DNA of 64,000 nucleotides from Clostridium sp. Marseille-P3244. Lineage in GTDB: Bacteria; Bacillota; Clostridia; Lachnospirales; Lachnospiraceae. The stretch covers positions 62,001 through 126,000 of the forward strand of contig NZ_LT635549.1 of NCBI RefSeq assembly GCF_900120155.1. The letters run 5' to 3'. Below, piece by piece: positions 1-64,000 of the stretch (position 1 is its first letter; every line of letters starts with the position of its first letter). The position numbers and the translations under genes were made by a program. A model generated the notes under the pieces. The model was not told where the DNA came from. It saw only the letters and a list, made by a program, of their open reading frames with translations, and searched no databases.

Positions 1-307
1 CCAGAAGACACAGAAGACATGCCGCCACTGTCGGCAGTCCGCCTGATGTCATCAGCCATGCGGCGAGAACGCCTGCCACCGCCGCTACGGAGCCCACGGA
101 AAGATCGATCCCTCCTGTCAGCATGACAAAGGTCATACCAACAGAAATAATACCTGTCACGGCCACCTGTCTCAGTATGGTAAATATCGTGCTGGAAGAC
201 AGAAATCTGTCAGACAGCAGAGAGAACAGGATAAACAGAGCGATCAGTACGATTACGATCCCGTAATCCAACAGATAATTTATTGTCTTTTGATTTTTAT
301 TTTTCAT
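1..307 (-). CDS. Sugar ABC transporter permease, RbsC type (partial)
   Basis: This is the N-terminal ~102 residues of an integral membrane permease of the ribose/galactose importer class; the rest lies beyond the left edge of the window. The visible part has a first hydrophobic helix (about residues 10-30) and the family motif VMLTGGIDLSVGS followed by a second hydrophobic stretch, which is typical of RbsC/MglC-like BPD_transp_2 permeases. Two in-frame ATGs exist (313 and 307). The GGAGG is only 2 nt from the first and about 8 nt from the second, so 307 is preferred. It follows the ATPase gene by 16 nt and is clearly in the same operon. The substrate cannot be told. Confidence 0.9.
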   Translation of the reverse strand, partial: MKNKNQKTINYLLDYGIVIVLIALFILFSLLSDRFLSSSTIFTILRQVAVTGIISVGMTFVMLTGGIDLSVGSVAAVAGVLAAWLMTSGGLPTVAACLLCLL

Positions 308-323
308 GTTCATTTCCTCCAAT

Positions 324-1814
324 TCAGACTTTACTGGACGCATATTCCAGAATCGTTTCCTGGGCAAATTCTCCCCGGTTCAGTTCTCCGGAAACACTTC
401 CGTTGCTCATAACGATGATCCGGTCCGACATGCCGATCAGTTCCGGCATATCTGAGCTGATCATAATGATGCTCTTTCCCTTGGAGGTAATTTCCCGCAT
501 CAAAGTATAAATTTCCTGTTTCGCGCCGACGTCGATCCCTCTGGTCGGCTCGTCAAAGATCAGTACATCACAGTCTGCCGCCATCATCTTCGCAAGTACG
601 ACTTTCTGCTGGTTTCCGCCGGACAGATTTTTGACCAGCTGGCCGGCCGACGGTGTCTTGATCTTGAGTTCTTCTATATATTTTCTGCTGCACTCGTGCT
701 CTTTTTTCTTATTTAATGAAATATGGTTCGTAACCATCTGTTTCAGTATGCTGATCGTTGTGTTGCCCTCCACTGACATTTCCATGATCAGTCCCTGGGT
801 CTTTCTGTCTTCCGGGATCAGACCGATCCCATGGGCAAGGGCATTTGACGGATTTTTAGGGCTGTACGGTTTTCCTTTCAGGATAAGCTCGCCTTTTTTG
901 ACCGGATCCGCCCCGAAAAGAGCCCGGGCCATCTCCGTCCTTCCCGCTCCTACCAGACCTCCAAATCCGAGCACCTCTCCCTTTTTCAGGTAAAAGCTTA
1001 CATCTTTGAGCTTTGAGTTGGTAAGCCCTTTCACTTCCAGTATGTTTTCTTCCGACGCCATGTCCCCTTCCGGGTAGGTATCGGCCAGCTCACGCCCTAC
1101 CATATAGGAGATAAGCTGTTTCCGGTCCACGTCTTTTACATCTTTTGTTACAACGAACTTTCCGTCACAGAATACAGTCACTCTGTCACACAGTTCAAAA
1201 ACTTCCTCCAGCCTGTGGGAGATAAAGATGATCGTCGCTCCGTTTTCCTTCAGCTGACGGATGATCTTGAAAAATGTCTCCGTCTCATTCACAGTCAAAG
1301 GCGCCGTGGGCTCGTCCATAATGAAAAATTTTGCCTTGTTGGACACAGCCTTTAAAATTTCCACGATCTGCTGCTGCGCGATTCCAAGCGATTCGACTTT
1401 TGCCTTTGGATCAATGGAAATTCCGATGGATTCACAGAGTTTTCGCGTCTCTTCTTCTGCCTTTTTTCTGTCTCTTATAATTCCTTTGACAGGCTCCCGT
1501 CCGAAAAACAGGTTATCGGCCACCGAGAGGTAGGGTACAAGAGTAAACTCCTGATAGATCGCCCTTATCCCGGCCTCCATGGCCTTTCCTGGATTCATTT
1601 CCGTATAGGTCGCGCCGTCAAATTCAAAATTTCCACTTGTGGGCCGGATGGCGCCGGTCAGGATCTTAATCAATGTAGATTTCCCGGCGCCATTCTCCCC
1701 GCACAGAGCATGCATTTCGCCTTCCTGTATTTCAAAGCTGACATCATCCAGAGCCTTTACACCGGAGTAATATTTTGAGATGTGGTTCACCTTTAAAATA
1801 CTTCTTGCGCTCAT
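324..1814 (-). CDS. Sugar ABC transporter ATP-binding protein (RbsA/MglA type)
   Basis: A tandem two-ABC-domain ATPase that energises import of a monosaccharide or similar ligand by the neighbouring permease. The first domain has a canonical Walker A (GENGAGKST, K45) and Walker B (FIMDEPTAPL). The second has the degenerate Walker A usual in this family (GLVGAGRTE), a full LSGGNQQK signature and Walker B (LIFDEPTRG). The length of 496 aa is normal for RbsA/MglA/XylG. It lies between the substrate-binding lipoprotein upstream and the permease downstream, all on the minus strand, giving the order binding protein, ATPase, permease. The specific sugar is not predictable; the pairing with a MurR/RpiR regulator and an aldolase suggests catabolism of a phosphorylated sugar. 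Confidence 0.93.
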   Translation of the reverse strand: MSARSILKVNHISKYYSGVKALDDVSFEIQEGEMHALCGENGAGKSTLIKILTGAIRPTSGNFEFDGATYTEMNPGKAMEAGIRAIYQEFTLVPYLSVADNLFFGREPVKGIIRDRKKAEEETRKLCESIGISIDPKAKVESLGIAQQQIVEILKAVSNKAKFFIMDEPTAPLTVNETETFFKIIRQLKENGATIIFISHRLEEVFELCDRVTVFCDGKFVVTKDVKDVDRKQLISYMVGRELADTYPEGDMASEENILEVKGLTNSKLKDVSFYLKKGEVLGFGGLVGAGRTEMARALFGADPVKKGELILKGKPYSPKNPSNALAHGIGLIPEDRKTQGLIMEMSVEGNTTISILKQMVTNHISLNKKKEHECSRKYIEELKIKTPSAGQLVKNLSGGNQQKVVLAKMMAADCDVLIFDEPTRGIDVGAKQEIYTLMREITSKGKSIIMISSDMPELIGMSDRIIVMSNGSVSGELNRGEFAQETILEYASSKV

Positions 1815-1870
1815 AATTTATTCACTTTCTTCATTCTTTCATGATTTGTTTTGATCACTGATTATCTGTT

Positions 1871-2875
1871 TTACTCGCTGTCCTCATTCATCAGATCTTC
1901 TTTTGTCACAGGACCCATGTCGAGCGTCACACTCTCGTGTTCTTCCGGCAGCCCGTTCTTAAGATATTCAAGAATCATCTCCACTGCCTGATAACCGCTC
2001 TCATACGGATAAAGATCTGCTGTCCCACGGTAGATGCTGTCCGGGATCTTGATGTATTCTGCAGCTTCTGTCGTATTGTCCCCGGAGAAGATCGCGCGGT
2101 CCGCCTCTGTAGCCAGTCCGGCGTTCTCAAATGCCTGGTAAGCTCCGATTCCGCCGGAGTCATTGCAGGCGATGACCACGTTCAGGTCCGGATGCTGGAT
2201 AAGGAGTGTCTCAACAACGGAAAGGCCCTGTTCAGGAGTATTTCCCTGCTGCCTTGCCACGATCTCCATATCCGGGCACTGCTCTTCGATCGTATCGACA
2301 ATAGCGTCACCTCTGCGGATAGAAGATTCAATATTATCCTCCGCAAGAACGGCTACTTTTCCCTTTCCTCCGAGAGTCTCATTGATCCACTCTACCGCGT
2401 TTTCAGCGATGACCTGGCCATACGCATAGTCGTCAAGTTCGATGCCTGCCGTCGCCGCGTCCGCTTTCTGAGCTACCGTCACACTTGCAATCCCTTTTTC
2501 TGTCGCCTGATTCAGCACGGATTCAAGCGCGTTCCCGTCGATGGGGTTAAAAACGATCCCGTTGTATCCGCCTTCGATAGAGTTCTCGATATCTGACACC
2601 TGCTGCTCCACATCGCTTCCCGCGTTCAGAGACACGCACTCGATCCCGTTGTCTTCGCAGGCCGCTTCAAATCCGTCTTTTACCATGACGACCCAGGGGT
2701 TCGCCAGGTCAGATCCGGAGAAGACCAGTTTATATTCTGATGATGATTCTGTATTTTCTGTTTCGGCGGAAGAATCTGCATTTGTGTCGTCTGTGCTGTT
2801 ATTTCCGCATCCGGCTAATCCCATAGCCGCTACCATTGACACTGCAAGTACCATTGATAAAATTTTTCTCTTCAT
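1871..2875 (-). CDS. Sugar ABC transporter substrate-binding lipoprotein
   Basis: A periplasmic-binding-protein-like receptor (Peripla_BP_4 / RbsB fold) anchored to the outer face of the membrane. It has a lipoprotein signal peptide with the lipobox LAGC (lipidated Cys at residue 23), then a Ser/Thr/Asp/Glu-rich linker (about 24-48) and the mature two-lobe domain. Motifs such as GYNGIVFNPIDGNALESVL and VVIACNDSGGIGAYQAF match the sugar-binding family. It is the first gene of the importer operon, 56 nt upstream of the ATPase, with the promoter at 2944-2972. The ligand is unknown; ribose-, galactose- and autoinducer-2-like binding proteins all share this architecture. Confidence 0.9.
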   Translation of the reverse strand: MKRKILSMVLAVSMVAAMGLAGCGNNSTDDTNADSSAETENTESSSEYKLVFSGSDLANPWVVMVKDGFEAACEDNGIECVSLNAGSDVEQQVSDIENSIEGGYNGIVFNPIDGNALESVLNQATEKGIASVTVAQKADAATAGIELDDYAYGQVIAENAVEWINETLGGKGKVAVLAEDNIESSIRRGDAIVDTIEEQCPDMEIVARQQGNTPEQGLSVVETLLIQHPDLNVVIACNDSGGIGAYQAFENAGLATEADRAIFSGDNTTEAAEYIKIPDSIYRGTADLYPYESGYQAVEMILEYLKNGLPEEHESVTLDMGPVTKEDLMNEDSE

Positions 2876-2943
2876 AATTTACCTCCATTAAATTTTCTCC
2901 CCGGCCGTACGCTTCCGGGAAAAACGCGTTTTCTGTTGTGGAT

Positions 2944-2994
2944 ATCTTACTACAGACGTTATTTTTTGTCAATTATTATTTTATATTTTGACAA
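2944..2994 (-). promoter_or_regulatory. Promoter and operator-like inverted repeat for the sugar ABC operon
   Basis: Read on the minus strand there is TTGACA (2972-2967), a 17-nt spacer and TAAGAT (2949-2944), upstream of the binding-protein gene. The -35 overlaps a TTGTCAA/TTGACAA inverted repeat (2966-2972 and 2988-2994, 15 nt apart), a plausible regulator site, for example for the divergent RpiR-type regulator. The whole 2876-3271 gap is strongly AT-rich. Confidence 0.65.
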
Positions 2995-3087
2995 CTTTTT
3001 AATGTTTTATTTTTGATTTATCCCTATTTTACGCTATTTTAAAATCTTATCCGGTTAATTTTTTGTCATTTTTAAACATAAAAAATG

Positions 3088-3116
3088 TTGATTTTGTTTG
3101 TTTTTTATTTTATAAT
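3088..3116 (+). promoter_or_regulatory. Candidate promoter for the RpiR regulator
   Basis: TTGATT (3088-3093), a 17-nt spacer and TATAAT (3111-3116) give a good sigma-A promoter about 155 nt upstream of the regulator start. A second TATAAT at 3178-3183 has no convincing -35. A small TTCCGG/CCGGAA hairpin lies at 3218-3236 just ahead of the ribosome binding site. Confidence 0.55.
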
Positions 3117-3271
3117 ACTTTCAACACATATGCGGTTTAAAAAGTATTTCACGGTGTTCTCCTGAAATAAAGTTTGCTATAATAATGCTAAAATTATGAG
3201 CGTTTTATAAAATACCCTTCCGGGGGGAATCCGGAAAATTTCAGGGGATTGTTTATGGAAAGGAGATCTGT

Positions 3272-4120
3272 ATGGACAATACAAGCAGTGAAATTTTTGT
3301 CAAGATCAAATTCTTGTACCCATCGCTGACAAAATCTGAAAAAAGAGCGGCCGACATTGCTCTGGAAGAGCCGGAGAAAGTCATAAACTACACTTTATCC
3401 GACTATTCAAAAAATGCCGACTGCAGTGACGCTTCCATTATGCGTTTCTGCCGTAAGCTGGGATTAAGCGGACTGAAAGAACTAAAACAGCAGCTCTCGG
3501 ATGTCAGCAGTACCGCATATGACAACGGTGTCAATAAAATTCGAAGCGGAGACGATGCCTATACCATCTTTAAAAAAATTGTCTGGCAGTATGAGAAGAC
3601 CCTGCAGGATACACTGTTTCTCTGCAATGAAGATTTCGACCGGGCCATTTCAGCCGTAGCCGAGGCGAAACGCATTGTTTTTTTCGGGATCGGCGATGCC
3701 TGGGTCGTATGCAACTTCGCCTTCACCAAATTTCAGCGGCTGGGGCTTAATGCCGCCACCTACACCGACACAGCACAGGCTCTTGTATCTGCCGGTCAGC
3801 TGAGGGAAGGCGATCTGGCCGTCGGCATTTCCTTTTCCGGAGAGACAAAACTGGTGGTAGACGCTCTGAGACTTGCAAAAGAAAACAGGGCGACCACTCT
3901 GTGCATCACCCACTATCCCAGCTGTGAGCTGGTCAAATATTCGGATATCAAAATATTCACGGCGACCACAGACTATACGCCGGGACATGAGGAGATCGCC
4001 CGCAGGACAGCTGAGTTTGCGATCATCGACACTCTGTATATGGGAGTTGTTGTAAGAAATTCAGATGGATTTGACAAGAACAGAAGAAAGGCGATCCAGG
4101 TCATTATTGACAATAAATAA
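3272..4120 (+). CDS. MurR/RpiR family transcriptional regulator
   Basis: A sugar-phosphate-responsive DNA-binding regulator. Residues 1-77 form the HTH_6 domain (LTKSEKRAADIAL, then SDASIMRFCRKLG as the recognition part). Residues about 125-260 form a SIS (sugar isomerase) domain with the nucleating motif FFGIGDAW and later ISFSGETKLVVDALRLAKE. The length of 282 aa is typical. The ATG is preceded by AAAGGAG at a good distance. It is divergent from the ABC importer and 48 nt upstream of a transaldolase-like gene on its own strand, so the likely role is control of this sugar uptake and catabolism locus through a sugar-phosphate effector. Which ligand it senses is inference. Confidence 0.92.
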   Translation: MDNTSSEIFVKIKFLYPSLTKSEKRAADIALEEPEKVINYTLSDYSKNADCSDASIMRFCRKLGLSGLKELKQQLSDVSSTAYDNGVNKIRSGDDAYTIFKKIVWQYEKTLQDTLFLCNEDFDRAISAVAEAKRIVFFGIGDAWVVCNFAFTKFQRLGLNAATYTDTAQALVSAGQLREGDLAVGISFSGETKLVVDALRLAKENRATTLCITHYPSCELVKYSDIKIFTATTDYTPGHEEIARRTAEFAIIDTLYMGVVVRNSDGFDKNRRKAIQVIIDNK

Positions 4121-4168
4121 CCAAGCGAAAATTTTATCGCAGCGCACTTGATTGTTAGGAGGCAGACT

Positions 4169-4843
4169 ATGAAATTTCTAATTGATAATGCAGACCTGGA
4201 TAAGATCAGAAAGATCTACAATTACTATCCGGTGGACGGTGTAACAACCAATCCGTCTATTCTCGCAAAAACAGGAAGAAAACCTTATGAGGTTCTGAAA
4301 GAAATCCGAAAATTTATCGGACCCGGAGAGGAACTCCATGTTCAGGTCATTTCCCGCAAAGCAGAGGATATGGTTTCAGAGGGGCGCAGCATCGTCCGGG
4401 AGCTGGGAGACGGCACCTATGTAAAAGTGCCTGCCGTACCGGAGGGCATCAAGGCGATCGGACTGTTGTCCGGAGAAGGGATCGCGGTCACAGCCACAGC
4501 AGTCTACACACCTATGCAGGCTTTCCTGGCAGGCAAAGCAGGAGCCGACTATGTAGCCCCTTATGTAAACCGGATCGATAACCTTGGGGCGGACGGGATC
4601 CGGACCGCCCAGACTATTCATGACATTTTCAGGATGAACGGTCTGAAAACCCAGGTCCTGGCCGCAAGCTTCAAAAACTCTCAGCAGATTCTTGAACTGG
4701 TCCGGTATGGCATTGGCGCGGTCACCGCTGCTCCGGACGTGATTGACGGACTTCTTCGCTGCGCGGATGTGGACCGGGCTGTCGAGGATTTTACCTCAGA
4801 TTTTGAAAAACTCTGCGGGGAAGGGAAAACGATGCTGCTGTAA
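4169..4843 (+). CDS. Transaldolase / fructose-6-phosphate aldolase family protein
   Basis: A class I Schiff-base aldolase of the small transaldolase group (224 aa, the size of FsaA/TalC-like enzymes). The catalytic lysine is K86 in TYVKVPAV, equivalent to the Schiff-base lysine of this family. GVTTNPSI near residues 24-31, AVYTPMQAF and YVAPYVNRIDNLGADG are further hallmarks. An upstream TTG at 4148 is in frame, but AGGAGG sits about 7 nt before the ATG at 4169, which I take as the start. It is downstream of the RpiR regulator and probably co-transcribed. It ends only 6 nt from the convergent histidine kinase gene, with no visible terminator. Whether it acts as a transaldolase or a direct aldolase cannot be told. 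Confidence 0.9.
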   Translation: MKFLIDNADLDKIRKIYNYYPVDGVTTNPSILAKTGRKPYEVLKEIRKFIGPGEELHVQVISRKAEDMVSEGRSIVRELGDGTYVKVPAVPEGIKAIGLLSGEGIAVTATAVYTPMQAFLAGKAGADYVAPYVNRIDNLGADGIRTAQTIHDIFRMNGLKTQVLAASFKNSQQILELVRYGIGAVTAAPDVIDGLLRCADVDRAVEDFTSDFEKLCGEGKTMLL

Positions 4844-4849
4844 TCCGTT

Positions 4850-6133
4850 TTACGGCAGTTCCTCAGCAGATGATCTCCTGGGCAGGTTCAGAATGATCCT
4901 GCAGATGAACCTGCCCTTCTCATTTCTAAAATCCGCGTCTCCTCCATATTTTTCTACGCTTTTCATCACACTGGAAAGACCGATTCCCCGGCGGGGGGAT
5001 TTTTGACCGGATCCATCCCCCGTATCCGTCTGATCCGCACATGTATTTTCCACAAGAAAAGAAAGCTTCTGTTCTTTTGTGCGGATCTTCACATGCAGAT
5101 ACATCCGGCTTTTCCCAGAATTAAGGCAGCCGTTTATGGCGTTCTCCATAAGATTGGCCAGGATCGCCACCAGATCTACGTCACGGATGCCGATTTCTTT
5201 GTCTGTCTTCACGTCAAAATCTGCCTCGATCTCATTCTGATCTGCCCGGCGGGCATACACTGTCAGTATATTGTCAACCGTCTGATTCGCGCACAGATGG
5301 TTCGACTCTGTCCCCTCTATATCCGCGCCGTATTCTTCGAGATAAGAAAGCAGAGCCGCGTTTTCTCCCTTTCTCGCATATTCCGCTATATTTATCATGT
5401 GATGCCGGAGATCATGCCGGAGACGTTTTGCTTCCCGCTCAGATTCCCGCATGATTTCCAGCTTTTGTTCCAGGATCTTTTCATGCTGTTCGATCTCTCT
5501 GTTCAGAAAGGCTTCCTTCATGTAATGGATCGTATGGAAGATGACTCCATATCCTGTGATCATCACGGCCAGCAGAAGCACAAACAGCACCATCTCTGTC
5601 TGGCCAAGCCGGTTCACCTGCGCCCTCATGCTGAGATAGCCGATAAATCCGGTATACAGAACGGACAGCAGGCACATCGGCAGCCAGCCCTCCGTGATCC
5701 GCGCCTTGATGTCATCCACTTTCTTTTTAAACAGCGCGACATACAAAATAAGAAACGCGATGTGCAGGAACGTGCGGATCCACATCGTTGCGTCGAGGTC
5801 TGAACCAAAACAAAACTTCGAGATCAGATTGGACAGAAAGATCAGGACCAGAAATACCTGTGAATACGTCATTGCTACAAACAGGGACTGCGCGGGCGGT
5901 TCTGAGGATACAATAAGACAGTTTGCCATCATAACTACAAATGCCAGGCCAAACAGCGGATATGCCCAGGCTGCACTCCTGTCGGGCGAAGGAAGGCTAA
6001 ACAAGATTATGATCTGCGCGGCCGCCATGCCTCCGCAGATCAGCAGCGTCTTCTTCCGGCTGAACCGGGAACGGCAGAGCAGAAACACAGCTGCAGAATG
6101 GAGCAGATATACAATAGAGATTCCGATATACAT
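4850..6133 (-). CDS. AgrC-like sensor histidine kinase (GHKL family)
   Basis: A membrane sensor kinase of the HPK10/AgrC-type class. Residues 1 to about 205 contain roughly six hydrophobic segments. A cytoplasmic coiled linker (EQHEKILEQKLEIMRESEREAKR) leads into the phospho-acceptor motif RHDLRHH (H240), then a GHKL ATPase with an N-box (LANLMENAINGC) and a terminal G-box (RRGIGLSSV). The upstream response regulator of the LytTR class, 54 nt away, is the expected partner. No agrB- or agrD-like peptide gene is visible, so the signal is unknown. The pair lies next to the gene for a giant surface protein, which might be a target, but nothing in the sequence proves that. Confidence 0.9.
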   Translation of the reverse strand: MYIGISIVYLLHSAAVFLLCRSRFSRKKTLLICGGMAAAQIIILFSLPSPDRSAAWAYPLFGLAFVVMMANCLIVSSEPPAQSLFVAMTYSQVFLVLIFLSNLISKFCFGSDLDATMWIRTFLHIAFLILYVALFKKKVDDIKARITEGWLPMCLLSVLYTGFIGYLSMRAQVNRLGQTEMVLFVLLLAVMITGYGVIFHTIHYMKEAFLNREIEQHEKILEQKLEIMRESEREAKRLRHDLRHHMINIAEYARKGENAALLSYLEEYGADIEGTESNHLCANQTVDNILTVYARRADQNEIEADFDVKTDKEIGIRDVDLVAILANLMENAINGCLNSGKSRMYLHVKIRTKEQKLSFLVENTCADQTDTGDGSGQKSPRRGIGLSSVMKSVEKYGGDADFRNEKGRFICRIILNLPRRSSAEELP

Positions 6134-6187
6134 ATCAATATCTTCCTTTCCTGTCCGGATTCCGATTTCTCCTGAGCGGAAGAACCG

Positions 6188-6916
6188 TCACTCTTCTTCA
6201 CAATAATAGCGGAAATACTGCTCCCGAAGGGGTTTATATGATCCCCTCGGAAGATAGATGATTCGCTGTCCCGCCATCTGTATCTGGCGGGCATTCAGGT
6301 TCTCTACGTGCATCAGGTTTACGATATACGTAGCTCCCACTCTGACAAATTCAGAACAGTCTGAAAGTTCCCCGTATAAAGCTGTCATCGTCATATGGAG
6401 CCGAAGCTGCGTCCCGTCCGTCAGATAGATGATCTGATATTTTTTCTGGGCTTCACAGAAGACAATACTCTGGGGCGACACCCTGCGGATCCCGCCTTCC
6501 GTTTTGAACAGAAAATATTTTTTCTTTTCTTTGTCAATCACATCCCAGAGCCTTTCCAGAACAGGAAATAATTCCTGCTCTGTAACGGGCTTTACCAGAT
6601 ACTGGACCGCCTCTACCTGAAACGCCTCCAGCGCATGTTCTTTCGAAGTGGTCAGAAAAATGACCCCGGCCCCGCTTCCCAATTCCCTCAGTTCCCGGGC
6701 CGCCTCTGTTCCAGACTTTCCCGGCATATAAATATCCATCAGGATCAGATCCGGACGGTAATCCTCTTTTTCTACTGCGCAGAGCAATTCCTCCGCGCTC
6801 TCAAACCGCTGTGTCAGGACAGCGGTGTCAGGACGGCTCTCACAGTACGTCCTTAGCATCGCTTCCATTTTATCCAGTTCCAGTTTCTCATCATCGCACA
6901 ATGCCGCCAGATACAT
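6188..6916 (-). CDS. LytTR-family response regulator
   Basis: A cytoplasmic transcription regulator with a receiver domain (residues 1 to about 120; acidic pocket CDDE near 7-10, phospho-acceptor D61 in LILMDIYMPG, conserved lysine in VKPV). The C-terminal LytTR DNA-binding domain (about 140-240) shows GGIRRVSPQSIVFCEA and later FVRVGATYIVNL. The length of 242 aa is normal. GGGAGA precedes the ATG at a good distance. It is the first gene of a two-gene operon with the AgrC-like kinase and has its own promoter (6953-6981) in the gap behind the giant surface protein gene. LytTR regulators usually bind paired direct repeats; none was convincingly identified here. Confidence 0.93.
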   Translation of the reverse strand: MYLAALCDDEKLELDKMEAMLRTYCESRPDTAVLTQRFESAEELLCAVEKEDYRPDLILMDIYMPGKSGTEAARELRELGSGAGVIFLTTSKEHALEAFQVEAVQYLVKPVTEQELFPVLERLWDVIDKEKKKYFLFKTEGGIRRVSPQSIVFCEAQKKYQIIYLTDGTQLRLHMTMTALYGELSDCSEFVRVGATYIVNLMHVENLNARQIQMAGQRIIYLPRGSYKPLREQYFRYYCEEE

Positions 6917-6952
6917 ATCCTGTCTCCCTTTTCGCTGTCATCTGTTGTGCCT

Positions 6953-6981
6953 ATTATATCTCCCGGGATAACGACTATCAA
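6953..6981 (-). promoter_or_regulatory. Promoter of the LytTR two-component operon
   Basis: On the minus strand TTGATA (6981-6976), a 17-nt spacer and TATAAT (6958-6953) precede the response regulator by about 35 nt. It lies in the 82-nt gap after the giant gene, so the two-component system can be expressed independently of that gene. Confidence 0.7.
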
Positions 6982-6998
6982 GTTCCGGCCTTATTCTT

Positions 6999-9900
6999 TT
7001 ATCTTCTTTTCTTATTCCGGTATCCCAGCGCGCCGAATCCCGCGGCTGCTGCTCCGGACACGATAAGGAGAAGGAGCCAGGCCGTAACTCCGGCCCCGTC
7101 CCCGGTGTCTGCCGCTCTGGCCGCCTCTACGGTCCCATCTGCCGCCGCGCTTAACTGACCGGTATAAGCCTCTATTCCATATACTGTCAGTGAGATGGTA
7201 TGGCCGATATCGTCTGCCGTCAGCCGGTAAGAGCTCTCTGTCCCAAGGATTTCATCGCTTCCGCTCCGTCTCCACTCATACCTGACGTCCGCGTCCGCCG
7301 GAAGGACTCCGGACAGGTCTGCAGCCAGGGTCTCCCCGCTGATCATTTTTCCGCTGATCCGGAGGATCCCGCTGATCTCAACCGGCACATACTCCGGCAC
7401 GGAGATCTCGGAACACGGGGAAGCAAAGGCCGTTTCTGTGGCCTGGTAACGCACCTCGTACATTCCCGCGGCCAGACCTTCAAGAACGTCGCCTGCCAGC
7501 ATGTCTTCCGTAACCGGGATCCAGGTCTCATCTCCGGATCTGCGGTACTCCATGGCTGAAGTGACGCCGCTGATGGTTCCGTCCTCCGACTGATAGGACA
7601 CGGCTGTCCCTTCAAGGCCTTCAGGCGCGTCCGGCCTTGCGTCCACTGTCAGGATCTGGGCGCCGCTGTCCCGGCGGTCAGCCCCGTTCCCATTTCTTAT
7701 GATGACGAGTTCCTGTCCCATCCATCGCTCCGGGATATCCGCTGTGCCGTCTGCAGATGCCGTGACCGTCCCGCTTTCCAGGGCGTTGCTTTCTATCGTA
7801 TAGGATCCTTCCGGGGCCAGGCCGGTCAGCGTTTCCGCTCTGTAATCAATCACTGCCTGAGGCATCTCCCACTGTTCGCTGATCCGGACCGTGATCTGCT
7901 GTGTATTCGTATTTCCTGCATGATCCACTGCAGTGACGCTCAACAGATGCTCTCCCCTGCCGGAGATCTCCACAGTAAAATCACAGGACTCCGTAAGGCC
8001 GTCTGCTCGTCCTTGGCTGACCGGCACGGCTTCTTCTCCGTCCAGCGACCAGGTCACCTCCGCGATCCCGGAAGAGACCGCAGGAGACGCTTCTGTCCCG
8101 GCATCGGCAACTTCCACGATCACAGTTTCCTGATCCGGCAGCCATTGGGTCAGGTCAGCCCCTTCTGTGGCCGCCCGGAAACAGATCTCCGGGGCATTGT
8201 CCTCTACGATAATGCCGCCCGTACTGCTCAGATTCTTTGCGTCGGATACATTCCCCGCCGTATCTGTACAGGTGATGTCTGTCACCGTTCCCTTCCAGTC
8301 CGCTTCAAAGGTAAGTTCCGCCGCCTGGCCGTCGCCGTTATCTTCAAGCCGGACCGTCACGGTCTGTCCTTCGCCGCCGTCCTCCCGGACTGTACAGGTG
8401 ACCGCATCCGCCCCGCTTCCGTTCTCCTCCACGGGGATCCGGATGACCAGGCGCTCTTCCCCGACGATCCAGCCGGAAACTTCTTCTTTATACTCACAGG
8501 TGATCTCCCCGATCACAGGAGCTGCGGTATCCAGATTTACGGCAACAGACTGTTCCGTCCGGTTCCCTTCCGCGTCTTCCGTCCGGAACGTATAGGTGTG
8601 CTTTCCTTCCTGAAGATCCGTGTATTCATACTCCGTATCCACAGTCGTCCCATCTCCTGTCCCGGCCTCCGCGATTTCTGAGTATTCTCCTTCATCCACC
8701 TTTACATACAGCGCCGCCACGCCCTCATTGTCCGAATAAGTGAGCCTGATCTCCGGCTCGGTCTGCGCATTGTGCCAGACTGTTCCGTCGTCCGCTTCTC
8801 CTCCCTCCCGGGTAAGTTCCACAGACAGCGAGGGGCTGGCGATATCTGTCCACCCCGCGTAAAGTGTCAGATCGTCTTCCACTTCATCCCGACTGAAATC
8901 CCATGCATCCTGCAGCGCGCTGTCCTCATACCAGCCGTCAAACCTGTATCCTTCCCTGACAGGTTCTGCCGGCTCTGTCACCCTGTTATGCCATGACAGC
9001 CCTGTCTCATTTTCCACAGCGCTGCCGCCATTGCTCTCAAACGATACGGTCAGCGTCCTTCCCTCCCGGATCACAAATGTTTTTACAGGGCCGGGTTTGC
9101 TGACCTCTGTTTCCTGACAGCGTACATCATAGCTGCCCGGAGCCAGCCCCGTCAGCGCCCCTTCCGTCAGCATCTGCTCTGTGACCGCAATATATGCATC
9201 TTCTGTGGACAGCTTATATTCCATGGCCGTTGTGATGCCGGTGATGGTGCCGTCCGTTCGATTGCGGATCGTCTCATCTGTACTGCCGGCTCCGCTGATC
9301 TCCGCTCCGTCCGCTTTTTCCACCCGGGCCGTCTCAGCGCTCAGTTCCCCGGTATAAGCCTCTGTCCCGTATACTGTCAGAGTGATCGTATGTCCGATGT
9401 CGTCCGCCGTCAGAAGATAGGTCTGCTCTGTCCCGAGAACGTCCGCACTGCCGCTTCGCTTCCACTCATACCGGATGGTCGCCTCTCCCGGCGTCATCCC
9501 GGAGATGTCTGCAGTCAAAGTCTCCCCGTATTTCAGGCCCCCGCTGACCGCAATGCTTCCGCCGATCTCAACCAGCGTATATTCCGGCACAACGACACTC
9601 TTCGTCGGCGACACAAAACTGCTGTCTGTCGCCTGGAAACGCACCAGATATGTCCCTGCGGCAAGACCGGTCAGGCTGCCTTCCGTCAGCATGTCTTCCG
9701 TGATCTGGATCCAGGAAGTCTCTTCGTATTTCCGGTATTCCATCGCTGCAGTAACATTGGTGATGGTCCCGTCCTCCGACTGGTAAGACACGGACGTTCC
9801 TTCCAGGCCTTCGGGCGCGTCCGGTCTCTTATCCACCGGCAGATACTGCTCCTCACTGTCCCTGTAGTCGGTTCCGTTTCCCTGTCTCACGATCACAAGT

Positions 9901-12900
9901 CCCTGGCCCATCCACTGCTCTTTGATATCCACTGTACCGTCATCGGAAGCAGTGACTGTCTCGCCTGCTGCCACGCTGCTTTTTATTGTGTAAGAGCCGC
10001 CCGGCTCAAGGCCGGTCAGCGTTTCTTCCCTGTAATCAATGCCCGCGTCCGGCGTTTCCCGCTTCTCGCTGATCTTCACCTTAATGCTCTGTGTATTTGT
10101 ATTTCCCGCATGATCCACCGCAGTTACATTCAGCGTATGCTCTCCCCTGCCGGTGATCTCCACAGTAAAATCACAGGAATCTTCAAGGCTGCTGTCAAAT
10201 CCCTGATCACTTACGGACACTGCGTCCCCGCCGTCCAGCGACCAGGTCACCTCCGCAATCCCGGAAGAGATCCCATCGCCCGTTTCCTCCCGGGTATCGG
10301 CGACCTCCACGCTGACCGTTTCCTTATCCGGCAGCCATCCGGACAGATCCGCTCCTTCTGTAACTGCCTCAAAACTGATCTCCGGGGCATTGTCCTCCAC
10401 GATGATGCCGCCCGTGCTGCTTAAGCTCTTCACGGCGGACACATTCCCCGCTGTGTCGGTGCAGGTGATGTCTGTCACCGTCCCCTTCCAGTCTGCTTCA
10501 AATGTGAGCACAGCCTCCCGGCCGCCGTCGGTATCCGCCAGTTCCGCAGACAGTTTCTGCTCTTCACCGCCGTCCTGCTGAAGTGTATAGTCGATGGTTT
10601 CCGCCCCGCTTCCGTATTCTTCCACAGGGATCGTGATCACCAGGCTTTCCTTCCCGATGATCCAGTCAAGAAAATCTGCCGCCTTATATTCATAAGTGAT
10701 CTCTCCGATGACGGGCGCTGTGGTATCCAGGTTCACCGTGACAGACTGCTCCTTCCAGTTCTCTGCCGCGTCTTCCGCGCGGAACGTATAGGTATGCCTG
10801 CCCTCCTGAAGATCTGCATACTCATACTCTGTATCCTGGGGGGTTCCGCTTCCTGTCCCGGCCCCGGAGATTTCTTCAAAGTCTCCGTCGTCCACTTTTA
10901 CATACAGGGCGGTCACGCCTTCATTGTCTGAATAGTTCAGTCTGATTTCCGGCTCGGTCTGCGCATTGTGCCATACTGTACCGTCGTCCGCCGCGCTGCC
11001 CTCCCGGGTAAGTTCCACAGACAGCGAGGGATCTGTCACATCGATCCAGCGCCCGTAGAACGTGCGTGTTCCGGTCTCCTCCGCTCCGATAGCTGTCTGG
11101 CGCTCCCCGTCGCTGTAATCGGACTGCAGATACCATCCGTCAAATGTATAGCCTTCTCTCGCCGGCTGGGGCAGGGTCAGCCCGACCCCGTAAGTATAGG
11201 ACTGATAAGAGATGTCCGGCGTATAGGTCTCCCCACCGATCTGGTAGGACACGGAATACTCTTCCGCCTCCCACTTTGCGTAAAGTGTCGTGTTTTCTTT
11301 TATCTGCGTATCAAAATCATAGGCCTCTGTGCAGTCCTCGTCCGTGTACCAGCCCTCAAATGTATGGCCGGTGAGTTCCGGATCTGACGGTTTCTGCACT
11401 TTGCACTGTACAGAAGTATCCTCCGATCCTTCCGGAAGAGTCGTCCACACCAGCTGAGAAGAGACACTGCTGCCTTCCCCTGTATCAAACGTCACCTCAT
11501 GGACATAGACCGTGTCATATCCTGTATTTCCCGCTCCGGTCATATATCTGAAGTAATAAGTTCCGGAATCTTTCACCGTATATGTGTCCGTCAGAGCACC
11601 GCTGTCCTGTCTGGAGTCCAGTTCTTCCATGGCTTCCGCGTCGCTGCTGTCTCCCGCCAGGATGCTCCCGCCGGAGGGTCCGTACCCTTCCGCTGAAACT
11701 GTAAAGGTAATGCCGTCCGCAGCCGTCTGCCCGGCGGACGGTCCCGAAACCTCGAGCTCCGGCTCTGAAGAATCTTTCTTGATGGCCTGGGAATATCCGC
11801 TGGTACTGTTTCCCGCCTGATCCGTCACCAGGTAATACAGATACCAGGTCCCGTTGGCGGAATCTGCCGCCGCTGTCCCCAGAGAGACCGTCCCGCCGCT
11901 GGCGGGCAGATCCTGCAGTTCTTCTTCCGCCGGCACGTCCGTATTGCCGGTCACAAAAGCGTATTTCGCGTCTTCAATGCCGCTGGGCTCTCCGCCCTCG
12001 CTGCCGTTGGCGCCATCCGCATAGGTTACGGCAACGGAAACCGGCGTGGTCTTAAACCATCCGTCCTCCCCGTCGGGCGTCAGGCTTCCCAGCGTCACGG
12101 TGGGATCCGTAGTGTCGATCCCGCTTACTTCTACGGTATATGTCCTGCTGTTTCCCGCCTGGTCCGTCAGCCTTACACTGTATGTGCCGTTGACCGCCAC
12201 GGTAAATGTATTTCCGGTAAACGCTGTCCAGCTGCCGCTGTTTCCCAGCCGGTATTCCCGTGTCCGGATGCCGCTTCCCGAACGGCCGGTATAGTTTCCG
12301 CTGCTGTCATACTGAGAAGTATTGTCATCTGTCGGCGTCGTAAGAGTAACTGTCGCCGTCTGCCCCTGGGATGAGGCGCTGATATTCCCCAGAGAAGGCG
12401 CTTCATTGTCCAGATAATTGACGATAATCTCCTCCGTGTCTGTATTTCCGTATTCATCGATCACAGAGAACACGTACATGCCGTTTTCCGTCACTGTACA
12501 GCTTCCGGAAGAAGGAAGCGCCGTCACGCCGTCGCTGATGCTCATTCCGTCCGGTGTGACAATGGAAGAGATATCTCCCGCCCCCGTTCCCGTACCGGCG
12601 GTCACGCTCCATTCCAAAACAGCGGAACCTGAAGTCCAGCCGGTGGGGTTCCCCGTGACCGTGATGGACGGGAGCGCGGTTCCCGATGCCGGAGCGATGA
12701 CGTCGTATCCGTCGGAATGTGTGGTAAAGGTATTCCCCGCCCCGTCCGTGGCTCTGACATAAAGGTATCTGGTCGTCCTTGTGCTTTCCGTGGCGGTGTA
12801 TTCCGCTGTATAACTTCCGTCCGCCCGGGGGTTCAGCGTACTCCATGCCGACGGTTCGCTCTCACTTGTGGTCCAGGCATACTCCACCGAGGCAATGCCG

Positions 12901-15900
12901 CTCCCTCCGGTATCCGAAGGGCTCACGGAGAAGGCAAGCTCATTGTACACCGCGCCCGTTCCGCTTCCGCTCCGCAGTGTGACCGACGGCACTTGCGTAT
13001 CGATCATCTGTACATTCACCGTCCTGGTCAGGACATTCCCGAAAGAATCTGTCAGCGTGACCGTATAAACGCCGTTCTCCGTCACTCTCAGATAACGGGT
13101 CCCGCCGCTGTCCCGGAAGGTCTGGCTGTCGTTCTGGGGCCCGCTGAATGTCAGCGTAGTATCGGAAGCAGACTGGGTCCCGGTGTATTCCACCACGATG
13201 TATTTATATGGCCTCCATACACTGGACACATCTGCGCCGGAGGCAGATCCGCTCTCCCGGACAGACACGCCTGTGATGGCCGGCTGCTGAAAACTGAAAC
13301 TTTCATAAGTATGGGCGGAAGCTCCTGTATCGGTTGTCGCCAGCACATGGAGATACCACGTGGACACCGCTCCGGCTGTCCCGGAATCCTGGGCCGCCGT
13401 AATGGTCTCCCCGCTACTCACCTCTGTCCACCCGTAGGCGGGCAGGGCTGTATCCGTCGTCCACACATACTGGACGCGATCCGCGTTCGCCGCAGTGATG
13501 GTCGCCGTGTGGCTGGGACGCGCCCCTGTCGTATTGGCCGTGATCGTCGCAGAAGGCTGCGAGGCATCCACGGTTACGTTCGTATTGCCGCTCACGGCGG
13601 ATGTGGTTCCCGTCGTGGCGCACATATCCTTGATCCCGCCGGCATTGCTGACCGACGTCACCTGCAGCGCACTGCTGCCGTCCAGGCTGACGGACGTATC
13701 TACCTCACCCGTAAAATACAGCACATTTGTGTCCGCTCCTCCGGCATAAGTCAGAGTACCCACATTGGTGGTGATGGTGAGCCCGTTCAGGGTGCTGTTC
13801 TGACTGTCCACGATCTCGTCAAAGACCAGGGACACCGTGATGGTATCGCCCGGGAGATAGGTTCCTCCCGCCATGGGCGCCACGCCCAGCAGCCGGGGTT
13901 CCGTCCCATCGCCCACAACGGCATAGCTGGTCAGCCCGTCCAGGTACCATCTGTCCTGGCCGGAGCCATTGGCCCCGAAATAGATGTACGCGGTCTGGTC
14001 CGTGGCCAGAGAGACATATTCCCTGCCATTGTAGGACGTGGCGCTGTTGGAGATCCTGTGGGGACGATAGCTGTTTTCACCGCCTCCGCTGCTGGAAGAC
14101 GGGAACGAGTACTGCCCGGCAGCATCCCTCTGCCCCTGCAGGAACGTACATGCCCAGAGCTGTCCGGCAATGCCGGACACCGCATTTGCGCTCCCTCCTT
14201 TGTCGTAATACCGGTCCTCCACAGGCTGGGTGCCGATATAAGCGTTCTCATAGCCGTCTTCATCCTCATAGACCCACATCTGATACCGGTAGTACCAGTT
14301 CCCGGCCGTGGCGCTTATGTATTCCCGTTCCCGGTCTGTATAATAATCCGATAAGTCGGCGTCATCATGCCAGTTCTGTACATTGTTGCGGTTGGTCAGG
14401 AAATTTACATTGTATTCTCTGGCTCCCTGTCCTCTTTCTCCGTCCGCGATATACTGCCCGTCCGTCGTCTTGTTCGCCGTCTCCGCCAGCTGGACCAAAG
14501 ACCGCTCGGAGGTATAGATATCCCGGCTGACCGTGTAATCTCCGCTGCGGGTCATCGTGCGGGTCATGGACGCACCGTCCCCGTCGATGGACGCGCCGCC
14601 CTCCACACGGAAGATCTCCAGGGAATAGGTGCGGTCCGCGTTGGAATACCGGGTTCCCGCGTCGCCGTCATAAGCCGCGGTCACCCCCTGTTCGGTGACA
14701 GTAACTGTCTTCGCGGAAGCATCTCCGTCCGCAAAGGTCACCGATCCGGACGCATGGGTAAAGTGGGTCCCTCCCACAGCGGATCCGTTGACGGTGCGGT
14801 AGTACACGGTCTGCGCCCCGTCGGATCCTCCGGTCCGGCTGATGGTAAAGACCGCCTGCCCGCTCCCGCCGCTTACTCCGCTTATGGAGATGGTTCCATA
14901 GTCCGGGATCCCGGATCCAAACTGGAGGGGATCACTGTACACCACATCACCGTCAGAAGTGCGGGCATAGGCCCGCGCATAGTACACAATACCGCCGGCG
15001 ATCCCTGTGGCCGTCCCGGACAGCGTCCCGCCTTTCACCGTTACAGGGCCTGATGTCTGAACAGTCCCGTTGTTCAGATCCAGCGTGGGATTGGCCGTCA
15101 CTCCCCAGACAAAACCGGTCTCAGTAATCGCCTCTCCCCCGGTATATGTCAGCACGGCGGACAGAGCAAAGCTGTCCCCTGTGCCCTCCTGGGCCTCCTC
15201 CATCGTCAGCGTCAGCGGCAGCGGCGTCACTGTGACGGCACAGTCTTCCTGCGCCGTGTTCCCCACTGAGTCCACAGCTGTCACCCGGACATACTTTGTC
15301 CCGGGAGCGCCGGTGATATCATCCGGGATGGTGTAGGAAAGAGGCTCCTCCGCCAGCCTTACATTGTCAGAGACGGTCAGCTCTTTCGCGAAAAGCTCCC
15401 TTAGTTCCTCTACATCCGTCTCCTCTGTCACAGACACTGTATGATACTGGATCTCCGGCGGCGTCTTATCAATGTTTGTGACCTGCACCGTATAGGTACA
15501 TGTTGTGTCAGTCCCATCCAGCTTATAACGGACCACAAACGTATATATCCCGTTAACTTCTGCTACTTGTACCGGTACTGGCACAGACACATCCGTGACT
15601 CCCAATTCTTCCGATCCCTCCGCGCTCACCGTGATGGTCACGCTGCCCGCCGTCGTCTCCTCTGTAGACAGCGTATGGGTGATCCTGGGACCCAGTCCGG
15701 CCCCGCTGACAAAATAAAAGGTGATCTCGTCTGTCGCCTTGATCTGTTCATTCTCATCCTTCAGAATTCCTGTGATCCTGTAAAGTCCGGACTCCGAGTT
15801 CAGCGGCATGTCAAGTCCGATGGTCTCGGCCCCGTTGCCCGCAAGGCTTCCGAAACAGGCGTCCAGGGCGTTGCCTGTGGCGTCCTGGATCAGCGTATAT

Positions 15901-17237
15901 TCCGTCATATACGTCTCATTCCCGTTCTGGCGGACTTCCACGTCTGCCTCTACAGTCACTGTACGGTCCGCCACAGAGGCATCTGCCAGATCCAGAGAGA
16001 AACTTTCAATGTTCTCATCCGATTCGCCGCCGTCCAGGATCAGCTGCATCCAGTCTATCTGAACACACCACCCGGTGGCGATGGTGACAGAGATTACATT
16101 TTTCCCGAGCTGGAGTTTTTCCAGAGGGATCTCAAGCACGGTCGTGTTCCACGTATTATTGGTTCCGGACAGATACCCGATAGTCCCGTCATTATAGGAG
16201 TGTTCGTGACTGTTCTCCTGATCCATGGGGTCGTAAATATCGTCGTTGATGTATACATAGTCGGTCTCCCCGGAGTCCTCGTCCACGTCGTACGCTTTGA
16301 CCGCCAGGTAAGCGCTCTGGGTGGGCAGTTCATCCAGTGTAAAAGCGATCTCTATGGGATGGGACGAACGCCACTCGGACATGCTGGCATCAATATCCCC
16401 GTCGCGGCTTCCGGTATGGGCGTTGTTCTCATTGTCCTCGGTGACCATCAGCGTCTGTGGATGCGTCTCCTCTGACTGAAGTGACACGGCCGTACTGTTC
16501 CTGGAAAAACTGCGGAGCATGGAGGAAGTCTGTGTATTCTCCTCGGGAAGCGTTACCCCGTAGTCTTCCACAAGATCTTCCAGCGTCAGAAGTTCCGGCA
16601 CTTCATCCTGTTCCATCTCTTCCCTGACAGCCTCCGGATAATGGATGGGACAGTCCAGATCCATACAGTCCCCTTCCGTCTCCGCGATGTGGCGCGCCGC
16701 CTCGTCATCTTCCGATTCCTGATCTGTACTTTCTCCACTTTCTCCGGACGTATCCTGATCCGGTACATTGCCGTCATTCCCGTCTTCCGGCACGCCGGCC
16801 GTCCCGTTATCCGCCGCATCATCCGTCACTGTTACAGAGACCGCCGGAAGGCTGACATCCTCCGGCAGGACATATTCCTCCGGGAGCACAGGCGTGAATA
16901 CATATTCTCCCTCAGCCAAGCCGTCATACTCCGGTTCGCTCTCCCATGTAATATCCGTAATACTGACCGTTTCATCCGCCGTATCCTGTATGTATGCTTC
17001 CAGCTCCTCCGGCAACGGCAGATCTTCCTTCTGCGTCCCCACCGGCACCGTCTGCCGGGCTTCCTCTTCCGAAAGTTCCGCGAACCCGGCCACGCTGACA
17101 GTTTCATGCCCCGAAAAATCTGCTGATTCAGCCGTCCCGGAATCTGTCCCCGCAGATACCGCAGTGATCCCCGCCTGTCCTGACAACAGCGCGGCGGCCA
17201 GAATTCCCGCCAGTACTCTCTGTCTCATATATCTCAT
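6999..17237 (-). CDS. Giant multidomain surface protein (3412 aa)
   Basis: A secreted, probably surface-anchored protein. It has an N-terminal signal peptide (about 1-29, RQRVLAGILAAALLSG core), an acidic linker and a carbohydrate-binding-like beta domain near 285-400. A Calx-beta-like repeat lies near 780-860 (YYRTVNGSAVGGTHF). A long series of Ig-like/bacterial Big-type modules contains repeated GNT and DTTAPVI phrases. InlB-type beta-grasp repeats (FEGWYTDEDC, FDGWYLQSDY, FDGWYEDSAL) lie near 1950-2060 and 2700-2790. A final transmembrane helix with tail RNKKRR ends the protein. Just before it is AADTGD rather than LPxTG, so sortase anchoring is uncertain. GAGGAG lies 9 nt upstream of the ATG. 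No enzymatic domain was recognised; a role in adhesion or polysaccharide binding is inference. Confidence 0.88.
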   Translation of the reverse strand: MRYMRQRVLAGILAAALLSGQAGITAVSAGTDSGTAESADFSGHETVSVAGFAELSEEEARQTVPVGTQKEDLPLPEELEAYIQDTADETVSITDITWESEPEYDGLAEGEYVFTPVLPEEYVLPEDVSLPAVSVTVTDDAADNGTAGVPEDGNDGNVPDQDTSGESGESTDQESEDDEAARHIAETEGDCMDLDCPIHYPEAVREEMEQDEVPELLTLEDLVEDYGVTLPEENTQTSSMLRSFSRNSTAVSLQSEETHPQTLMVTEDNENNAHTGSRDGDIDASMSEWRSSHPIEIAFTLDELPTQSAYLAVKAYDVDEDSGETDYVYINDDIYDPMDQENSHEHSYNDGTIGYLSGTNNTWNTTVLEIPLEKLQLGKNVISVTIATGWCVQIDWMQLILDGGESDENIESFSLDLADASVADRTVTVEADVEVRQNGNETYMTEYTLIQDATGNALDACFGSLAGNGAETIGLDMPLNSESGLYRITGILKDENEQIKATDEITFYFVSGAGLGPRITHTLSTEETTAGSVTITVSAEGSEELGVTDVSVPVPVQVAEVNGIYTFVVRYKLDGTDTTCTYTVQVTNIDKTPPEIQYHTVSVTEETDVEELRELFAKELTVSDNVRLAEEPLSYTIPDDITGAPGTKYVRVTAVDSVGNTAQEDCAVTVTPLPLTLTMEEAQEGTGDSFALSAVLTYTGGEAITETGFVWGVTANPTLDLNNGTVQTSGPVTVKGGTLSGTATGIAGGIVYYARAYARTSDGDVVYSDPLQFGSGIPDYGTISISGVSGGSGQAVFTISRTGGSDGAQTVYYRTVNGSAVGGTHFTHASGSVTFADGDASAKTVTVTEQGVTAAYDGDAGTRYSNADRTYSLEIFRVEGGASIDGDGASMTRTMTRSGDYTVSRDIYTSERSLVQLAETANKTTDGQYIADGERGQGAREYNVNFLTNRNNVQNWHDDADLSDYYTDREREYISATAGNWYYRYQMWVYEDEDGYENAYIGTQPVEDRYYDKGGSANAVSGIAGQLWACTFLQGQRDAAGQYSFPSSSSGGGENSYRPHRISNSATSYNGREYVSLATDQTAYIYFGANGSGQDRWYLDGLTSYAVVGDGTEPRLLGVAPMAGGTYLPGDTITVSLVFDEIVDSQNSTLNGLTITTNVGTLTYAGGADTNVLYFTGEVDTSVSLDGSSALQVTSVSNAGGIKDMCATTGTTSAVSGNTNVTVDASQPSATITANTTGARPSHTATITAANADRVQYVWTTDTALPAYGWTEVSSGETITAAQDSGTAGAVSTWYLHVLATTDTGASAHTYESFSFQQPAITGVSVRESGSASGADVSSVWRPYKYIVVEYTGTQSASDTTLTFSGPQNDSQTFRDSGGTRYLRVTENGVYTVTLTDSFGNVLTRTVNVQMIDTQVPSVTLRSGSGTGAVYNELAFSVSPSDTGGSGIASVEYAWTTSESEPSAWSTLNPRADGSYTAEYTATESTRTTRYLYVRATDGAGNTFTTHSDGYDVIAPASGTALPSITVTGNPTGWTSGSAVLEWSVTAGTGTGAGDISSIVTPDGMSISDGVTALPSSGSCTVTENGMYVFSVIDEYGNTDTEEIIVNYLDNEAPSLGNISASSQGQTATVTLTTPTDDNTSQYDSSGNYTGRSGSGIRTREYRLGNSGSWTAFTGNTFTVAVNGTYSVRLTDQAGNSRTYTVEVSGIDTTDPTVTLGSLTPDGEDGWFKTTPVSVAVTYADGANGSEGGEPSGIEDAKYAFVTGNTDVPAEEELQDLPASGGTVSLGTAAADSANGTWYLYYLVTDQAGNSTSGYSQAIKKDSSEPELEVSGPSAGQTAADGITFTVSAEGYGPSGGSILAGDSSDAEAMEELDSRQDSGALTDTYTVKDSGTYYFRYMTGAGNTGYDTVYVHEVTFDTGEGSSVSSQLVWTTLPEGSEDTSVQCKVQKPSDPELTGHTFEGWYTDEDCTEAYDFDTQIKENTTLYAKWEAEEYSVSYQIGGETYTPDISYQSYTYGVGLTLPQPAREGYTFDGWYLQSDYSDGERQTAIGAEETGTRTFYGRWIDVTDPSLSVELTREGSAADDGTVWHNAQTEPEIRLNYSDNEGVTALYVKVDDGDFEEISGAGTGSGTPQDTEYEYADLQEGRHTYTFRAEDAAENWKEQSVTVNLDTTAPVIGEITYEYKAADFLDWIIGKESLVITIPVEEYGSGAETIDYTLQQDGGEEQKLSAELADTDGGREAVLTFEADWKGTVTDITCTDTAGNVSAVKSLSSTGGIIVEDNAPEISFEAVTEGADLSGWLPDKETVSVEVADTREETGDGISSGIAEVTWSLDGGDAVSVSDQGFDSSLEDSCDFTVEITGRGEHTLNVTAVDHAGNTNTQSIKVKISEKRETPDAGIDYREETLTGLEPGGSYTIKSSVAAGETVTASDDGTVDIKEQWMGQGLVIVRQGNGTDYRDSEEQYLPVDKRPDAPEGLEGTSVSYQSEDGTITNVTAAMEYRKYEETSWIQITEDMLTEGSLTGLAAGTYLVRFQATDSSFVSPTKSVVVPEYTLVEIGGSIAVSGGLKYGETLTADISGMTPGEATIRYEWKRSGSADVLGTEQTYLLTADDIGHTITLTVYGTEAYTGELSAETARVEKADGAEISGAGSTDETIRNRTDGTITGITTAMEYKLSTEDAYIAVTEQMLTEGALTGLAPGSYDVRCQETEVSKPGPVKTFVIREGRTLTVSFESNGGSAVENETGLSWHNRVTEPAEPVREGYRFDGWYEDSALQDAWDFSRDEVEDDLTLYAGWTDIASPSLSVELTREGGEADDGTVWHNAQTEPEIRLTYSDNEGVAALYVKVDEGEYSEIAEAGTGDGTTVDTEYEYTDLQEGKHTYTFRTEDAEGNRTEQSVAVNLDTAAPVIGEITCEYKEEVSGWIVGEERLVIRIPVEENGSGADAVTCTVREDGGEGQTVTVRLEDNGDGQAAELTFEADWKGTVTDITCTDTAGNVSDAKNLSSTGGIIVEDNAPEICFRAATEGADLTQWLPDQETVIVEVADAGTEASPAVSSGIAEVTWSLDGEEAVPVSQGRADGLTESCDFTVEISGRGEHLLSVTAVDHAGNTNTQQITVRISEQWEMPQAVIDYRAETLTGLAPEGSYTIESNALESGTVTASADGTADIPERWMGQELVIIRNGNGADRRDSGAQILTVDARPDAPEGLEGTAVSYQSEDGTISGVTSAMEYRRSGDETWIPVTEDMLAGDVLEGLAAGMYEVRYQATETAFASPCSEISVPEYVPVEISGILRISGKMISGETLAADLSGVLPADADVRYEWRRSGSDEILGTESSYRLTADDIGHTISLTVYGIEAYTGQLSAAADGTVEAARAADTGDGAGVTAWLLLLIVSGAAAAGFGALGYRNKKRR
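7150..11060 (-). repeat. 2.2-kb tandem in-frame duplication inside the giant surface gene
   Basis: Two diverged copies of one block follow each other. The same landmark (TCATTG in the DNEGV coding region) occurs at 8725 and 10921, a period of 2196 nt or 732 codons. Another landmark (GGTATAAGCC) occurs at 7161 and 9351, 2190 nt apart. Both copies run from the PSLSVELTREG module through the DTAAPVIGEIT-like modules to the LTADDIGHTI module. The second copy stops just before the anchor. Confidence 0.85.
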
Positions 17238-17431
17238 ATCGACGTTCTCCTCTTCCGTATCTCAGTTTATTTTGTCCCCCCGCCGATCCCTGATCTGTAA
17301 CAGCCCGCAGCAACCTCCCGAAACATGCGGAGGAAATATGCTGCGCAGCCGTTGCTTCTTATATTATATCAATATTCCATTTCCCCGGAAAATCAGGGGA
17401 ACAATCTGCGCTTTTTCGGGTATAATCTGCA

Positions 17432-17460
17432 TAAAAAAAGAGACCTATGAAAGTCTCTCT
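17432..17460 (-). terminator. Intrinsic terminator of the Abi cassette
   Basis: On the minus strand AGAGAC, an 8-nt loop and GTCTCT are followed by a run of seven T. It lies 36 nt behind the Abi-like stop codon and ahead of the promoter region of the giant gene. It closes the Abi cassette as an independent unit. Confidence 0.8.
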
Positions 17461-17495
17461 TCTGTCCGGTATTTTTGTTGTCATACTGTTATCAT

Positions 17496-18377
17496 CTAAG
17501 TATCATGTTGCAGCAGGTCTTTCCAATTTAGAGGAAATCCCATCGTTTTTATTTCAACACTCTCATATTTCTCAAATAGTAACTCGATCCTTTCCACAAA
17601 CAAATTCCAATGTCTGTCATTCATCAGCAGATGTTTTAAGCATAATAACACTCCAAATATCCTATTATTTCTAATTCCAGCTTTTGAATATTCTTTATAT
17701 AATATTGGGGTCTTTGACAATTTTGCATTATATAAACGTCCATAATGTGCACATATATTTCGGACATATGCAATGCACTCCATCCAGCTTTCGAGATATG
17801 TATATCCAACACCAAATGATTTTGCTACTATCTTTTTATCTCCATTCTTCATATTCTTGTAAAATTTTGATAATGTACCAAAGCTGAACACCTCAACCAG
17901 CGCATAAATCGGCAATTGTCCACCTTCATAATTCTCTCGAAAATTTCTCACAGACGGAGCCTTAAAGTTTCTATGTATTTCCGCCTCTATATCATTTAAA
18001 AAACTTTTATGGTATTCCGGATTTATAAATTTATCCGAATCCAAATAGCCTAAAACACCATAGTTTTCCGCAAAAAAATTTGAAATCCGGCATCTTACAT
18101 TAATTTCTACTTTTTCTATTTCCGGAAATATCAATTGACGGAAATTTGAATTAAAAAGATATAAATCTACAATCTGTTCAAAAGTTACACCTTTATAATA
18201 ATTCCCATTCTTCGGCTTTAAATTCAGGCTGTAAGCTTTAATTAATCTAAAATAAGATATGTCATTCAATATTTGTTTTGCGTATTCTTCATCGTTGACA
18301 ATCAGTCCTATACTTTTTAGATTTTCTACTTGTTCATCAATTGTCATAGGCGGCTGATGTATTTTTTGTTCACCCAT
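17496..18377 (-). CDS. Abi_2 (AbiD/AbiF-like) HEPN abortive-infection protein
   Basis: A 293-aa protein with the layout of the Abi_2 family: an N-terminal motif around ISYFRLIKAYS (residues 40-50), a central helical region with EKVEINVRCRISNFF, and the C-terminal HEPN ribonuclease motif RNICAH (R206, N207, H211; R-x4-H) followed by YGRLYN. These proteins are associated with abortive phage defence and are thought to cut RNA. The gene is visibly AT-rich against its neighbours, suggesting transfer. It has its own promoter, a short 5' hairpin RNA (18395-18447), a GGAGA ribosome binding site 7-8 nt before the ATG and its own terminator. Both HEPN residues look intact, so activity is plausible. AbiF versus AbiD cannot be decided by eye. 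Confidence 0.85.
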   Translation of the reverse strand: MGEQKIHQPPMTIDEQVENLKSIGLIVNDEEYAKQILNDISYFRLIKAYSLNLKPKNGNYYKGVTFEQIVDLYLFNSNFRQLIFPEIEKVEINVRCRISNFFAENYGVLGYLDSDKFINPEYHKSFLNDIEAEIHRNFKAPSVRNFRENYEGGQLPIYALVEVFSFGTLSKFYKNMKNGDKKIVAKSFGVGYTYLESWMECIAYVRNICAHYGRLYNAKLSKTPILYKEYSKAGIRNNRIFGVLLCLKHLLMNDRHWNLFVERIELLFEKYESVEIKTMGFPLNWKDLLQHDT

Positions 18378-18394
18378 ACAATATTCTCCCTGAA

Positions 18395-18447
18395 ATTAAA
18401 AGACCCAACGTGGTCCGCATCGTTGAGAGGCGTGTTGGGTTCTGTTA
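18395..18447 (-). ncRNA. Putative AbiF-associated structured RNA (antitoxin or leader)
   Basis: A compact hairpin lies between a strong promoter and the Abi-like gene. On the minus strand ACCCAAC (18440-18434) can pair with GTTGGGT (18409-18403), followed by TCTTTTAATTT. An inner CAACG (18425-18421) can pair alternatively with CGTTG (18410-18406), so two mutually exclusive folds are possible. The predicted transcription start (about 18447) sits only a few nt before the first arm, so the hairpin is at the extreme 5' end. Abi_2/AbiF genes are known to me to be paired with conserved upstream RNAs. This one fits that position, but its boundaries and function are inference. Confidence 0.6.
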
Positions 18448-18453
18448 ATATGT

Positions 18454-18482
18454 ATTATATGCGCCCATGACAAAAAAATCAA
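18454..18482 (-). promoter_or_regulatory. Strong promoter of the hairpin RNA / Abi gene
   Basis: On the minus strand TTGATT (18482-18477), a 17-nt spacer and a perfect TATAAT (18459-18454). Transcription would start near 18447, directly at the hairpin. Confidence 0.75.
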
Positions 18483-18521
18483 CCCGAAAATCAGCCTTTG
18501 GGAATTTTTCCGCTCTGCTCA

Positions 18522-18763
18522 TTACCTACGCGAACATTGACCGGTAATAGATACCGCTGTATCTGATTCTAGCATTCGGCCACTCTCATGGAGAGCGAAC
18601 ATCTCTTCGCAGATCTTTCTCCCGATCCCTGTCCTGAATATTTTATCCAGGACAGACTCCGCGCTGTTTTTGCCCATCTGGTCTTCATACAGGTTCACAA
18701 GGAAATCTGCCTCCACCAGAATCTGATAATCCGCTCCGTGAATATCTGTATATGTGACACTCC
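18522..18763 (-). pseudogene. Remnant of an HD-domain phosphohydrolase (C-terminus only)
   Basis: The reading frame here encodes TYTDIHGADYQILVEADF and then DKIFRTGIGRKICEEMF. I recognise this as the C-terminal tail of clostridial HD-superfamily hydrolases that carry the DYQILVEADFLVNLYED motif. The catalytic HD part is missing. The fragment starts within a few nt of the end of the truncated nitroreductase, so the two remnants meet at what looks like a deletion junction. An ATG further up in this frame lies inside the nitroreductase and does not make a credible gene. Confidence 0.6.
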
Positions 18764-18765
18764 CT

Positions 18766-19488
18766 CTAAAACACGGGGCGATGGATGCGGTTCTCACCGA
18801 CTGTCCTCTGTGCGCCTCTGGCATAACGAATCTCCGGATATCCGAACCCGATCAGCATCCCGACATAATGATCTCCGGGGATTTCGAGCATTGCCTTAAT
18901 CTCCGGCATCCGGTCCAGAGCCCCCAGCGGAAACGTCAGCATCACTGCCCCCAGTCCCCGGGAGGCACAGAGCAGTTCAAAATACGTTCCCGCGATCAGC
19001 ACATCCTGCACCGGTTCCCCCTGTCCCGCCGGTGCATGAGGAATCAGCAGGTGAGGCGCGCCGCAAAATAACATATCCGGGCGGACGGTCCCTTCCCAGC
19101 GCTTCATATCTTCATAGGAGGCCCGGTCAAACCCTTCTGGATAGATTCCCTGTCCGGCCAGGCGTTCTGTTTCCTTCCGGACTGTCTGACGGAAACGGGC
19201 CATCTTCTCTTTGTCATCGATCAATGTGAACTCCACCTGCTGCTTATTCCCGCCATTGGGAGCGTTTGCAAGTCGGTGGATCATGTCATCAATTACTTCA
19301 GGAGCAACATTCCGGTCCTGATACCGTCTGCAGGAATGTCTGTTGGCGATCAGTCCATCCAGCATCGGCGCGGCTTCTTTTGTATTTACAGGCGTCAGGC
19401 TGTCCTCCGGCCTGTGCCCGAAAATAGAGACCGCCCCGGTGGGACAAACCGCCAGGCAATGTTCACATTTCCAGCATCCTTTCTTCAA
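18766..19488 (-). pseudogene. Nitroreductase-ferredoxin family protein, N-terminally truncated
   Basis: The protein is a nitroreductase-fold flavoenzyme with a ferredoxin-like head: CWKCEHCLAVCPTG gives one Cys-rich cluster motif, then IANRHSCRRYQDRNV, NGGNKQQVEF and the C-terminal MLTFPLGALD/GFGYPE regions. Intact relatives start with another Cys motif (a two-cluster ferredoxin). Here only half is present, there is no ATG (the frame opens at a TTG) and a TGA lies two codons upstream. I therefore call it 5'-truncated and probably non-functional, although expression from the TTG is not excluded. It is followed directly by the HD-hydrolase remnant. Confidence 0.65.
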
Positions 19489-19590
19489 ATATCAGTCCGA
19501 TGTTTCATTGCTCTGATCTTACCTGTTATACATTCTGAATGCAAGTACGCACTTTTATCTGCCTTAGTCACCTCCCGGTAACCATTCGTT

Positions 19591-20424
19591 TCACTGGCTC
19601 TGTGTCCTCCCGGACGCAGAGCCATGGCGCCGGTTTCCACTGCTGTTTCCGCCGTTCTTTCCACTGTTTCCTTCATTGTCTTCCCCGTTCCATCCATGGC
19701 CGTGGTTCCCGGCATTGTCCTCTTCCGCCATATCTTCTCCGGAACCGGACAGTTCTCGGATCAGCTCCCGGATTTCTCTCATGGTCATGCCCTGCACTTC
19801 TTCCGGCGTTATGTCCGGATCCAAAGCCTGCACTTCCAGAAAGACCCGGTATTTTCCAAGGGAAAGACCGGCTTCATGGGCATTTTCCACATCTTCCATG
19901 GAGGCAGAGTAGCAGCGGGCATTCGCTTCATCCTCCGTGGACGTCTCCAGCTCTGACAGGATCCTGCCGCACTGCGCGTCATTGTTTCCCGCAACCGTGA
20001 TCTCCAGGATCCCGTCCCCGGATATCAGGCCGGAAACCGTCTCGCTTTCCAGGATCTGGGCTACCGCTTCCTCACAGTCCATGAACCGGATGGCCAGAGA
20101 ATCTGCCAGTTCCTGTCCGTCCTCATTGAATCCGATCACTGAGAGCACCCGGTCAAACCGGTTGACCTCCAGTTCCACGGACGGGTTGATATCTATGCTG
20201 ACGGCAGCCGTCGGCGTGAAATAAAGCTTCCATCCCCCGGCACAGACGCAGACCAGCAAAAGACAGACCGCGGCGGCGACAGCAGGCCCGAAATGTTTCC
20301 ACACTTTCCGGCTCTGCTTTTTCCGCATATATTCCAGGAGGTAAGTTTCCGTATGCGCTTTCAGTTCCTCCTCCGCGCGGATCCCTTCCAGCGCTTTCCT
20401 GATCCTGTCATCCATCGTCCTCAC
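19591..20424 (-). CDS. RsgI-like transmembrane anti-sigma factor
   Basis: A membrane protein of 277 aa that probably restrains the sigma factor encoded just upstream, with which it overlaps by 17 nt. A cytoplasmic N-terminus (1 to about 45) is followed by one transmembrane helix (about 48-68). The extracytoplasmic domain begins with VSIDINPSVELEVNRFDRV, the hallmark of RsgI/SigI-system anti-sigma factors in clostridia. The C-terminus (about 225-277) is Gly/Asn/Ser-rich and disordered. A second in-frame ATG three codons later is an alternative start. RsgI proteins often carry carbohydrate-binding sensors; no such domain is visible here, so the signal is unknown. Confidence 0.85.
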   Translation of the reverse strand: MRTMDDRIRKALEGIRAEEELKAHTETYLLEYMRKKQSRKVWKHFGPAVAAAVCLLLVCVCAGGWKLYFTPTAAVSIDINPSVELEVNRFDRVLSVIGFNEDGQELADSLAIRFMDCEEAVAQILESETVSGLISGDGILEITVAGNNDAQCGRILSELETSTEDEANARCYSASMEDVENAHEAGLSLGKYRVFLEVQALDPDITPEEVQGMTMREIRELIRELSGSGEDMAEEDNAGNHGHGWNGEDNEGNSGKNGGNSSGNRRHGSASGRTQSQ

Positions 20425-20893
20425 CTCCCAGCCTTTCTCTCAAAAGACCCTTCGCCCGGGTCAGCAGCGTATAAACAGTATTGGCGTTCTTCCCCAGGAT
20501 CCGCCCGATCTCCGGGGCTGTGTATCCTTCATAATAATGGAGATACACGACATCCTTATATTTCCCCGGCAGCGACAGCACGGCCTCCAGCACCTCCCTG
20601 TCCTCCCCTGTAGGAGCCGCGGCCGGTTCTCTCACCAGTTCCTCCAGAGGGACGGTGCGGCTGCGGAAAAAACTTTTCAGAAGATCCCTGCAGGCATTTA
20701 CCGTGACCCGGATGATCCAGGCCTTCTCATGCTCCTTGCTTTCAAAAGAAACGGAACTTAGGACATACTTCAAAAATACCGTCTGAAATATGTCCTCCGT
20801 ATCCGCGTAGTTTTTCAGATGAATCATACAGATCCTCCGGACTGTGTCCGCATATTGTTCTACAGCCCGGACTGCGTCCGCTTCACTCCGCAT
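20408..20893 (-). CDS. ECF-type RNA polymerase sigma factor
   Basis: A 161-aa group IV sigma factor. Region 2 is seen in VRRICMIHLKNYADTEDIFQ (polymerase and -10 binding) and region 4 in VVYLHYYEGYTAPEIGRIL with the helix-turn-helix GKNANTVYTLLTRAKGLL. A GGGGGAAA ribosome binding site precedes the ATG. The gene is followed, with a 17-nt overlap, by the RsgI-like anti-sigma gene, which implies translational coupling. It is preceded by a small secreted protein gene. No promoter of a type different from sigma-A was identified that would show autoregulation. Confidence 0.92.
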   Translation of the reverse strand: MRSEADAVRAVEQYADTVRRICMIHLKNYADTEDIFQTVFLKYVLSSVSFESKEHEKAWIIRVTVNACRDLLKSFFRSRTVPLEELVREPAAAPTGEDREVLEAVLSLPGKYKDVVYLHYYEGYTAPEIGRILGKNANTVYTLLTRAKGLLRERLGGEDDG

Positions 20894-20943
20894 AGCTCTT
20901 TCCCCCGAAGTCTCTATGGTTCCGTTTCATCTTTCTGTCCTGT

Positions 20944-21306
20944 CTATCTGTTCCGTCCCCCTCGGAATCCCGCATGACACCCGTTCCCCGCATGACGTCC
21001 TGTTCCCTCCTGGCGGCCGACGCAGTTCCCGGTCCCGGCATTTCCCGGCGTATTCCCGGCTCCGGTGTTTCCTGTCCCGGCGTTTCCGGTTCCATAGTTG
21101 TCACAGATCCCATCTCCGTCCTCATCCGTAAAGTTCATCCCGCCTCCCCGGATGCCGTCCGTCAGGGATGTCTCCAGATGATCACAGATCCCGTTTCCGT
21201 CGCTGTCAGTAAAATTCTGTCCGCGTCCGGGAGCCGCCAGCACACCTGTCCCTCCGATACACAATACTGATGCCGCAATCAATGTTCCTGCCAATAATTT
21301 TTTCAT
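20944..21306 (-). CDS. Small secreted protein with two EF-hand-like calcium repeats
   Basis: A 120-aa protein with a clear signal peptide (about 1-25, cleavage near VLAAP). Two repeats, NFTDSDGNGICDHLET and NFTDEDGDGICDNYGTG, have the DxDGDG calcium-loop pattern seen in dockerin or thrombospondin-type-3 repeats. A Gly/Thr/Asn-rich low-complexity region and a His/Gly/Arg-rich tail follow. TGGAGGAA lies 7 nt before the ATG. It is the first gene of a probable three-gene unit with the sigma and anti-sigma factors, so it may be a signal-sensing or regulated envelope component. Its function is unknown. Confidence 0.75.
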   Translation of the reverse strand: MKKLLAGTLIAASVLCIGGTGVLAAPGRGQNFTDSDGNGICDHLETSLTDGIRGGGMNFTDEDGDGICDNYGTGNAGTGNTGAGNTPGNAGTGNCVGRQEGTGRHAGNGCHAGFRGGRNR

Positions 21307-21422
21307 CGTCTGTTTCCTCCATCATATCACAGCGCTTACTTCTGTTACACTCTTAATACGACTGACAGAGGAAAATCCATTCACACTTTTTAAAATTCTT
21401 TTTAATTCTTTCATTATCAACG

Positions 21423-21449
21423 CCGGACCCGCTCTCTTTGCGGATCCGG
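21423..21449. repeat. 10-bp inverted repeat ahead of the uvrA-like gene
   Basis: CCGGACCCGC and GCGGATCCGG form a stem with one G-U pair and a 7-nt loop. The T-run behind it is weak on either strand, so it is not a convincing terminator. Confidence 0.4.
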
Positions 21450-21540
21450 TCTTGTAACTGCCGTTCTCCTGATCTATACTGTAAGCAGTGTCCGGTATAT
21501 GAATCGTGCAGAGAAGGATACAGAAAGAAGGAGAAATCCC

Positions 21541-24018
21541 ATGCCTGACAAAATACTGATCCGCGGCGCGCGGGTCCATAACCTGAAAAATATAAATGTA
21601 GATATCCCCCTGGACCGGATCGTCGGCATTTCCGGTGTCTCCGGTTCCGGCAAATCCTCCCTGGCCCTGGGAGTCCTGTACGCGGAGGGGTCCCGCCGGT
21701 ATCTGGAGGCGCTGTCCACCTACACCAGACGGCGGATGACTCAGGCCGCCAAGGCTGATGTGGACGAAGTCCTGTATGTTCCCGCCGCTCTTGCGCTGCA
21801 CCAGCGTCCGGGCGTCCCCGGCATCCGCAGCACATTCGGCACTGGAACGGAGCTTCTGAACAGCCTGCGGCTGATGTTTTCCCGACTTGCCAGCCACAGA
21901 TGTCCCAACGGGCATTATCATCCTCCCACACTTGCAGTGGCCGCTGAACAGGAACTGGTCTGTCCGGAGTGCGGCGAACATTTCTATGCACCTTCCGCGG
22001 AAGAGCTGGCCTTCAACAGCCAAGGAGCCTGCCGCACCTGCGACGGCACCGGAATCGTCCGTACGGTGGACCGTTCGACTCTTGTCCCGGATGAATCCCT
22101 GACCATCGATGAAGGCGCCGTCATCCCCTGGAAAACGCTCATGTGGTCATTGATGACAGAAGTGTGCCGGGCAATGGGTGTGCGTACCGATGTGCCCTTC
22201 CGCGATCTTACAGACCGGGAAAAAGACATCGTCTACAACGGCCCTGCGGAAAAGAAGCACATTTTCTATAAAGCAAAAAATTCAAACGATGCGGCAGAGC
22301 TGGATTTTACTTATTTTAACGCTGTTTACACCGTGGAAAACGCCCTCTCGAAAGTCAAGGATGAGAAAGGAATGAAGCGGGTCGCAAAATTCCTGAAGGA
22401 AGATCTCTGTCCGGACTGCGGCGGCTCCCGTCTGTCCGAAGCGGCAAGGGCGCCCAGGCTTAAGGGCATCTCCCTGGACGAAGCCTGCAGGATGACTCTG
22501 TCCGACCTGACCGGATGGGTGGCAAAAGTCCCGGATTCTCTGCCCGGGGAAATGCGTCCCATGGCAGAGAGCATCTGCGAATCTTTCCAGACCGGCGCCA
22601 GACGGCTCATTGACCTGGGCCTGGATTATCTGACCCTGGACCGTGCCTCCTCCACCCTCTCCACCGGTGAACGCCAGAGGATGCAGCTCGCCCGGGCCGT
22701 GCGCAACCGCACCACCGGCGTCCTGTATGTGCTGGATGAGCCGTCCATCGGACTCCATCCCTCCAACATCACCGGGCTTACCGGAGTCATGCACGACCTG
22801 ATCGCGGACGGGAATTCTGTCATCCTTGTGGATCACGACACCCAGATCCTCCGGGAATCCGACTGGCTCATTGAGATGGGCCCGGGAGCCGGCTCCGACG
22901 GCGGACTTGTGATCGCGGAAGGAACTGTGGACGAGATCCGAAGAAATCCAGAGTCAAAGATCGGCCCGTTTCTTTCTGAAACAGCGGAGATCCACAGCAG
23001 AGACCGGGCTTTGGCCTCTGAAATGTTTGCCGGCGGAACGGTCCATCTGTCCACCGGCCCGATCCATACCGTAAAGCCTCTGGACGTGGATATCCCGAAA
23101 GGGAAACTGACCGTGGTGGCCGGTGTGTCCGGCTCCGGCAAGACCACGCTGATCCTGGAAAGTCTGGTTTCGGGGCTGGAGGCCTCCATCCAGGGGAAAA
23201 AACTTCCGGACCATGTGCGTTTTGTGGAGGCGGAGGGCATCCGGCAGGTCAAGCTCATTGACGCCACGCCCATCGGCATCAACGTCCGTTCGACTGTGGC
23301 CACCTATGCCAATGTCCACGACGAACTGCGGAAGATCTTCGCCCGGACTCCGGACGCAAAGACGCAGGGATACAAAGCCGGAGATTTCTCCTACAATACC
23401 GGCCGGCTCCGCTGCCCGGTCTGCGACGGGACCGGACAGATCAGCCTGGATGTCCAGTTTCTTCCCGACGTAAATATTCCCTGCCCTCAGTGTCGGGGAT
23501 CCAGATACGGAAAAGAAGCGGGGAAAATAAAATATACCGATAAAAAAGGACACCGCTATTCCCTTCCAGAACTGATGTCCATGGATATCAATCACGCACT
23601 GGAGGCCTGCCAGGATCTCCGTCTCGTCCGCCAGCGTCTGCAGGTCCTTAAGGATCTGGGGCTCGGATATTTGACCCTGGGAGAAGAAACGCCCAGTCTG
23701 TCCGGCGGAGAAGCGCAGCGCCTGAAGCTGGCCAGCGAGCTTGGAAGGACTCAGTCTGATTCCCTGTTCATCTTCGACGAGCCTACCATCGGCCTTCATC
23801 CTCTGGATGTACAGACACTGATCGGCGTTTTTCAGACACTGATCGAAAACGGCGCCACTGTGGTGGTCATCGAGCATGACCTGGATGTCCTCCGGAACGC
23901 GGATTATGTGATCGACATGGGGCCCGGCGGCGGAGAGGCCGGAGGCAGGATCGTAGCCGCGGGAACCCCGGATGAGATCCGGCAGGATCCTTGCAGCATT
24001 ACCGGGAAATATCTGTAA
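21541..24018 (+). CDS. UvrA-like (UvrA2-type) DNA-binding ABC ATPase
   Basis: A 825-aa relative of excinuclease subunit A. It has two ABC ATPase halves: Walker [10 protein letters not shown] (near 32-40) and GVSGSGKTT (near 530), signatures LSTGERQR and LSGGEAQR, and Walker [10 protein letters not shown] and LFIFDEPT. Zinc-binding motifs include [29 protein letters not shown] and CPQCRGS. It is about 110 residues shorter than canonical UvrA (~940 aa). The first Cys pair is degenerate (CPNGH), as in UvrA2-class proteins that often lack the UvrB-binding domain. An in-frame ATG exists at 21499, but AAGGAG sits 7 nt before the ATG at 21541. The role in repair or in drug tolerance is unproven. Confidence 0.85.
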
Positions 24019-24063
24019 AAGAGGCATTCAGAATAGACATTCAGAACAGGCAGATAAAATGTG

Positions 24064-24090
24064 GAGCCCGCAAAACGCGGGCTCTATTTC
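24064..24090. terminator. Convergent terminator between the uvrA-like gene and recD2
   Basis: GAGCCCGC (24064-24071) and GCGGGCTC (24077-24084) form a perfect 8-bp stem with a 5-nt loop, followed by TATTT on the plus strand and by CACATTTTAT on the minus strand. It overlaps the recD2 stop codon and can serve both converging genes. Confidence 0.7.
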
Positions 24091-26231
24091 CCGTCCGGCA
24101 GGTTCCCTTCCGAGAGCCTCCCGGCCAGCTTTGTATTCCGGGAAGCTGTCGTCTCATTCCGGACAGCGTAATACAGAGCTTTCTTCTCGCCGATCAGCAC
24201 CAGGATCTTTTTTGCCCTGGTGACCCCGGTGTACAGAAGATTTCTCTGGAGCATGACAAAATGGCTCATGGTAAAGGGCATGACCACAATGGGGTACTCG
24301 CTCCCCTGGGCTTTGTGGATGGTAGTGGCATATGCCAGGGTCAGCTCATCCAGTTCACTGACGTCATAAGGCACTTCCCGCCCGTCAAAGTCCACCCGCA
24401 GTTCCCGGTCCTCCAGATCCACTCTGGAGACCCTTCCGATATCACCGTTGAAGACTTCCTTGTCATAATCGTTGCGGATCTGCATGACTTTATCTCCCAG
24501 CCGGTACTGGGTCCCTCCTCTTTTCAGACAGACGGTGGAAGGGTTCATTGCTTCCTGCAGCACCTGATTCAGGTTCGCCGCGCCGCAGACTCCCCGCTGC
24601 ATGGGCGTCAGCACCTGGATATCCCGCATCGGATCCACATGATAATACCGGGGAAGGTTGACCGTGCAGTATTGTACTACCGTCTCCACCACCTCTTCAT
24701 TGGTCTCCTTTGACGCGAAGAAGAAATCGGCGTCTTTCCCGCCCCGCAGATCAAGGGGCTCACCCCGGTTGATCCGGTGGGCGTTCATGATAATCCTGCT
24801 GCCCTGCGCCTGCCGGAAGATCTTTGTCAGCCGGACCACCGGGATCCTGCCCGAGGCCATAATGTCCTTCAGCACATTCCCCGCTCCGACACTGGGCAGC
24901 TGGTCTGTGTCGCCTACCAGGATCAGGGTCATATGATCCGGAACGGCCTTCAGCAGATTGTACATCAGGATCACGTCGATCATGGAACACTCATCCAGGA
25001 TCAGCACATCGCCTTCCAGCGGATTCTCTTCCTTCTTCTGATATCCTTCCGGCGGCTTGTATTCCAGCAGCCGGTGGATCGTTTTCGCCTCCATGCCGGT
25101 CGCCTCTGACATCCGCTTGGCCGCTCTCCCTGTAGGTGCGGCAAGAAGGATCCGGCATCCGGACATCCGATAGGCGGAAATGATCCCCAGAGTCGTGGTG
25201 GTCTTCCCGGTGCCGGGGCCTCCGGTCAGGACCATAACCTTGGAAGAGACTGCGGTCCGTATGGCTTCCAGCTGTACTTCGTCGTAAGGGATCTCTGTGT
25301 CTGCTCTCACCCTCTTCATCACATTTTCCACATCCGGCCGCACATTGCGGTCCGCGCTGAGGAGCCGGAGCAGGCGTTTTGCGCACCCGGATTCTGAGAA
25401 ATAAAACGGTGGCAGGTAGATGGCCTCCTGATCCTGGATCACATCCTCCGTGCGCAGCATTTCGTCCAGAGTGATCTCCAGCTCCGCCGGTTCTACCTCC
25501 AGAAGCTCCTCTCCTTTCCCGATCAGCTGTTCCCGGAGGGCATAGCAGTGGCCCTCCTCCGACAATTTGTTCAGAGTATAGAGCAGGCCGCTCCTGAGCC
25601 GGACAAACCGTTCCTTTCCGATGCCCAGCTTCTCCGCGATCGTATCCGCCGTCTTAAACCCGATCCCCCAGATATCATCCGCCAGACGGTATGGATTTTC
25701 CCGGACAACCTCAATGCTCTCGCTCCCATAGGTCTTAAAGATCTTTGTGGCATGGGAGGTGCTGACCTCATGGCTCTGGAGAAAAAGCATGATATTCTTG
25801 ATCTCCTTCTGCTCCTGCCAACTCTTCTTGATGCGCTCCACCCGGATCTTCCCGATTCCTTCCACTTCCAGCAGGGCGTCAGGATCCTCCTCTATGACAT
25901 CCAGCGTATCCTTCCCGAATTTCCCAACGATCCGCTTCGCGAACTTGGGCCCCACGCCCTTGATCAGACCAGAGCCCAGATATTTTTCAATTCCATACAC
26001 TGTGGCAGGAAGGGTCTCCTCAAATTTCTCCACCGAAAACTGGCGGCCGTACCTGGCATCCATCTTCCAGACGCCCTCCAGCGACAGTACAGAACCCACA
26101 TGCGTATCCGGCATGACGCCCACCACGGTCACCAGATCATGGTAATCCTTTACCGCAACCTTCAGCACAGAATACCCGTTTTCCTCATTCTGATATGTGA
26201 TCCGCTCCACAACACAGCGCAGACGCTCCAT
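24084..26231 (-). CDS. recD2: RecD2-type ATP-dependent DNA helicase
   Basis: A 5'-3' superfamily 1B DNA helicase of the RecD/TraA class (715 aa, close to the usual ~740). An N-terminal OB-like segment and helix-hairpin-helix region contain GSGLIKGVGPKFAKRIV and LLEVEGIGKIRVERI. The motor shows Walker A LTGGPGTGKTTTT (motif I), DECSMID (motif II), GDTDQLPSVG (motif III) and the C-terminal motif TTIHKAQGSEYPIVV. RecD2 occurs in bacteria without RecBC and acts in replication-fork maintenance and repair. AGGAGGGG lies just before the ATG. It converges with the uvrA-like gene. A purine-rich 90-nt stretch separates it from the upstream membrane protein gene. Confidence 0.92.
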   Translation of the reverse strand: MERLRCVVERITYQNEENGYSVLKVAVKDYHDLVTVVGVMPDTHVGSVLSLEGVWKMDARYGRQFSVEKFEETLPATVYGIEKYLGSGLIKGVGPKFAKRIVGKFGKDTLDVIEEDPDALLEVEGIGKIRVERIKKSWQEQKEIKNIMLFLQSHEVSTSHATKIFKTYGSESIEVVRENPYRLADDIWGIGFKTADTIAEKLGIGKERFVRLRSGLLYTLNKLSEEGHCYALREQLIGKGEELLEVEPAELEITLDEMLRTEDVIQDQEAIYLPPFYFSESGCAKRLLRLLSADRNVRPDVENVMKRVRADTEIPYDEVQLEAIRTAVSSKVMVLTGGPGTGKTTTTLGIISAYRMSGCRILLAAPTGRAAKRMSEATGMEAKTIHRLLEYKPPEGYQKKEENPLEGDVLILDECSMIDVILMYNLLKAVPDHMTLILVGDTDQLPSVGAGNVLKDIMASGRIPVVRLTKIFRQAQGSRIIMNAHRINRGEPLDLRGGKDADFFFASKETNEEVVETVVQYCTVNLPRYYHVDPMRDIQVLTPMQRGVCGAANLNQVLQEAMNPSTVCLKRGGTQYRLGDKVMQIRNDYDKEVFNGDIGRVSRVDLEDRELRVDFDGREVPYDVSELDELTLAYATTIHKAQGSEYPIVVMPFTMSHFVMLQRNLLYTGVTRAKKILVLIGEKKALYYAVRNETTASRNTKLAGRLSEGNLPDGK

Positions 26232-26324
26232 GGCAGGTCCCCTCCTGTTCTTTCTCTGTTCTTTCTCTTTTCTCCCTGTAGTTCCCCTTTTTCTCTGGTG
26301 TTCTCTTATCTCCTGTTCCCGCGG

Positions 26325-27554
26325 TCAGCGGCCTGTTTCATGTCCGGCCAGGCGGGGGATGATTTCTGACAGGTAGTTTCTTAATGACTCTTCATTTAAG
26401 ACAGTACTCTGATCCCGGATATACACTTCCACGTTGCGCAGCCAGAAATTCAGGGAAACCTCCCCGCCTTCCTGCATAAGACAGATCAGGTCTTTCAGAT
26501 ATTCCTGCATCATAAAATCCGGATCCCCGCTTTTGATCCGTTCTTTGTATTTCTCTGTAAAATCACATTCCGGGACCAGATTCCCGACAAAATAGCCCGG
26601 CTCGATCTCCCCGGAGCACCTGATCTGATGCAGCATCAGATACGCATAGTGCAGCACATAAAGCAGTTCGCTTTCCGAGAGTTCTCTCTCCCGGGCCAGC
26701 AGGATCAACTGGGAAAATGCCCCTGTAAGATCCCCTTTCTTTAAAAAAGCCGCAGCGTCATTCAGGATGCTTTCCCTGTAAGAAAAACGGTCTTCAGAAC
26801 GGGAAGCGTGAACTGCCAGAAGCTCCGCCAGACTGCAGTACCGGTCGCTTCCGATATATCTGACGATATTGGATTCCCCGGCGCCCTTCTTCCTGTAAAA
26901 ATGCCACCCGGTCCTGATACAGGGCAGATAGACAAAATATACGCTGTCATTTGCCGCAGTCACCGCAGACAGAACGAACCATCTCAGGCCTTCCGCCGCG
27001 CCCGCGCCTTCTGCAAAGCGGTCCGGGCTTATTTCATCTCCGTCTACGGAACCACCTATATAAACCGTTTTTTCTGAACAGATCTCCCCTTTCGCCCGAA
27101 TATCATCTAAAATGGTAAAATCATCTTTGATCCATCCCAGTTCGATCTTCACATTTAAAACAGGTGAGCTGTGCGGGCTTCTGACAAACACAGCCCTGTC
27201 CTTTACATAGAAAAACGGCAGGGATCTTTCAAATTTATCTCTTTCAGCCTTTTCTTCTTCCTTCTGCTTTTCCTCTTCTTTTTTCCGTTTCTCTTCTTCT
27301 TTTTCCGCCCGGTCCCGTGCATCTTTATTCCGCTGATAAAAATAGACCAGACTTGGGATCGTCAGAGGAAGGGTCAGCTCAATAAATCTGATAAATGCCT
27401 GCTGTCCGTTTAACAGATCTGTGATCGTATCATTGCCGAAATAGATCATAATCAGAACGATAATGTAACTGAATATAAATACAGGGAGAAACATCCGGAT
27501 ACCTCTTTTCCGGAGCAGCCGCAGAAGATCCTTTCCTCTTCTGCCCGGCTCCAT
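26325..27554 (-). CDS. Unknown membrane protein with coiled-coil linker
   Basis: I do not recognise a named family. The 409-aa product has two predicted transmembrane helices (about 20-40 and 52-72) and a highly charged Glu/Lys segment (KEEEKRKKEEEKQ, about 78-110) likely to form a coiled coil. A mixed alpha/beta soluble region follows (FFYVKDRAVFVRSPHSSPVLNV, then a region with WHFYRKKGAGESNIV) and then a helical C-terminal part. The gene precedes recD2 on the minus strand and is divergent from an esterase gene. A sensor or anchoring role would be a guess. Confidence 0.7.
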   Translation of the reverse strand: MEPGRRGKDLLRLLRKRGIRMFLPVFIFSYIIVLIMIYFGNDTITDLLNGQQAFIRFIELTLPLTIPSLVYFYQRNKDARDRAEKEEEKRKKEEEKQKEEEKAERDKFERSLPFFYVKDRAVFVRSPHSSPVLNVKIELGWIKDDFTILDDIRAKGEICSEKTVYIGGSVDGDEISPDRFAEGAGAAEGLRWFVLSAVTAANDSVYFVYLPCIRTGWHFYRKKGAGESNIVRYIGSDRYCSLAELLAVHASRSEDRFSYRESILNDAAAFLKKGDLTGAFSQLILLARERELSESELLYVLHYAYLMLHQIRCSGEIEPGYFVGNLVPECDFTEKYKERIKSGDPDFMMQEYLKDLICLMQEGGEVSLNFWLRNVEVYIRDQSTVLNEESLRNYLSEIIPRLAGHETGR

Positions 27555-27560
27555 TGTCAG

Positions 27561-27616
27561 CGCATTTGATTCGTCTGATCCAATGCGTTTGATTTTACAT
27601 CTGGATATAGTATAAT
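27561..27616 (+). promoter_or_regulatory. Promoter and operator-like inverted repeat for the esterase gene
   Basis: TTGATT (27589-27594), a 16-nt spacer and a perfect TATAAT (27611-27616). Directly upstream is an imperfect 10-bp inverted repeat (27561-27570 and 27578-27587, CGCATTTGAT / ATCCAATGCG). It also overlaps the 5' region of the divergent membrane protein gene, so it could be a shared regulator site. Confidence 0.6.
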
Positions 27617-27657
27617 TTTTATGAAAATAATCGTCAATAAGAAAGAGGGGAATGAAA

Positions 27658-28332
27658 ATGATCTCGTTTACACTGGAGAAGGAAAAGATTTCTGTTTATC
27701 CGGCTTTGATCCCTCATGCTCCTGTGATCTGTATTCACACATTCGGAGACGACGGAGACCAGATTTACCGTCTGCTGCAGAACATGGATTGTCCGGACTT
27801 TTCCCTTGTGGCTGTCAGCGGTCTTCACTGGGAACATGATATGGCGCCCTGGGATTGCCCTCCTGTCACAGAATCCGGCTCTCCCTTCACCGGCGGCGCG
27901 GACGATCAATTGAGCCTTCTGACCGGAGAAATCCTGCCGGCCGCAGAACAGTATATACCCGGGCCTGTACTCTGGCGGGGCATCGCGGGATATTCCCTGG
28001 CCGGACTGTTCGCTGTATATTCTCTCTGGCGCACTGATCTGTTCTCCCGGGTAGCCAGTATATCCGGCTCTCTGTGGTTTCCCGGATTCCGGGAATACAT
28101 CCTGTCCCATGAAATGGCTGGAAAGCCGCAGCATTTATATTTTTCTCTTGGAGACAGAGAACACCGGACACGCAATCCCTCTATGAAATCCGTGCGCAGA
28201 AACACGGAAGAGATCCAGGCCTTCTTCCAGAGAAAGGGGATTGATACGGCCTTCCGGCTCAATCCGGGCAATCATTTTCAAGACGCGGCTGAACGGACCG
28301 CGGCAGGGATCGCCTGGCTCCTGGACAGATAG
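27658..28332 (+). CDS. Alpha/beta-hydrolase, putative esterase (enterochelin-esterase-like)
   Basis: A cytoplasmic alpha/beta hydrolase of 224 aa. The nucleophile elbow is GYSLAGLFA (Ser in G-x-S-x-x-G), followed by a SGSLWFPGF segment, an acidic residue region (FSLGDREHRT) and a C-terminal histidine in NPGNHFQD. This layout matches putative esterases of the Esterase_D/Fes-like family. Two ATGs occur (27652 and 27658). The AGAGGGG lies 1 nt from the first and 7 nt from the second, so I use 27658. There is no signal peptide. It is a single gene divergent from the membrane protein. The substrate is unknown. Confidence 0.8.
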   Translation: MISFTLEKEKISVYPALIPHAPVICIHTFGDDGDQIYRLLQNMDCPDFSLVAVSGLHWEHDMAPWDCPPVTESGSPFTGGADDQLSLLTGEILPAAEQYIPGPVLWRGIAGYSLAGLFAVYSLWRTDLFSRVASISGSLWFPGFREYILSHEMAGKPQHLYFSLGDREHRTRNPSMKSVRRNTEEIQAFFQRKGIDTAFRLNPGNHFQDAAERTAAGIAWLLDR

Positions 28333-28402
28333 AAATATTCCCGCAATATATTTATGATATTCCTACAGTATTCTCCTGTATCCGGAGCCTGCCGTTGTCT
28401 GG

Positions 28403-28765
28403 TCACAGCAGCGCCTCCTGCCACTCCGGTTCCCGGAAACCGACAAGAACCTTATCGCCGGCCACCAGGATCGGCCGTTTTACCAGCATTCCGTCAGTGG
28501 CCAGCAGCTGTAGCTGTTCTTCCTCGCTCATTTCCCCCAGCCTGTCCTTCAGGTTCATGGACTTGTACAGCTGTCCGCTGGTATTGAAAAAACGCTTCAG
28601 GGGAAGCCCGCTCTTCTCTTTCCATTCCCTGAGCTCTTCGCAGGACGGATTCTCTTCCCTGATGGGGCGTTTCGTGTAGTCGATCTTGTTCTCATTCAGC
28701 CATTTCTCGGCCTTTTTACAGGTACCGCACCTGTCATAGCAAATAAAAGTATAAAAAGTATTCAT
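28403..28765 (-). CDS. ArsC/Spx-family thioredoxin-fold protein
   Basis: A 120-aa protein of the ArsC/Spx/YffB family (glutaredoxin-like fold). The N-terminal redox motif is CYDRCGTC (C9, C13, C16), followed by KKAEKWLNENKIDY and the family phrases GLPLKRFFNTSG and LLATDGMLVKRPILV. Members are either arsenate-reductase-like enzymes or RNA-polymerase-binding regulators (Spx, MgsR). The CxxC form resembles the Spx side, but the sequence alone does not settle it. It follows the DUF5714-ArsC fusion gene by 37 nt on the same strand, so the two are likely co-expressed. This suggests a thiol or metalloid stress function. Confidence 0.85.
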   Translation of the reverse strand: MNTFYTFICYDRCGTCKKAEKWLNENKIDYTKRPIREENPSCEELREWKEKSGLPLKRFFNTSGQLYKSMNLKDRLGEMSEEEQLQLLATDGMLVKRPILVAGDKVLVGFREPEWQEALL

Positions 28766-28802
28766 AGTCTCCTCCTTTATTTTTCTCTGTGCAGGGAACT
28801 GA

Positions 28803-29873
28803 TTACTCCCGCTCTCTTAAATCCCTTATATTTCTTTCGATCTTCCGGATCACATCCAGAAAGGCATCATCGACCTTTCCCGTTGGATCATCCAGCCCCC
28901 AGTCGATCATTTCTTTTCCGGGAATATTCGGACAGGCCACATTGCATCCCATAGACACATAGAGATCCATCTCCGGAAGATCCCGGAGCATCTTCGGGCG
29001 CTGATCCCTTTCCATATCGATTCCGTATTCCTGCTTCATCAGCCTTACCGCGTCCTGATTGATCTGCGGCCCGATCTCTGTTCCGGCTGAATAACAGTCA
29101 TAAAAATCAGACAAATATTTCCGGCCTAACGCTTCTGCGATCTGGCTCCTGCATGAATTATGGACGCAGACAAAGGCTATCTTCTTTTTCTTTTTGCAAA
29201 ACGGACAGCGCTTTCCGATACACTGATTATTCTGGCTGCTGTAGGAACAGCAGATCTTTGGCCGCTCCATATGGATCCCCAGGTTTTCCCTGACAAAATC
29301 AACCGCCTGAAGGATAGAGAGATAAGAATCCCTCTTACAGCACCGAGGCCCGCCGATCTCCCCGATGGTCCCAAGCGCGCTGGCAGTCATCCTGTGGGAC
29401 AGCCCAAAATTCTCGTTCCCCAGGGGCGTAGAACCTGTAACAATGGAAATAAACATTCCCGTACTGATCCCGGCGCCGCAGGCGCCCCAGAAACCGCATG
29501 CTCCTCCCGGCACCAATCTGCCCCTGCTGTTCATCTCGACCAGCGCTTTTTTCAGGTCAAGATCCCCGCCGGAATTTCCGTAGGCCGTCAGAAGCGCCAT
29601 CCCCACCATGATGTGATGCTCCGGGCCGTGCATATGGCAGAAAGGCTGGGCCATCATTTGATTCAGGATGATCGCCGGATTTCTCGACGTCTCCTCCAGG
29701 CAGATCCCAATGAGGCTGTCAATCCCCTGCATATGACATTCATTGCATACATAATGCCCATTCACACATCGGGTTTTACTATTTTCCTTTTTATGGCACA
29801 GCTCGCACTCCATTTCAATATCTTCCCTGAGATATTCCAAGGGCGCTTTGCAGATCAGACATTCCTCTTTCAT
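28803..29873 (-). CDS. DUF5714 domain fused to thioredoxin-type arsenate reductase (LMW-PTP fold)
   Basis: A two-part protein of about 356 aa. Residues 1-225 are a Cys-rich domain of the DUF5714 type, with paired Cys/His motifs near the start (CLICK, CELCHKK, CNECHM), HMHGPEHH and GGACGFWGACGAG; it ends in a Cys-rich segment (QCIGKRCPFCKK). Residues about 232-358 are a low-molecular-weight phosphatase domain with P-loop CVHNSCRS (C-x5-R). Two downstream cysteines (MGCNVACPN) and WGLDDPTG follow, as in thioredoxin-coupled ArsC. The second ATG (29873) is preferred over 29879 because of its spacing to AAGGA. The fusion and the neighbouring ArsC/Spx-like gene suggest arsenate or thiol-metal stress handling. 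The DUF5714 role is unknown. Confidence 0.82.
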   Translation of the reverse strand: MKEECLICKAPLEYLREDIEMECELCHKKENSKTRCVNGHYVCNECHMQGIDSLIGICLEETSRNPAIILNQMMAQPFCHMHGPEHHIMVGMALLTAYGNSGGDLDLKKALVEMNSRGRLVPGGACGFWGACGAGISTGMFISIVTGSTPLGNENFGLSHRMTASALGTIGEIGGPRCCKRDSYLSILQAVDFVRENLGIHMERPKICCSYSSQNNQCIGKRCPFCKKKKKIAFVCVHNSCRSQIAEALGRKYLSDFYDCYSAGTEIGPQINQDAVRLMKQEYGIDMERDQRPKMLRDLPEMDLYVSMGCNVACPNIPGKEMIDWGLDDPTGKVDDAFLDVIRKIERNIRDLRERE

Positions 29874-29879
29874 GTTCAT

Positions 29880-30436
29880 ATATTCCTTTTACATAATGTA
29901 TATTCCGGTACTGTTTTGGCTACCGGGGTATGTGTTGTTGTCTGGGGTGATTATAACAAAGATCTTTGGAGGGTTCAATCATGGATGCTTCGGATAGTCT
30001 GGCTTTAATCCGTCTGGCTTTAATCCGTCTAGCTTCACTGTCTGGCCGTTTACAATCTCAGACACGTACCCCTACTGGATCGTAAAACTTACGCCTGATT
30101 ATTTACGGTCCTGATGTCTACCAGCCTTCTGCCACACAGCGCTTTCTGGAGATAATATCTCTCCTTTCAATCCTTTCCAACTATCACTAAAGAACACGCA
30201 TAGGAATGATTTGTGATCTTGATCTGATGCAAAATGATGCCAACAGCCCAATAATAGAAGTTACGTTATAAAAGAAAATTTTGTCTGCCTTTTAAAGTTC
30301 GGGCAGACAGGAGGTAGGCAAAACACTTTATTTCAACCTCACATTTCTCAAAAATTCTCGGTTTTACGGGACAGCAGGCATACAGTCTCCACGGTATTAT
30401 CCTTTTCCCACAAAATCTTTTACTGATTTGCTTTCT
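29880..30436. other. 557-bp gap with a short tandem repeat
   Basis: No gene was recognised. The only features are a 15-bp unit (TCTGGCTTTAATCCG) repeated directly about 2.3 times at 29998-30031 and a hairpin near 30283-30308. The sequence otherwise looks like non-coding remnant DNA between the arsenate-reductase locus and the AT-rich island. Confidence 0.5.
30268..30308 (-). terminator. Candidate terminator of the DUF4062 operon
   Basis: On the minus strand GTCTGCC (30308-30302), a 12-nt loop and GGCAGAC (30289-30283) are followed by AAAATTTTCTTTT. It lies about 130 nt behind the DUF4062 stop codon. Confidence 0.45.
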
Positions 30437-31576
30437 TTATTTTTTATTATCATAGTATCTTTCAAACTCTTTTAACTCGTCAAGCGGGTCTTTTGAAGTA
30501 TCAATCCCCATATTATCTTTCAACCAATCAGCTTTATTGTAACCAGTTCCTGTCAATTCGAATATTTCTCCTTTATACCCTAAAGCTTTAACCCATCCCC
30601 ATTCTATAAGTCGGTCTAACGCCTCTATCCACCTTGCTGATTCTCTTTTTGAGTTATCAGCCATAAACTGCTTACCCGATGTAAAAATCTGAGCAGGCGA
30701 GGCAAGTGTCTGTATCTTTATGATTTGACCATCACCATCAGCTGCGTACACTAACAGAAAAGCCGAGTCCAACGGAATATTGCCAACATTATCTAGACCT
30801 AGAACTGATTTATCTCCCTTTGGATTTTCACTATTTAATGTCTCATTTTCAACCTGAAACAATTTATTGATATCTTCATTCGTTACTGTGGGAATTTCCT
30901 CCCAGGTTAACTGGTTATTCTCTAGTTCACTGAGTCTACTTCCAAATTGAGAAAACATCTTTTTCATATCTTCAAACATTTTCTGTTGATGCTCTACAAC
31001 TTCAGCATTAATCTTATTCCGCCCTTCTGCCTCTTCATTGATTATGTCTACTATATCTCGATATCGAACCCATCCAGCATTATCATCAACATAATCAATG
31101 ACATTCCTGAATGTCGGTGATGCCACATATTTTAAACTGTTGAGATCCGTAAAATGATCAACAGTATTTCCATCATTTTTGACCCTTTTTCTGAACTCAT
31201 CAAGTCTTTTCATTTTATCATATTTGTCGTCTCCAGTATCCTTTTCACTTTCAGCAATAGCTGAAGACTCTTTAATCAATACAAGCACTGGTAGTCCTCT
31301 GGTTTTTGCGTAATTGTATTCCTTCTCTGTGTAACTTATTCCAGTTTCTTCATCGATTGATCCATACCTTCCTCCAATAACAAGAAGGTACAAATCGCAC
31401 TCATCAATCATCTTTGTTATAACATTCCATTGGCTTGTAGGAGCAGCATGAAATTGCTCCATTCCTACAGGGATGAAATTATTCTCAAGTGCTACACCTA
31501 CCAATGCCTGTCTTTCTTCTTTAAGGTCTTCATAGGTAGAGCTTATAAAAATAGAAAACTTTCGTCTATTCTTCAT
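30437..31576 (-). CDS. DUF4062 domain protein (possible defence component)
   Basis: A 379-aa protein whose N-terminus (residues 1 to about 105) is a DUF4062 domain: FSIFISSTYEDLKEERQA, WNVITKMIDECDLYLLVIGG and SYTEKEYNYA. This is a TIR/SEFIR-like Rossmann fold often found at the head of STAND or NACHT proteins and other suspected immune proteins. A coiled-coil region (about 190-220) and a C-terminal winged-helix-like stretch (ESARWIEALDRLIEWGWVKAL) follow. The long frame opens earlier, but AGGAG sits 8 nt before the ATG at 31576. It is 28 nt downstream of the KilA-N gene, on the same strand and equally AT-rich. Function is unknown; defence is inference from family context. Confidence 0.8.
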   Translation of the reverse strand: MKNRRKFSIFISSTYEDLKEERQALVGVALENNFIPVGMEQFHAAPTSQWNVITKMIDECDLYLLVIGGRYGSIDEETGISYTEKEYNYAKTRGLPVLVLIKESSAIAESEKDTGDDKYDKMKRLDEFRKRVKNDGNTVDHFTDLNSLKYVASPTFRNVIDYVDDNAGWVRYRDIVDIINEEAEGRNKINAEVVEHQQKMFEDMKKMFSQFGSRLSELENNQLTWEEIPTVTNEDINKLFQVENETLNSENPKGDKSVLGLDNVGNIPLDSAFLLVYAADGDGQIIKIQTLASPAQIFTSGKQFMADNSKRESARWIEALDRLIEWGWVKALGYKGEIFELTGTGYNKADWLKDNMGIDTSKDPLDELKEFERYYDNKK

Positions 31577-31604
31577 ATCAATATTCTCCTCGTATATTTG
31601 CCGT

Positions 31605-32459
31605 TTATCTCCTCTGCATTTCCATTTCAATTCTCGGTAAATCATTTAAACTTACCGTCTCCAATGTCCGCAACTGCTGTACCGCTAACTGTCTTAATAA
31701 TTCCATTCGTTCTTTTTGACTTTTTCCCTGATTAATTAAAACCGCATTATAACTTTCCAAATTCGCAAGTACCAGTAATTGATTCAGAGTTGCTACATCC
31801 CGCATATTTCCTTTCGATGTTGGATTTTCATCTTTCCACTGTTTTGCGGTTTTTCCAAATAAAACAACATTCAACATATCTGCTTCATTCGCATAGGTAT
31901 ATGCCACCTGTGCAGGCGTTAATTCTGGGGGAATCAGATTTTCTTTAATCGCATCCGTATGTATCCTATAATTCAATTTAGAAATCTCTCTATTCAAATT
32001 CCAATTCAAAGACAATCGACTGTTTTCATCTGTCTTTAAACGCCTATAGTCTTTCATAATATATAACTGGAACTCTGGAGAAATCCATGTTGCAAAAGAC
32101 ATGGCAATATCGCTATGAGCATATGTTCCTCCATAACGTCCTGCTTTTGAAACAATGCCAATGGCATTCGTGGCTTCTATCCACTTCTTTGGTGACATTG
32201 TAAAAGCATTCGCTCCAGCCTGCTTTTTAAACCCCTCGAATTCGAGGGGTTTAAAATCTGGATTATGCAGCCTTTCCCAGAGACCTAAAAATTCTATCAC
32301 ATCCCGATTCCTCATCCAGTTTTGAATAACTGCTGCCGGATCATCGCTCTTATATCGAGCAATATCCGTCAAGGAAATAAATTCATTTTCAAAATCCTGC
32401 GTATAAATTCCAATATCAACTCCAGCCGCATGAATTGTATCTTTAATTATTTTCCCCAT
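31605..32459 (-). CDS. KilA-N domain protein
   Basis: A 284-aa DNA-binding-type protein. The N-terminal KilA-N domain (about 10-120) shows FISLTDIARYKSDDPAAVIQNWMRNRDVIEFLGLWE and later GRYGGTYAHSDIAMSFATWISPEFQLYI. KilA-N domains are typical of phage antirepressors and mobile-element proteins. The C-terminal half is helical (TPAQVAYTYANEADMLNVVLFGKTAKQWK) and is of a kind seen in chromosomal KilA-N proteins of gut clostridia. The start at 32459 has GGAGG 4 nt upstream; an upstream in-frame TTG is less likely. It is followed by the DUF4062 gene. A perfect 32-bp palindrome lies inside its coding sequence. Confidence 0.85.
   Translation of the reverse strand: MGKIIKDTIHAAGVDIGIYTQDFENEFISLTDIARYKSDDPAAVIQNWMRNRDVIEFLGLWERLHNPDFKPLEFEGFKKQAGANAFTMSPKKWIEATNAIGIVSKAGRYGGTYAHSDIAMSFATWISPEFQLYIMKDYRRLKTDENSRLSLNWNLNREISKLNYRIHTDAIKENLIPPELTPAQVAYTYANEADMLNVVLFGKTAKQWKDENPTSKGNMRDVATLNQLLVLANLESYNAVLINQGKSQKERMELLRQLAVQQLRTLETVSLNDLPRIEMEMQRR
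32225..32256. repeat. Perfect 32-bp palindrome inside the KilA-N gene
   Basis: The sequence is symmetrical without mismatch around the centre 32240/32241 (GAATTC core, CCCCTCGAA on one side, TTCGAGGGG on the other, flanked by AAA/TTT). It encodes part of FKPLEFEGFKK. It could form a hairpin in the mRNA or bind a dimeric protein. Confidence 0.85.
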
Positions 32460-32512
32460 TGTACCTCCCATAAGCAAACCATAACATTTTGAAACACCGT
32501 ATCCTTTTCCCT

Positions 32513-32806
32513 TTAAGAGAAATCTGCTGAGTAACTATCTTCATCTTCCCACATTTCCCGATATGCTTCAATATAATCCCTAATACAACCGGGATATACA
32601 TCCAAATACTTTCTACATACCCTTTTGTACAATCCCAACATTTTTTCATCACACGCAAAGTCCAGTAAATAATCTAACAAATGTGACAATTCATCTTCTG
32701 ACACAGTTCTATTGCACACATCTTCAACCAATGGCAGATAAACCTCATAGGCTTTCTGATGTAATTGGACTATCTGCTCCGCAATCTGGTAAATATTTTC
32801 CTCCAT
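32513..32806 (-). CDS. Small hypothetical protein, mobile-element associated
   Basis: A 97-aa acidic helical protein (YEVYLPLVEDVCN, LLDYLLDFACDEKMLGLYK, CIRDYIEAYREMWEDE). I believe close relatives occur in integrative elements of gut Clostridia near a methyltransferase-like tail domain, which is what lies directly upstream here as a remnant. The start codon lies immediately after the stop of that remnant, with GAGGTAAT as a likely ribosome binding site. It precedes the KilA-N gene by 53 nt. No function is known to me. Confidence 0.7.
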   Translation of the reverse strand: MEENIYQIAEQIVQLHQKAYEVYLPLVEDVCNRTVSEDELSHLLDYLLDFACDEKMLGLYKRVCRKYLDVYPGCIRDYIEAYREMWEDEDSYSADFS

Positions 32807-32917
32807 TTAGATTACCTCAAAATACTTAAGCGCCTCCATTATCGCTTCTGCCTTTTCTTTCGGCGGACGTTTCCTCGAATGCTTCAATTCCTCTGTCGCA
32901 TTAGGCGCATCATACAC
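32807..32917 (-). pseudogene. Out-of-frame remnant of a C-terminal tail domain at the end of rlmD
   Basis: Directly behind rlmD, in another frame, 36 codons read VYDAPNATEELKHSRKRP and then KEKAEAIMEALKYFEVI before a stop. I recognise this as the end of the tail that follows a PDSV-type junction in some clostridial rlmD-like or mobile-element methyltransferase genes. Here about 80 residues between PDSV and YDAPNA are missing and the frame is shifted, so rlmD stops at once. The remnant runs to the start of the 97-aa gene. Confidence 0.6.
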
Positions 32918-34283
32918 TGTCCGGGGATTTATGGGATAACAGTACTACCGTCTCCACATGGACAGTCATCGGGAACATGTCCACCGCCCGCACCTTTTTC
33001 AATTCATACCCTCCCCCGCACAGCACTTTCAGATCTCTCGCCAGTGTCGCGGGATCGCAGCTTACATACACAACTTTCTCCGGCTGCATCTCCAGGATCG
33101 TCTCCAGCAGCGTCCGATCGCATCCCTTTCTCGGCGGATCCACTACGATCACGTCCGCCCGCTTCTCCGGGAACCGGGGCAGCACTTCCTCTGCCTTCCC
33201 CACATAAAACCGGGCGTTCTTTATCCCGTTAATCTCTGCATTCTTTCTTGCGTCCTCAATGGCCTGGGGCACGATCTCCACCCCATATACCTGCCCGGCT
33301 TTCTGTGCCAGAAAAAGAGAAATGGTGCCGATGCCGCAGTACAGATCCCACACGGTCTCCCCGCCTTTCAGGTCTGCGTATTCCAGTGCCAGCTCATACA
33401 GTTTCTCTGTCTGGACCGGATTCACCTGATAGAAGGAAAGCGGTGAGATCTGATATCGGATCTTCCCGATATAATCTGTGATATACCCTTGTCCCCAAAG
33501 TACTTCACAGCGTTCCCCCATGATCACGTTTGTCTGTTTCGTATTGGGACTTATAGTGATGCTGGTCATTCCATCTATCTCAGTCAATCTACGGATCAGC
33601 CTGTCCACATGGGGGATCCGGTCCCCGTTGATCACAAAGCAGACCAGGATCTCTTTTGTCGTAAATCCGGACCGGATCAGTACATGGCGGATCAGTCCCT
33701 TTCCAGTCTTCTCATCATACGCAGCGATGTGCTCTGTTTTCATAAAGTCCAGGATGATCTCCAGGATCTCCCGGTTCACAGGCAGTCCCAGCGCGCAGTC
33801 TGTATTGGGAATGATATCATGTGTCCTTCCCGCATAGAATCCGGTTATCGGGTTTCCCTCCCGGTCTGTGCCGAACGGAAACTGTGCCTTATTCCGGTAC
33901 CCGAACGGCTCCTTCATCCCGATAACGGGATCCATGATCTGATTCAGAAGCTCTCTGTCAAATCCTCCCAGACGCTCCAGATTCCCGCGGACTTTCTGTT
34001 CTTTGAAAGCCAGCTGTTTCTCGTAGGACATTTCCTGGATCTGGCACCCGCCGCACTTCCTCGCATAAGGACAGCGTGGCTGGACTCTGTCCTCAGAGGG
34101 ACGGATCACTTGTACCAGTCTGGCATACCCGTAATTCTTCTTTGCCTTCACCACTTTCACTTCCGCCAGATCGCCGATCACCGCGTCTTTTACAAACAGG
34201 GTGTATCCGTCCACTTTCCCGATTCCTTCCCCGTTGACTCCAATGTCCGTGATCTCCACCACGGCCGTATCATTCTTCTGCAT
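32910..34283 (-). CDS. rlmD: 23S rRNA (uracil-5-)-methyltransferase, RlmD/RumA family
   Basis: An S-adenosylmethionine-dependent rRNA methyltransferase of 457 aa. It has an N-terminal TRAM domain (about 5-65, VEITDIGVNGEGIGKV), a four-cysteine iron-sulfur motif (CPYARKCGGCQIQ), the SAM-binding motif DLYCGIGTISLFLA and the catalytic region VVDPPRKGCDRTLLE/VYVSCDPATLARDL. The frame opens upstream, but AGGAG is 7 nt before the ATG at 34283, and the extra N-terminal residues would overlap a terminator. The gene ends abruptly at PDSV, where a tail-domain remnant begins in another frame. The catalytic domain is complete, so activity should be retained. Which uracil it modifies is not certain. Confidence 0.92.
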   Translation of the reverse strand: MQKNDTAVVEITDIGVNGEGIGKVDGYTLFVKDAVIGDLAEVKVVKAKKNYGYARLVQVIRPSEDRVQPRCPYARKCGGCQIQEMSYEKQLAFKEQKVRGNLERLGGFDRELLNQIMDPVIGMKEPFGYRNKAQFPFGTDREGNPITGFYAGRTHDIIPNTDCALGLPVNREILEIILDFMKTEHIAAYDEKTGKGLIRHVLIRSGFTTKEILVCFVINGDRIPHVDRLIRRLTEIDGMTSITISPNTKQTNVIMGERCEVLWGQGYITDYIGKIRYQISPLSFYQVNPVQTEKLYELALEYADLKGGETVWDLYCGIGTISLFLAQKAGQVYGVEIVPQAIEDARKNAEINGIKNARFYVGKAEEVLPRFPEKRADVIVVDPPRKGCDRTLLETILEMQPEKVVYVSCDPATLARDLKVLCGGGYELKKVRAVDMFPMTVHVETVVLLSHKSPDSV

Positions 34284-34309
34284 AGCATTCTCCTGTAATA
34301 AATCCTGTG

Positions 34310-34340
34310 ATAAAGAAAAGGCTGCGCCTCCAAGCGCAGT
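34310..34340 (-). terminator. Intrinsic terminator after the YhaM gene
   Basis: On the minus strand ACTGCGC, a 6-nt loop and GCGCAGC are followed by CTTTTCTTT. It lies 14 nt behind the yhaM-like stop codon and ahead of rlmD. Confidence 0.75.
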
Positions 34341-34353
34341 CTTTCTGACGTTT

Positions 34354-35298
34354 CTAAACTCCTGATGTCCTTCTGAGATTGGATTCAAACAGCCGGTTAT
34401 ATCCGATCCAGTCCGTTCCTGTCTTGCCTTTGAAGATCTCTGTCAGCGTCTGCATCTTCGCATCCGCGTTATCTGCCAGATTAAGAGCCAGCGCTTCTGC
34501 CAGCGCCGGTTTCTTGGGCGACCCGTACTCCAACTCGCCATGATGGGCGATCACACAGTGCTTCAGCTCATTAGCCAGGCGAGCCGGGAAATCTGGCAGA
34601 GTCCGCAGAGCCTCGTCGATCATCTCCACTCCGATCACGATATGTCCGATCAGCTGTCCTTCATCTGTATAATCGTTGTCAGGGAAGGAAGACAGCTCCC
34701 TCGTTTTGCCGATATCGTGGCACAGCGCCGCCGCAAAAAGCAGATCCCTGTTCAAAATAGGATATGCCCCGGCAAAATATTCGCACAGATGCAGAACACT
34801 CAGCGTATGTTCCAGCAGTCCTCCGGAAAATCCATGATGTACAGTCTTCGCGGCGGAGTGTTCTTTGAATTTCCTGATAAAATCCTGATTGCTGACAAAG
34901 AAGTATTCCAGCAGCTGCCGCAGATGAGAATTCCCGATGCCCCGGATATACGCAGTCAGCTCCTCGTACATCTGGTCTACATTTTTCTCTGTCACAGGCA
35001 TATAGTCCGCCGGATCATATTCCCCGGTCTCTGCCTTTCTGATCTGCTTGATATTAATCTGAAGATTCCCGTTATAGCTGATGACTTCTCCGTAGACCTC
35101 AATGAAGTCCTTCTCCTCATAGTCCGAGATCCCCTGAGAATTGGGATCCCATACCTTTCCGTCCAGAATTCCTGTCTTATCCTGCAAAAGCAGATTGTCA
35201 TAGGGTTTACCATTTCTCGTCTCCGCAGACCGCTTTCCTTTGCACAGATAGACATTGCGGATCGTCTCACCTTCATGCAGCCCGTTAATATATCTCAT
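34354..35298 (-). CDS. YhaM-family 3'-5' exoribonuclease
   Basis: A 314-aa protein with an N-terminal OB-fold nucleic-acid-binding domain (residues about 1-100, DNLLLQDKTGILDGKVWDP) and a C-terminal HD phosphohydrolase domain. The latter shows HTLSVLHLCEYFA, FAAALCHDIGK (metal-binding HD), HIVIGVEMID and HCVIAHHGELEYG. This two-domain plan and length match B. subtilis YhaM. The family degrades RNA (and ssDNA) with metal dependence. It lies between the HtrA-like gene and rlmD on the minus strand, with a terminator behind it. Confidence 0.9.
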   Translation of the reverse strand: MRYINGLHEGETIRNVYLCKGKRSAETRNGKPYDNLLLQDKTGILDGKVWDPNSQGISDYEEKDFIEVYGEVISYNGNLQINIKQIRKAETGEYDPADYMPVTEKNVDQMYEELTAYIRGIGNSHLRQLLEYFFVSNQDFIRKFKEHSAAKTVHHGFSGGLLEHTLSVLHLCEYFAGAYPILNRDLLFAAALCHDIGKTRELSSFPDNDYTDEGQLIGHIVIGVEMIDEALRTLPDFPARLANELKHCVIAHHGELEYGSPKKPALAEALALNLADNADAKMQTLTEIFKGKTGTDWIGYNRLFESNLRRTSGV

Positions 35299-35362
35299 GT
35301 CTTTCCTCTTTCTATTCTGTTAATCTATTTTTTATGATAACGGATCACTTTCTGTCCGGCAT

Positions 35363-36643
35363 CTATTCTTTACTGCCGACTGTGACCGTAAAGTCCACAT
35401 CCACATAGCCCCCGGCTCCCAGGCGCTGACCTCTGATCCTGACGTCTGTCCCGGCCCGCGTCTCAAGGACAGCCTCCCGGTATGTCACGATGCTGGAAAC
35501 GTCCGTGTCGGAAACCTGGCAGATAATGTCTCCACTCTGGATTCCTGCAGCCATCGCCGGAGAATCCGGATCCACGTCTACCACATAGATACCCGCAGGC
35601 ATTCCCTGATTCTCTTTCAGCTCAGTGGTCACTGTCGTCCCGTAGATTCCAATGTATGGAACGCTCTGTCCGTTTGCCATCAGCTCGATCACTGATTTCA
35701 GATCTGAAATGGCACAGGCATTTGCCGTATTATTCCCGCTGTCATCCCAGACGGAACCGAGGATCAGCCCGATTACTTCCCCTTCCATGTTGAACAGGAA
35801 CCCGGTTCCATTTGAGCTCACCGGTATATCAGTCGCCAGCACATCACAGCCCCCATCAAAAAAGGCTTCTTTATAATCAGTGGAACTGATCAGTCCATAT
35901 CCCATCCCATCCGGATAGCCGAACATATTTCCCAGAGCCATGACAACATCCCCCTGGACAACCAGATTGGAATTCCCGAGCGCCGCCACTTTTATATTCG
36001 ACCACGTAGATTCGGAAATACTGGTTCTTGGAATACTGAACATAGCCAAGCCTGTGTTTTTATCCTGTTTTTTTAAAGCGGCGCCGCAGCTTTTCCCGTC
36101 CTGAAATGTAACGGTCCACTCCGCAGCTCCCTCACACACAGAATTATCCGCAAGGATCAGCAGTTCCTGTCCGTTGTCTGCCGTGATCACTCCGGAAGAA
36201 CCGTTTCCCACCCCGGTCATCTGTGCGTTCCAGTCATCTTCATCCGTCACTGCCTCAACGGAGACAACACACTTTCCCGCTTCCGCAGCCCGTTCATTCA
36301 TACTGGCCAGCATTTCCTCATAACTCTCAGCGGTCAGGGTCGGAACAGTCTCTTCTTCTGCAGCCTGTACATCTTCCTGTTCTTCTGCCGGCTCCTCATC
36401 TTCCGGGATCGTCACAGTCTCCGGATTTCCCCTGAACCAGTTCTGAGCCCATGGTCTGAGCGCAAAAAAACCAAGGCAGGCAAACACACCCAGAATCACT
36501 CCATACAAAGCGATCCGGATAATCTGTTTCACAACCTGTTCCCTGCTCATCGGTTTCGATTTTATCGTCTCCTGGAGGAAAGAATATTTTTTCTCTTCAA
36601 AGCCTTCCTCCTGACTCTGCTGCTGGTCTTTCTCGTTGGGCAT
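35363..36643 (-). CDS. HtrA/DegP-like membrane protein with lost protease triad, PDZ domain
   Basis: A 426-aa membrane-anchored protein: a cytoplasmic N-terminus, one transmembrane helix (about 41-62), an acidic linker, a trypsin-like beta-barrel domain (about 105-305) and a PDZ domain (about 320-420, GIYVVDVDPDSPAMAAGIQSGD). The positions that normally carry the catalytic triad are altered. The TNxHV histidine site reads LILADNSV, the TDLAV aspartate site reads NTGLAMFSI, and the GNSGGP serine site reads SSNGTGFLF. It is therefore probably a pseudoprotease, acting as a chaperone or adaptor on the outside of the membrane. It is divergent from mutS2. Confidence 0.85.
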   Translation of the reverse strand: MPNEKDQQQSQEEGFEEKKYSFLQETIKSKPMSREQVVKQIIRIALYGVILGVFACLGFFALRPWAQNWFRGNPETVTIPEDEEPAEEQEDVQAAEEETVPTLTAESYEEMLASMNERAAEAGKCVVSVEAVTDEDDWNAQMTGVGNGSSGVITADNGQELLILADNSVCEGAAEWTVTFQDGKSCGAALKKQDKNTGLAMFSIPRTSISESTWSNIKVAALGNSNLVVQGDVVMALGNMFGYPDGMGYGLISSTDYKEAFFDGGCDVLATDIPVSSNGTGFLFNMEGEVIGLILGSVWDDSGNNTANACAISDLKSVIELMANGQSVPYIGIYGTTVTTELKENQGMPAGIYVVDVDPDSPAMAAGIQSGDIICQVSDTDVSSIVTYREAVLETRAGTDVRIRGQRLGAGGYVDVDFTVTVGSKE

Positions 36644-36784
36644 GGATCTTTATCTCCTCGAACTCTAGTATAACCGATTCGCCCGGATTGTTCAATCCTA
36701 TGTTACTTTCGGAAAAACCTTTTCTTTATCCTGAGAATAGGGTAAAATATTTAGGGTAAATCATTTAGGACATAAGGTGGGTCA

Positions 36785-39160
36785 ATGAATCAGAAGACAT
36801 TAATCAAACTGGAATTTGACAAGATCATCGCTCTTCTTGAGGAAGAGGCGGGCTCTTTCCGCGGCCGTCAGCTGTGCCATCGGTTAAAGCCCGTAACAGA
36901 TATTGAAAAGATCGATACCCTTCAGGAGCAGACTGCTGCCGCATACACACGCATCGTACAGAAAGGCCGGGTCTCTTTCGGCGACGCTTCCCCTGTGGAA
37001 GAGTCCATGAAGCGTCTGGAGATCGGAGGCGCTCTTAGCATCCCGGAACTGCTGCGGATCTGCCGTCTCCTGTCTAACGCCGCCCGTGTGAAATCTTACG
37101 GCCGGCATGATACCCAGGAGGATTCTGCGGACTGTCTGGACATCTATTTTAATCAGCTGGAGCCTCTCGCTCCCCTCGTGTCGGAGATTGAACGGTGCAT
37201 CCTTTCCGAAGATGAGATCAGCGACGATGCCAGCAGCACGCTGAAACATATCCGCCGGAACATTGCGGGGATTAACGACCGGATCCACTCTACTCTCTCG
37301 GGTCTGGTAAATGGTTCACTGCGCACTTATCTGCAGGACGCTATCATTACCATGCGGGGAGACCGTTACTGCATCCCCGTTAAGGCAGAGTACCGGTCAC
37401 AGGTACAGGGACTCATCCATGATCAGTCATCCACCGGATCCACACTGTTCATTGAGCCCATGGCTGTTGTAAAACTGAATAATGACCTGAAAGAACTTTA
37501 TGCCAAAGAGCAGGAAGAGATCCAGGTCATCCTGGCCCGCCTGAGTGAAGAAGCCGGGCAGTATGTCGAAGAAATCCGCGCAGACTACCGGGCCCTTACT
37601 GACCTGGATTTTATATTTGCAAGAGGGGCTCTTGCTCTGTCTATGAAGGGCAGCCGTCCTGTTATGAATCAAGAAGGCCGGATCCATATCCGGGAAGGAC
37701 GGCATCCGCTTCTGGATCCCAGAAATGTCGTGCCTATCACGGTTTCTCTGGGAGAAGATTTTACGCTCCTGATCATCACCGGGCCAAATACCGGAGGCAA
37801 GACCGTTTCTCTGAAGACGGTAGGACTTTTTACCCTCATGGGCCAGGCCGGGCTTCACATTCCCGCCGCAGACCGCTCTGAACTGGCTGTATTTCACCAG
37901 GTCTACGCAGACATTGGGGATGAGCAGAGCATTGAACAGAGCCTGAGTACGTTTTCCTCGCATATGACCAATATCGTTTCTTTTCTCAAAAAGGTGGATG
38001 AACATTCTCTCGTCCTTTTTGACGAGCTTGGCGCGGGGACAGATCCTACAGAAGGAGCAGCTCTGGCCACGGCCATTCTTTCTTCTCTGCACAGCAGGAA
38101 TATCCGTACCATGGCGACCACTCACTACAGCGAGCTGAAGGTGTACGCCCTGTCCACTCCGGGCGTGGAAAATGCCTGCTGTGAATTTGACGTGGAAAGC
38201 CTGCGCCCGACGTACCGCCTGCTCATCGGAATTCCGGGAAAAAGCAACGCCTTTGCCATTTCCGGGAAACTGGGGCTTCCCGATCATATCATTGAGGATG
38301 CCAAAAAACGGCTGAGCGAGCAGGATGTATCATTTGAAGATCTGCTCAGTGACCTGGAATCCAGCAGACGCACGATGGAAAAAGAGCGGGAAGAGATCGC
38401 CGCTTACAGGCAGGAGGCAGAGACCTTAAAACAGCAGGCCGCACAGCGCCAGGAAAAGCTGGACGCGCAGCGGGACCGGATCATCCGGGAAGCCAATGAG
38501 AAGGCCAATGCTATCCTCCGGGAAGCCAAGGAAGTAGCGGATGAGACGATCCGCAATTTCCACAAATTCGGAAAAGAGAACATATCTGCGGCAGAAATGG
38601 AAAAAGAACGGGAACGTCTCCGCAAAAAGATTAAGGATACATCTTCCGCCTCCGCTCTGGAAACCCATCGTCCGAAAAAGACTCACAAACCCTCCGACTT
38701 CAAACTGGGAGAATCCGTGAAGGTTCTCAGCATGAATCTTACCGGCACCATCAGCTCTCTTCCGGATTCCCGAGGAAATGTCACAGTTCAGATGGGCATC
38801 CTCCGGTCTCAGGTGAATATTTCTGATCTGGAGATCATCGAGGAGCCGTCCTCCTATGCTCCCAGAAAATTAAACCGGACCTCTAAAGGAAAAATCGGTA
38901 TGAGCAAGTCCCTGTCCGTAAGTCCGGAGATCAACCTGCTGGGCAAAACAGTAGATGAAGCAGTCATGGAACTGGATAAATATCTGGATGACGCTCTTCT
39001 CTCTCACTTGAACACCGTCAGAGTCGTACACGGGAAAGGCACCGGGGCTCTGAGAAAAGGCATCCATGAATATCTGCGGAGACAGAAACATGTAAAATTC
39101 TACCGGCTTGCCGAATACGGTGAAGGTGATGCCGGTGTGACGATCGTAGAACTGGCGTAA
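36785..39160 (+). CDS. mutS2: MutS2 family ATPase/endonuclease
   Basis: A 791-aa MutS2 protein. It has a core clamp domain, a MutS-type ABC ATPase with Walker A GPNTGGKT (near residue 337) and Walker B LVLFDELGAGTDPTEGAAL, the AMKGSRP/HPLL connector region, and a long coiled coil (about 515-630, charged Glu/Lys/Arg/Gln). A KOW-like segment follows (LGESVKVLSMNLTG) and then the C-terminal Smr nuclease domain (about 714-791) with LLGKTVDEA and VRVVHGKGTGALRKGI. MutS2 lacks the mismatch-recognition domain of MutS and acts on recombination intermediates or colliding ribosomes in Firmicutes. AAGGTGG precedes the ATG. A palindromic terminator-like element follows directly, then a two-component system. 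Confidence 0.94.
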   Translation: MNQKTLIKLEFDKIIALLEEEAGSFRGRQLCHRLKPVTDIEKIDTLQEQTAAAYTRIVQKGRVSFGDASPVEESMKRLEIGGALSIPELLRICRLLSNAARVKSYGRHDTQEDSADCLDIYFNQLEPLAPLVSEIERCILSEDEISDDASSTLKHIRRNIAGINDRIHSTLSGLVNGSLRTYLQDAIITMRGDRYCIPVKAEYRSQVQGLIHDQSSTGSTLFIEPMAVVKLNNDLKELYAKEQEEIQVILARLSEEAGQYVEEIRADYRALTDLDFIFARGALALSMKGSRPVMNQEGRIHIREGRHPLLDPRNVVPITVSLGEDFTLLIITGPNTGGKTVSLKTVGLFTLMGQAGLHIPAADRSELAVFHQVYADIGDEQSIEQSLSTFSSHMTNIVSFLKKVDEHSLVLFDELGAGTDPTEGAALATAILSSLHSRNIRTMATTHYSELKVYALSTPGVENACCEFDVESLRPTYRLLIGIPGKSNAFAISGKLGLPDHIIEDAKKRLSEQDVSFEDLLSDLESSRRTMEKEREEIAAYRQEAETLKQQAAQRQEKLDAQRDRIIREANEKANAILREAKEVADETIRNFHKFGKENISAAEMEKERERLRKKIKDTSSASALETHRPKKTHKPSDFKLGESVKVLSMNLTGTISSLPDSRGNVTVQMGILRSQVNISDLEIIEEPSSYAPRKLNRTSKGKIGMSKSLSVSPEINLLGKTVDEAVMELDKYLDDALLSHLNTVRVVHGKGTGALRKGIHEYLRRQKHVKFYRLAEYGEGDAGVTIVELA

Positions 39161-39177
39161 AATTGTTACAAAATTGT

Positions 39178-39219
39178 AAAGGGGCCGTGTACCTGTTAAA
39201 AGGAGCCTGTCCCCTTTTT
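39178..39219. repeat. REP-like palindromic element, also terminator of mutS2
   Basis: AAAGGGG (39178-39184) pairs with CCCCTTT (39211-39217), then T's. The interior (CCGTGTACCTGTTAAAAGG) is nearly identical to the left arm of the perfect hairpin at 42529-42589. It lies 18 nt behind mutS2. Confidence 0.75.
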
Positions 39220-39267
39220 CCAATGTATTCTGAATATTCTGACATCAATTATAAGGAGGTACTGAAC

Positions 39268-39966
39268 ATGCCCGGAAAACAGAAGATTCTGATCGTAGAT
39301 GACGATGAGAACATTGCAGAACTGATCTCCCTCTATCTGACGAAGGAGTGTTTTGACACGAAGATTGTATATAATGGCGAAGATGCTCTGTCCGCTTTTG
39401 AAACTTACCAGCCCAGCCTGATCCTGCTGGATCTGATGCTGCCGGGGATCGACGGCTATCAGGTGTGCCGCGAGATCCGGGCGCATTCATCCACCCCAAT
39501 CATTATGCTGTCAGCCAAGGGCGAGGTATTCGACAAGGTTCTTGGCCTGGAGCTGGGTGCAGACGACTATATCATGAAGCCGTTTGATTCCAAAGAAATG
39601 GTGGCCAGAGTCCGCGCTGTCCTGAGACGTTACCAGCCCGTCCGTCAGGAAAAAACAGAGGACAAGACAAAATGCGTTGAGTACGAAGATCTGGTGATCA
39701 ATCTTACCAACTATTCTGTTCTCTGCGATGGACAAAATGTGGAAATGCCGCCTAAAGAACTGGAATTGCTTTACTGTCTTGCCTCTTCTCCAAATCAGGT
39801 GTTTACCCGGGAACAGCTTCTGGACCGGATCTGGGGCTACGAATATATCGGTGACACACGTACTGTAGATGTACATATCAAAAGGCTCCGCGAAAAAATC
39901 AAGGATCATCCTCGCTGGAGTCTGAGCACAGTCTGGGGGATCGGCTATAAATTCGAGACAAAATAG
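39268..39966 (+). CDS. OmpR-family response regulator
   Basis: A 232-aa transcription regulator with a receiver domain (residues about 6-118; DDDE pocket at 11-14, phospho-acceptor D55 in LILLDLMLPG, switch lysine in IMKPF) and a C-terminal winged helix (about 135-230, PPKELELLYCLASS, GYEYIGDTRTVDVHIKRLREKI). The frame is open upstream, but AAGGAGG lies 8 nt before the ATG at 39268. It is followed by its histidine kinase after 53 nt, a spacer that carries a small GTCCGG/CCGGAC hairpin (39985-40003). It sits downstream of mutS2 and the palindromic element. The target genes are unknown. Confidence 0.94.
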   Translation: MPGKQKILIVDDDENIAELISLYLTKECFDTKIVYNGEDALSAFETYQPSLILLDLMLPGIDGYQVCREIRAHSSTPIIMLSAKGEVFDKVLGLELGADDYIMKPFDSKEMVARVRAVLRRYQPVRQEKTEDKTKCVEYEDLVINLTNYSVLCDGQNVEMPPKELELLYCLASSPNQVFTREQLLDRIWGYEYIGDTRTVDVHIKRLREKIKDHPRWSLSTVWGIGYKFETK

Positions 39967-40019
39967 TAATTGAAACGAAATATCGTCCGGTTCAGAGCCG
40001 GACGCGGAGAAGCGTTGCC

Positions 40020-41426
40020 ATGAAAAGTTTACTTCACCTTAAATTTATCGCTTTATATATCATATTCGGCTTCCTGTGTCTGTTCACAACAGCTACTCTC
40101 ACAACACAGCTTGTGACAAATCGGCTCGAGGAAGACACTTCCCGAACTCTTTACCGGGAGGCCACCCTGATTGCCAGCGATTATCTTCCTTCGTATTTTA
40201 CAGATGATTCCTCCATATACGCCGTGCAGGCACAGCTGGCCGCAATGCGTCTGTATCTGGAATCTTCTCTGTGGTTTGTGGACAGTACAGGAACCATGAT
40301 CACATCTTCCAATATAGAAAATACTTCCGCGCCCGAAGCCATCGAGGAATTTGATCCCGCAGAAATTGGAGGAAATCAGTATATTTCCGGTACTTACCAC
40401 GGATACTTTGACGAAGAAGTCATCACTGTAATGGCGCCGGTCACCCAGGGATTTTCCACAAAAGGATATCTTCTTATCCATTCGCCGGTATCCAGTATCG
40501 AAGAAAGATGCCGGCCGATCATGGTGCCGATCTATATTTCTCTGGGCGTCATTTATATCCTGTCCTTTATTTTTCTTCTGGGCTTTCATTTTCTTGTATA
40601 CCGCCCGCTGCGCAGGATCGTTGAGGCCGCTCAGCAATACGCTCTGGGAAATCTGGATTATGAAATTCCCGTTACATCCCACGATGAAATGGGCTATCTT
40701 TCTGCCTCGTTGAATTATATGTCAGCTCAGCTAAGTGATATGGATGACTATCAAAAGAAGATTGTGGCAAATGTTTCTCATGATTTTCGTTCCCCTCTTA
40801 CTTCAATGAAGGGGTATGTAGAGGCCATGGCCGATGGAACAATCCCGCCGGAGCTTTATGGAAAATACCTCAATATTATCCTGTTTGAGACAGAACGCCT
40901 TACAGATTTAACGGGAGATCTCCTTACCCTGAATGAATTTGATACAAAAGAACTTATGCTGGACAAAGAAAAATTTGATATTCAGGAAGTGATCAAAAAT
41001 ACTGCCGCGTCCTTTGAGGGCGTTTGTACACCGAAACATATTTCCATAGAGCTTCTCCTTCTCCCCGGAACAGTCCTCGTTTATGCTGACAGACGCAAAA
41101 TTCAGCAGGTGCTTTACAACCTCATCGATAATGCGGTAAAATTCAGCGAAAATGAATCTACTGTCACTATTGAGATAACCGGAAGAAATGACAAAGTGTA
41201 TGTTTCCATAAAAGATCATGGCATCGGGATCCCCAGGAGAGAGCAGAATAAGATCTGGGAACGTTTTTATAAATCTGATCTTTCCCGCGGGAAAGATAAA
41301 AAAGGAACCGGGCTCGGACTTTCCATTGTCCGGGAGATCATCCAGGCGCACGACGAACATATCAACGTGATCAGCACTGAAGGTGTAGGCACAGAATTTA
41401 TTTTTTCTCTGAGCCGCGCAGAATAA
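40020..41426 (+). CDS. Membrane sensor histidine kinase (HAMP, HisKA, HATPase)
   Basis: A 468-aa sensor kinase partnered with the preceding OmpR-type regulator. Its parts are: TM1 about 7-29, an extracellular sensor domain about 30-165 (DDSSIYAVQAQLAAMRLYL), TM2 about 167-193, HAMP about 195-245 (YRPLRRIVEAAQQYALGNLDYEI), the H-box VANVSHDFRSPLTSMKGY with phospho-acceptor H254, and the ATPase N-box LYNLIDNAVKFSE. The G-boxes are DHGIGIPRREQNKIWERFY and GTGLGLSIV. The length and layout resemble cell-envelope-sensing kinases of Firmicutes, but the signal is unknown. GGAGA lies 9 nt before the ATG. Confidence 0.94.
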   Translation: MKSLLHLKFIALYIIFGFLCLFTTATLTTQLVTNRLEEDTSRTLYREATLIASDYLPSYFTDDSSIYAVQAQLAAMRLYLESSLWFVDSTGTMITSSNIENTSAPEAIEEFDPAEIGGNQYISGTYHGYFDEEVITVMAPVTQGFSTKGYLLIHSPVSSIEERCRPIMVPIYISLGVIYILSFIFLLGFHFLVYRPLRRIVEAAQQYALGNLDYEIPVTSHDEMGYLSASLNYMSAQLSDMDDYQKKIVANVSHDFRSPLTSMKGYVEAMADGTIPPELYGKYLNIILFETERLTDLTGDLLTLNEFDTKELMLDKEKFDIQEVIKNTAASFEGVCTPKHISIELLLLPGTVLVYADRRKIQQVLYNLIDNAVKFSENESTVTIEITGRNDKVYVSIKDHGIGIPRREQNKIWERFYKSDLSRGKDKKGTGLGLSIVREIIQAHDEHINVISTEGVGTEFIFSLSRAE

Positions 41427-41485
41427 GCGCTGCAGCACAGTTGTAAAAAATAAATATTATTATCAAAGAAACGACCTTAAACAGA

Positions 41486-41533
41486 TGGCAGGCGTCATAC
41501 CGTATTTAACAAAAACGTGTATGGCGCCTGCCA
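41486..41533. repeat. 15-bp inverted repeat behind the kinase gene
   Basis: TGGCAGGCGTCATAC (41486-41500) and GTATGGCGCCTGCCA (41519-41533) match with one G-U pair and an 18-nt loop. It lies 60 nt after the kinase stop, between converging genes, and may serve as terminator or be a REP-type element. Confidence 0.65.
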
Positions 41534-41616
41534 CGTACTGCTATAGGAGGTTTATATCAGATCAGCAGTTCGGCTGTCGGTCAGCTTTCGGATCTGACCT
41601 CGCCGTCAATATCATC

Positions 41617-42372
41617 TTATTGATAATCGATAACATCGATCCATTTCATCAGGAATTCCTTTTCCAGCGCATTATCCTTCGTAAGCTGGGCAGCAGCCAC
41701 GATCGGAAGCCATTGCTGCACATACTGCCTCGCTGTATCACTTCTCTTACAAAACAGATTCAGATACAGATCTGCCGTCTCCTGATCTTTCAGGGCAAAT
41801 AAAAGATAGGTCATTGCAGCATCGGCGCTGGCATTTCCCTGGGTCGCATGAGCCCAATCGACTACTGTCATCTTCCCGTTCTTTCCTACGATCACATTAC
41901 TGGGATTAAAGTCGCCGTGGCAGACTTTGTTATGCTTCGGCATACTCTCAAGCCGGGTCAGAAGCTCATACCTAGTGGTCGCGTCCAGCTCTTTGAGCCC
42001 GTTGATCTGACGGGACATCTTATCTTTCATTCCTTTGAGCAGAGGCGATACTTTTTTATGCACCTGGATCTGAAGATCAACAAAATCTTCCATATATTTT
42101 TCTATGTTTTTCTTATCCGACCGCATCATCTCCTCCAGCGTTTTTCCGGATTTATATTCAATCTCGATTGCCCACTTCCCCTCAATCTGAGTAACTCCTT
42201 TCACCTTTGGGATGTCAAGTCCGGTCTCTTCGATCCTCGAAGTAATCAATGCCTCATTAAATACATCTGATTTAGGGTGAGACTCTGCAAAAACTTTTAC
42301 AATACTGTCATCACATTTATAGACAGTCTTGTAAGGACGTTTTACAATAATATTTTTTTCTTCCAGTTTCAT
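41617..42372 (-). CDS. APH/choline-kinase-like phosphotransferase
   Basis: A 251-aa protein-kinase-fold phosphotransferase. The catalytic loop (Brenner motif) is HGDFNPSNV with D154 and N159, and the metal-binding aspartate is D172 in VVDWAHATQGN. An early ATP-lysine region (SIVKVFAE) and a glutamate in helix C are visible. The family covers aminoglycoside phosphotransferases, choline kinases and other small-molecule kinases. The sequence is not one of the classic resistance enzymes that I recognise, so antibiotic resistance should not be assumed. GGAGG precedes the ATG, and a promoter lies at 42421-42449. It converges with the two-component system. Confidence 0.85.
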   Translation of the reverse strand: MKLEEKNIIVKRPYKTVYKCDDSIVKVFAESHPKSDVFNEALITSRIEETGLDIPKVKGVTQIEGKWAIEIEYKSGKTLEEMMRSDKKNIEKYMEDFVDLQIQVHKKVSPLLKGMKDKMSRQINGLKELDATTRYELLTRLESMPKHNKVCHGDFNPSNVIVGKNGKMTVVDWAHATQGNASADAAMTYLLFALKDQETADLYLNLFCKRSDTARQYVQQWLPIVAAAQLTKDNALEKEFLMKWIDVIDYQ

Positions 42373-42420
42373 AGGGTGTTCCTCCTCAATTCAACTTTCT
42401 GCTGCCTTTGTGATGGTCTC

Positions 42421-42449
42421 ATTATACATCAGAAATCCCTGCAAAGTAA
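42421..42449 (-). promoter_or_regulatory. Promoter of the APH-like gene
   Basis: On the minus strand TTACTT (42449-42444, a weak -35), a 17-nt spacer and TATAAT (42426-42421), about 50 nt before the start codon. Confidence 0.55.
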
Positions 42450-42528
42450 CCCCTATCAGATGTTTTTGTATAATTTTTAACTAATTTTTTTGTTCTATAT
42501 TTATTGTTATTTTTTTATCATTATTAGT

Positions 42529-42589
42529 AAAGGGGCCGTGTACCTGTTAAAAGGGGCCTGTCCCCTTTTAACAGGTACACGGCCCCTTT
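42529..42589. repeat. Perfect 28-bp-arm palindromic element (REP-like hairpin)
   Basis: The left arm 42529-42556 is the exact reverse complement of the right arm 42562-42589, with the 5-nt loop CCTGT. It starts AAAGGGGCCGTGTACC. It lies 19 nt behind adhE and can act as its terminator. The left arm recurs at 39178-39202, showing a dispersed repeat family. Confidence 0.9.
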
Positions 42590-42608
42590 TATCACTTTAC
42601 CACATCAT

Positions 42609-45230
42609 CTATTTACCATAATAGCATTTCAGATAGATCTCTTTGATCTCCTTAATAAGCGGGTATCTCGGATTTGCCGCAGTACACTGGTCATTGAATG
42701 CCTGCTCACACATATCATCCAATGTATCCAGGAAGTATTTCTCGTCAATACCGTAATCTTTGATTGTCTTCTTGATACCGATCTTTTCTTTCAGATCCTC
42801 CAGTCTTGCAATGAAATCTTCAAAAACTTCTTCATCTGTATTGCCCTTGCAGCCCGCGAATCGTCCCAGCTCCGCGTATCTTGCGAGAGCGTGCGGATAC
42901 TGATACTGAGAGAATGTTCCCATCTTTGTCGGCGCCTCTGCCGCATTGTATCTCATGACCTCTGTCAGAATTAGCGCATTTGCGACACCGTGTGGCAGAT
43001 GATGGAAAGCGCCCAGTTTATGTGCCATTGAATGATTGACTCCCAGGAACGCGTTGGCAAATGCCATACCGGCCATACAGGATGCATTGTGCATTGCTTC
43101 ACGAGCCTTCGGATCATTTGCGCCGTTCTCATAGGCAGACGGCAGATTCTCAAATACCATCTTCACTGCCTTCATGGCAAGGCCGTCTGTATAGTCTGTC
43201 GCCATGATGGATACATAAGCTTCGATGGCATGTGTCATTACGTCGATACCGGACGCGCTTGTCAATCCTTTCGGTGCGGTCATCGCATTGTCCACATCCA
43301 CGATCGCCATGTTCGGAAGCAGTTCATAGTCCGCGATCGGCCATTTCACACCGGTTGTGGCATCTGTAATGATCGCGAACGGAGTCACCTCAGATCCAGT
43401 TCCAGAAGATGTGGGGATCGCCACGAAGTAAGCTTTTTCTCCCATCTTCGGGAAAGTATACACCCTCTTGCGGATATCCATGAAATCCATGGCCATATCC
43501 TCAAAGTTTGCCTCCGGATGCTCATACATCAGCCACATGATCTTGGCCGCGTCCATCGCGGACCCACCGCCCAGTGCGATGATCGTATCCGGCTCAAAGG
43601 ATCTCATCTGTTTCACGCCTTCCTCCGCGCACTGCAGTGTCGGATCCGGTGCCACATCGTAGAAACATGTATGCTGAATTCCCATTTCATCCAGTTTATC
43701 CTCGATGGGCTTTGCATATCCATTTTTATAAAGGAATGTATCTGTCACGATAAACGCTTTCTTCTTGTGCATCACTGTGCCAAGCTCATCCAGAGCAACC
43801 GGCATGCAGCCTTTCTTAAAGTATACCTTTTCAGGCGTCCTGAACCACAGCATATTCTCTCTCCTCTCGGCAACAGTCTTCACATTCAGAAGATGTTTTA
43901 CTCCAACGTTCTCTGATACGGAGTTCCCGCCCCAGGATCCACATCCGAGGGTCAGCGACGGAGCCAGTTTGAAGTTGTACAGGTCGCCGATACCGCCGTG
44001 GGAGGAGGGGGTATTGATCAGAACACGGCAGGTCTTCATCGCCTCATAGTGTTTCTGGATCTTCTCCTTCTCTGCCGGATGGATGTACAGGGATGAGGTG
44101 TGCCCGTATCCGCCGTCTGCCACAAGCTGCGCTGCTTTTTCAAGCGCTTCGTCAAATGTTTTCGCCCGGTACATGGCAAGCACAGGCGAGAGTTTTTCAT
44201 GAGCAAATTCTTCCGAAATATCAACAGACTCTACTTCGCCGATGAGGATCTTCGTATTCTCCGGCACTTTCACTCCTGCCAACTTCGCGATCTCATACGC
44301 GGACTTCCCGGGGATCTTGCTGTTCAGCGCGCCGTTTATGATGATCGTCTTACGGACCGCGTCAAGCTCTTTGCCGGGTTTCAGGAAATAGCACCCTCTG
44401 TACTCAAATTCTTTCTTTACTTCATCATAGATACTGTCCATTACAGTCACAGACTGTTCAGAAGCACAGATCATTCCATTGTCAAATGTCTTGGAATGGA
44501 TGATAGAATTTACCGCCATCCTGATATCTGCCGTCTCGTCAATAATGACCGGTGTATTCCCCGCGCCAACTCCGAGAGCAGGTTTACCAGAGGAGTATGC
44601 TGACTTCACCATTCCCGGCCCTCCGGTCGCCAGGATCAGATCCGACTCCTTCATAACTGTTGTGGTCAGCTCCAGAGACGGAGCGTCGATCCATCCGATA
44701 ATCCCTTCCGGAGCTCCGGCCTTTACTGCTGCGTCAAGCACTACTTTCGCGGCCTCGATCGTGCATTTCTTCGCCGACGGATGGGGACTGATGATGATCG
44801 CGTTTCTTGTCTTCAGACAGATCAGAGTCTTGAAGATTGCTGTGGAAGTAGGATTTGTCGTGGGGATCACTGCCGCGATCAGTCCGATCGGCTCTGCTAC
44901 TTTCTTAATGCCGTAAGCCGGATCCTCTTCGATCACGCCGCAGGTCTTTGTATTTTTATACGCATTGTAAATGTACTCTGCCGCATAGTGGTTCTTGATC
45001 ACCTTGTCTTCCATGACACCACGCTGCGTTTCCTCTACTGCCATCTTTGCAAGGGGGATACGCTGTTTGTTAGCCGCCATAGCTGCCTCGTAAAAAATCT
45101 TGTCCACCTGCTCCTGAGTAAATGTGGCGAAAACTTTCTGCGCCTCGCGCATCGCTTTCATCTTAGCTTCCAGCGCCTCTACATTGTCGATAAACTCAGG
45201 CACTGTCGCTTTTTCCTTCTTTGCTGCCAT
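42609..45230 (-). CDS. adhE: Bifunctional acetaldehyde-CoA / alcohol dehydrogenase
   Basis: An 873-aa fusion enzyme that reduces acetyl-CoA to acetaldehyde and then to ethanol, regenerating NAD+ in fermentation. The N-terminal aldehyde dehydrogenase domain (1 to about 440) has the active-site cysteine in NGMICASEQS and the NAD-loop region GGPGMVKSAYSSGKPALGVG. The C-terminal iron-dependent alcohol dehydrogenase (about 450-873) has GGGSAMDAAK for NAD binding and the metal ligands in DVMTHAIEA and NHSMAHKLGAFHHLPHG. Full-length enzymes form spirosomes. The upstream region has an excellent promoter with a Rex operator, and a perfect hairpin follows the stop codon. It is a monocistronic unit. Confidence 0.97.
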   Translation of the reverse strand: MAAKKEKATVPEFIDNVEALEAKMKAMREAQKVFATFTQEQVDKIFYEAAMAANKQRIPLAKMAVEETQRGVMEDKVIKNHYAAEYIYNAYKNTKTCGVIEEDPAYGIKKVAEPIGLIAAVIPTTNPTSTAIFKTLICLKTRNAIIISPHPSAKKCTIEAAKVVLDAAVKAGAPEGIIGWIDAPSLELTTTVMKESDLILATGGPGMVKSAYSSGKPALGVGAGNTPVIIDETADIRMAVNSIIHSKTFDNGMICASEQSVTVMDSIYDEVKKEFEYRGCYFLKPGKELDAVRKTIIINGALNSKIPGKSAYEIAKLAGVKVPENTKILIGEVESVDISEEFAHEKLSPVLAMYRAKTFDEALEKAAQLVADGGYGHTSSLYIHPAEKEKIQKHYEAMKTCRVLINTPSSHGGIGDLYNFKLAPSLTLGCGSWGGNSVSENVGVKHLLNVKTVAERRENMLWFRTPEKVYFKKGCMPVALDELGTVMHKKKAFIVTDTFLYKNGYAKPIEDKLDEMGIQHTCFYDVAPDPTLQCAEEGVKQMRSFEPDTIIALGGGSAMDAAKIMWLMYEHPEANFEDMAMDFMDIRKRVYTFPKMGEKAYFVAIPTSSGTGSEVTPFAIITDATTGVKWPIADYELLPNMAIVDVDNAMTAPKGLTSASGIDVMTHAIEAYVSIMATDYTDGLAMKAVKMVFENLPSAYENGANDPKAREAMHNASCMAGMAFANAFLGVNHSMAHKLGAFHHLPHGVANALILTEVMRYNAAEAPTKMGTFSQYQYPHALARYAELGRFAGCKGNTDEEVFEDFIARLEDLKEKIGIKKTIKDYGIDEKYFLDTLDDMCEQAFNDQCTAANPRYPLIKEIKEIYLKCYYGK

Positions 45231-45280
45231 TTTGATAACGCCTCCTGTTATTTTTTAAATCTGTTTTTCTGTCTGACCTT

Positions 45281-45310
45281 AGTATAATCCCATCGTTAAA
45301 TAATTGTCAA
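45281..45310 (-). promoter_or_regulatory. adhE promoter
   Basis: On the minus strand TTGACA (45310-45305), an 18-nt spacer and TATACT (45286-45281), giving a leader of about 45 nt before the adhE ATG. Confidence 0.8.
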
Positions 45311-45318
45311 TATGATAT

Positions 45319-45336
45319 TTGTTAATATTTTAACAT
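45319..45336 (-). promoter_or_regulatory. Rex operator upstream of adhE
   Basis: TTGTTAATATTTTAACAT matches the clostridial Rex consensus TTGTTAAnnnnTTAACAA at all but the last position. It sits directly upstream of the -35 of adhE. Rex is an NADH-sensing repressor of fermentative genes, so control of adhE by the NADH/NAD+ ratio is a firm expectation. Confidence 0.85.
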
Positions 45337-45396
45337 TATTTTTCTGCTTTTATTTGTGTATTTTTAACAAGACCACAGTAATCCCCCAAAATTGAA

Positions 45397-45431
45397 AAAG
45401 GGACCGTCAACTTACTGTTAACTGTCCCTTT
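45397..45431 (-). terminator. Terminator behind the sortase-anchor remnant
   Basis: On the minus strand AAAGGGAC (45431-45424) pairs with GTCCCTTT (45404-45397), followed by TTC. It resembles the other AAAGGG-type palindromes of the window and lies about 45 nt behind the remnant gene. Confidence 0.65.
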
Positions 45432-45475
45432 CTTAGATATACGCTCTCAACTGCCGGAAGCTTTTTACATAAGAT

Positions 45476-45649
45476 TTATCCTTTTTTCTCTTTCCTTTTC
45501 AGGATAGCAGAAGCTATGGCTATGAATCCACTCATAAACAAGATAAGCACGTACAATCCTAATTTCAAGGTATCCCCTGTCTGCGGGGTGGCACCATTTT
45601 CTCTGCTTCCCATGCCTGTCTGATCTGTCCCTGTAATATGAAACTGAAA
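45476..45649 (-). pseudogene. C-terminal remnant of a sortase-anchored surface protein
   Basis: A 57-codon open stretch with no start reads TGTDQTGMGSRENG, then TPQTGD, a hydrophobic helix (YVLILFMSGFIAIASAIL) and the charged tail KRKEKKG. This is a complete class of cell-wall sorting signal (LPxTG-like TPQTGD, membrane segment, positive tail). Everything upstream is gone: a TGA precedes it and the XRE remnant starts divergently 9 nt further on. The terminator of the old gene survives. Confidence 0.75.
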
Positions 45650-45657
45650 TCACATCA

Positions 45658-45852
45658 ATGGAAAATACTCTTTATACTTTTAATAATTACGGACATGTAG
45701 AAATACATTTGAAAGAACATATGGATAAAAGAGGAATCACCCGAAATGCTCTGGCACGTGCTGTAAATACACGTTTTGAGCTGGCAGACAGTCATTTTTT
45801 ATTTTATACACTATATTTCTTCAATGCCCCGATGTCGCTTTCAGCCCGATAA
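45658..45852 (+). pseudogene. Truncated XRE-family regulator
   Basis: The first ~42 residues (YGHVEIHLKEHMDKRGITRN, ALARAVNTRFE) match the start of a common small HTH_XRE regulator of Clostridia, up to the middle of the helix-turn-helix. After ALARAVNTRFEL the reading frame changes to unrelated sequence and runs into the 3' end of the SMR gene on the other strand. Relatives are about 70-75 aa. The DNA-recognition helix and the rest are lost, so the product is unlikely to bind DNA. Confidence 0.7.
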
Positions 45853-46141
45853 TCCCGATCAACAGCAGTGATACGAAAAAGATCCTGGCCGCCGTCACCG
45901 GCTCCTTAAATAGCACGATACCTACGATCACCGCGCCCAGCGCTCCGATACCGGTCCAGATGGCGTACGAAGTTCCCAGAGGAAGCTGCTTTGTTGCCTG
46001 GGAGAGGAACAGAAAGCTGAAGATCATTCCGACAACCGTCAGGATTGTATACTTCAAATCTGTAAATCCTTCAGAAAATTTCATACATGTAGACCAGAAC
46101 ACTTCCAGTCCGCCTGCAATGATCAAACATACCCATTCCAT
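45821..46141 (-). CDS. SMR-family exporter, Gdx/SugE subtype
   Basis: A 106-aa small multidrug resistance transporter with four transmembrane helices. The essential glutamate is E13 in AGGLEVFW. The motif GTSYAIWTGIGALGAVIVGI is close to the SugE/Gdx form, so guanidinium (or a small quaternary ammonium) is the most likely substrate. Proteins of this type dimerise in antiparallel dual topology. The start at 46141 has AGAGG 8 nt upstream. No guanidine riboswitch was recognised ahead of it. It lies just behind the ribosomal operon terminator and its 3' end meets the XRE remnant. Confidence 0.88.
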   Translation of the reverse strand: MEWVCLIIAGGLEVFWSTCMKFSEGFTDLKYTILTVVGMIFSFLFLSQATKQLPLGTSYAIWTGIGALGAVIVGIVLFKEPVTAARIFFVSLLLIGIIGLKATSGH

Positions 46142-46207
46142 AATTTCATCCTCTCTTTCTTCTCTTTTGAAATATATAATCAGATGCTTTACCTGCCGCC
46201 GCAAAAG

Positions 46208-46261
46208 AAAAGCGCTGAACCTGTATCTTCTATGGCCTAATGATACAGGATCAACGCTTTT
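46208..46261 (-). terminator. Terminator of the ribosomal protein operon
   Basis: A 20-bp stem with two mismatches (46242-46261 with 46208-46227; AAAAGCG...CGCTTTT) and a 14-nt loop, followed on the minus strand by TTTTCTTTT. It lies about 70 nt after the rplQ stop codon. Confidence 0.85.
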
Positions 46262-46329
46262 ATTTACCCGGCGGTAAATTTTCTCTTTATAACTGTTTTT
46301 CTTTACTCAGTCTGTTCTCTTTCTGATCT

Positions 46330-46866
46330 TTAAACGAGTTCGATCAGAACTTCCATGGCCGCATCGCCCTTACGCTGGCCGATCTTGACGATTCTTGTGT
46401 AACCGCCGTTACGGTTTTCATATTTGGGAGCGATCTCTGTAAAGAGTTTCTCCACCATGTCTACTTTCTTTGTGTTGGCTTTCTTTCCGGCAGCCTTTGT
46501 CGGAACTTCCTTCACGGGGCAGAGAACCTTGAGCATCTCACGTCTTGCGTGAAGTCTGCTGGGCTGATCTTTCTTGATCTTCTTCTCTGTCTCGTCATAG
46601 ACCGTTACCTTCTTTCCGTCTACGACTTCTTTTACTCTCTTGCCGTCCTTGTCCTTGCGCGCAACTTTCGCTGTCACTGTCACTTCGTCATAATTGTCTT
46701 TCTCTCTGACAGCCATAGCGATCAGGCCTTCTGCTATCTTACGGATTTCTTTTGCCTTTGCCTCTGTTGTAATGATCTTTCCGTTATTTAACAGCGCTGT
46801 TACCTGATTTCTCAGCAATGCCTTTCTCTGGTTCGATGTCCTGCCAAGTTTTCTATACTTTGCCAT
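46330..46866 (-). CDS. rplQ: 50S ribosomal protein L17
   Basis: Large-subunit protein at the exit-tunnel rim, 178 aa. The N-terminal core [18 protein letters not shown] is canonical. The protein is much longer than the ~120-aa minimum because of a charged insertion ([20 protein letters not shown], about 70-100), which Lachnospiraceae L17 proteins often carry. The C-terminus keeps [31 protein letters not shown] precedes the ATG at 46866; the frame is open further upstream but without support. It is the last gene of the operon and is separated from rpoA by a 322-nt structured spacer. Confidence 0.96.
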
Positions 46867-47188
46867 TTTAAATATCCTCCTAAACTTTCCGTTATAGTTC
46901 AGACGCGTCATTCGCAAAACCGCACTTACGTGCTGCCCACGGCTGCCGCCGCTTTTTTGCTCATGAGCAGGCGCTCAGAGCATACATATGTCCGCTCGAA
47001 AAAACATGCAAGCATGTTTTCTTCTCCCGCCCAATGTATGCATGAACTATAACCACACATTTGGTTATGCATCTTCGGGCTTATTAATCAAATGCCCCTG
47101 CCGCGCTCTTCGGGCTTACCGGCAGAGTATTCTCTCCCCCGGGATATCTCATTTTAAGATTCCCCGGACTGTTTCAGGACCTTTTATG
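46867..47188 (-). other. 322-nt structured spacer between rpoA and rplQ
   Basis: No gene was seen. The spacer contains nested inverted repeats: GCATACAT (46980-46987) with ATGTATGC (47034-47041) enclosing AAAACATGC (47001-47009) with GCATGTTTT (47012-47020), and ATAACC (47049-47054) with GGTTAT (47063-47068). Spacers here are usually a few tens of nt. A regulatory RNA or a palindromic repeat insertion is possible. Confidence 0.6.
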
Positions 47189-48148
47189 CTATTCATCGTC
47201 CTGATTTAATTCCAGGTTAAGCTCTTTGAGCTTCGCAAGCACTTCTTCCAGAGACTTGCGCCCCAGATTACGGACTTTCATCATATCTTCCGGAGTTTTA
47301 TTGGTAAGCTCTTCCACGGTATTGATCCCGGCTCTCTTCAGACAATTGTAGGAGCGGACAGAAAGTTCCAGCTCATCAATGCTCATCTCAAGAACCTTCT
47401 CTTTCTCGTCATCCTCTTTCTCGATCATGACTTCCGCTGACTGCGCAACTTCTGACAGATCCACAAAGAGTTTCAGGTGCTCGCTCAGGACTTTCGCCGC
47501 AAGGCTGACAGCCTCATCCGGAAGCATGGTGCCTTTTGTCCAGACATCCAGTGTCAGCTTGTCATAATCCGTGATCTGCCCCACACGGGTATTCTCCACT
47601 GTCAGGTTCACACGGTCCACCGGTGTATAGATCGAATCAATCGGGATCACGCCGATTGGCATGTCCTCTGTCTTGTTCTTATCCGCGCTTACATATCCCC
47701 TGCCCTTTGTAATAGTAAGTTCCATGTAAAGCTTGCAGTCTTTCCCGCCGCTGAGTGTAGCGATGACCTGCTCCGGATTCACGATCTCAATATCGGAATC
47801 CACCTGGATATCGGCTCCTGTCACAACACCCTCGCCCTCATATTCGATATATGCGGTCTTCACTTCATCGGAATCAGATGTGCTTTTAAGCGCCAGAGAT
47901 TTCAGGTTCATGATGATCTCTGTCACGTCTTCTTTTACTCCCGGTATGGAGCTGAACTCATGGAGCACGCCGTCAATCTTCACCGAGCTGATTGCCACAC
48001 CAGGCAGAGAAGAGAGCATGATCCTTCTCAGGGAGTTTCCAAGCGTTGTCCCATAACCTCTCTCCAGAGGCTCAACGACAAATCTGCCATACTTCTTATC
48101 ATCTGAAACATCCGTAATTTCAATATTCGGTTTATTAAAATCAAACAC
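47189..48148 (-). CDS. rpoA: DNA-directed RNA polymerase alpha subunit
   Basis: A 319-aa alpha subunit. The N-terminal dimerisation and assembly domain (1 to about 230) contains [29 protein letters not shown] flexible acidic linker and the C-terminal domain (about 250-315) follow, the latter with two helix-hairpin-helix motifs ([38 protein letters not shown]) that contact UP elements and activators. The best start is the GTG at 48148, which has GGAGG 9 nt upstream; no ATG fits. It stands between rpsD and rplQ in the usual alpha operon order. Confidence 0.97.
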
Positions 48149-48210
48149 TACACAGACCCTCCTTATGGGTTTTAAAATGTTGAGGGATTCATACACTGCC
48201 GCAGCCGATA

Positions 48211-48804
48211 TTACTTGGAATATAACTCGACGATCAGCATCTCATCTACAGGAACATCAATAGCTTCTCTTGCCGGAAGCTCTTTTACTGCCCCTTTCAG
48301 ATTCTCGGAGTCAACGTCAAGCCAGTCGGGGATCATATTTCCGCCTGTCACTTCGAGGATCTCTTTGTATCTCTGTGAGCCTTTTTTGTTTTCTTTGATC
48401 TCGATCGTATCTCCGGCCTTTACAAGGTAAGACGGAATGTTCACCTGTTTGCCGTTCACAAGCACATGCTTGTGGTCAACGATCTGTCTTGCTTCTTTTC
48501 TTGTTCTGGCAAATCCCATACGGAATACAACGTTGTCCAGTCTGGACTCAAGAAGTCTCATCAGGTTGTCACCTGTCATACCTTCCATCTGTTTTGCCTT
48601 AGCATAGTAATTTCTGAAAGGTTTCTCCAGAACACCGTAGATGAATTTTGCTTTCTGCTTCTCACGAAGCTGAAGGGCATACTCACTCATCTTTCTGTTT
48701 GATCTTTTCAACTGTCTCCTAGATTTTTTATTGATGCCAAGATAAATCGGATCCATGCCCAATGAACGGCATCTTTTAAGAACAGGAACTCTGTTTACTG
48801 CCAT
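48211..48804 (-). CDS. rpsD: 30S ribosomal protein S4
   Basis: Primary 16S rRNA-binding protein of 197 aa, lying at the mRNA entry channel and often an autogenous translational repressor of the alpha operon. The S4 RNA-binding domain is [20 protein letters not shown] followed by [22 protein letters not shown]. Its N-terminal zinc-type cysteines are absent (C- form): only C19 is present near the N-terminus. GGAGG precedes the ATG at 48804. Confidence 0.97.
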
Positions 48805-48889
48805 GTCTATCCTCCTAATTTCATACACAAGCGGTATCTGCCCGCTTTCACTTTTACTTTCCGTTATCCATCAGTGATCAGAACCGCAA

Positions 48890-49285
48890 TTATACTCTTC
48901 TGCGCTTAGGCGGACGGCATCCGTTATGCGGAACCGGAGTTACGTCCTTGATGCTCACGACATCAATACCGCACGCCTGAAGGGCACGGATGGCAGCCTC
49001 TCTGCCTGATCCCGGTCCTTTTACAAATACGTCTACAGTCTTAAGCCCATGTACCAGAGCAGCCTTAGCCGCTGTCTCAGCCGCCATCTGCGCTGCATAC
49101 GGAGTAGATTTCCTTGAACCTCTAAAGCCCAGGCCGCCGGCACTTGCCCATGAAAGAGCATTTCCCTGTGTATCTGTTAATGTAACGATCGTATTATTAA
49201 AAGATGACTGGATATGTGCCTGCCCTCGTTCAACGTTTTTCTTGACACGCTTTTTTGTTACTTTTTTTGCAACCTTCTTTGCCAT
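48890..49285 (-). CDS. rpsK: 30S ribosomal protein S11
   Basis: Platform protein of the small subunit, 131 aa, with the N-terminal lysine-rich [15 protein letters not shown] and the canonical [21 protein letters not shown] and [16 protein letters not shown]. The ribosome binding site is weak (only AGG near the ATG), unlike its neighbours. The 140-nt spacer before it carries a copy of the stop-codon-linked repeat, which may have displaced the original signal. Confidence 0.97.
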
Positions 49286-49364
49286 TTAAACTAACCTACT
49301 TTCTTTTTTCTTAAAAGGTGGTTCGCTCAACTAAGCTCATGCCACGCATTCGCCAAGGTTCGCG

Positions 49365-49428
49365 AACGGCCTCGCACTAAATTCAAACTTCGCTTTCAGC
49401 TCGTTTTCACTAAGTTGCTTTCGGCCTA
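49365..49428 (-). repeat. Stop-codon-linked repeat, copy 1 (behind rpsM)
   Basis: On the minus strand it begins with the rpsM stop TAG, as TAGGCCGAAAGCAACTTAGTG, then AGCTGAAAGCGAAG and GAATTTAGTGCGAGGCC. The same arrangement occurs behind rpsH and rpsN. Confidence 0.8.
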
Positions 49429-49794
49429 CTTCTTCTTGTTTGCTACAGTTCTCTTCGGACCCTTGCAAGTTCTTGCATTTGTCTTTGTCTTCTGACCACG
49501 TACCGGAAGTCCTTTTCTGTGACGGATTCCACGGTAGCATCCGATCTCTTTGAGTCTCTTGATATTGAGCTGGATCTCTCTTCTGAGATCACCTTCCACC
49601 ATCTGAGTCTCATCAATTACTGCACTGATCTTCTTTACTTCCTCACTTGTAAGATCTCTTACGCGGGTATTCGGATCCACTCCGGCCTCTGCCAGGATGC
49701 GGTTAGAGCTTGCTCTTCCGATTCCGTAAATGTAAGTCAACCCGATTTCTACACGTTTGTCTCTTGGTAAGTCTACACCTGCAATACGAGCCAT
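49426..49794 (-). CDS. rpsM: 30S ribosomal protein S13
   Basis: Head protein of the small subunit that contacts the P-site tRNA and L5, 122 aa. [21 protein letters not shown] at the N-terminus, the helix-hairpin-helix region [15 protein letters not shown] and the basic C-terminal tail [19 protein letters not shown] are canonical. AGGAAA lies before the ATG at 49794; five upstream in-frame codons are not needed. Its stop codon TAG is the first triplet of a dispersed repeat. A spacer of about 520 nt separates it from rpmJ. Confidence 0.97.
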
Positions 49795-50312
49795 GTGTCT
49801 TTCCTCCATTTTCTTTGTTGATATTTACTTTAACTGAGGCTGCGGATGCTCTGAAAGGCTTTTTATGCCCGCTGGTGTTCTGCATCCTACCAGGCTTTCA
49901 CACCTCCTGCTTTAAGGCAGAGGCATCATCCGCCCGATATCCCAGCCCAGGCGCGTTTTTCTCTTCGCGCCCTTTCCCGGCACGGACCTTTCTTCATGAT
50001 CCGCCAATGCAAATGCCGGGTATTAGAAGCAATATACAATCGCATTTTCCCTGGTCATGTCTTTTAGTCCTGTCGTGAAAATGCCAGAACACGCGCCCTG
50101 CGGTACCTGTTACAGGTGCGGTGTATCCTTACTTGTATATGAAACAGCCCTACACACTGCCTTGTGTGTCGCGCTGTCAGCCGCCTAAATTAAAATCCGT
50201 TAGCATCGATTGATATATTTTCAACCAATCGCCACTCGTCCGTGCGCCTATATCTGCATAAGGAAGATACACCCTCATTTCATTCGGGGTATCTGCTTTC
50301 GCACTAAGTGTT
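49795..50312 (-). other. 518-nt structured spacer between rpmJ and rpsM
   Basis: This gap is normally very short. No gene was found. It holds several inverted repeats: GGCGCG/CGCGCC (49950-49955, 49966-49971), CCCGGCA/TGCCGGG (49976-49982, 50014-50020) enclosing CGGA/TCCG, ACCTGT/ACAGGT (50105-50117) and ACACAC/GTGTGT (50152-50169). Just behind the rpmJ stop TAG a degenerate form of the stop-linked repeat (CACTTAGTGCGAAAGC) is seen. Confidence 0.6.
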
Positions 50313-50426
50313 CTAGCCTTGACGCTGTTTATGCTTCGGATTTTCACAGATTACTCTGATGCTTCCTTTTCTTTTAATAATCTTGCATTTTTCACAAATT
50401 GGTTTTACTGATGATCTAACCTTCAT
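50313..50426 (-). CDS. rpmJ: 50S ribosomal protein L36
   Basis: A 37-aa zinc-ribbon protein: [20 protein letters not shown] and then [17 protein letters not shown]. The zinc ligands are the two cysteines of CEKC, the later C and the H of KH, so this is the zinc-binding (C+) form. GGAGG is 8 nt before the ATG. The order infA, rpmJ, rpsM is as usual. Confidence 0.97.
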
Positions 50427-50571
50427 GTCAAATCCTCCTTCCCTTCTTTGCTTTGCCTGCATTTCCCGGTCGTTTGGGCACACCATCCCAATCGTGACCA
50501 TCTCACAGTATAGCATCAAATGCTTGTTGAAGTCAACTGTTAATTTTTCCGCTTTTAAGAAGCGCTTTCGA

Positions 50572-50790
50572 TCATTTATCTCTCCAGATAATCCTTCCCT
50601 TGCTCAGGTCATACGGAGACATTTCCAGCGTCACCTTATCCCCCGGCAGGATCTTGATGAAATTCATCCTCAGCTTTCCGCTGATGTGGGCGAGAACAAC
50701 ATGCCCGTTCTCCAGTTCCACTTTAAACATTGCGTTTGGAAGTTTCTCCACTACAACTCCCTCGATCTCGATTACGTCAGCTTTTGACAT
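50572..50790 (-). CDS. infA: Translation initiation factor IF-1
   Basis: A 72-aa single OB-fold protein that binds the A site of the 30S subunit during initiation. It starts [20 protein letters not shown] and contains [20 protein letters not shown] and [13 protein letters not shown], all canonical. It follows the KOW-domain gene after 3 nt, so it is translated from the same message. Confidence 0.97.
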
Positions 50791-50793
50791 ATA

Positions 50794-51111
50794 TTAATTC
50801 CTCCTGCGCCCTGGCCCCTCTGCCAGACTCTCATACGATGTTCCCCTGTCCGGGGTGTTTCCGTTACAGCCCACCCGCGCGGCATATTGCCTGATGGCCT
50901 CACATATGGAGCTGTCATCTGTACCGCCGGCAGTTCCCATCTTCAATATAGGCTGAAGATGCCTGCTGTTTTTGCGTTTTGCATGGCGGAGGGGTCTTTT
51001 CTCCCCATCCGCCACATACACATATTCATTTTCCACATATACAACAGCGTAAATCTTGTCTTTGTCCCGTCCTGCCTTTGACTTTACCAGCATTCCCGGT
51101 TCCAGCTTCAT
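50794..51111 (-). CDS. KOW-domain RNA-binding protein (L14e/L6e/L27e-like)
   Basis: A 105-aa protein. The first ~55 residues ([40 protein letters not shown]) form a KOW/SH3-like RNA-binding domain known from a small Firmicutes family encoded next to infA. The rest is a poorly conserved hydrophilic tail. Its ATG overlaps the adk stop by 4 nt (ATGA), so the two are translationally coupled. In relatives the map gene usually lies between adk and this gene; here it is missing. Confidence 0.85.
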
Positions 51112-51761
51112 CCGGCCTGCTCCCCCAGAATCTTTACGATATTGGCAAATACATCATCGATATCAACCGTGCCGTCAACCTCTCTGAGAATCCCCGCCTG
51201 TGTATAATATTCGATCAGAGGCTGTGTCTGCTCATGATAAACACCCAGTCTTTTAAGAACGGTCTCCGGTTTGTCGTCATCCCGTAAGATAAGGCTGCCG
51301 CCGCACTTGTCGCAGATCCCCTCTTCTTTCGTGGGGGCATATACAATATGATAAGTAGCTCCGCAGTCAACACAGGCTCTTCTTCCGGACATACGGTTTA
51401 CGATATTGTCATCGGGCACTTCCACATTAATCGCATAGTCCATTTTCTGCCCCATCTCAGCAAGAGCCGCGTCCAGCGCTTCCGCCTGGGGGATCGTACG
51501 CGGGAATCCATCGAGGACATATCCGTTCGCGCAGTCGTCCTGTTTCACCCGATCCACTACCAGATCAACCACAAGCTCATCAGGTACGAGAAGTCCCTGA
51601 TCCATATAGGTCTTGGCCTTCTTTCCGAGTTCCGTGCCGTTCTTGATATTGGCGCGGAAGATGTCACCGGTCGAAATATGCGGGATCCCATATTTGTCCG
51701 CGATCTTTTTCGCCTGCGTCCCTTTTCCTGCGCCGGGTGCTCCCAGCATGATGATCTTCAT
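51108..51761 (-). CDS. adk: Adenylate kinase
   Basis: A 217-aa nucleotide kinase that converts AMP and ATP to two ADP. Walker A is GAPGAGKGT (7-15), the AMP-binding motifs are [12 protein letters not shown] and [11 protein letters not shown], and the lid carries a four-cysteine zinc site (CVDCG ... CDKCG), as in Gram-positive long-form enzymes. GGAGG precedes the ATG at 51761. It lies behind secY and overlaps the KOW gene. Map is absent from its usual place. Confidence 0.97.
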
Positions 51762-51847
51762 AATCTTACCTCCCGTCTGATACACCATGAGCCCGCTAAG
51801 TCCCATCCCTTTCAAACGGGACAGAACAAGGCGAGCTGTATGGTAAT

Positions 51848-53200
51848 TTAATATCCAAGAAAGCTGTTTGTCATATTGCTTCCTTTATTATTTAAAAATC
51901 CTGTATAATTTCTCACAAGCATCTGTGACTCGATCTTCTTGATCGTATCGAGTACCACTCCCACGATGATGATGATGGATGTTCCTCCGAAGGAAACATT
52001 GGCACCAAACACACCGTTAAAGAAGAACGGGATGACCTGAACGATGACCAGCCCGCAGGCGCCTATGAAAATAATGTAATTGAGGATCTTCTGGAGATAC
52101 TCAACCGTCGGCTTGCCCGGGCGGATACCCGGTATGAAACCGCCGCTCTTCTTCATGTTATTCGCGATCTCCAGCGGATTGAATGTGATCGATGTATAAA
52201 AATACGCGAAAAATATGGTAAGAATGATATACACGATCAGCCCGATCGAATAGATCGGCCTTGACGGATCACACCAGTTGCTGGAATTCATTCCCGCCAG
52301 TATCTGGCTTCCGATTCCGTTTCCATCTCCTTTTCCGAGAAACTGGGCGATCATGATCGGAGTCTGCATCAGTGACGACGCAAAGATAACCGGAATAACT
52401 CCCGCTGTATTCACACGCAGCGGAATATGCGTGGACTGTCCTCCGTATGTCTTTCTTCCCAGCACTTTCTTGGAGTACTGTACCGCGATCCTTCTCTCAC
52501 CGCTCTGAAGGATCACAACAAATACTACGACCGCCAGGATGATCGCCAGGATAATAACAGCCGCAAGCGCTGCCTGCGCGATCTTTTTGCCGCTGATGAA
52601 CTGTTCATACAGTGTCACAAAATCATTGGGCACCCGGGATAAAATATTGATCAGAAGAACAATAGAAATTCCGTTGCCAACACCATTCTCTGTAATACGC
52701 TCACCGATCCACATAAGGAACGCGCTTCCCGCTGTCAGTGTACATACTACGATCGCGCAGTTTACGAAATTATATTCTTCAAGAAGTCCCTGCCGGCCCA
52801 GTCCTACCGCGAGGGCGGTAGACTCGATCAGCGCCAGCCCGACTGTCACATATCTCGTAATAGCCGCGATCTTCTTTCTTCCCTCTTCCCCTTCCTTCTG
52901 CATCTCCTCAAGCTTCGGTATAGCGATCGTCAGGAGCTGCATGATAATGGAAGATGTGATGTACGGCGTAATGCTCAGAGCAAATACCGAAAAATTTGTA
53001 AAGGAGCCGCCGGTAAACGCCTCAAAAAAGTTGAGGGCGTCACCGGTCTGCTGCTCAAAAAACTGCTGAATAAAGGTTGGATCCACCCCTGGCGTCGGAA
53101 GCTGTGATCCAAGCCTCACAACGATGAGCATTGCAAATGTATAGAGGATCCTTTTTCGGATATCTTCTATCTGAAATGCTCTGCGTACTGTCTTAAGCAT
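51848..53200 (-). CDS. secY: Preprotein translocase subunit SecY
   Basis: The ten-helix channel protein of the Sec translocon, 450 aa. It starts [20 protein letters not shown] and contains [37 protein letters not shown] and the C-terminal [15 protein letters not shown], all typical. Its ATG overlaps the rplO stop codon (TAATG), so translation is coupled. It lies in the standard spc order rplO, secY, adk. Confidence 0.97.
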
Positions 53201-53640
53201 TAGATCACCTCTGCTTTTCCACCAAGTGCTTCAATCTTCTCAGCTGCCTTCGCGCTGAACGCGTTTGCCTGAACTGTAAGCTTCTTAGTTAACTCTCCAT
53301 TCCCAAGAATTTTGACTCCGTCTCTCGGATTCTTAACAATACCGCTCTCGATCAGTGTCTCTACAGATACTGTCGCGCCGTCCTCAAATCTTTCCAGCGC
53401 CCCCAGATTGATCCCTATGATCGTCTTGGAGTTCCTGCAGGTGAACCCTCTCTTCGGTATTCTTCTGTATAAAGGCATCTGGCCACCTTCAAATCCAGGT
53501 CTTGCGCCGCCTGAACGGGCTTTCTGTCCTTTATGGCCTTTGCCGGCTGTCTTGCCGTTTCCTGAACCATGTCCACGGCCTCTTCTGAAATTATCGCTCT
53601 GTTTAGACCCGTCTGCCGGTCTCAAGTTTGATAAGTCCAT
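53200..53640 (-). CDS. rplO: 50S ribosomal protein L15
   Basis: A 146-aa large-subunit assembly protein. The glycine/arginine-rich extension ([20 protein letters not shown]) and [18 protein letters not shown] are canonical, and the globular C-terminal domain follows. GGAGG precedes the ATG, and the stop overlaps secY. Confidence 0.97.
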
Positions 53641-53660
53641 GACGTTACCTCCTTATCTTT

Positions 53661-53843
53661 CTATGCCTCTTCTTCAACCTTCACCAAATGTCTGACCTGC
53701 TGCACCATACCTCTGGTAGCCGCATTGTCCGGCAGCACGACTGTCCTGCCTGTCTTTCTGAGACCAAGAGCCTCAACTGTCTTTTTATGCTTTGGTATGG
53801 CGCCGATTGTAGACTTTACTAACGTAACTTTCAAGTTTGCCAT
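53661..53843 (-). CDS. rpmD: 50S ribosomal protein L30
   Basis: A 60-aa protein of the short bacterial L30 form: MANLKVTLVKSTIGAIPKHK and then LGLRKTGRTVVLPDN. It binds 23S and 5S-proximal rRNA. It lies between rpsE and rplO, in the standard order. Confidence 0.96.
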   Translation of the reverse strand: MANLKVTLVKSTIGAIPKHKKTVEALGLRKTGRTVVLPDNAATRGMVQQVRHLVKVEEEA

Positions 53844-53901
53844 TTCAATCTTACCTCCTTATGTGATAGATCTGATCTTTCAATAAACAGATCCTATCCT
53901 C

Positions 53902-54411
53902 TTAGCCCGTGATCTCCTCAATTGACTTGCCGCGCAGTCTTGCAACATCTTCCGGTGATTTTGTCTCTTTCAGGCCTTCGATCGTGGCGAGCACCACATT
54001 CTGCTTGTTATTTGAACCAAGAGATTTTGTACGGATATTCTTGATCCCCGCCATCTCGATCACGGCACGCGCCGGACCTCCGGCGATCACACCGGTACCG
54101 TCCGGAGCATTCTTAAGGAGTACGGACGCGCTTCCGAACTTTCCGATCACATCGTGGATCACACTTGCGTTGTTGTCAAGTGCCACTGTGATCATCTTCT
54201 TCATCGCGTCTTCTTTTCCCTTGCGGATCGCTTCCGGGATCTCGGTAGCTTTTCCCAAACCTGCACCAACATGGCCGTTGCCGTCTCCGACAACAACTAA
54301 AGCTGTAAAACGGAAGTTACGACCACCTTTAACAACTTTGGTAACACGTTTGATCGATACTACTTTTTCTAATAATTCCATCTGACTAGCATCAATACGT
54401 TCCTGTCTCAT
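53902..54411 (-). CDS. rpsE: 30S ribosomal protein S5
   Basis: A 169-aa decoding-fidelity protein at the mRNA entry site. The double-stranded-RNA-binding-like N-domain carries [20 protein letters not shown] and [14 protein letters not shown]. The C-domain has [19 protein letters not shown] and [14 protein letters not shown]. The positions around the spectinomycin loop (KGGRNF) look like the normal sensitive form. Confidence 0.97.
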
Positions 54412-54427
54412 CTGTGTTCTCCCTTCC

Positions 54428-54796
54428 CTAGAAATTCAGCCCGGCTTCTCTTGCCGCGTCTGCCAGTGCCTTGATCTTACCCTGGTAAATGAAGCCGCCT
54501 CTGTCAAAGACAACTTCCGTGATGCCTTTCTCTTTTGCCTTCTCAGCGATCACTTTGCCGAGATATGCAGCTGCCTCAACATTGTTTGTCTTCTCCAGCT
54601 CTGCCTTCACATCTTTCTGAAGAGTGGAGGCTGCGACCAGTGTATTTCCAACCGTGTCATCAATGATCTGAGCATACATATGATTGTTGCTCCGGAAAAC
54701 AGCAAGACGTGGTCTCTCTGCTGTTCCGCTGAAACGGTTGCGTAATTTCATGTGTTTTTTTCTACGAACTTCGCTTCTTGATTTCTTACTAACCAT
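54428..54796 (-). CDS. rplR: 50S ribosomal protein L18
   Basis: A 122-aa 5S-rRNA-binding protein with [40 protein letters not shown] and the C-terminal [20 protein letters not shown]. The frame opens at a GTG two codons earlier, but GGAGA is 8 nt before the ATG at 54796. Confidence 0.96.
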
Positions 54797-54813
54797 TTTC
54801 ACACTCTCCTTAT

Positions 54814-55356
54814 TTATTTCTTACCAGTCTTACCGACTTTGCGTCTGATCACTTCATCCGCATACTTGATACCCTTGCCCTTATACGGCTCAGGTCTCCT
54901 CTTGTCTCTGATCTCTGCGGCATACTGTCCGACTTTCTCTTTATCGATCCCTTTTACAGTGATCTTGTTCTGGCCTTCCAGAACCGTCTCGATGCCTTCC
55001 GGATCCGTCATCTCGACTGGATGAGAGTATCCAAGGTTCAGTGTCAGTTTATTTCCTGATTTTGCTGCTCTGTAACCAACACCATTTACTTCAAGAACTT
55101 TCTCATAACCCTGAGTTACACCTACCACCATGTTGTTGATCAGTGTTCTCGTCAGGCCGTGAAGAGATTTCATCTTCTTGAGATCATTCGGTCTTGTTAC
55201 AGTTACTTCTTCGCCTTCAACTTTAATTTCCATCTCAACCGGGAGTTCTCTTGTCAGAGTTCCCTTCGGACCTTTCACGGTCACTACATTGTTCTCTGCA
55301 ACTTCCACAGTAACTCCTGCGGGAATCGCAACCGGCAGTCTTCCGATACGTGACAT
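54814..55356 (-). CDS. rplF: 50S ribosomal protein L6
   Basis: A 180-aa protein with two similar domains, near the GTPase-associated centre. It starts [19 protein letters not shown] and ends with [18 protein letters not shown] followed by [10 protein letters not shown]; the conserved GYSHPVE is present. GGAGG precedes the ATG. A spacer of about 215 nt with the stop-linked repeat separates it from rpsH upstream. Confidence 0.97.
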
Positions 55357-55509
55357 ACCTGTTTCCTCCTTAACTTAGATTTTCGGAGCAGCGGCTTTAG
55401 GCTGCTCTGTTTTCAGTTACTTCGCGCCTGTCGGCGCAGCGCCTTTTATAAGGAAGTTCTTTTCGCTAAGCTCGGGCTTCGCCTACAGCTTGCCCTTGCC
55501 AATCTCAAA

Positions 55510-55575
55510 GAACGGCCTCGCACTAAATTCACCGTTCGCTTTACAGCTCCGGTTCATTAAGTTGCTTTCGGCCTA
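55510..55575 (-). repeat. Stop-codon-linked repeat, copy 2 (behind rpsH)
   Basis: On the minus strand it starts with the rpsH stop TAG, as TAGGCCGAAAGCAACTTAATG, then AGCTGTAAAGCGAA and GAATTTAGTGCGAGGCCGTTC. A second part with GAGCTTAGCGAAAAGAACTTCC follows to about 55450. Confidence 0.8.
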
Positions 55576-55974
55576 CCAAACGAAGCACAATACTTCTCCG
55601 CCTACGCCCAGTTTTCTTGCTTCTTTGTCTGTCACCACACCTTTGTTGGTGGAGATGATCGCTGTGCCAAGGCCTCCGAGCACTTTCGGGATATCTTCCG
55701 AGTTTGCGTAAACACGCAGGCCCGGCTTGGAGATTCTCTTGAGACCGGAGATTACCTTCTCATTCTTGTCAGCGCCGTATTTCAGCGTGATATGGATCGT
55801 CTGGAAATGTCCGTCTTCTACAAGGTCATATTTTGCGATATATCCTTCATCCAGCAGGATGTTTGCGATAGCAATCTTCATCTTGGATGCCGGTACATCT
55901 ACTGTATCATGTTTTGCAGTATTTGCGTTACGAATTCTTGTAAGCATATCTGCAATCGGATCGCTCATAGTCAT
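55573..55974 (-). CDS. rpsH: 30S ribosomal protein S8
   Basis: A 133-aa primary 16S rRNA-binding protein, in many bacteria also a repressor of the spc operon. It starts [20 protein letters not shown] and ends with [20 protein letters not shown] then LCFVW, all canonical. GGAGG is 9 nt before the ATG. The stop TAG forms the first triplet of a dispersed repeat. Confidence 0.97.
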
Positions 55975-56150
55975 GTGTTGTTTCCTCCTATATTTTTCTC
56001 AGTTTATAATCATGCTGAGGTTGGGGATGTTCCGGGCCGGCAGTAAATGTGTGTACTTTTCCGGGGCCGGACCAGTTCCGTGCGCCTAAGCTGCCCGCGC
56101 TGTCAAGGAAGTTCTTCTCGCCGGGCTCGAAAATACCTCGCCAGGCTCCA

Positions 56151-56215
56151 AGAACGACCTCGCACTAAATTCGTGCGGCGCCTTCAGCTTGCACTCATTA
56201 AGTGCTTTCGGCCTA
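56151..56215 (-). repeat. Stop-codon-linked repeat, copy 3 (behind rpsN)
   Basis: On the minus strand it starts with the rpsN stop TAG, as TAGGCCGAAAGCACTTAATGAG, then AGCTGAAGGCG and GAATTTAGTGCGAGG. As behind rpsH, it is followed by a GCGAGAAGAACTTCCTT segment (to about 56105). Confidence 0.8.
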
Positions 56216-56398
56216 CCAACTTGCTTTTTTAACACCGGGGATCTGTCCTTTGTATGCCAGTTCACGGAAGCAGATACGGCAGATTCCATATTTTCTCAGA
56301 TAAGCGTGCGGACGTCCGCAGATCCTGCAGCGGCTGTACTCTCTTGTAGAGAATTTCGCCTTGCGCTGCTGTTTGATTTTCATTGATGTCTTTGCCAT
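56213..56398 (-). CDS. rpsN: 30S ribosomal protein S14, zinc type
   Basis: A 61-aa zinc-binding S14 (type Z). The four cysteines are in CRICGRP and CRICFRE. It starts [20 protein letters not shown] and ends [16 protein letters not shown] precedes the ATG. This short zinc form is standard in Firmicutes. Confidence 0.97.
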
Positions 56399-56410
56399 GA
56401 ATTTCCCTCC

Positions 56411-56950
56411 TTACTTTGCAAACGGCATATTGAACTGTGTCAATAATTCACGTGCTTCTTCATCAGTCTTGGCTGTTGTAACGAAGATCACGTCCATACC
56501 TCTGACTTTGTCGATCTTATCGTACTCGATCTCAGGGAAAATCAGCTGCTCCTTGATTCCAAGTGCGTAGTTTCCTCTTCCGTCAAACGCGTTCGGGTTT
56601 ACGCCTCTGAAGTCACGTACACGGGGAAGTGCGAGGTTGATCAGACGGTCAACGAACTCATACATTTTCTCCCCTCTTAAGGTAACTTTGCATCCGATCG
56701 GCATTCCTTCTCTGATCTTGAAGTTAGCCACGGAATTCTTCGCTCTTGTAATAACGGCTTTCTGTCCTGCAATCTTCTCCATATCAGCGACCGCGGACTC
56801 TAAAACCTTTGCATTTTCCTTTGCCTCGCCGACGCCCATGTTGATAACAACTTTGTCGAGCTTCGGCACTTCCATGATATTCTTATATCCAAATTTCTTG
56901 ATCATTGCGTCAATGATCTCATTCTGGTACTGTTCTTTCAGTCTACTCAA
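56411..56950 (-). CDS. rplE: 50S ribosomal protein L5
   Basis: A 179-aa protein that binds 5S rRNA and contacts the P-site t[23 protein letters not shown] at the start, [20 protein letters not shown], and [20 protein letters not shown] with [18 protein letters not shown] are all canonical. Confidence 0.97.
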
Positions 56951-56972
56951 AGTCCTGGACCTCCTTCCTCAA

Positions 56973-57284
56973 TTAATCGATCACTTCGCCGGTCTTCTTG
57001 GCGAAACGCACCTTCTTGTCACCGTCCATCTTGAAGCCGACTCTCGTCGCCTGTCCTTTGTGCACATACATAACATTGGACGCGTCGATGTAGCTTTCCT
57101 GATGTACGATACCGCCATTCTGGTTCGCCGCACTGGGTTTTGTGTGCTTCGTCACCATGTTGACGCCTTCGACCAGGACCTTACCGTCTTTTTTATTCAC
57201 GGCAATTACTTTGCCTTCTTTGTCTTTGTCTTTTCCGGCGATGACCTTTACAGTGTCGCCTTTTTTAATCTTCATTGTTGACAT
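56973..57284 (-). CDS. rplX: 50S ribosomal protein L24
   Basis: A 103-aa KOW-domain protein that initiates 50S assembly. [20 protein letters not shown] is the KOW motif, followed by [20 protein letters not shown]. The frame is open from a GTG three codons upstream, but GGAGG lies 8 nt before the ATG at 57284. Confidence 0.96.
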
Positions 57285-57296
57285 CTTGGGCACCTC

Positions 57297-57665
57297 CTAC
57301 AGTACTTCCGGAGCCAGTGAAACGATCTTCATAAAGTGTTTCTCTCTGAGCTCACGGGCTACTGGTCCAAAAATACGCGTTCCACGCGGATTCAAATCGT
57401 CTTTTATAATAACAGCAGCATTTTCATCGAATCTGATATAGGACCCGTCTTTACGGCGTGCGCCTTTTACAGAACGGACAACTACAGCTTTCACGACATC
57501 TCCTTTTTTAACAACGCCGCCTGGTGTTGCATCTTTGACAGTCGCAACGATGATATCACCGATATTTGCATATCTTCTTGTAGAACCGCCAAGCACACGG
57601 ATGCACAGCAGCTCTTTCGCGCCTGTGTTGTCTGCTACTTTCAGTCTGCTTTCTTGCTGTATCAT
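57297..57665 (-). CDS. rplN: 50S ribosomal protein L14
   Basis: A 122-aa intersubunit-bridge protein. It begins [20 protein letters not shown], with [20 protein letters not shown] and [20 protein letters not shown], all canonical. GGAGG precedes the ATG. Confidence 0.97.
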
Positions 57666-57687
57666 GCAGGTAAACCTCCTTCAAAAA

Positions 57688-57945
57688 TTATTTTGCTTTC
57701 TCCATGATTTCCACAAGTCTCCATCTCTTGTCCTTGGACAGCGGCCTTGTTTCCATAACTTTTACTGTATCTCCGATCTTACACTCATTGTTCTCATCGT
57801 GAGCTTTCAGCTTGTAAGTTCTCTTTACAATCTTCTTATAAAGCGGGTGTTTTACATGGTCCTCAACTGCAACGACGACTGTTTTGTCCATCTTGTCGCT
57901 GACAACCTTGCCCACACGGGTTTTTCTAAGATTTCTCTCTTCCAC
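57688..57945 (-). CDS. rpsQ: 30S ribosomal protein S17
   Basis: An 85-aa OB-fold 16S rRNA-binding protein with [20 protein letters not shown] and [20 protein letters not shown]. Its start codon is GTG (57945), with GGAG 6 nt upstream. Confidence 0.97.
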
Positions 57946-57958
57946 GGCTTACTCCTTC

Positions 57959-58159
57959 CTATCGCCCAGCCTCTGTGATCAGAGTCTGAATACGCGCGAT
58001 ATTCTTCCTTACTTCCTTGATCCTGCTTGTGTTGTCCAACTGGTTTGTGGCATTCTGGAACCTTAAGTTGAAGAGTTCCTTCTTAGCAGCTACTAATTCC
58101 TGATTTAATTCCTCTACGGATTTTCCTCTTAATTCTTTTACAAATGTATTAGTTTTCAC
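57959..58159 (-). CDS. rpmC: 50S ribosomal protein L29
   Basis: A 66-aa two-helix protein at the exit tunnel: [20 protein letters not shown], then [20 protein letters not shown]. The best start is the GTG at 58159 with AAGGCGG 8 nt upstream; an earlier GTG lacks spacing. It overlaps the end of rplP by 11 nt, implying coupling. Confidence 0.95.
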
Positions 58160-58586
58160 TGTTATCACCGCCTTCTAAGTCTGCGCGAGAAACAATTTTG
58201 CATTTGCAAGGTAACTTATGCATTGCAAGTCGAAGTGCCTCTCTAGCTGTTTCCTCTGGTACTCCTGCAATCTCAAACATTACACGGCCCGGCTTCACAA
58301 CTGCTGCCCAGTACTCCACTGTACCTTTACCGCTACCCATACGGGTCTCAGCCGGTTTTGCAGTGATCGGCTTGTCGGGGAAAATCTTGATCCAAACCTT
58401 ACCGCCACGCTTGATGTAACGTGTCATGGCAACACGGGCTGCCTCGATCTGGTTGGAACGGATCCAGCACGGCTCTGTAGCGATGATGCCGTACTCACCA
58501 TATGCGATCGTGTTACCTCTGAGGGCCTTGCCCTTCATGGTGCCACGGAACTGTTTACGACGTTTTACTCTTTTTGGCATTAACAT
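58149..58586 (-). CDS. rplP: 50S ribosomal protein L16
   Basis: A 145-aa protein at the A-site tRNA elbow. [40 protein letters not shown] and [20 protein letters not shown] are canonical. GGGAGA is 8 nt before the first ATG. That ATG overlaps the rpsC stop (TAATG), so the genes are coupled. Confidence 0.97.
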
Positions 58587-59242
58587 TATTTATCTCTCCC
58601 TTCCTTATCTGCTTTAGTCGGAAGAACCTCGCCTTTGTAAATCCAAACCTTTACACCGACTTTTCCGTAAGTTGTGTCAGCTTCTGCGAAACCATAATCA
58701 ATGTCAGCTCTTAAAGTCTGCAGCGGAATTGTACCCTCGCTGTAGAACTCTGTACGCGCCATATCAGCTCCACCGAGACGCCCGGAAACGGAAGTCTTAA
58801 CACCGAGTGCGCCTGCCTTCATTGTCCTTGACATACAGGACTTCATCGCGCGGCGGAAAGAGATACGGTTCTCAAGCTGCTGGGCAATGTTCTCAGCCAC
58901 GAGCTGCGCGTCCTTATCCGGTCTCTTGATCTCTTTGATGTCAACGATAAGCTTCTTGTCAGTGAACTTTGTAAGCTCAGCCTTCACCTTCTCGATCTCG
59001 GAACCGCCCTTGCCGATGACAACGCCCGGCTTGGCTGTATATACAACGATCTTCACGCGGTCGGAAGCTCTCTCGATCTCGATCCTGGAGATTCCGGCGC
59101 TGTATAATCTCTTCTTTAAAAATGTTCTGATCTTGTGGTCTTCAACCAGGTTGTCAGCGAAATCTTTCTCTGCGTACCATTTGGAATCCCAGTCTTTGAT
59201 AACGCCGACTCTCAAGCCATGAGGATTTACTTTCTGTCCCAT
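58586..59242 (-). CDS. rpsC: 30S ribosomal protein S3
   Basis: A 218-aa mRNA-entry and helicase-ring protein. [20 protein letters not shown], the KH domain [20 protein letters not shown] and the C-domain [20 protein letters not shown] are canonical. It lies between rplV and rplP. Confidence 0.97.
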
Positions 59243-59251
59243 AATGCCCTC

Positions 59252-59638
59252 CTATCTTTCATTCAGCACGATCGTTATGTGGCTCATTCTCTTCTCGATC
59301 CTGTAAGCCCTGCCCTGTGCTCTCGGTCTGATTCTCTTCATTGTCGGTCCTTTGTTTGCGTAGCACTCCTCAATGTAGAGGTTTGCAGCATTCATGCCAT
59401 TGTTGTTTTCAGCGTTGGCGATCGCTGACTTCAGCAGTTTCTCTATCACTGTAGAAGCATATCTCGGATTGTACGCCAGGATTCCGAGTGCTGTTGTTAC
59501 ATCCTTGCCTCTGATGGCATCAAGAACAAAGCACGCCTTCTGAACAGATACTCTTGCGTAAGAGATCTTGGCTGAAGGTCTTGTATCTCTCTGCTCGTTT
59601 CTCTCTCTCTTGATCTGGGATCTGTGTCCTCTTGCCAT
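59252..59638 (-). CDS. rplV: 50S ribosomal protein L22
   Basis: A 128-aa exit-tunnel protein. It starts MARGHRSQIKRERNEQRDTR, and the beta-hairpin region KGPTMKRIRPRAQGRAYRIE ends in RMSHITIVL. The hairpin, where macrolide-resistance changes occur, looks ordinary. It overlaps nothing and lies 9 nt before rpsC. Confidence 0.97.
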   Translation of the reverse strand: MARGHRSQIKRERNEQRDTRPSAKISYARVSVQKACFVLDAIRGKDVTTALGILAYNPRYASTVIEKLLKSAIANAENNNGMNAANLYIEECYANKGPTMKRIRPRAQGRAYRIEKRMSHITIVLNER

Positions 59639-59669
59639 GGATGTACCCTCCTTTCAAAATATAAGAATC

Positions 59670-59951
59670 TTATTTGACTTTTGATTTTTTCTCGTCTTTT
59701 CCATGCCCTCTGTAAGTTCTTGTAGCAACGAACTCACCGAGCTTGTGTCCTACCATGTCCTCAGTAACATATACCGGCACATGTCTCCTTCCGTCGTGTA
59801 CGGCGAATGTATGGCCTACAAATGACGGGAAGATCGTAGAACGGCGTGACCATGTCTTAATAACTGATTTATCACCTGATGCATTCATAGCGTCTACTTT
59901 TTTCAGCAAGCTTTCGTCTGCAAATGGTCCTTTTTTAAGTGAACGAGCCAT
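59670..59951 (-). CDS. rpsS: 30S ribosomal protein S19
   Basis: A 93-aa head protein that complexes with S13. [40 protein letters not shown] and [18 protein letters not shown] are canonical. GGAGG precedes the ATG. Confidence 0.97.
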
Positions 59952-59977
59952 AGGTTCTAACCTCCTTGTGAATCTGA

Positions 59978-60820
59978 TTATTTAATCGCTCTGCCATCTC
60001 TTCTTCTTACAATCAGCTTGTTGGAAGATTTATTCTTCTTGCGGGTCTTAAGGCCAAGTGCCGGTTTACCCCACGGTGTACACGGACCCGGACGGCCGAT
60101 ACCGGTCTTTCCTTCACCACCACCGTGCGGATGGTCATTCGGGTTCATGACAGAACCGCGGACTGTAGGTCTGATACCCATGTGACGCTTACGTCCTGCT
60201 TTACCGACATTGATCAGATTGTGCTCCCCGTTTCCTACCACACCAACTGATGCGCGGCAGATGATCGGAACCATTCTCATTTCACCTGACGGAAGTCTCA
60301 GTGTCGCGTATTTTCCTTCTTTCGCCATGAGCTGCGCGCTGTTTCCCGCGCTTCGCACAAGCTGTCCGCCCTTTCCGGGATAAAGCTCAATGTTGTGGAT
60401 CTGCGTACCAACCGGGATCTGGGAAAGCGGCAGGCAGTTCCCTACTCTTACTTCCGCGTCCGCGCCGTTCATAACAGTCATGCCGTCTTTCAGGCCTTCC
60501 GGAGCCAGGATGTATGCCTTCTCACCATCCGCGTAGCAGATCAGGGCGATGTTGGCGCTTCTGTTCGGATCGTACTCGATCCCGATAACCTTGGCCGGAA
60601 TGCCGTCCTTCTTTCTCTTAAAGTCTACAATTCTATATTTCTTTTTTGCTCCGCCGCCACGGTGTCTTACAGTAATCTTGCCCTGCGCGTTGCGGCCGGC
60701 CTGTCTTTTCTTGGAATCCAGGAGGGATTTCTCAGGAGTTGTCTTTGTAATCTCAGAGAAATCAGAACCTGTCATCTGTCTTCTGGAAGGTGTATATGGG
60801 TTATATGTTTTGATTCCCAT
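59978..60820 (-). CDS. rplB: 50S ribosomal protein L2
   Basis: A 280-aa core protein of the peptidyl-transferase region. [40 protein letters not shown] and [20 protein letters not shown] with the essential histidine region are canonical. Upstream lies a 304-nt spacer with a three-way-junction-like element, unusual for the rplW-rplB boundary. Confidence 0.97.
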
Positions 60821-60881
60821 TACTTTCTCTCCTTTCGTTAGCTCTAATTATTCATTTCACGGAATTGCACCGTATATCCGG

Positions 60882-61003
60882 GATAAACAGAGTGAGGATG
60901 ATTTCAGATAAGACTGCCATGCTTGCATGAGCAGGATTATATGAAATTATCTGAGCGTGTAACGCGACCGAGAGGCTTTTGCCTCGAGGGTGCTCTGTTT
61001 ATC
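60882..61003 (-). ncRNA. Candidate structured element between rplW and rplB
   Basis: A perfect 11-bp closing stem (GATAAACAGAG at 60882-60892, CTCTGTTTATC at 60993-61003) encloses two inner stems: GAGGC/GCCTC around a TTTT loop (60972-60985), and TCAGATAA/TTATCTGA (60904-60911, 60947-60954). The second is topped by CTGCCATGC with GCATG-A-GCAG. This makes a compact three-way junction of 122 nt. It does not match an RNA class that I know. It could be a regulatory RNA or an inserted palindromic repeat. Confidence 0.5.
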
Positions 61004-61035
61004 TGTTACTATTTCATCAATCGGCTTACAGTCCG

Positions 61036-61067
61036 GCTCGCTAAGCTCGATAAGACCTCGCTAAGCT
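61036..61067 (-). repeat. 12-bp direct repeat (CTCGCTAAGCTC twice) in the rplW-rplB spacer
   Basis: The unit occurs at 61036-61047 and 61056-61067. Its minus-strand form, GAGCTTAGCGAG, also resembles the tail of the stop-linked repeat behind rpsH (GAGCTTAGCGAA), linking this spacer to the same repeat family. Confidence 0.6.
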
Positions 61068-61124
61068 CCCCGAACGGGGTCCGACTAAGCCTCAGCCTGC
61101 GCTGACGCTTGCCTTCGGCAAGTC

Positions 61125-61424
61125 TTATAACCCCTCAAAAATCTCGATATCTTTGCTGTCTTCTGTAAGCTGTACGATCGCTTTCTTTGTCTTAGCTGTC
61201 TTTCCGAATGTCATACCACGTCTCTTGTTCTTTCCCTCAAGATTCATTGTGTTGACGCTCTTTACCTTTGTTCCGTCGAACATTTTTTCAACAGCTTCTT
61301 TGATCTGATTCTTTGTAGCCTCTGTGTGTACAAGGAATGTATATTTCTTGTCAGCCATCAGATCCATACTCTTCTCTGTGATGACCGGTTTCAGGATCAC
61401 ATCATAATACTGAATGTTTGCCAT
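61125..61424 (-). CDS. rplW: 50S ribosomal protein L23
   Basis: A 99-aa exit-tunnel rim protein and docking site for trigger factor and [43 protein letters not shown] and [20 protein letters not shown] are canonical. Its ATG overlaps the rplD stop by one nt. Confidence 0.97.
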
Positions 61425-62044
61425 TATGCGTACACCTCCTCGATTGCAGCAACAGCAGCTTTCGTCGCGATAACTGTGTTGTATTTCAGGATGTCATATA
61501 CGTTGATCGTGTTTGTGCGGGCCGTCTTCACGTCCGGGATGTTCTTTGCGGAGATCTCTGCGTTCGCGTTTCCGTCTTCCAGAACGACAAGCGCTTTGCT
61601 CACCTTCAGATTGTTCAGGACATTCTGCACGTTCTTTGTCTTGATCTCATCAAATTTCAGCTCGTCAACTACGATAAACTTGTTCTCTTCTACTCTGGAA
61701 GTAAGCGCAGACTTGAGAGCCGCTCTCTTCTCTTTTCTGTTCATCTTGAAAGAGTAGTCTCTCGGAACCGGAGCGAATACTACACCGCCGCCTGTCCACT
61801 GCGGAGCTCTTGTTGAACCCTGCCTTGCATGGCCTGTTCCTTTTTGCCTCCACGGTTTTCTTCCGCCGCCGGAAACTTCAGAACGTGTCTTCGCTTTCTG
61901 TGTTCCCTGACGATTGTTTGCAAGCTGATTTACAACTGCCATGTGTACCAGGTGCTCGTTTACCTCAACACCGAATACAGCATCATTCAGTTCGATGGTA
62001 TCAACTTCTTTACCTTCGATATTGTAAACAGATACTTTTGCCAT
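61424..62044 (-). CDS. rplD: 50S ribosomal protein L4
   Basis: A 206-aa exit-tunnel protein, in many bacteria also the autogenous repressor of the S10 operon. [40 protein letters not shown] and the C-terminal domain are canonical. The tunnel loop shows no obvious macrolide-resistance change by eye. Confidence 0.97.
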
Positions 62045-62074
62045 CTGTGTGTTCCTCCTTTCTTATTGTCACCC

Positions 62075-62758
62075 TTAGCAGCCCTTAACGGATTCTTTGA
62101 TCGTTACGAGGCACTTCTTCGGTCCCGGTACAGATCCCTTTACAAGAAGAAGGTTGTTCTCTGCGTCAACTCTTACAACCTCAAGATTCTGAACTGTGAT
62201 CTTCTTGTTACCCATCTGTCCAGGCATCTTCTTGCCCTTGAACACCTTGCTCGGATCAGATGCAGCGCCGTTAGAACCAGCGTGACGATGGAACTTGGAA
62301 CCGTGTGTCATAGGTCCTCTGCTCTGTCCGTGACGCTTGATCGCGCCCTGGAAACCTTTACCTTTGGAGATTGCCGTCGCATCGATGTGATCGCCTTCCG
62401 CGAAGATGTCAGCCTTGATCTCCTGAGCCAGAGCATATTCCTCTGCATTGTCAAATCTGAACTCTTTTACATATCTTTTTCCGGATACGCCTGCTTTGTC
62501 AAAGTGGCCTTTCTCAGCTTTTGTCACACCGTTTCTGTGCGCAACCTGCTTTCTTCCGCTTCCGTCTTTTGTGACAATCTTTTCTTTCTTGTCAACAAAT
62601 CCGACCTGAACTGCATTGTACCCGTCATTCTCAACAGTCTTGATCTGTGTCACCACACACGGACCTGCCTGCAGCACCGTTACTGGAATCAGAACTCCGT
62701 CTTCGTTGTTGAAGATCTGAGTCATGCCAACCTTTGTAGCCAAAATAGCTTTCTTCAT
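62075..62758 (-). CDS. rplC: 50S ribosomal protein L3
   Basis: A 227-aa protein reaching the peptidyl-transferase centre. It begins [20 protein letters not shown], with the tunnel-side loop [19 protein letters not shown] and [25 protein letters not shown] precedes the ATG. Two small hairpins lie between it and rpsJ (GAGCGC/GCGCTC at 62786-62802 and ATCCTAA/TTAGGAT at 62803-62819). Confidence 0.97.
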
Positions 62759-62843
62759 TATTAATACCTCCTGTGATTTACAGCGGAGCGCATCTCGCGC
62801 TCATCCTAAATGTTAGGATCGTTACTGTTAGTGGATGTTCACC

Positions 62844-63161
62844 TTACTTATTTTTCATCTTGATATCAATGTACACACCTGCCGGCATTTCCAGTCTGGA
62901 AAGCGCGTCCACAGTCTTCTGTGTCGGCGTGATGATATCGATCAGTCTTTTATGAGTCCTCTGTTCGAACTGCTCTCTGGAGTCTTTGTACTTGTGTACC
63001 GCTCTTAAGATGGTCACTACCTCTTTCTTTGTCGGCAGCGGCACCGGTCCGCTCACCTGTGAGCCATTCTTCTTTACAGTTTCGATGATTTTCTTTGCGG
63101 ATGCATCCACCAGCTGGTGATCATACGCTTTCAGTGTGATTCTCATTACTTGACTTGCCAT
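62844..63161 (-). CDS. rpsJ: 30S ribosomal protein S10
   Basis: First gene of the operon; a 105-aa head protein that also serves as NusE in antitermination. [40 protein letters not shown] and [20 protein letters not shown] are canonical. Five extra residues precede the usual MRI start. GGAGG is 11 nt before the ATG at 63161, which fits neither start perfectly. It follows a leader of about 270 nt. Confidence 0.97.
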
Positions 63162-63434
63162 AAAAAAAGTCGCCTCCTTTTCGTACTTTTAACTTCAGTA
63201 CGACAAGCGGTGACTGTACACTCTCCCGTGTGTGTCGTGAGAAACATACACGGCGCTCCCGCTTTTCAACTCCTGCCGCGGTATTGTACCGCACACAAAA
63301 ACGGGATACTGTTGTGATTCGTACAGTGACTTGTCGCCAGTTTCCTAACTTGACATTCGCTCCACGGAAAACCTGCCTTCGCTTATTTCTTCGCTGGGCA
63401 GCAACCTCACGCTTCACAGCTATCATGTCACAGC
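63162..63434 (-). promoter_or_regulatory. S10 operon leader (structured 5' UTR)
   Basis: About 270 nt between the predicted transcription start and rpsJ. A hairpin CGTACT/AGTACG (63202-63197 with 63187-63182) sits directly before the ribosome binding site. Other GC-rich inverted segments are present. It may be an autogenous control leader (L4-type control is known elsewhere), but I cannot match it to a known leader. Confidence 0.5.
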
Positions 63435-63440
63435 CCTATT

Positions 63441-63469
63441 AGTATATCTGATGGTGGAATTTATTTCAA
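63441..63469 (-). promoter_or_regulatory. S10-spc-alpha operon promoter
   Basis: On the minus strand TTGAAA (63469-63464), a 17-nt spacer and TATACT (63446-63441). The -35 consists of the last Leu-Lys codons of the MATE gene upstream, whose TAA follows immediately, so promoter and coding sequence overlap. Confidence 0.75.
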
Positions 63470-64000
63470 GTAGTTTTTGATGAATATTGTATTTTTTTTA
63501 GTACAATCTGTGTCTTCTGATTTTCCCGTATATTTAAGCATTCTGTTTACCACATATACTGCCACGATCACTTCTGTGAACACCATGGCAAACCAGATCG
63601 AGTCCGCTCCGGCAATAACCGGGAGGAAGTATATAAAGATGCCGCTGATCACAAATCCTCTACCCACCGAAACGATGAACGCCGCCTTGGGTTTGAGCAT
63701 TGCCTGAAAGTAATAAGTAGAAAATATATTCAACGGCAGCAGCAGGAATGAGACAGCGTAACATCTTATGATCCCGGGCGCGATCCGCAGGATCTCTTCC
63801 GTCGGCGACATAAAGACCCTGACATATACATTAGGCACTGCCAGGCTGAGGGCCGTCCAGAAGATGCTGAAAAACGCCGCGGTCCCCAGAGCAAATTTCA
63901 GAGCCTCCCGGATCCTCCCGCCGTGACCGGCGCCAAAATTGGTGGAGATGATCGGCTGAGCCGCCTGTCCCACGCTGTAGGCACAGCACTGTACAAAGGA
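63461..64000 (-). CDS. MATE-family efflux transporter (C-terminal part)
   Basis: The C-terminal ~179 residues of a multidrug/toxin exporter; the 5' part is beyond the right edge. SVGQAAQPIISTNFGAGHGG is the family's second-half signature, followed by helices such as FALGTAAFFSIFWTALSLAV, FLLLPLNIFSTYYFQ and IWFAMVFTEVIVAVYVVNRM. A short hydrophilic tail ends at the TAA inside the S10 promoter region. It is on the same strand as the ribosomal operon but is probably a separate unit. The substrate is unknown. Confidence 0.9.
   Translation of the reverse strand, partial: SFVQCCAYSVGQAAQPIISTNFGAGHGGRIREALKFALGTAAFFSIFWTALSLAVPNVYVRVFMSPTEEILRIAPGIIRCYAVSFLLLPLNIFSTYYFQAMLKPKAAFIVSVGRGFVISGIFIYFLPVIAGADSIWFAMVFTEVIVAVYVVNRMLKYTGKSEDTDCTKKNTIFIKNYLK

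Follow-up and report, generated by a model that had tools for sequence, protein, structure and literature searches.

A segment of the Clostridium sp. Marseille-P3244 genome of 64,000 nucleotides (hereafter the window, meaning the whole stretch that was analysed) contains, on its minus strand, a chromosomal and probably horizontally acquired AbiF module that very likely acts like a type III toxin-antitoxin pair, a reading to which we assign a probability of roughly 0.88. The feature is real, and it represents a compact, one-hairpin example of an already known system, as the abiF RNA, the AbiF toxin-antitoxin pair and the kinship to Cas13 are all already in print. The parts of the module, their conservation, a covarying stem and a one-sided pattern of gene loss are observed directly, and the module is laid out as follows:

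18454..18482, minus strand: sigma-70-type promoter TTGATT-17-TATAAT, with 10 of 12 consensus matches
18392..18448, minus strand: abiF RNA, comprising a 5' leader AACAG, the hairpin and a U-rich tail (extent of our model R1, 82 bits; covariation)
18403..18439, minus strand: core hairpin of the abiF RNA (Rfam RF03085, 36.7 bits, E 1.2e-4)
18386..18391, minus strand: probable ribosome binding site AGGGAG (from reading the sequence)
17496..18377, minus strand: abiF gene, encoding a 293-aa Abi_2/HEPN protein (Pfam PF07751, PADLOC AbiD, PDB 8vz6)
17745..17762, minus strand: HEPN catalytic motif R206-N-I-C-A-H211 (invariant residues, 8vz6 alignment)
17434..17463, minus strand: terminator hairpin followed by a T run (-14.0 kcal/mol)

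The order on the minus strand is therefore promoter, abiF RNA, ribosome site, a 293-codon gene that starts 26 nt past the core hairpin, and terminator. An earlier note, made from the sequence alone, had described an AbiF-like cassette with a 5' hairpin RNA that may restrain the toxin, and this is borne out: the hairpin matches the conserved abiF RNA and is most likely an RNA antitoxin, for which there is a precedent in C. difficile (PMC12373285). The individual parts it named are likewise present: the promoter at 18482-18454 (-), a compact 5' hairpin, an AT-rich Abi_2 gene (31.6% GC, 179.5 bits) with an intact R-x4-H, and the gene's own terminator, a hairpin at 17463-17434 (-) with a T run after it that is absent from the pattern-scan listing. 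By itself the TTGATT-17-TATAAT match is within chance expectation, with seven promoter-like sites of 10/12 matches in the region against 5.3 +- 2.4 in shuffles. Its position relative to the hairpin is nevertheless kept: the -10 box begins 19-20 nt 5' of the hairpin in 84 of 89 distinct loci, where the mean promoter match is 9.99/12 versus 7.85 in shuffled upstream DNA. The transcript probably starts near 18447.

The window protein exceeds the Abi_2 cut-off by a wide margin (179.5 vs 25.6 bits, Pfam PF07751, E 1.1e-52), is called AbiD by PADLOC (E 9.2e-103), and matches PDB 8vz6, an "Abi family protein", along its whole length (E 3.3e-37), with the fold covered. Its HEPN motif R-x4-H is intact (RNICAH, residues 206-211); R206, N207, A210 and H211 are invariant among 19 aligned sequences. 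In the alignment with 8vz6 (PbAbiF), R206 falls on R210 and H211 on H215, and an R210A+H215A variant of PbAbiF is reported to be inactive (PMC12373285). Phage phiC2 has a homologue that shares 37.5% identity with the window protein across 95% of its length and is reported to be 99.88% identical to the C. difficile toxin that was tested (PMC12373285). A second Abi_2 gene in the same genome, 32% identical to that of the window, has an abiF RNA of its own (33.6 bits with the Rfam model, 59.8 bits with R1), and among phages AbiF-like proteins are present in 74 records, of which 53 bear the name Streptococcus.

The Rfam abiF family (RF03085), a search with which the earlier note had proposed as a check, matches 18439-18403 (-) end to end at 36.7 bits (E 1.2e-4); this is 0.3 bits under the gathering score of 37, and the RNA is not listed in a gathering scan. 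Our own model R1 scores 82 bits at 18448-18392, the window sequence being part of its training set. The folding energy of the hairpin is unremarkable (z -0.33, with 70 of 200 shuffles folding equally well), and since folding energy alone says little, the reality of the hairpin rests on conservation and covariation. Conservation upstream of close Abi_2 homologues, another check suggested in that note, was indeed found: across 77 distinct sequences, the window included, whose proteins range from about 89% down to about 30% identity, pairing is intact in 97.3% of the cells that make up the main and inner stems. Changes on both sides occur in 8 of the 10 stem pairs, amounting to 85 such cells against 17.2 in shuffles, while additional pair types (13 vs 12.3) do not discriminate. 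The alignment was built by sequence, from sites chosen for a 6-bp stem, which favours pairing as such and not particular base changes. It derives from 100 hairpins found automatically in 136 loci, one of which was dropped as false (L133) and one hand-corrected (L084), leaving 99; exclusion of identical sequences and of L004 (the same site as L026) gave the 77 rows. A model search recovers the RNA in 72 of 72 loci given, most of them already in the model's own alignment.

The note had furthermore claimed two mutually exclusive pairings and proposed to look for covariation in both stems. Covariation supports the first of these. The proposed switch, in which the loop CAACG pairs with CGTTG of the 3' arm, is possible in the window sequence but is not conserved among the 77, with pair 25-54 failing in 36 and pair 40-51 in 21 of them, and we rejected it. 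The second pairing does lie slightly above shuffles (76.9% vs 71.2% paired; covariation 0.243 vs 0.191), which we attribute to columns that it shares with the true stem.

With regard to origin, the abiF coding sequence has a GC content of 31.6% against 55.7 and 57.7% in its 5-kb flanks, and the gene was therefore probably acquired. A phage origin of the locus was considered and rejected, as the cassette has chromosomal neighbours, one being a nitroreductase and the other a large Calx-beta protein. Viral contigs scanned with a protein pattern also speak against it, giving one relative among 375 candidate stretches, although RNA-core scans of viral contigs run afterwards did recover Abi_2 in 10 viral loci. 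In an empty-site comparison the flank was matched in 13 of 58 genomes of the genus, chiefly by short pieces. Elsewhere in the window, 6999-17237 (-) encodes a 3412-aa repetitive, surface-like protein with a Calx-beta domain within the 1000 residues scanned, and an S10-Clostridia ribosomal protein leader lies at 63331-63425 (-) (89.5 bits).

Gene loss is one-sided among the relatives: toxin loss is frequent, and an intact toxin without RNA is rare. In the best 80 loci out of 420 from named genomes, R1 found the RNA for 67 of the 70 toxins that are intact and for five of the nine that are broken, the other four lacking the RNA (Fisher p 0.0025); one further locus runs into a contig end. The three intact toxins lacking an R1 match are L134 and L137, both from Bacteroidales, which have a similar but divergent hairpin by eye (18.8 bits in L134), and L101, where the RNA was not detected and an ISL3 transposase lies directly upstream. 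From the RNA side, a search of 392 genomes from across the order gave 70 R1 matches, spread over 59 genomes, and an Abi_2 match lay within 400 nt downstream of 42 of these and was absent for 28; at 45 bits or more the count is 45 matches, 16 of them with no Abi_2 within 400 nt. This orphan count may be inflated by draft genomes and divergent genes: the search may have missed distant Abi_2 genes downstream of some "orphan" RNAs, and orphans could also simply reflect recent toxin loss. Scars of the lost gene are visible at some orphan RNAs, with the first codons kept in L171, L182 and L183 and the last codons in L176 and L183. Within the genus of the window organism, any R1 match occurs in 8 of 58 genomes; five RNAs are of the window type, and just the window's own has an intact toxin. 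At L191-L194 a 36-nt hairpin is identical to that of the window and the aligned stretches are 87-96% identical, yet the toxin is broken or missing, and in L003, where the RNA core is lost, the toxin is truncated as well. Loss that leaves 3 of 70 toxins without RNA and 28 of 70 RNAs without Abi_2 fits an antitoxin role. Separately, at L174:989-2044 an orphan abiF RNA and its promoter lie directly 5' of an intact RhuM-family gene (Pfam Virulence_RhuM) that is not Abi_2.

The module would then work as follows. One promoter would produce a short RNA, the one hairpin of which serves as antitoxin, with a fraction of transcripts continuing into the gene for the HEPN RNase toxin. The RNA would bind an AbiF dimer and silence the RNase, with each monomer taking up one RNA, as PbAbiF is reported to do; phage infection may then disturb the RNA supply or the complex, so that free AbiF would cut RNA and growth of the infected cell would stop. 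By analogy with published relatives, we infer toxicity, binding in trans and phage defence for the window module, and we likewise infer that its RNA binds the protein as the PbAbiF RNA does, presumably through the loop and the 3' bulge. Our guess is that the hairpin and U-rich tail would double as an attenuator that keeps the RNA in excess over toxin mRNA. Attenuation by the hairpin, suggested earlier as well, is possible, and plausible for hairpin and tail together.

One may also consider that the hairpin binds no protein and serves the abiF mRNA solely in cis, as an attenuator or leader, which we regard as quite unlikely. The hairpin is fixed at the mRNA 5' end, as such an explanation would have it, and a T-rich stretch follows the stem in 65 of 98 hairpins (at least five T within 8 nt 3' of the stem; in a more distal stretch the count is 0 of 98). 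The strongest conservation, however, falls not on the stem plus U run alone but on the loop, a conserved CCUCU...AUG, and on a conserved 3' bulge ending in ACCA; moreover, solitary RNAs persist without the gene, and the C. difficile RNA works in trans by binding the toxin (PMC12373285). Kinship of AbiF to Cas13, raised in the earlier note and already published (PMC12373285, PMC12737573), could alternatively suggest an RNA-guided nuclease whose hairpin carries a guide. This we consider highly improbable, since the loop and its flanks are near-constant across sequences, leaving no variable spacer, and the 293-aa protein has a single HEPN domain in a cassette devoid of a repeat array. Type VI systems have two HEPN domains and a CRISPR array; here there was one Abi_2 match, and no repeat or CRISPR array was found within 17300-18700, where the search returned one chance-like 18-nt pair at 78%.

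Returning to the antitoxin reading, the closest known system is AbiF-Cd/RCd22 of C. difficile phi027, which like the window module combines an Abi_2 R-x4-H toxin and a 5'-leader abiF motif under a common promoter (PMC12373285). AbiF-Cd is toxic when expressed alone and is neutralised by its abiF RNA; this RNA acts in cis as a repressor, also neutralises the toxin in trans, and is recovered together with the protein on purification (PMC12373285). RCd22 is part of a prophage lysis module and combines two motifs with a terminator of its own (PMC12373285), whereas the window module has one hairpin, no separate terminator that we could find and chromosomal neighbours. PbAbiF (PDB 8vz6; Zilberzwige-Tal et al.), in which one RNA is bound per monomer and the nuclease is inhibited by bases of a single-stranded bulge (PMC12737573), is a whole-length relative of the window protein with aligned catalytic residues; it is a Prevotellaceae protein, and the comparison is one of proteins. 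Two AbiF-related covariance models of Zilberzwige-Tal 2025 are mentioned in PMC12804078. The type III system ToxIN likewise has an RNA antitoxin neutralising an RNase, but its toxin fold and RNA are unrelated and the RNA comes in repeat arrays (PMC3475682); at the window locus there is one R1 match, i.e. tandem repeats of the antitoxin RNA are not present, and no tandem hairpin copy was found among direct repeats at the cassette. Against the antitoxin reading we count the 0.3 bits by which the RNA falls short in Rfam, the one hairpin in place of the two motifs of RCd22 or ToxIN-type repeats, the lack of a detected separate terminator between RNA and gene, and the intact toxin of L101 with no detected RNA. 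Between RNA and gene the pattern scan lists just the hairpin itself with TCTTTTAATTT, which could serve as a separate terminator ahead of the toxin gene. Overall, what the earlier note observed is confirmed, and its interpretation is partly supported.

Other leader RNAs precede other Abi_2 genes. A second class (alignment A4, model R2), upstream of more distant Abi_2 genes (L008, L011-L017 and L027), consists of a CAGTGATC leader, a 7-bp covarying stem and then a terminator-like hairpin, with both-side changes in 11 of 19 predicted pairs. R2 has 53 matches in 39 of 392 genomes, 29 of them followed within 400 nt by an Abi_2 match and 24 not, and gave one weak match (18.5 bits) in 60 phage or plasmid loci. 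A third type (A5; L019, L020, L021 and L025) has the layout AATTAGCGAATGACTG...CGGTCGC followed by a strong terminator-like hairpin. Neither the second class nor the third type had an Rfam match.

Solitary abiF RNAs also occur in viruses. A strict scan of viral contigs with a 24-nt core gave 55 stretches and a relaxed core at least 120, for a total of at least 122 viral loci (L264-L318 and L322-L388; L319-L321 and L415-L424 belong to the solitary set that includes phages and a plasmid). R1 scores in all 55 strict loci and in 66 of the 67 further loci listed, L385 having no match. Abi_2 is contained in 10 of the 122 viral loci listed, and the remainder comprise at least 101 distinct solitary sites. 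Two R1 matches per locus were found in seven cases among the loci listed (L273, L284, L292, L312, L326, L354 and L370). Save for one base, the search pattern does not cover the outer stem, which thus provides a nearly independent test: the sites listed have 47 different 5' arms, 39 of which pair at six or more of seven positions, compared with 8.1 on average and at most 15 for random arm partners (1000 shuffles). With one site per arm (alignment A6, sites listed), there are 100 cells with both-side changes against 32.5 +- 4.5 in shuffles, while the number of pairs showing such changes (6 vs 5.6) does not discriminate. Many of the sites adjoin tRNAs, 22 of the 101 listed lying within 50 nt of a tRNA gene where 4.8 would be expected from random positions in the same loci; within 150 nt there are 28, all on the same strand as the tRNA, a weak argument given how often phage genes run in one direction. 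No Abi_2 was found in 78 whole records (65 viral contigs, possibly incomplete, 12 phage records and one plasmid), a subset of the solitary loci in which L315 and L314 share one record.

Named phage records were found by blastn, 22 at E <=0.1 and, in overlapping sets, 44 and 53 at E <=1; all 12 phage loci read have an R1 match, at 28-48 bits. The carriers include Bacillus phages phiNIT1 and SBSphiJ (Nitunavirus), Bp8p-C and phiAGATE (Agatevirus) and P59, where the RNA sits between tRNAs 8 and 9 of 15. In Enterococcus phages phiSHEF4, dArtagnan and KEN21 it lies between terminase genes, and in Aeromonas phage PT2 it is flanked by the genes for the connector and for capsid assembly. Sulfurimonas phage SNW-1, one faecal phage and Streptococcus phage Javan129, which is presumably a prophage, complete the list. 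Herelleviridae and Studiervirinae are virulent phages. In SNW-1, Javan129 and KEN21 the RNA overlaps small annotated hypothetical genes. Rfam's own threshold detects abiF in 4 of the 18 phage or plasmid loci given. Ten plasmid records were found and five read. The listed host of P59 is Cytobacillus oceanisediminis, whose plasmid pBO1 has an abiF RNA with the gene of an "Abi family protein" after it, making P59 and pBO1 a suggestive pair of phage and AbiF host; the pBO1 layout is repeated in three other plasmids read, and pBpOF4-01 has a solitary abiF RNA with no Abi_2 in 285 kb. Other Rfam families, namely skipping-rope RNA, ROOL RNA and DUF3800-VIII RNA, lie near phage abiF RNAs (L319:4005-4075, L421:2417-2486, L272:5403-5987, L321:3352-3415), and L321 has, by eye, another abiF-like hairpin after the first one. 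The terminase gap of phiSHEF4 and dArtagnan (L415:2450-3080, L416:1560-2200) shows several TATAAT-like boxes by eye, one just 5' of the abiF RNA, and may encode additional small RNAs.

We think it fairly likely, on comparative grounds, that the solitary abiF RNAs of virulent phages and at least one plasmid are decoy antitoxins that would silence AbiF, with a protein-binding core that is kept, lineage-specific stems, and a location that is often in tRNA arrays or between late genes, sometimes in pairs. Bacterial orphans left after toxin loss may likewise protect against incoming AbiF elements. There are precedents in the pseudo-ToxI of phages that copy an antitoxin RNA (PMC3475682) and in Racr RNA anti-CRISPRs, which are also solitary phage RNAs mimicking the RNA partner of a defence protein; Racr RNAs, however, mimic CRISPR repeats and are proven by experiment, while the evidence for the phage abiF RNAs is comparative alone (PMC10651486). 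A DNA region of phage sk1 protects phage 712 from AbiF, according to a title cited in PMC12737573. The lytic cyanophage S-CREM1 carries a solitary abiF sRNA like the phage copies here, and the paper describing it mentions three Rfam phage sequences of abiF; the word "abortive" is absent from its text, and the passages available contain no anti-AbiF role (PMC9964418). We found no proposal in the open-access literature searched that phage abiF RNAs are anti-AbiF mimics.

It is possible, though we hold it only tentatively, that the phage copies are not mimics but leftovers of prophage abiF modules, or RNAs with an unrelated role such as tRNA processing. L283 retains the tail of an Abi_2 gene by eye, and the 10 viral loci with Abi_2 would agree with leftovers, just as the numerous copies adjoining tRNAs would agree with an unrelated role. 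What argues for mimics instead is the diversity of 5' arms that still pair at 6 or 7 of 7 positions, the threefold excess of both-side changes over shuffles among the sites listed, the absence of Abi_2 from all 78 records, and the constancy of the loop and bulge, presumably the protein-binding part, even though the search pattern selected for them.

The cassette itself is a further AbiF module, a very compact one with a single hairpin, and the gene losses that have occurred naturally in related loci show the gene behaving as a toxin and the RNA as its antidote. Of more consequence than the cassette is that the antidote RNA is common in phages with no detected toxin and has many different covarying stems there, and it is these solitary RNAs of phages that deserve to be followed up; with SBSphiJ, a model phage of the laboratory host Bacillus subtilis, the mimic reading is directly testable. 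If they are mimics, RNA counter-defence against relatives of the ancestor of Cas13 would be widespread.
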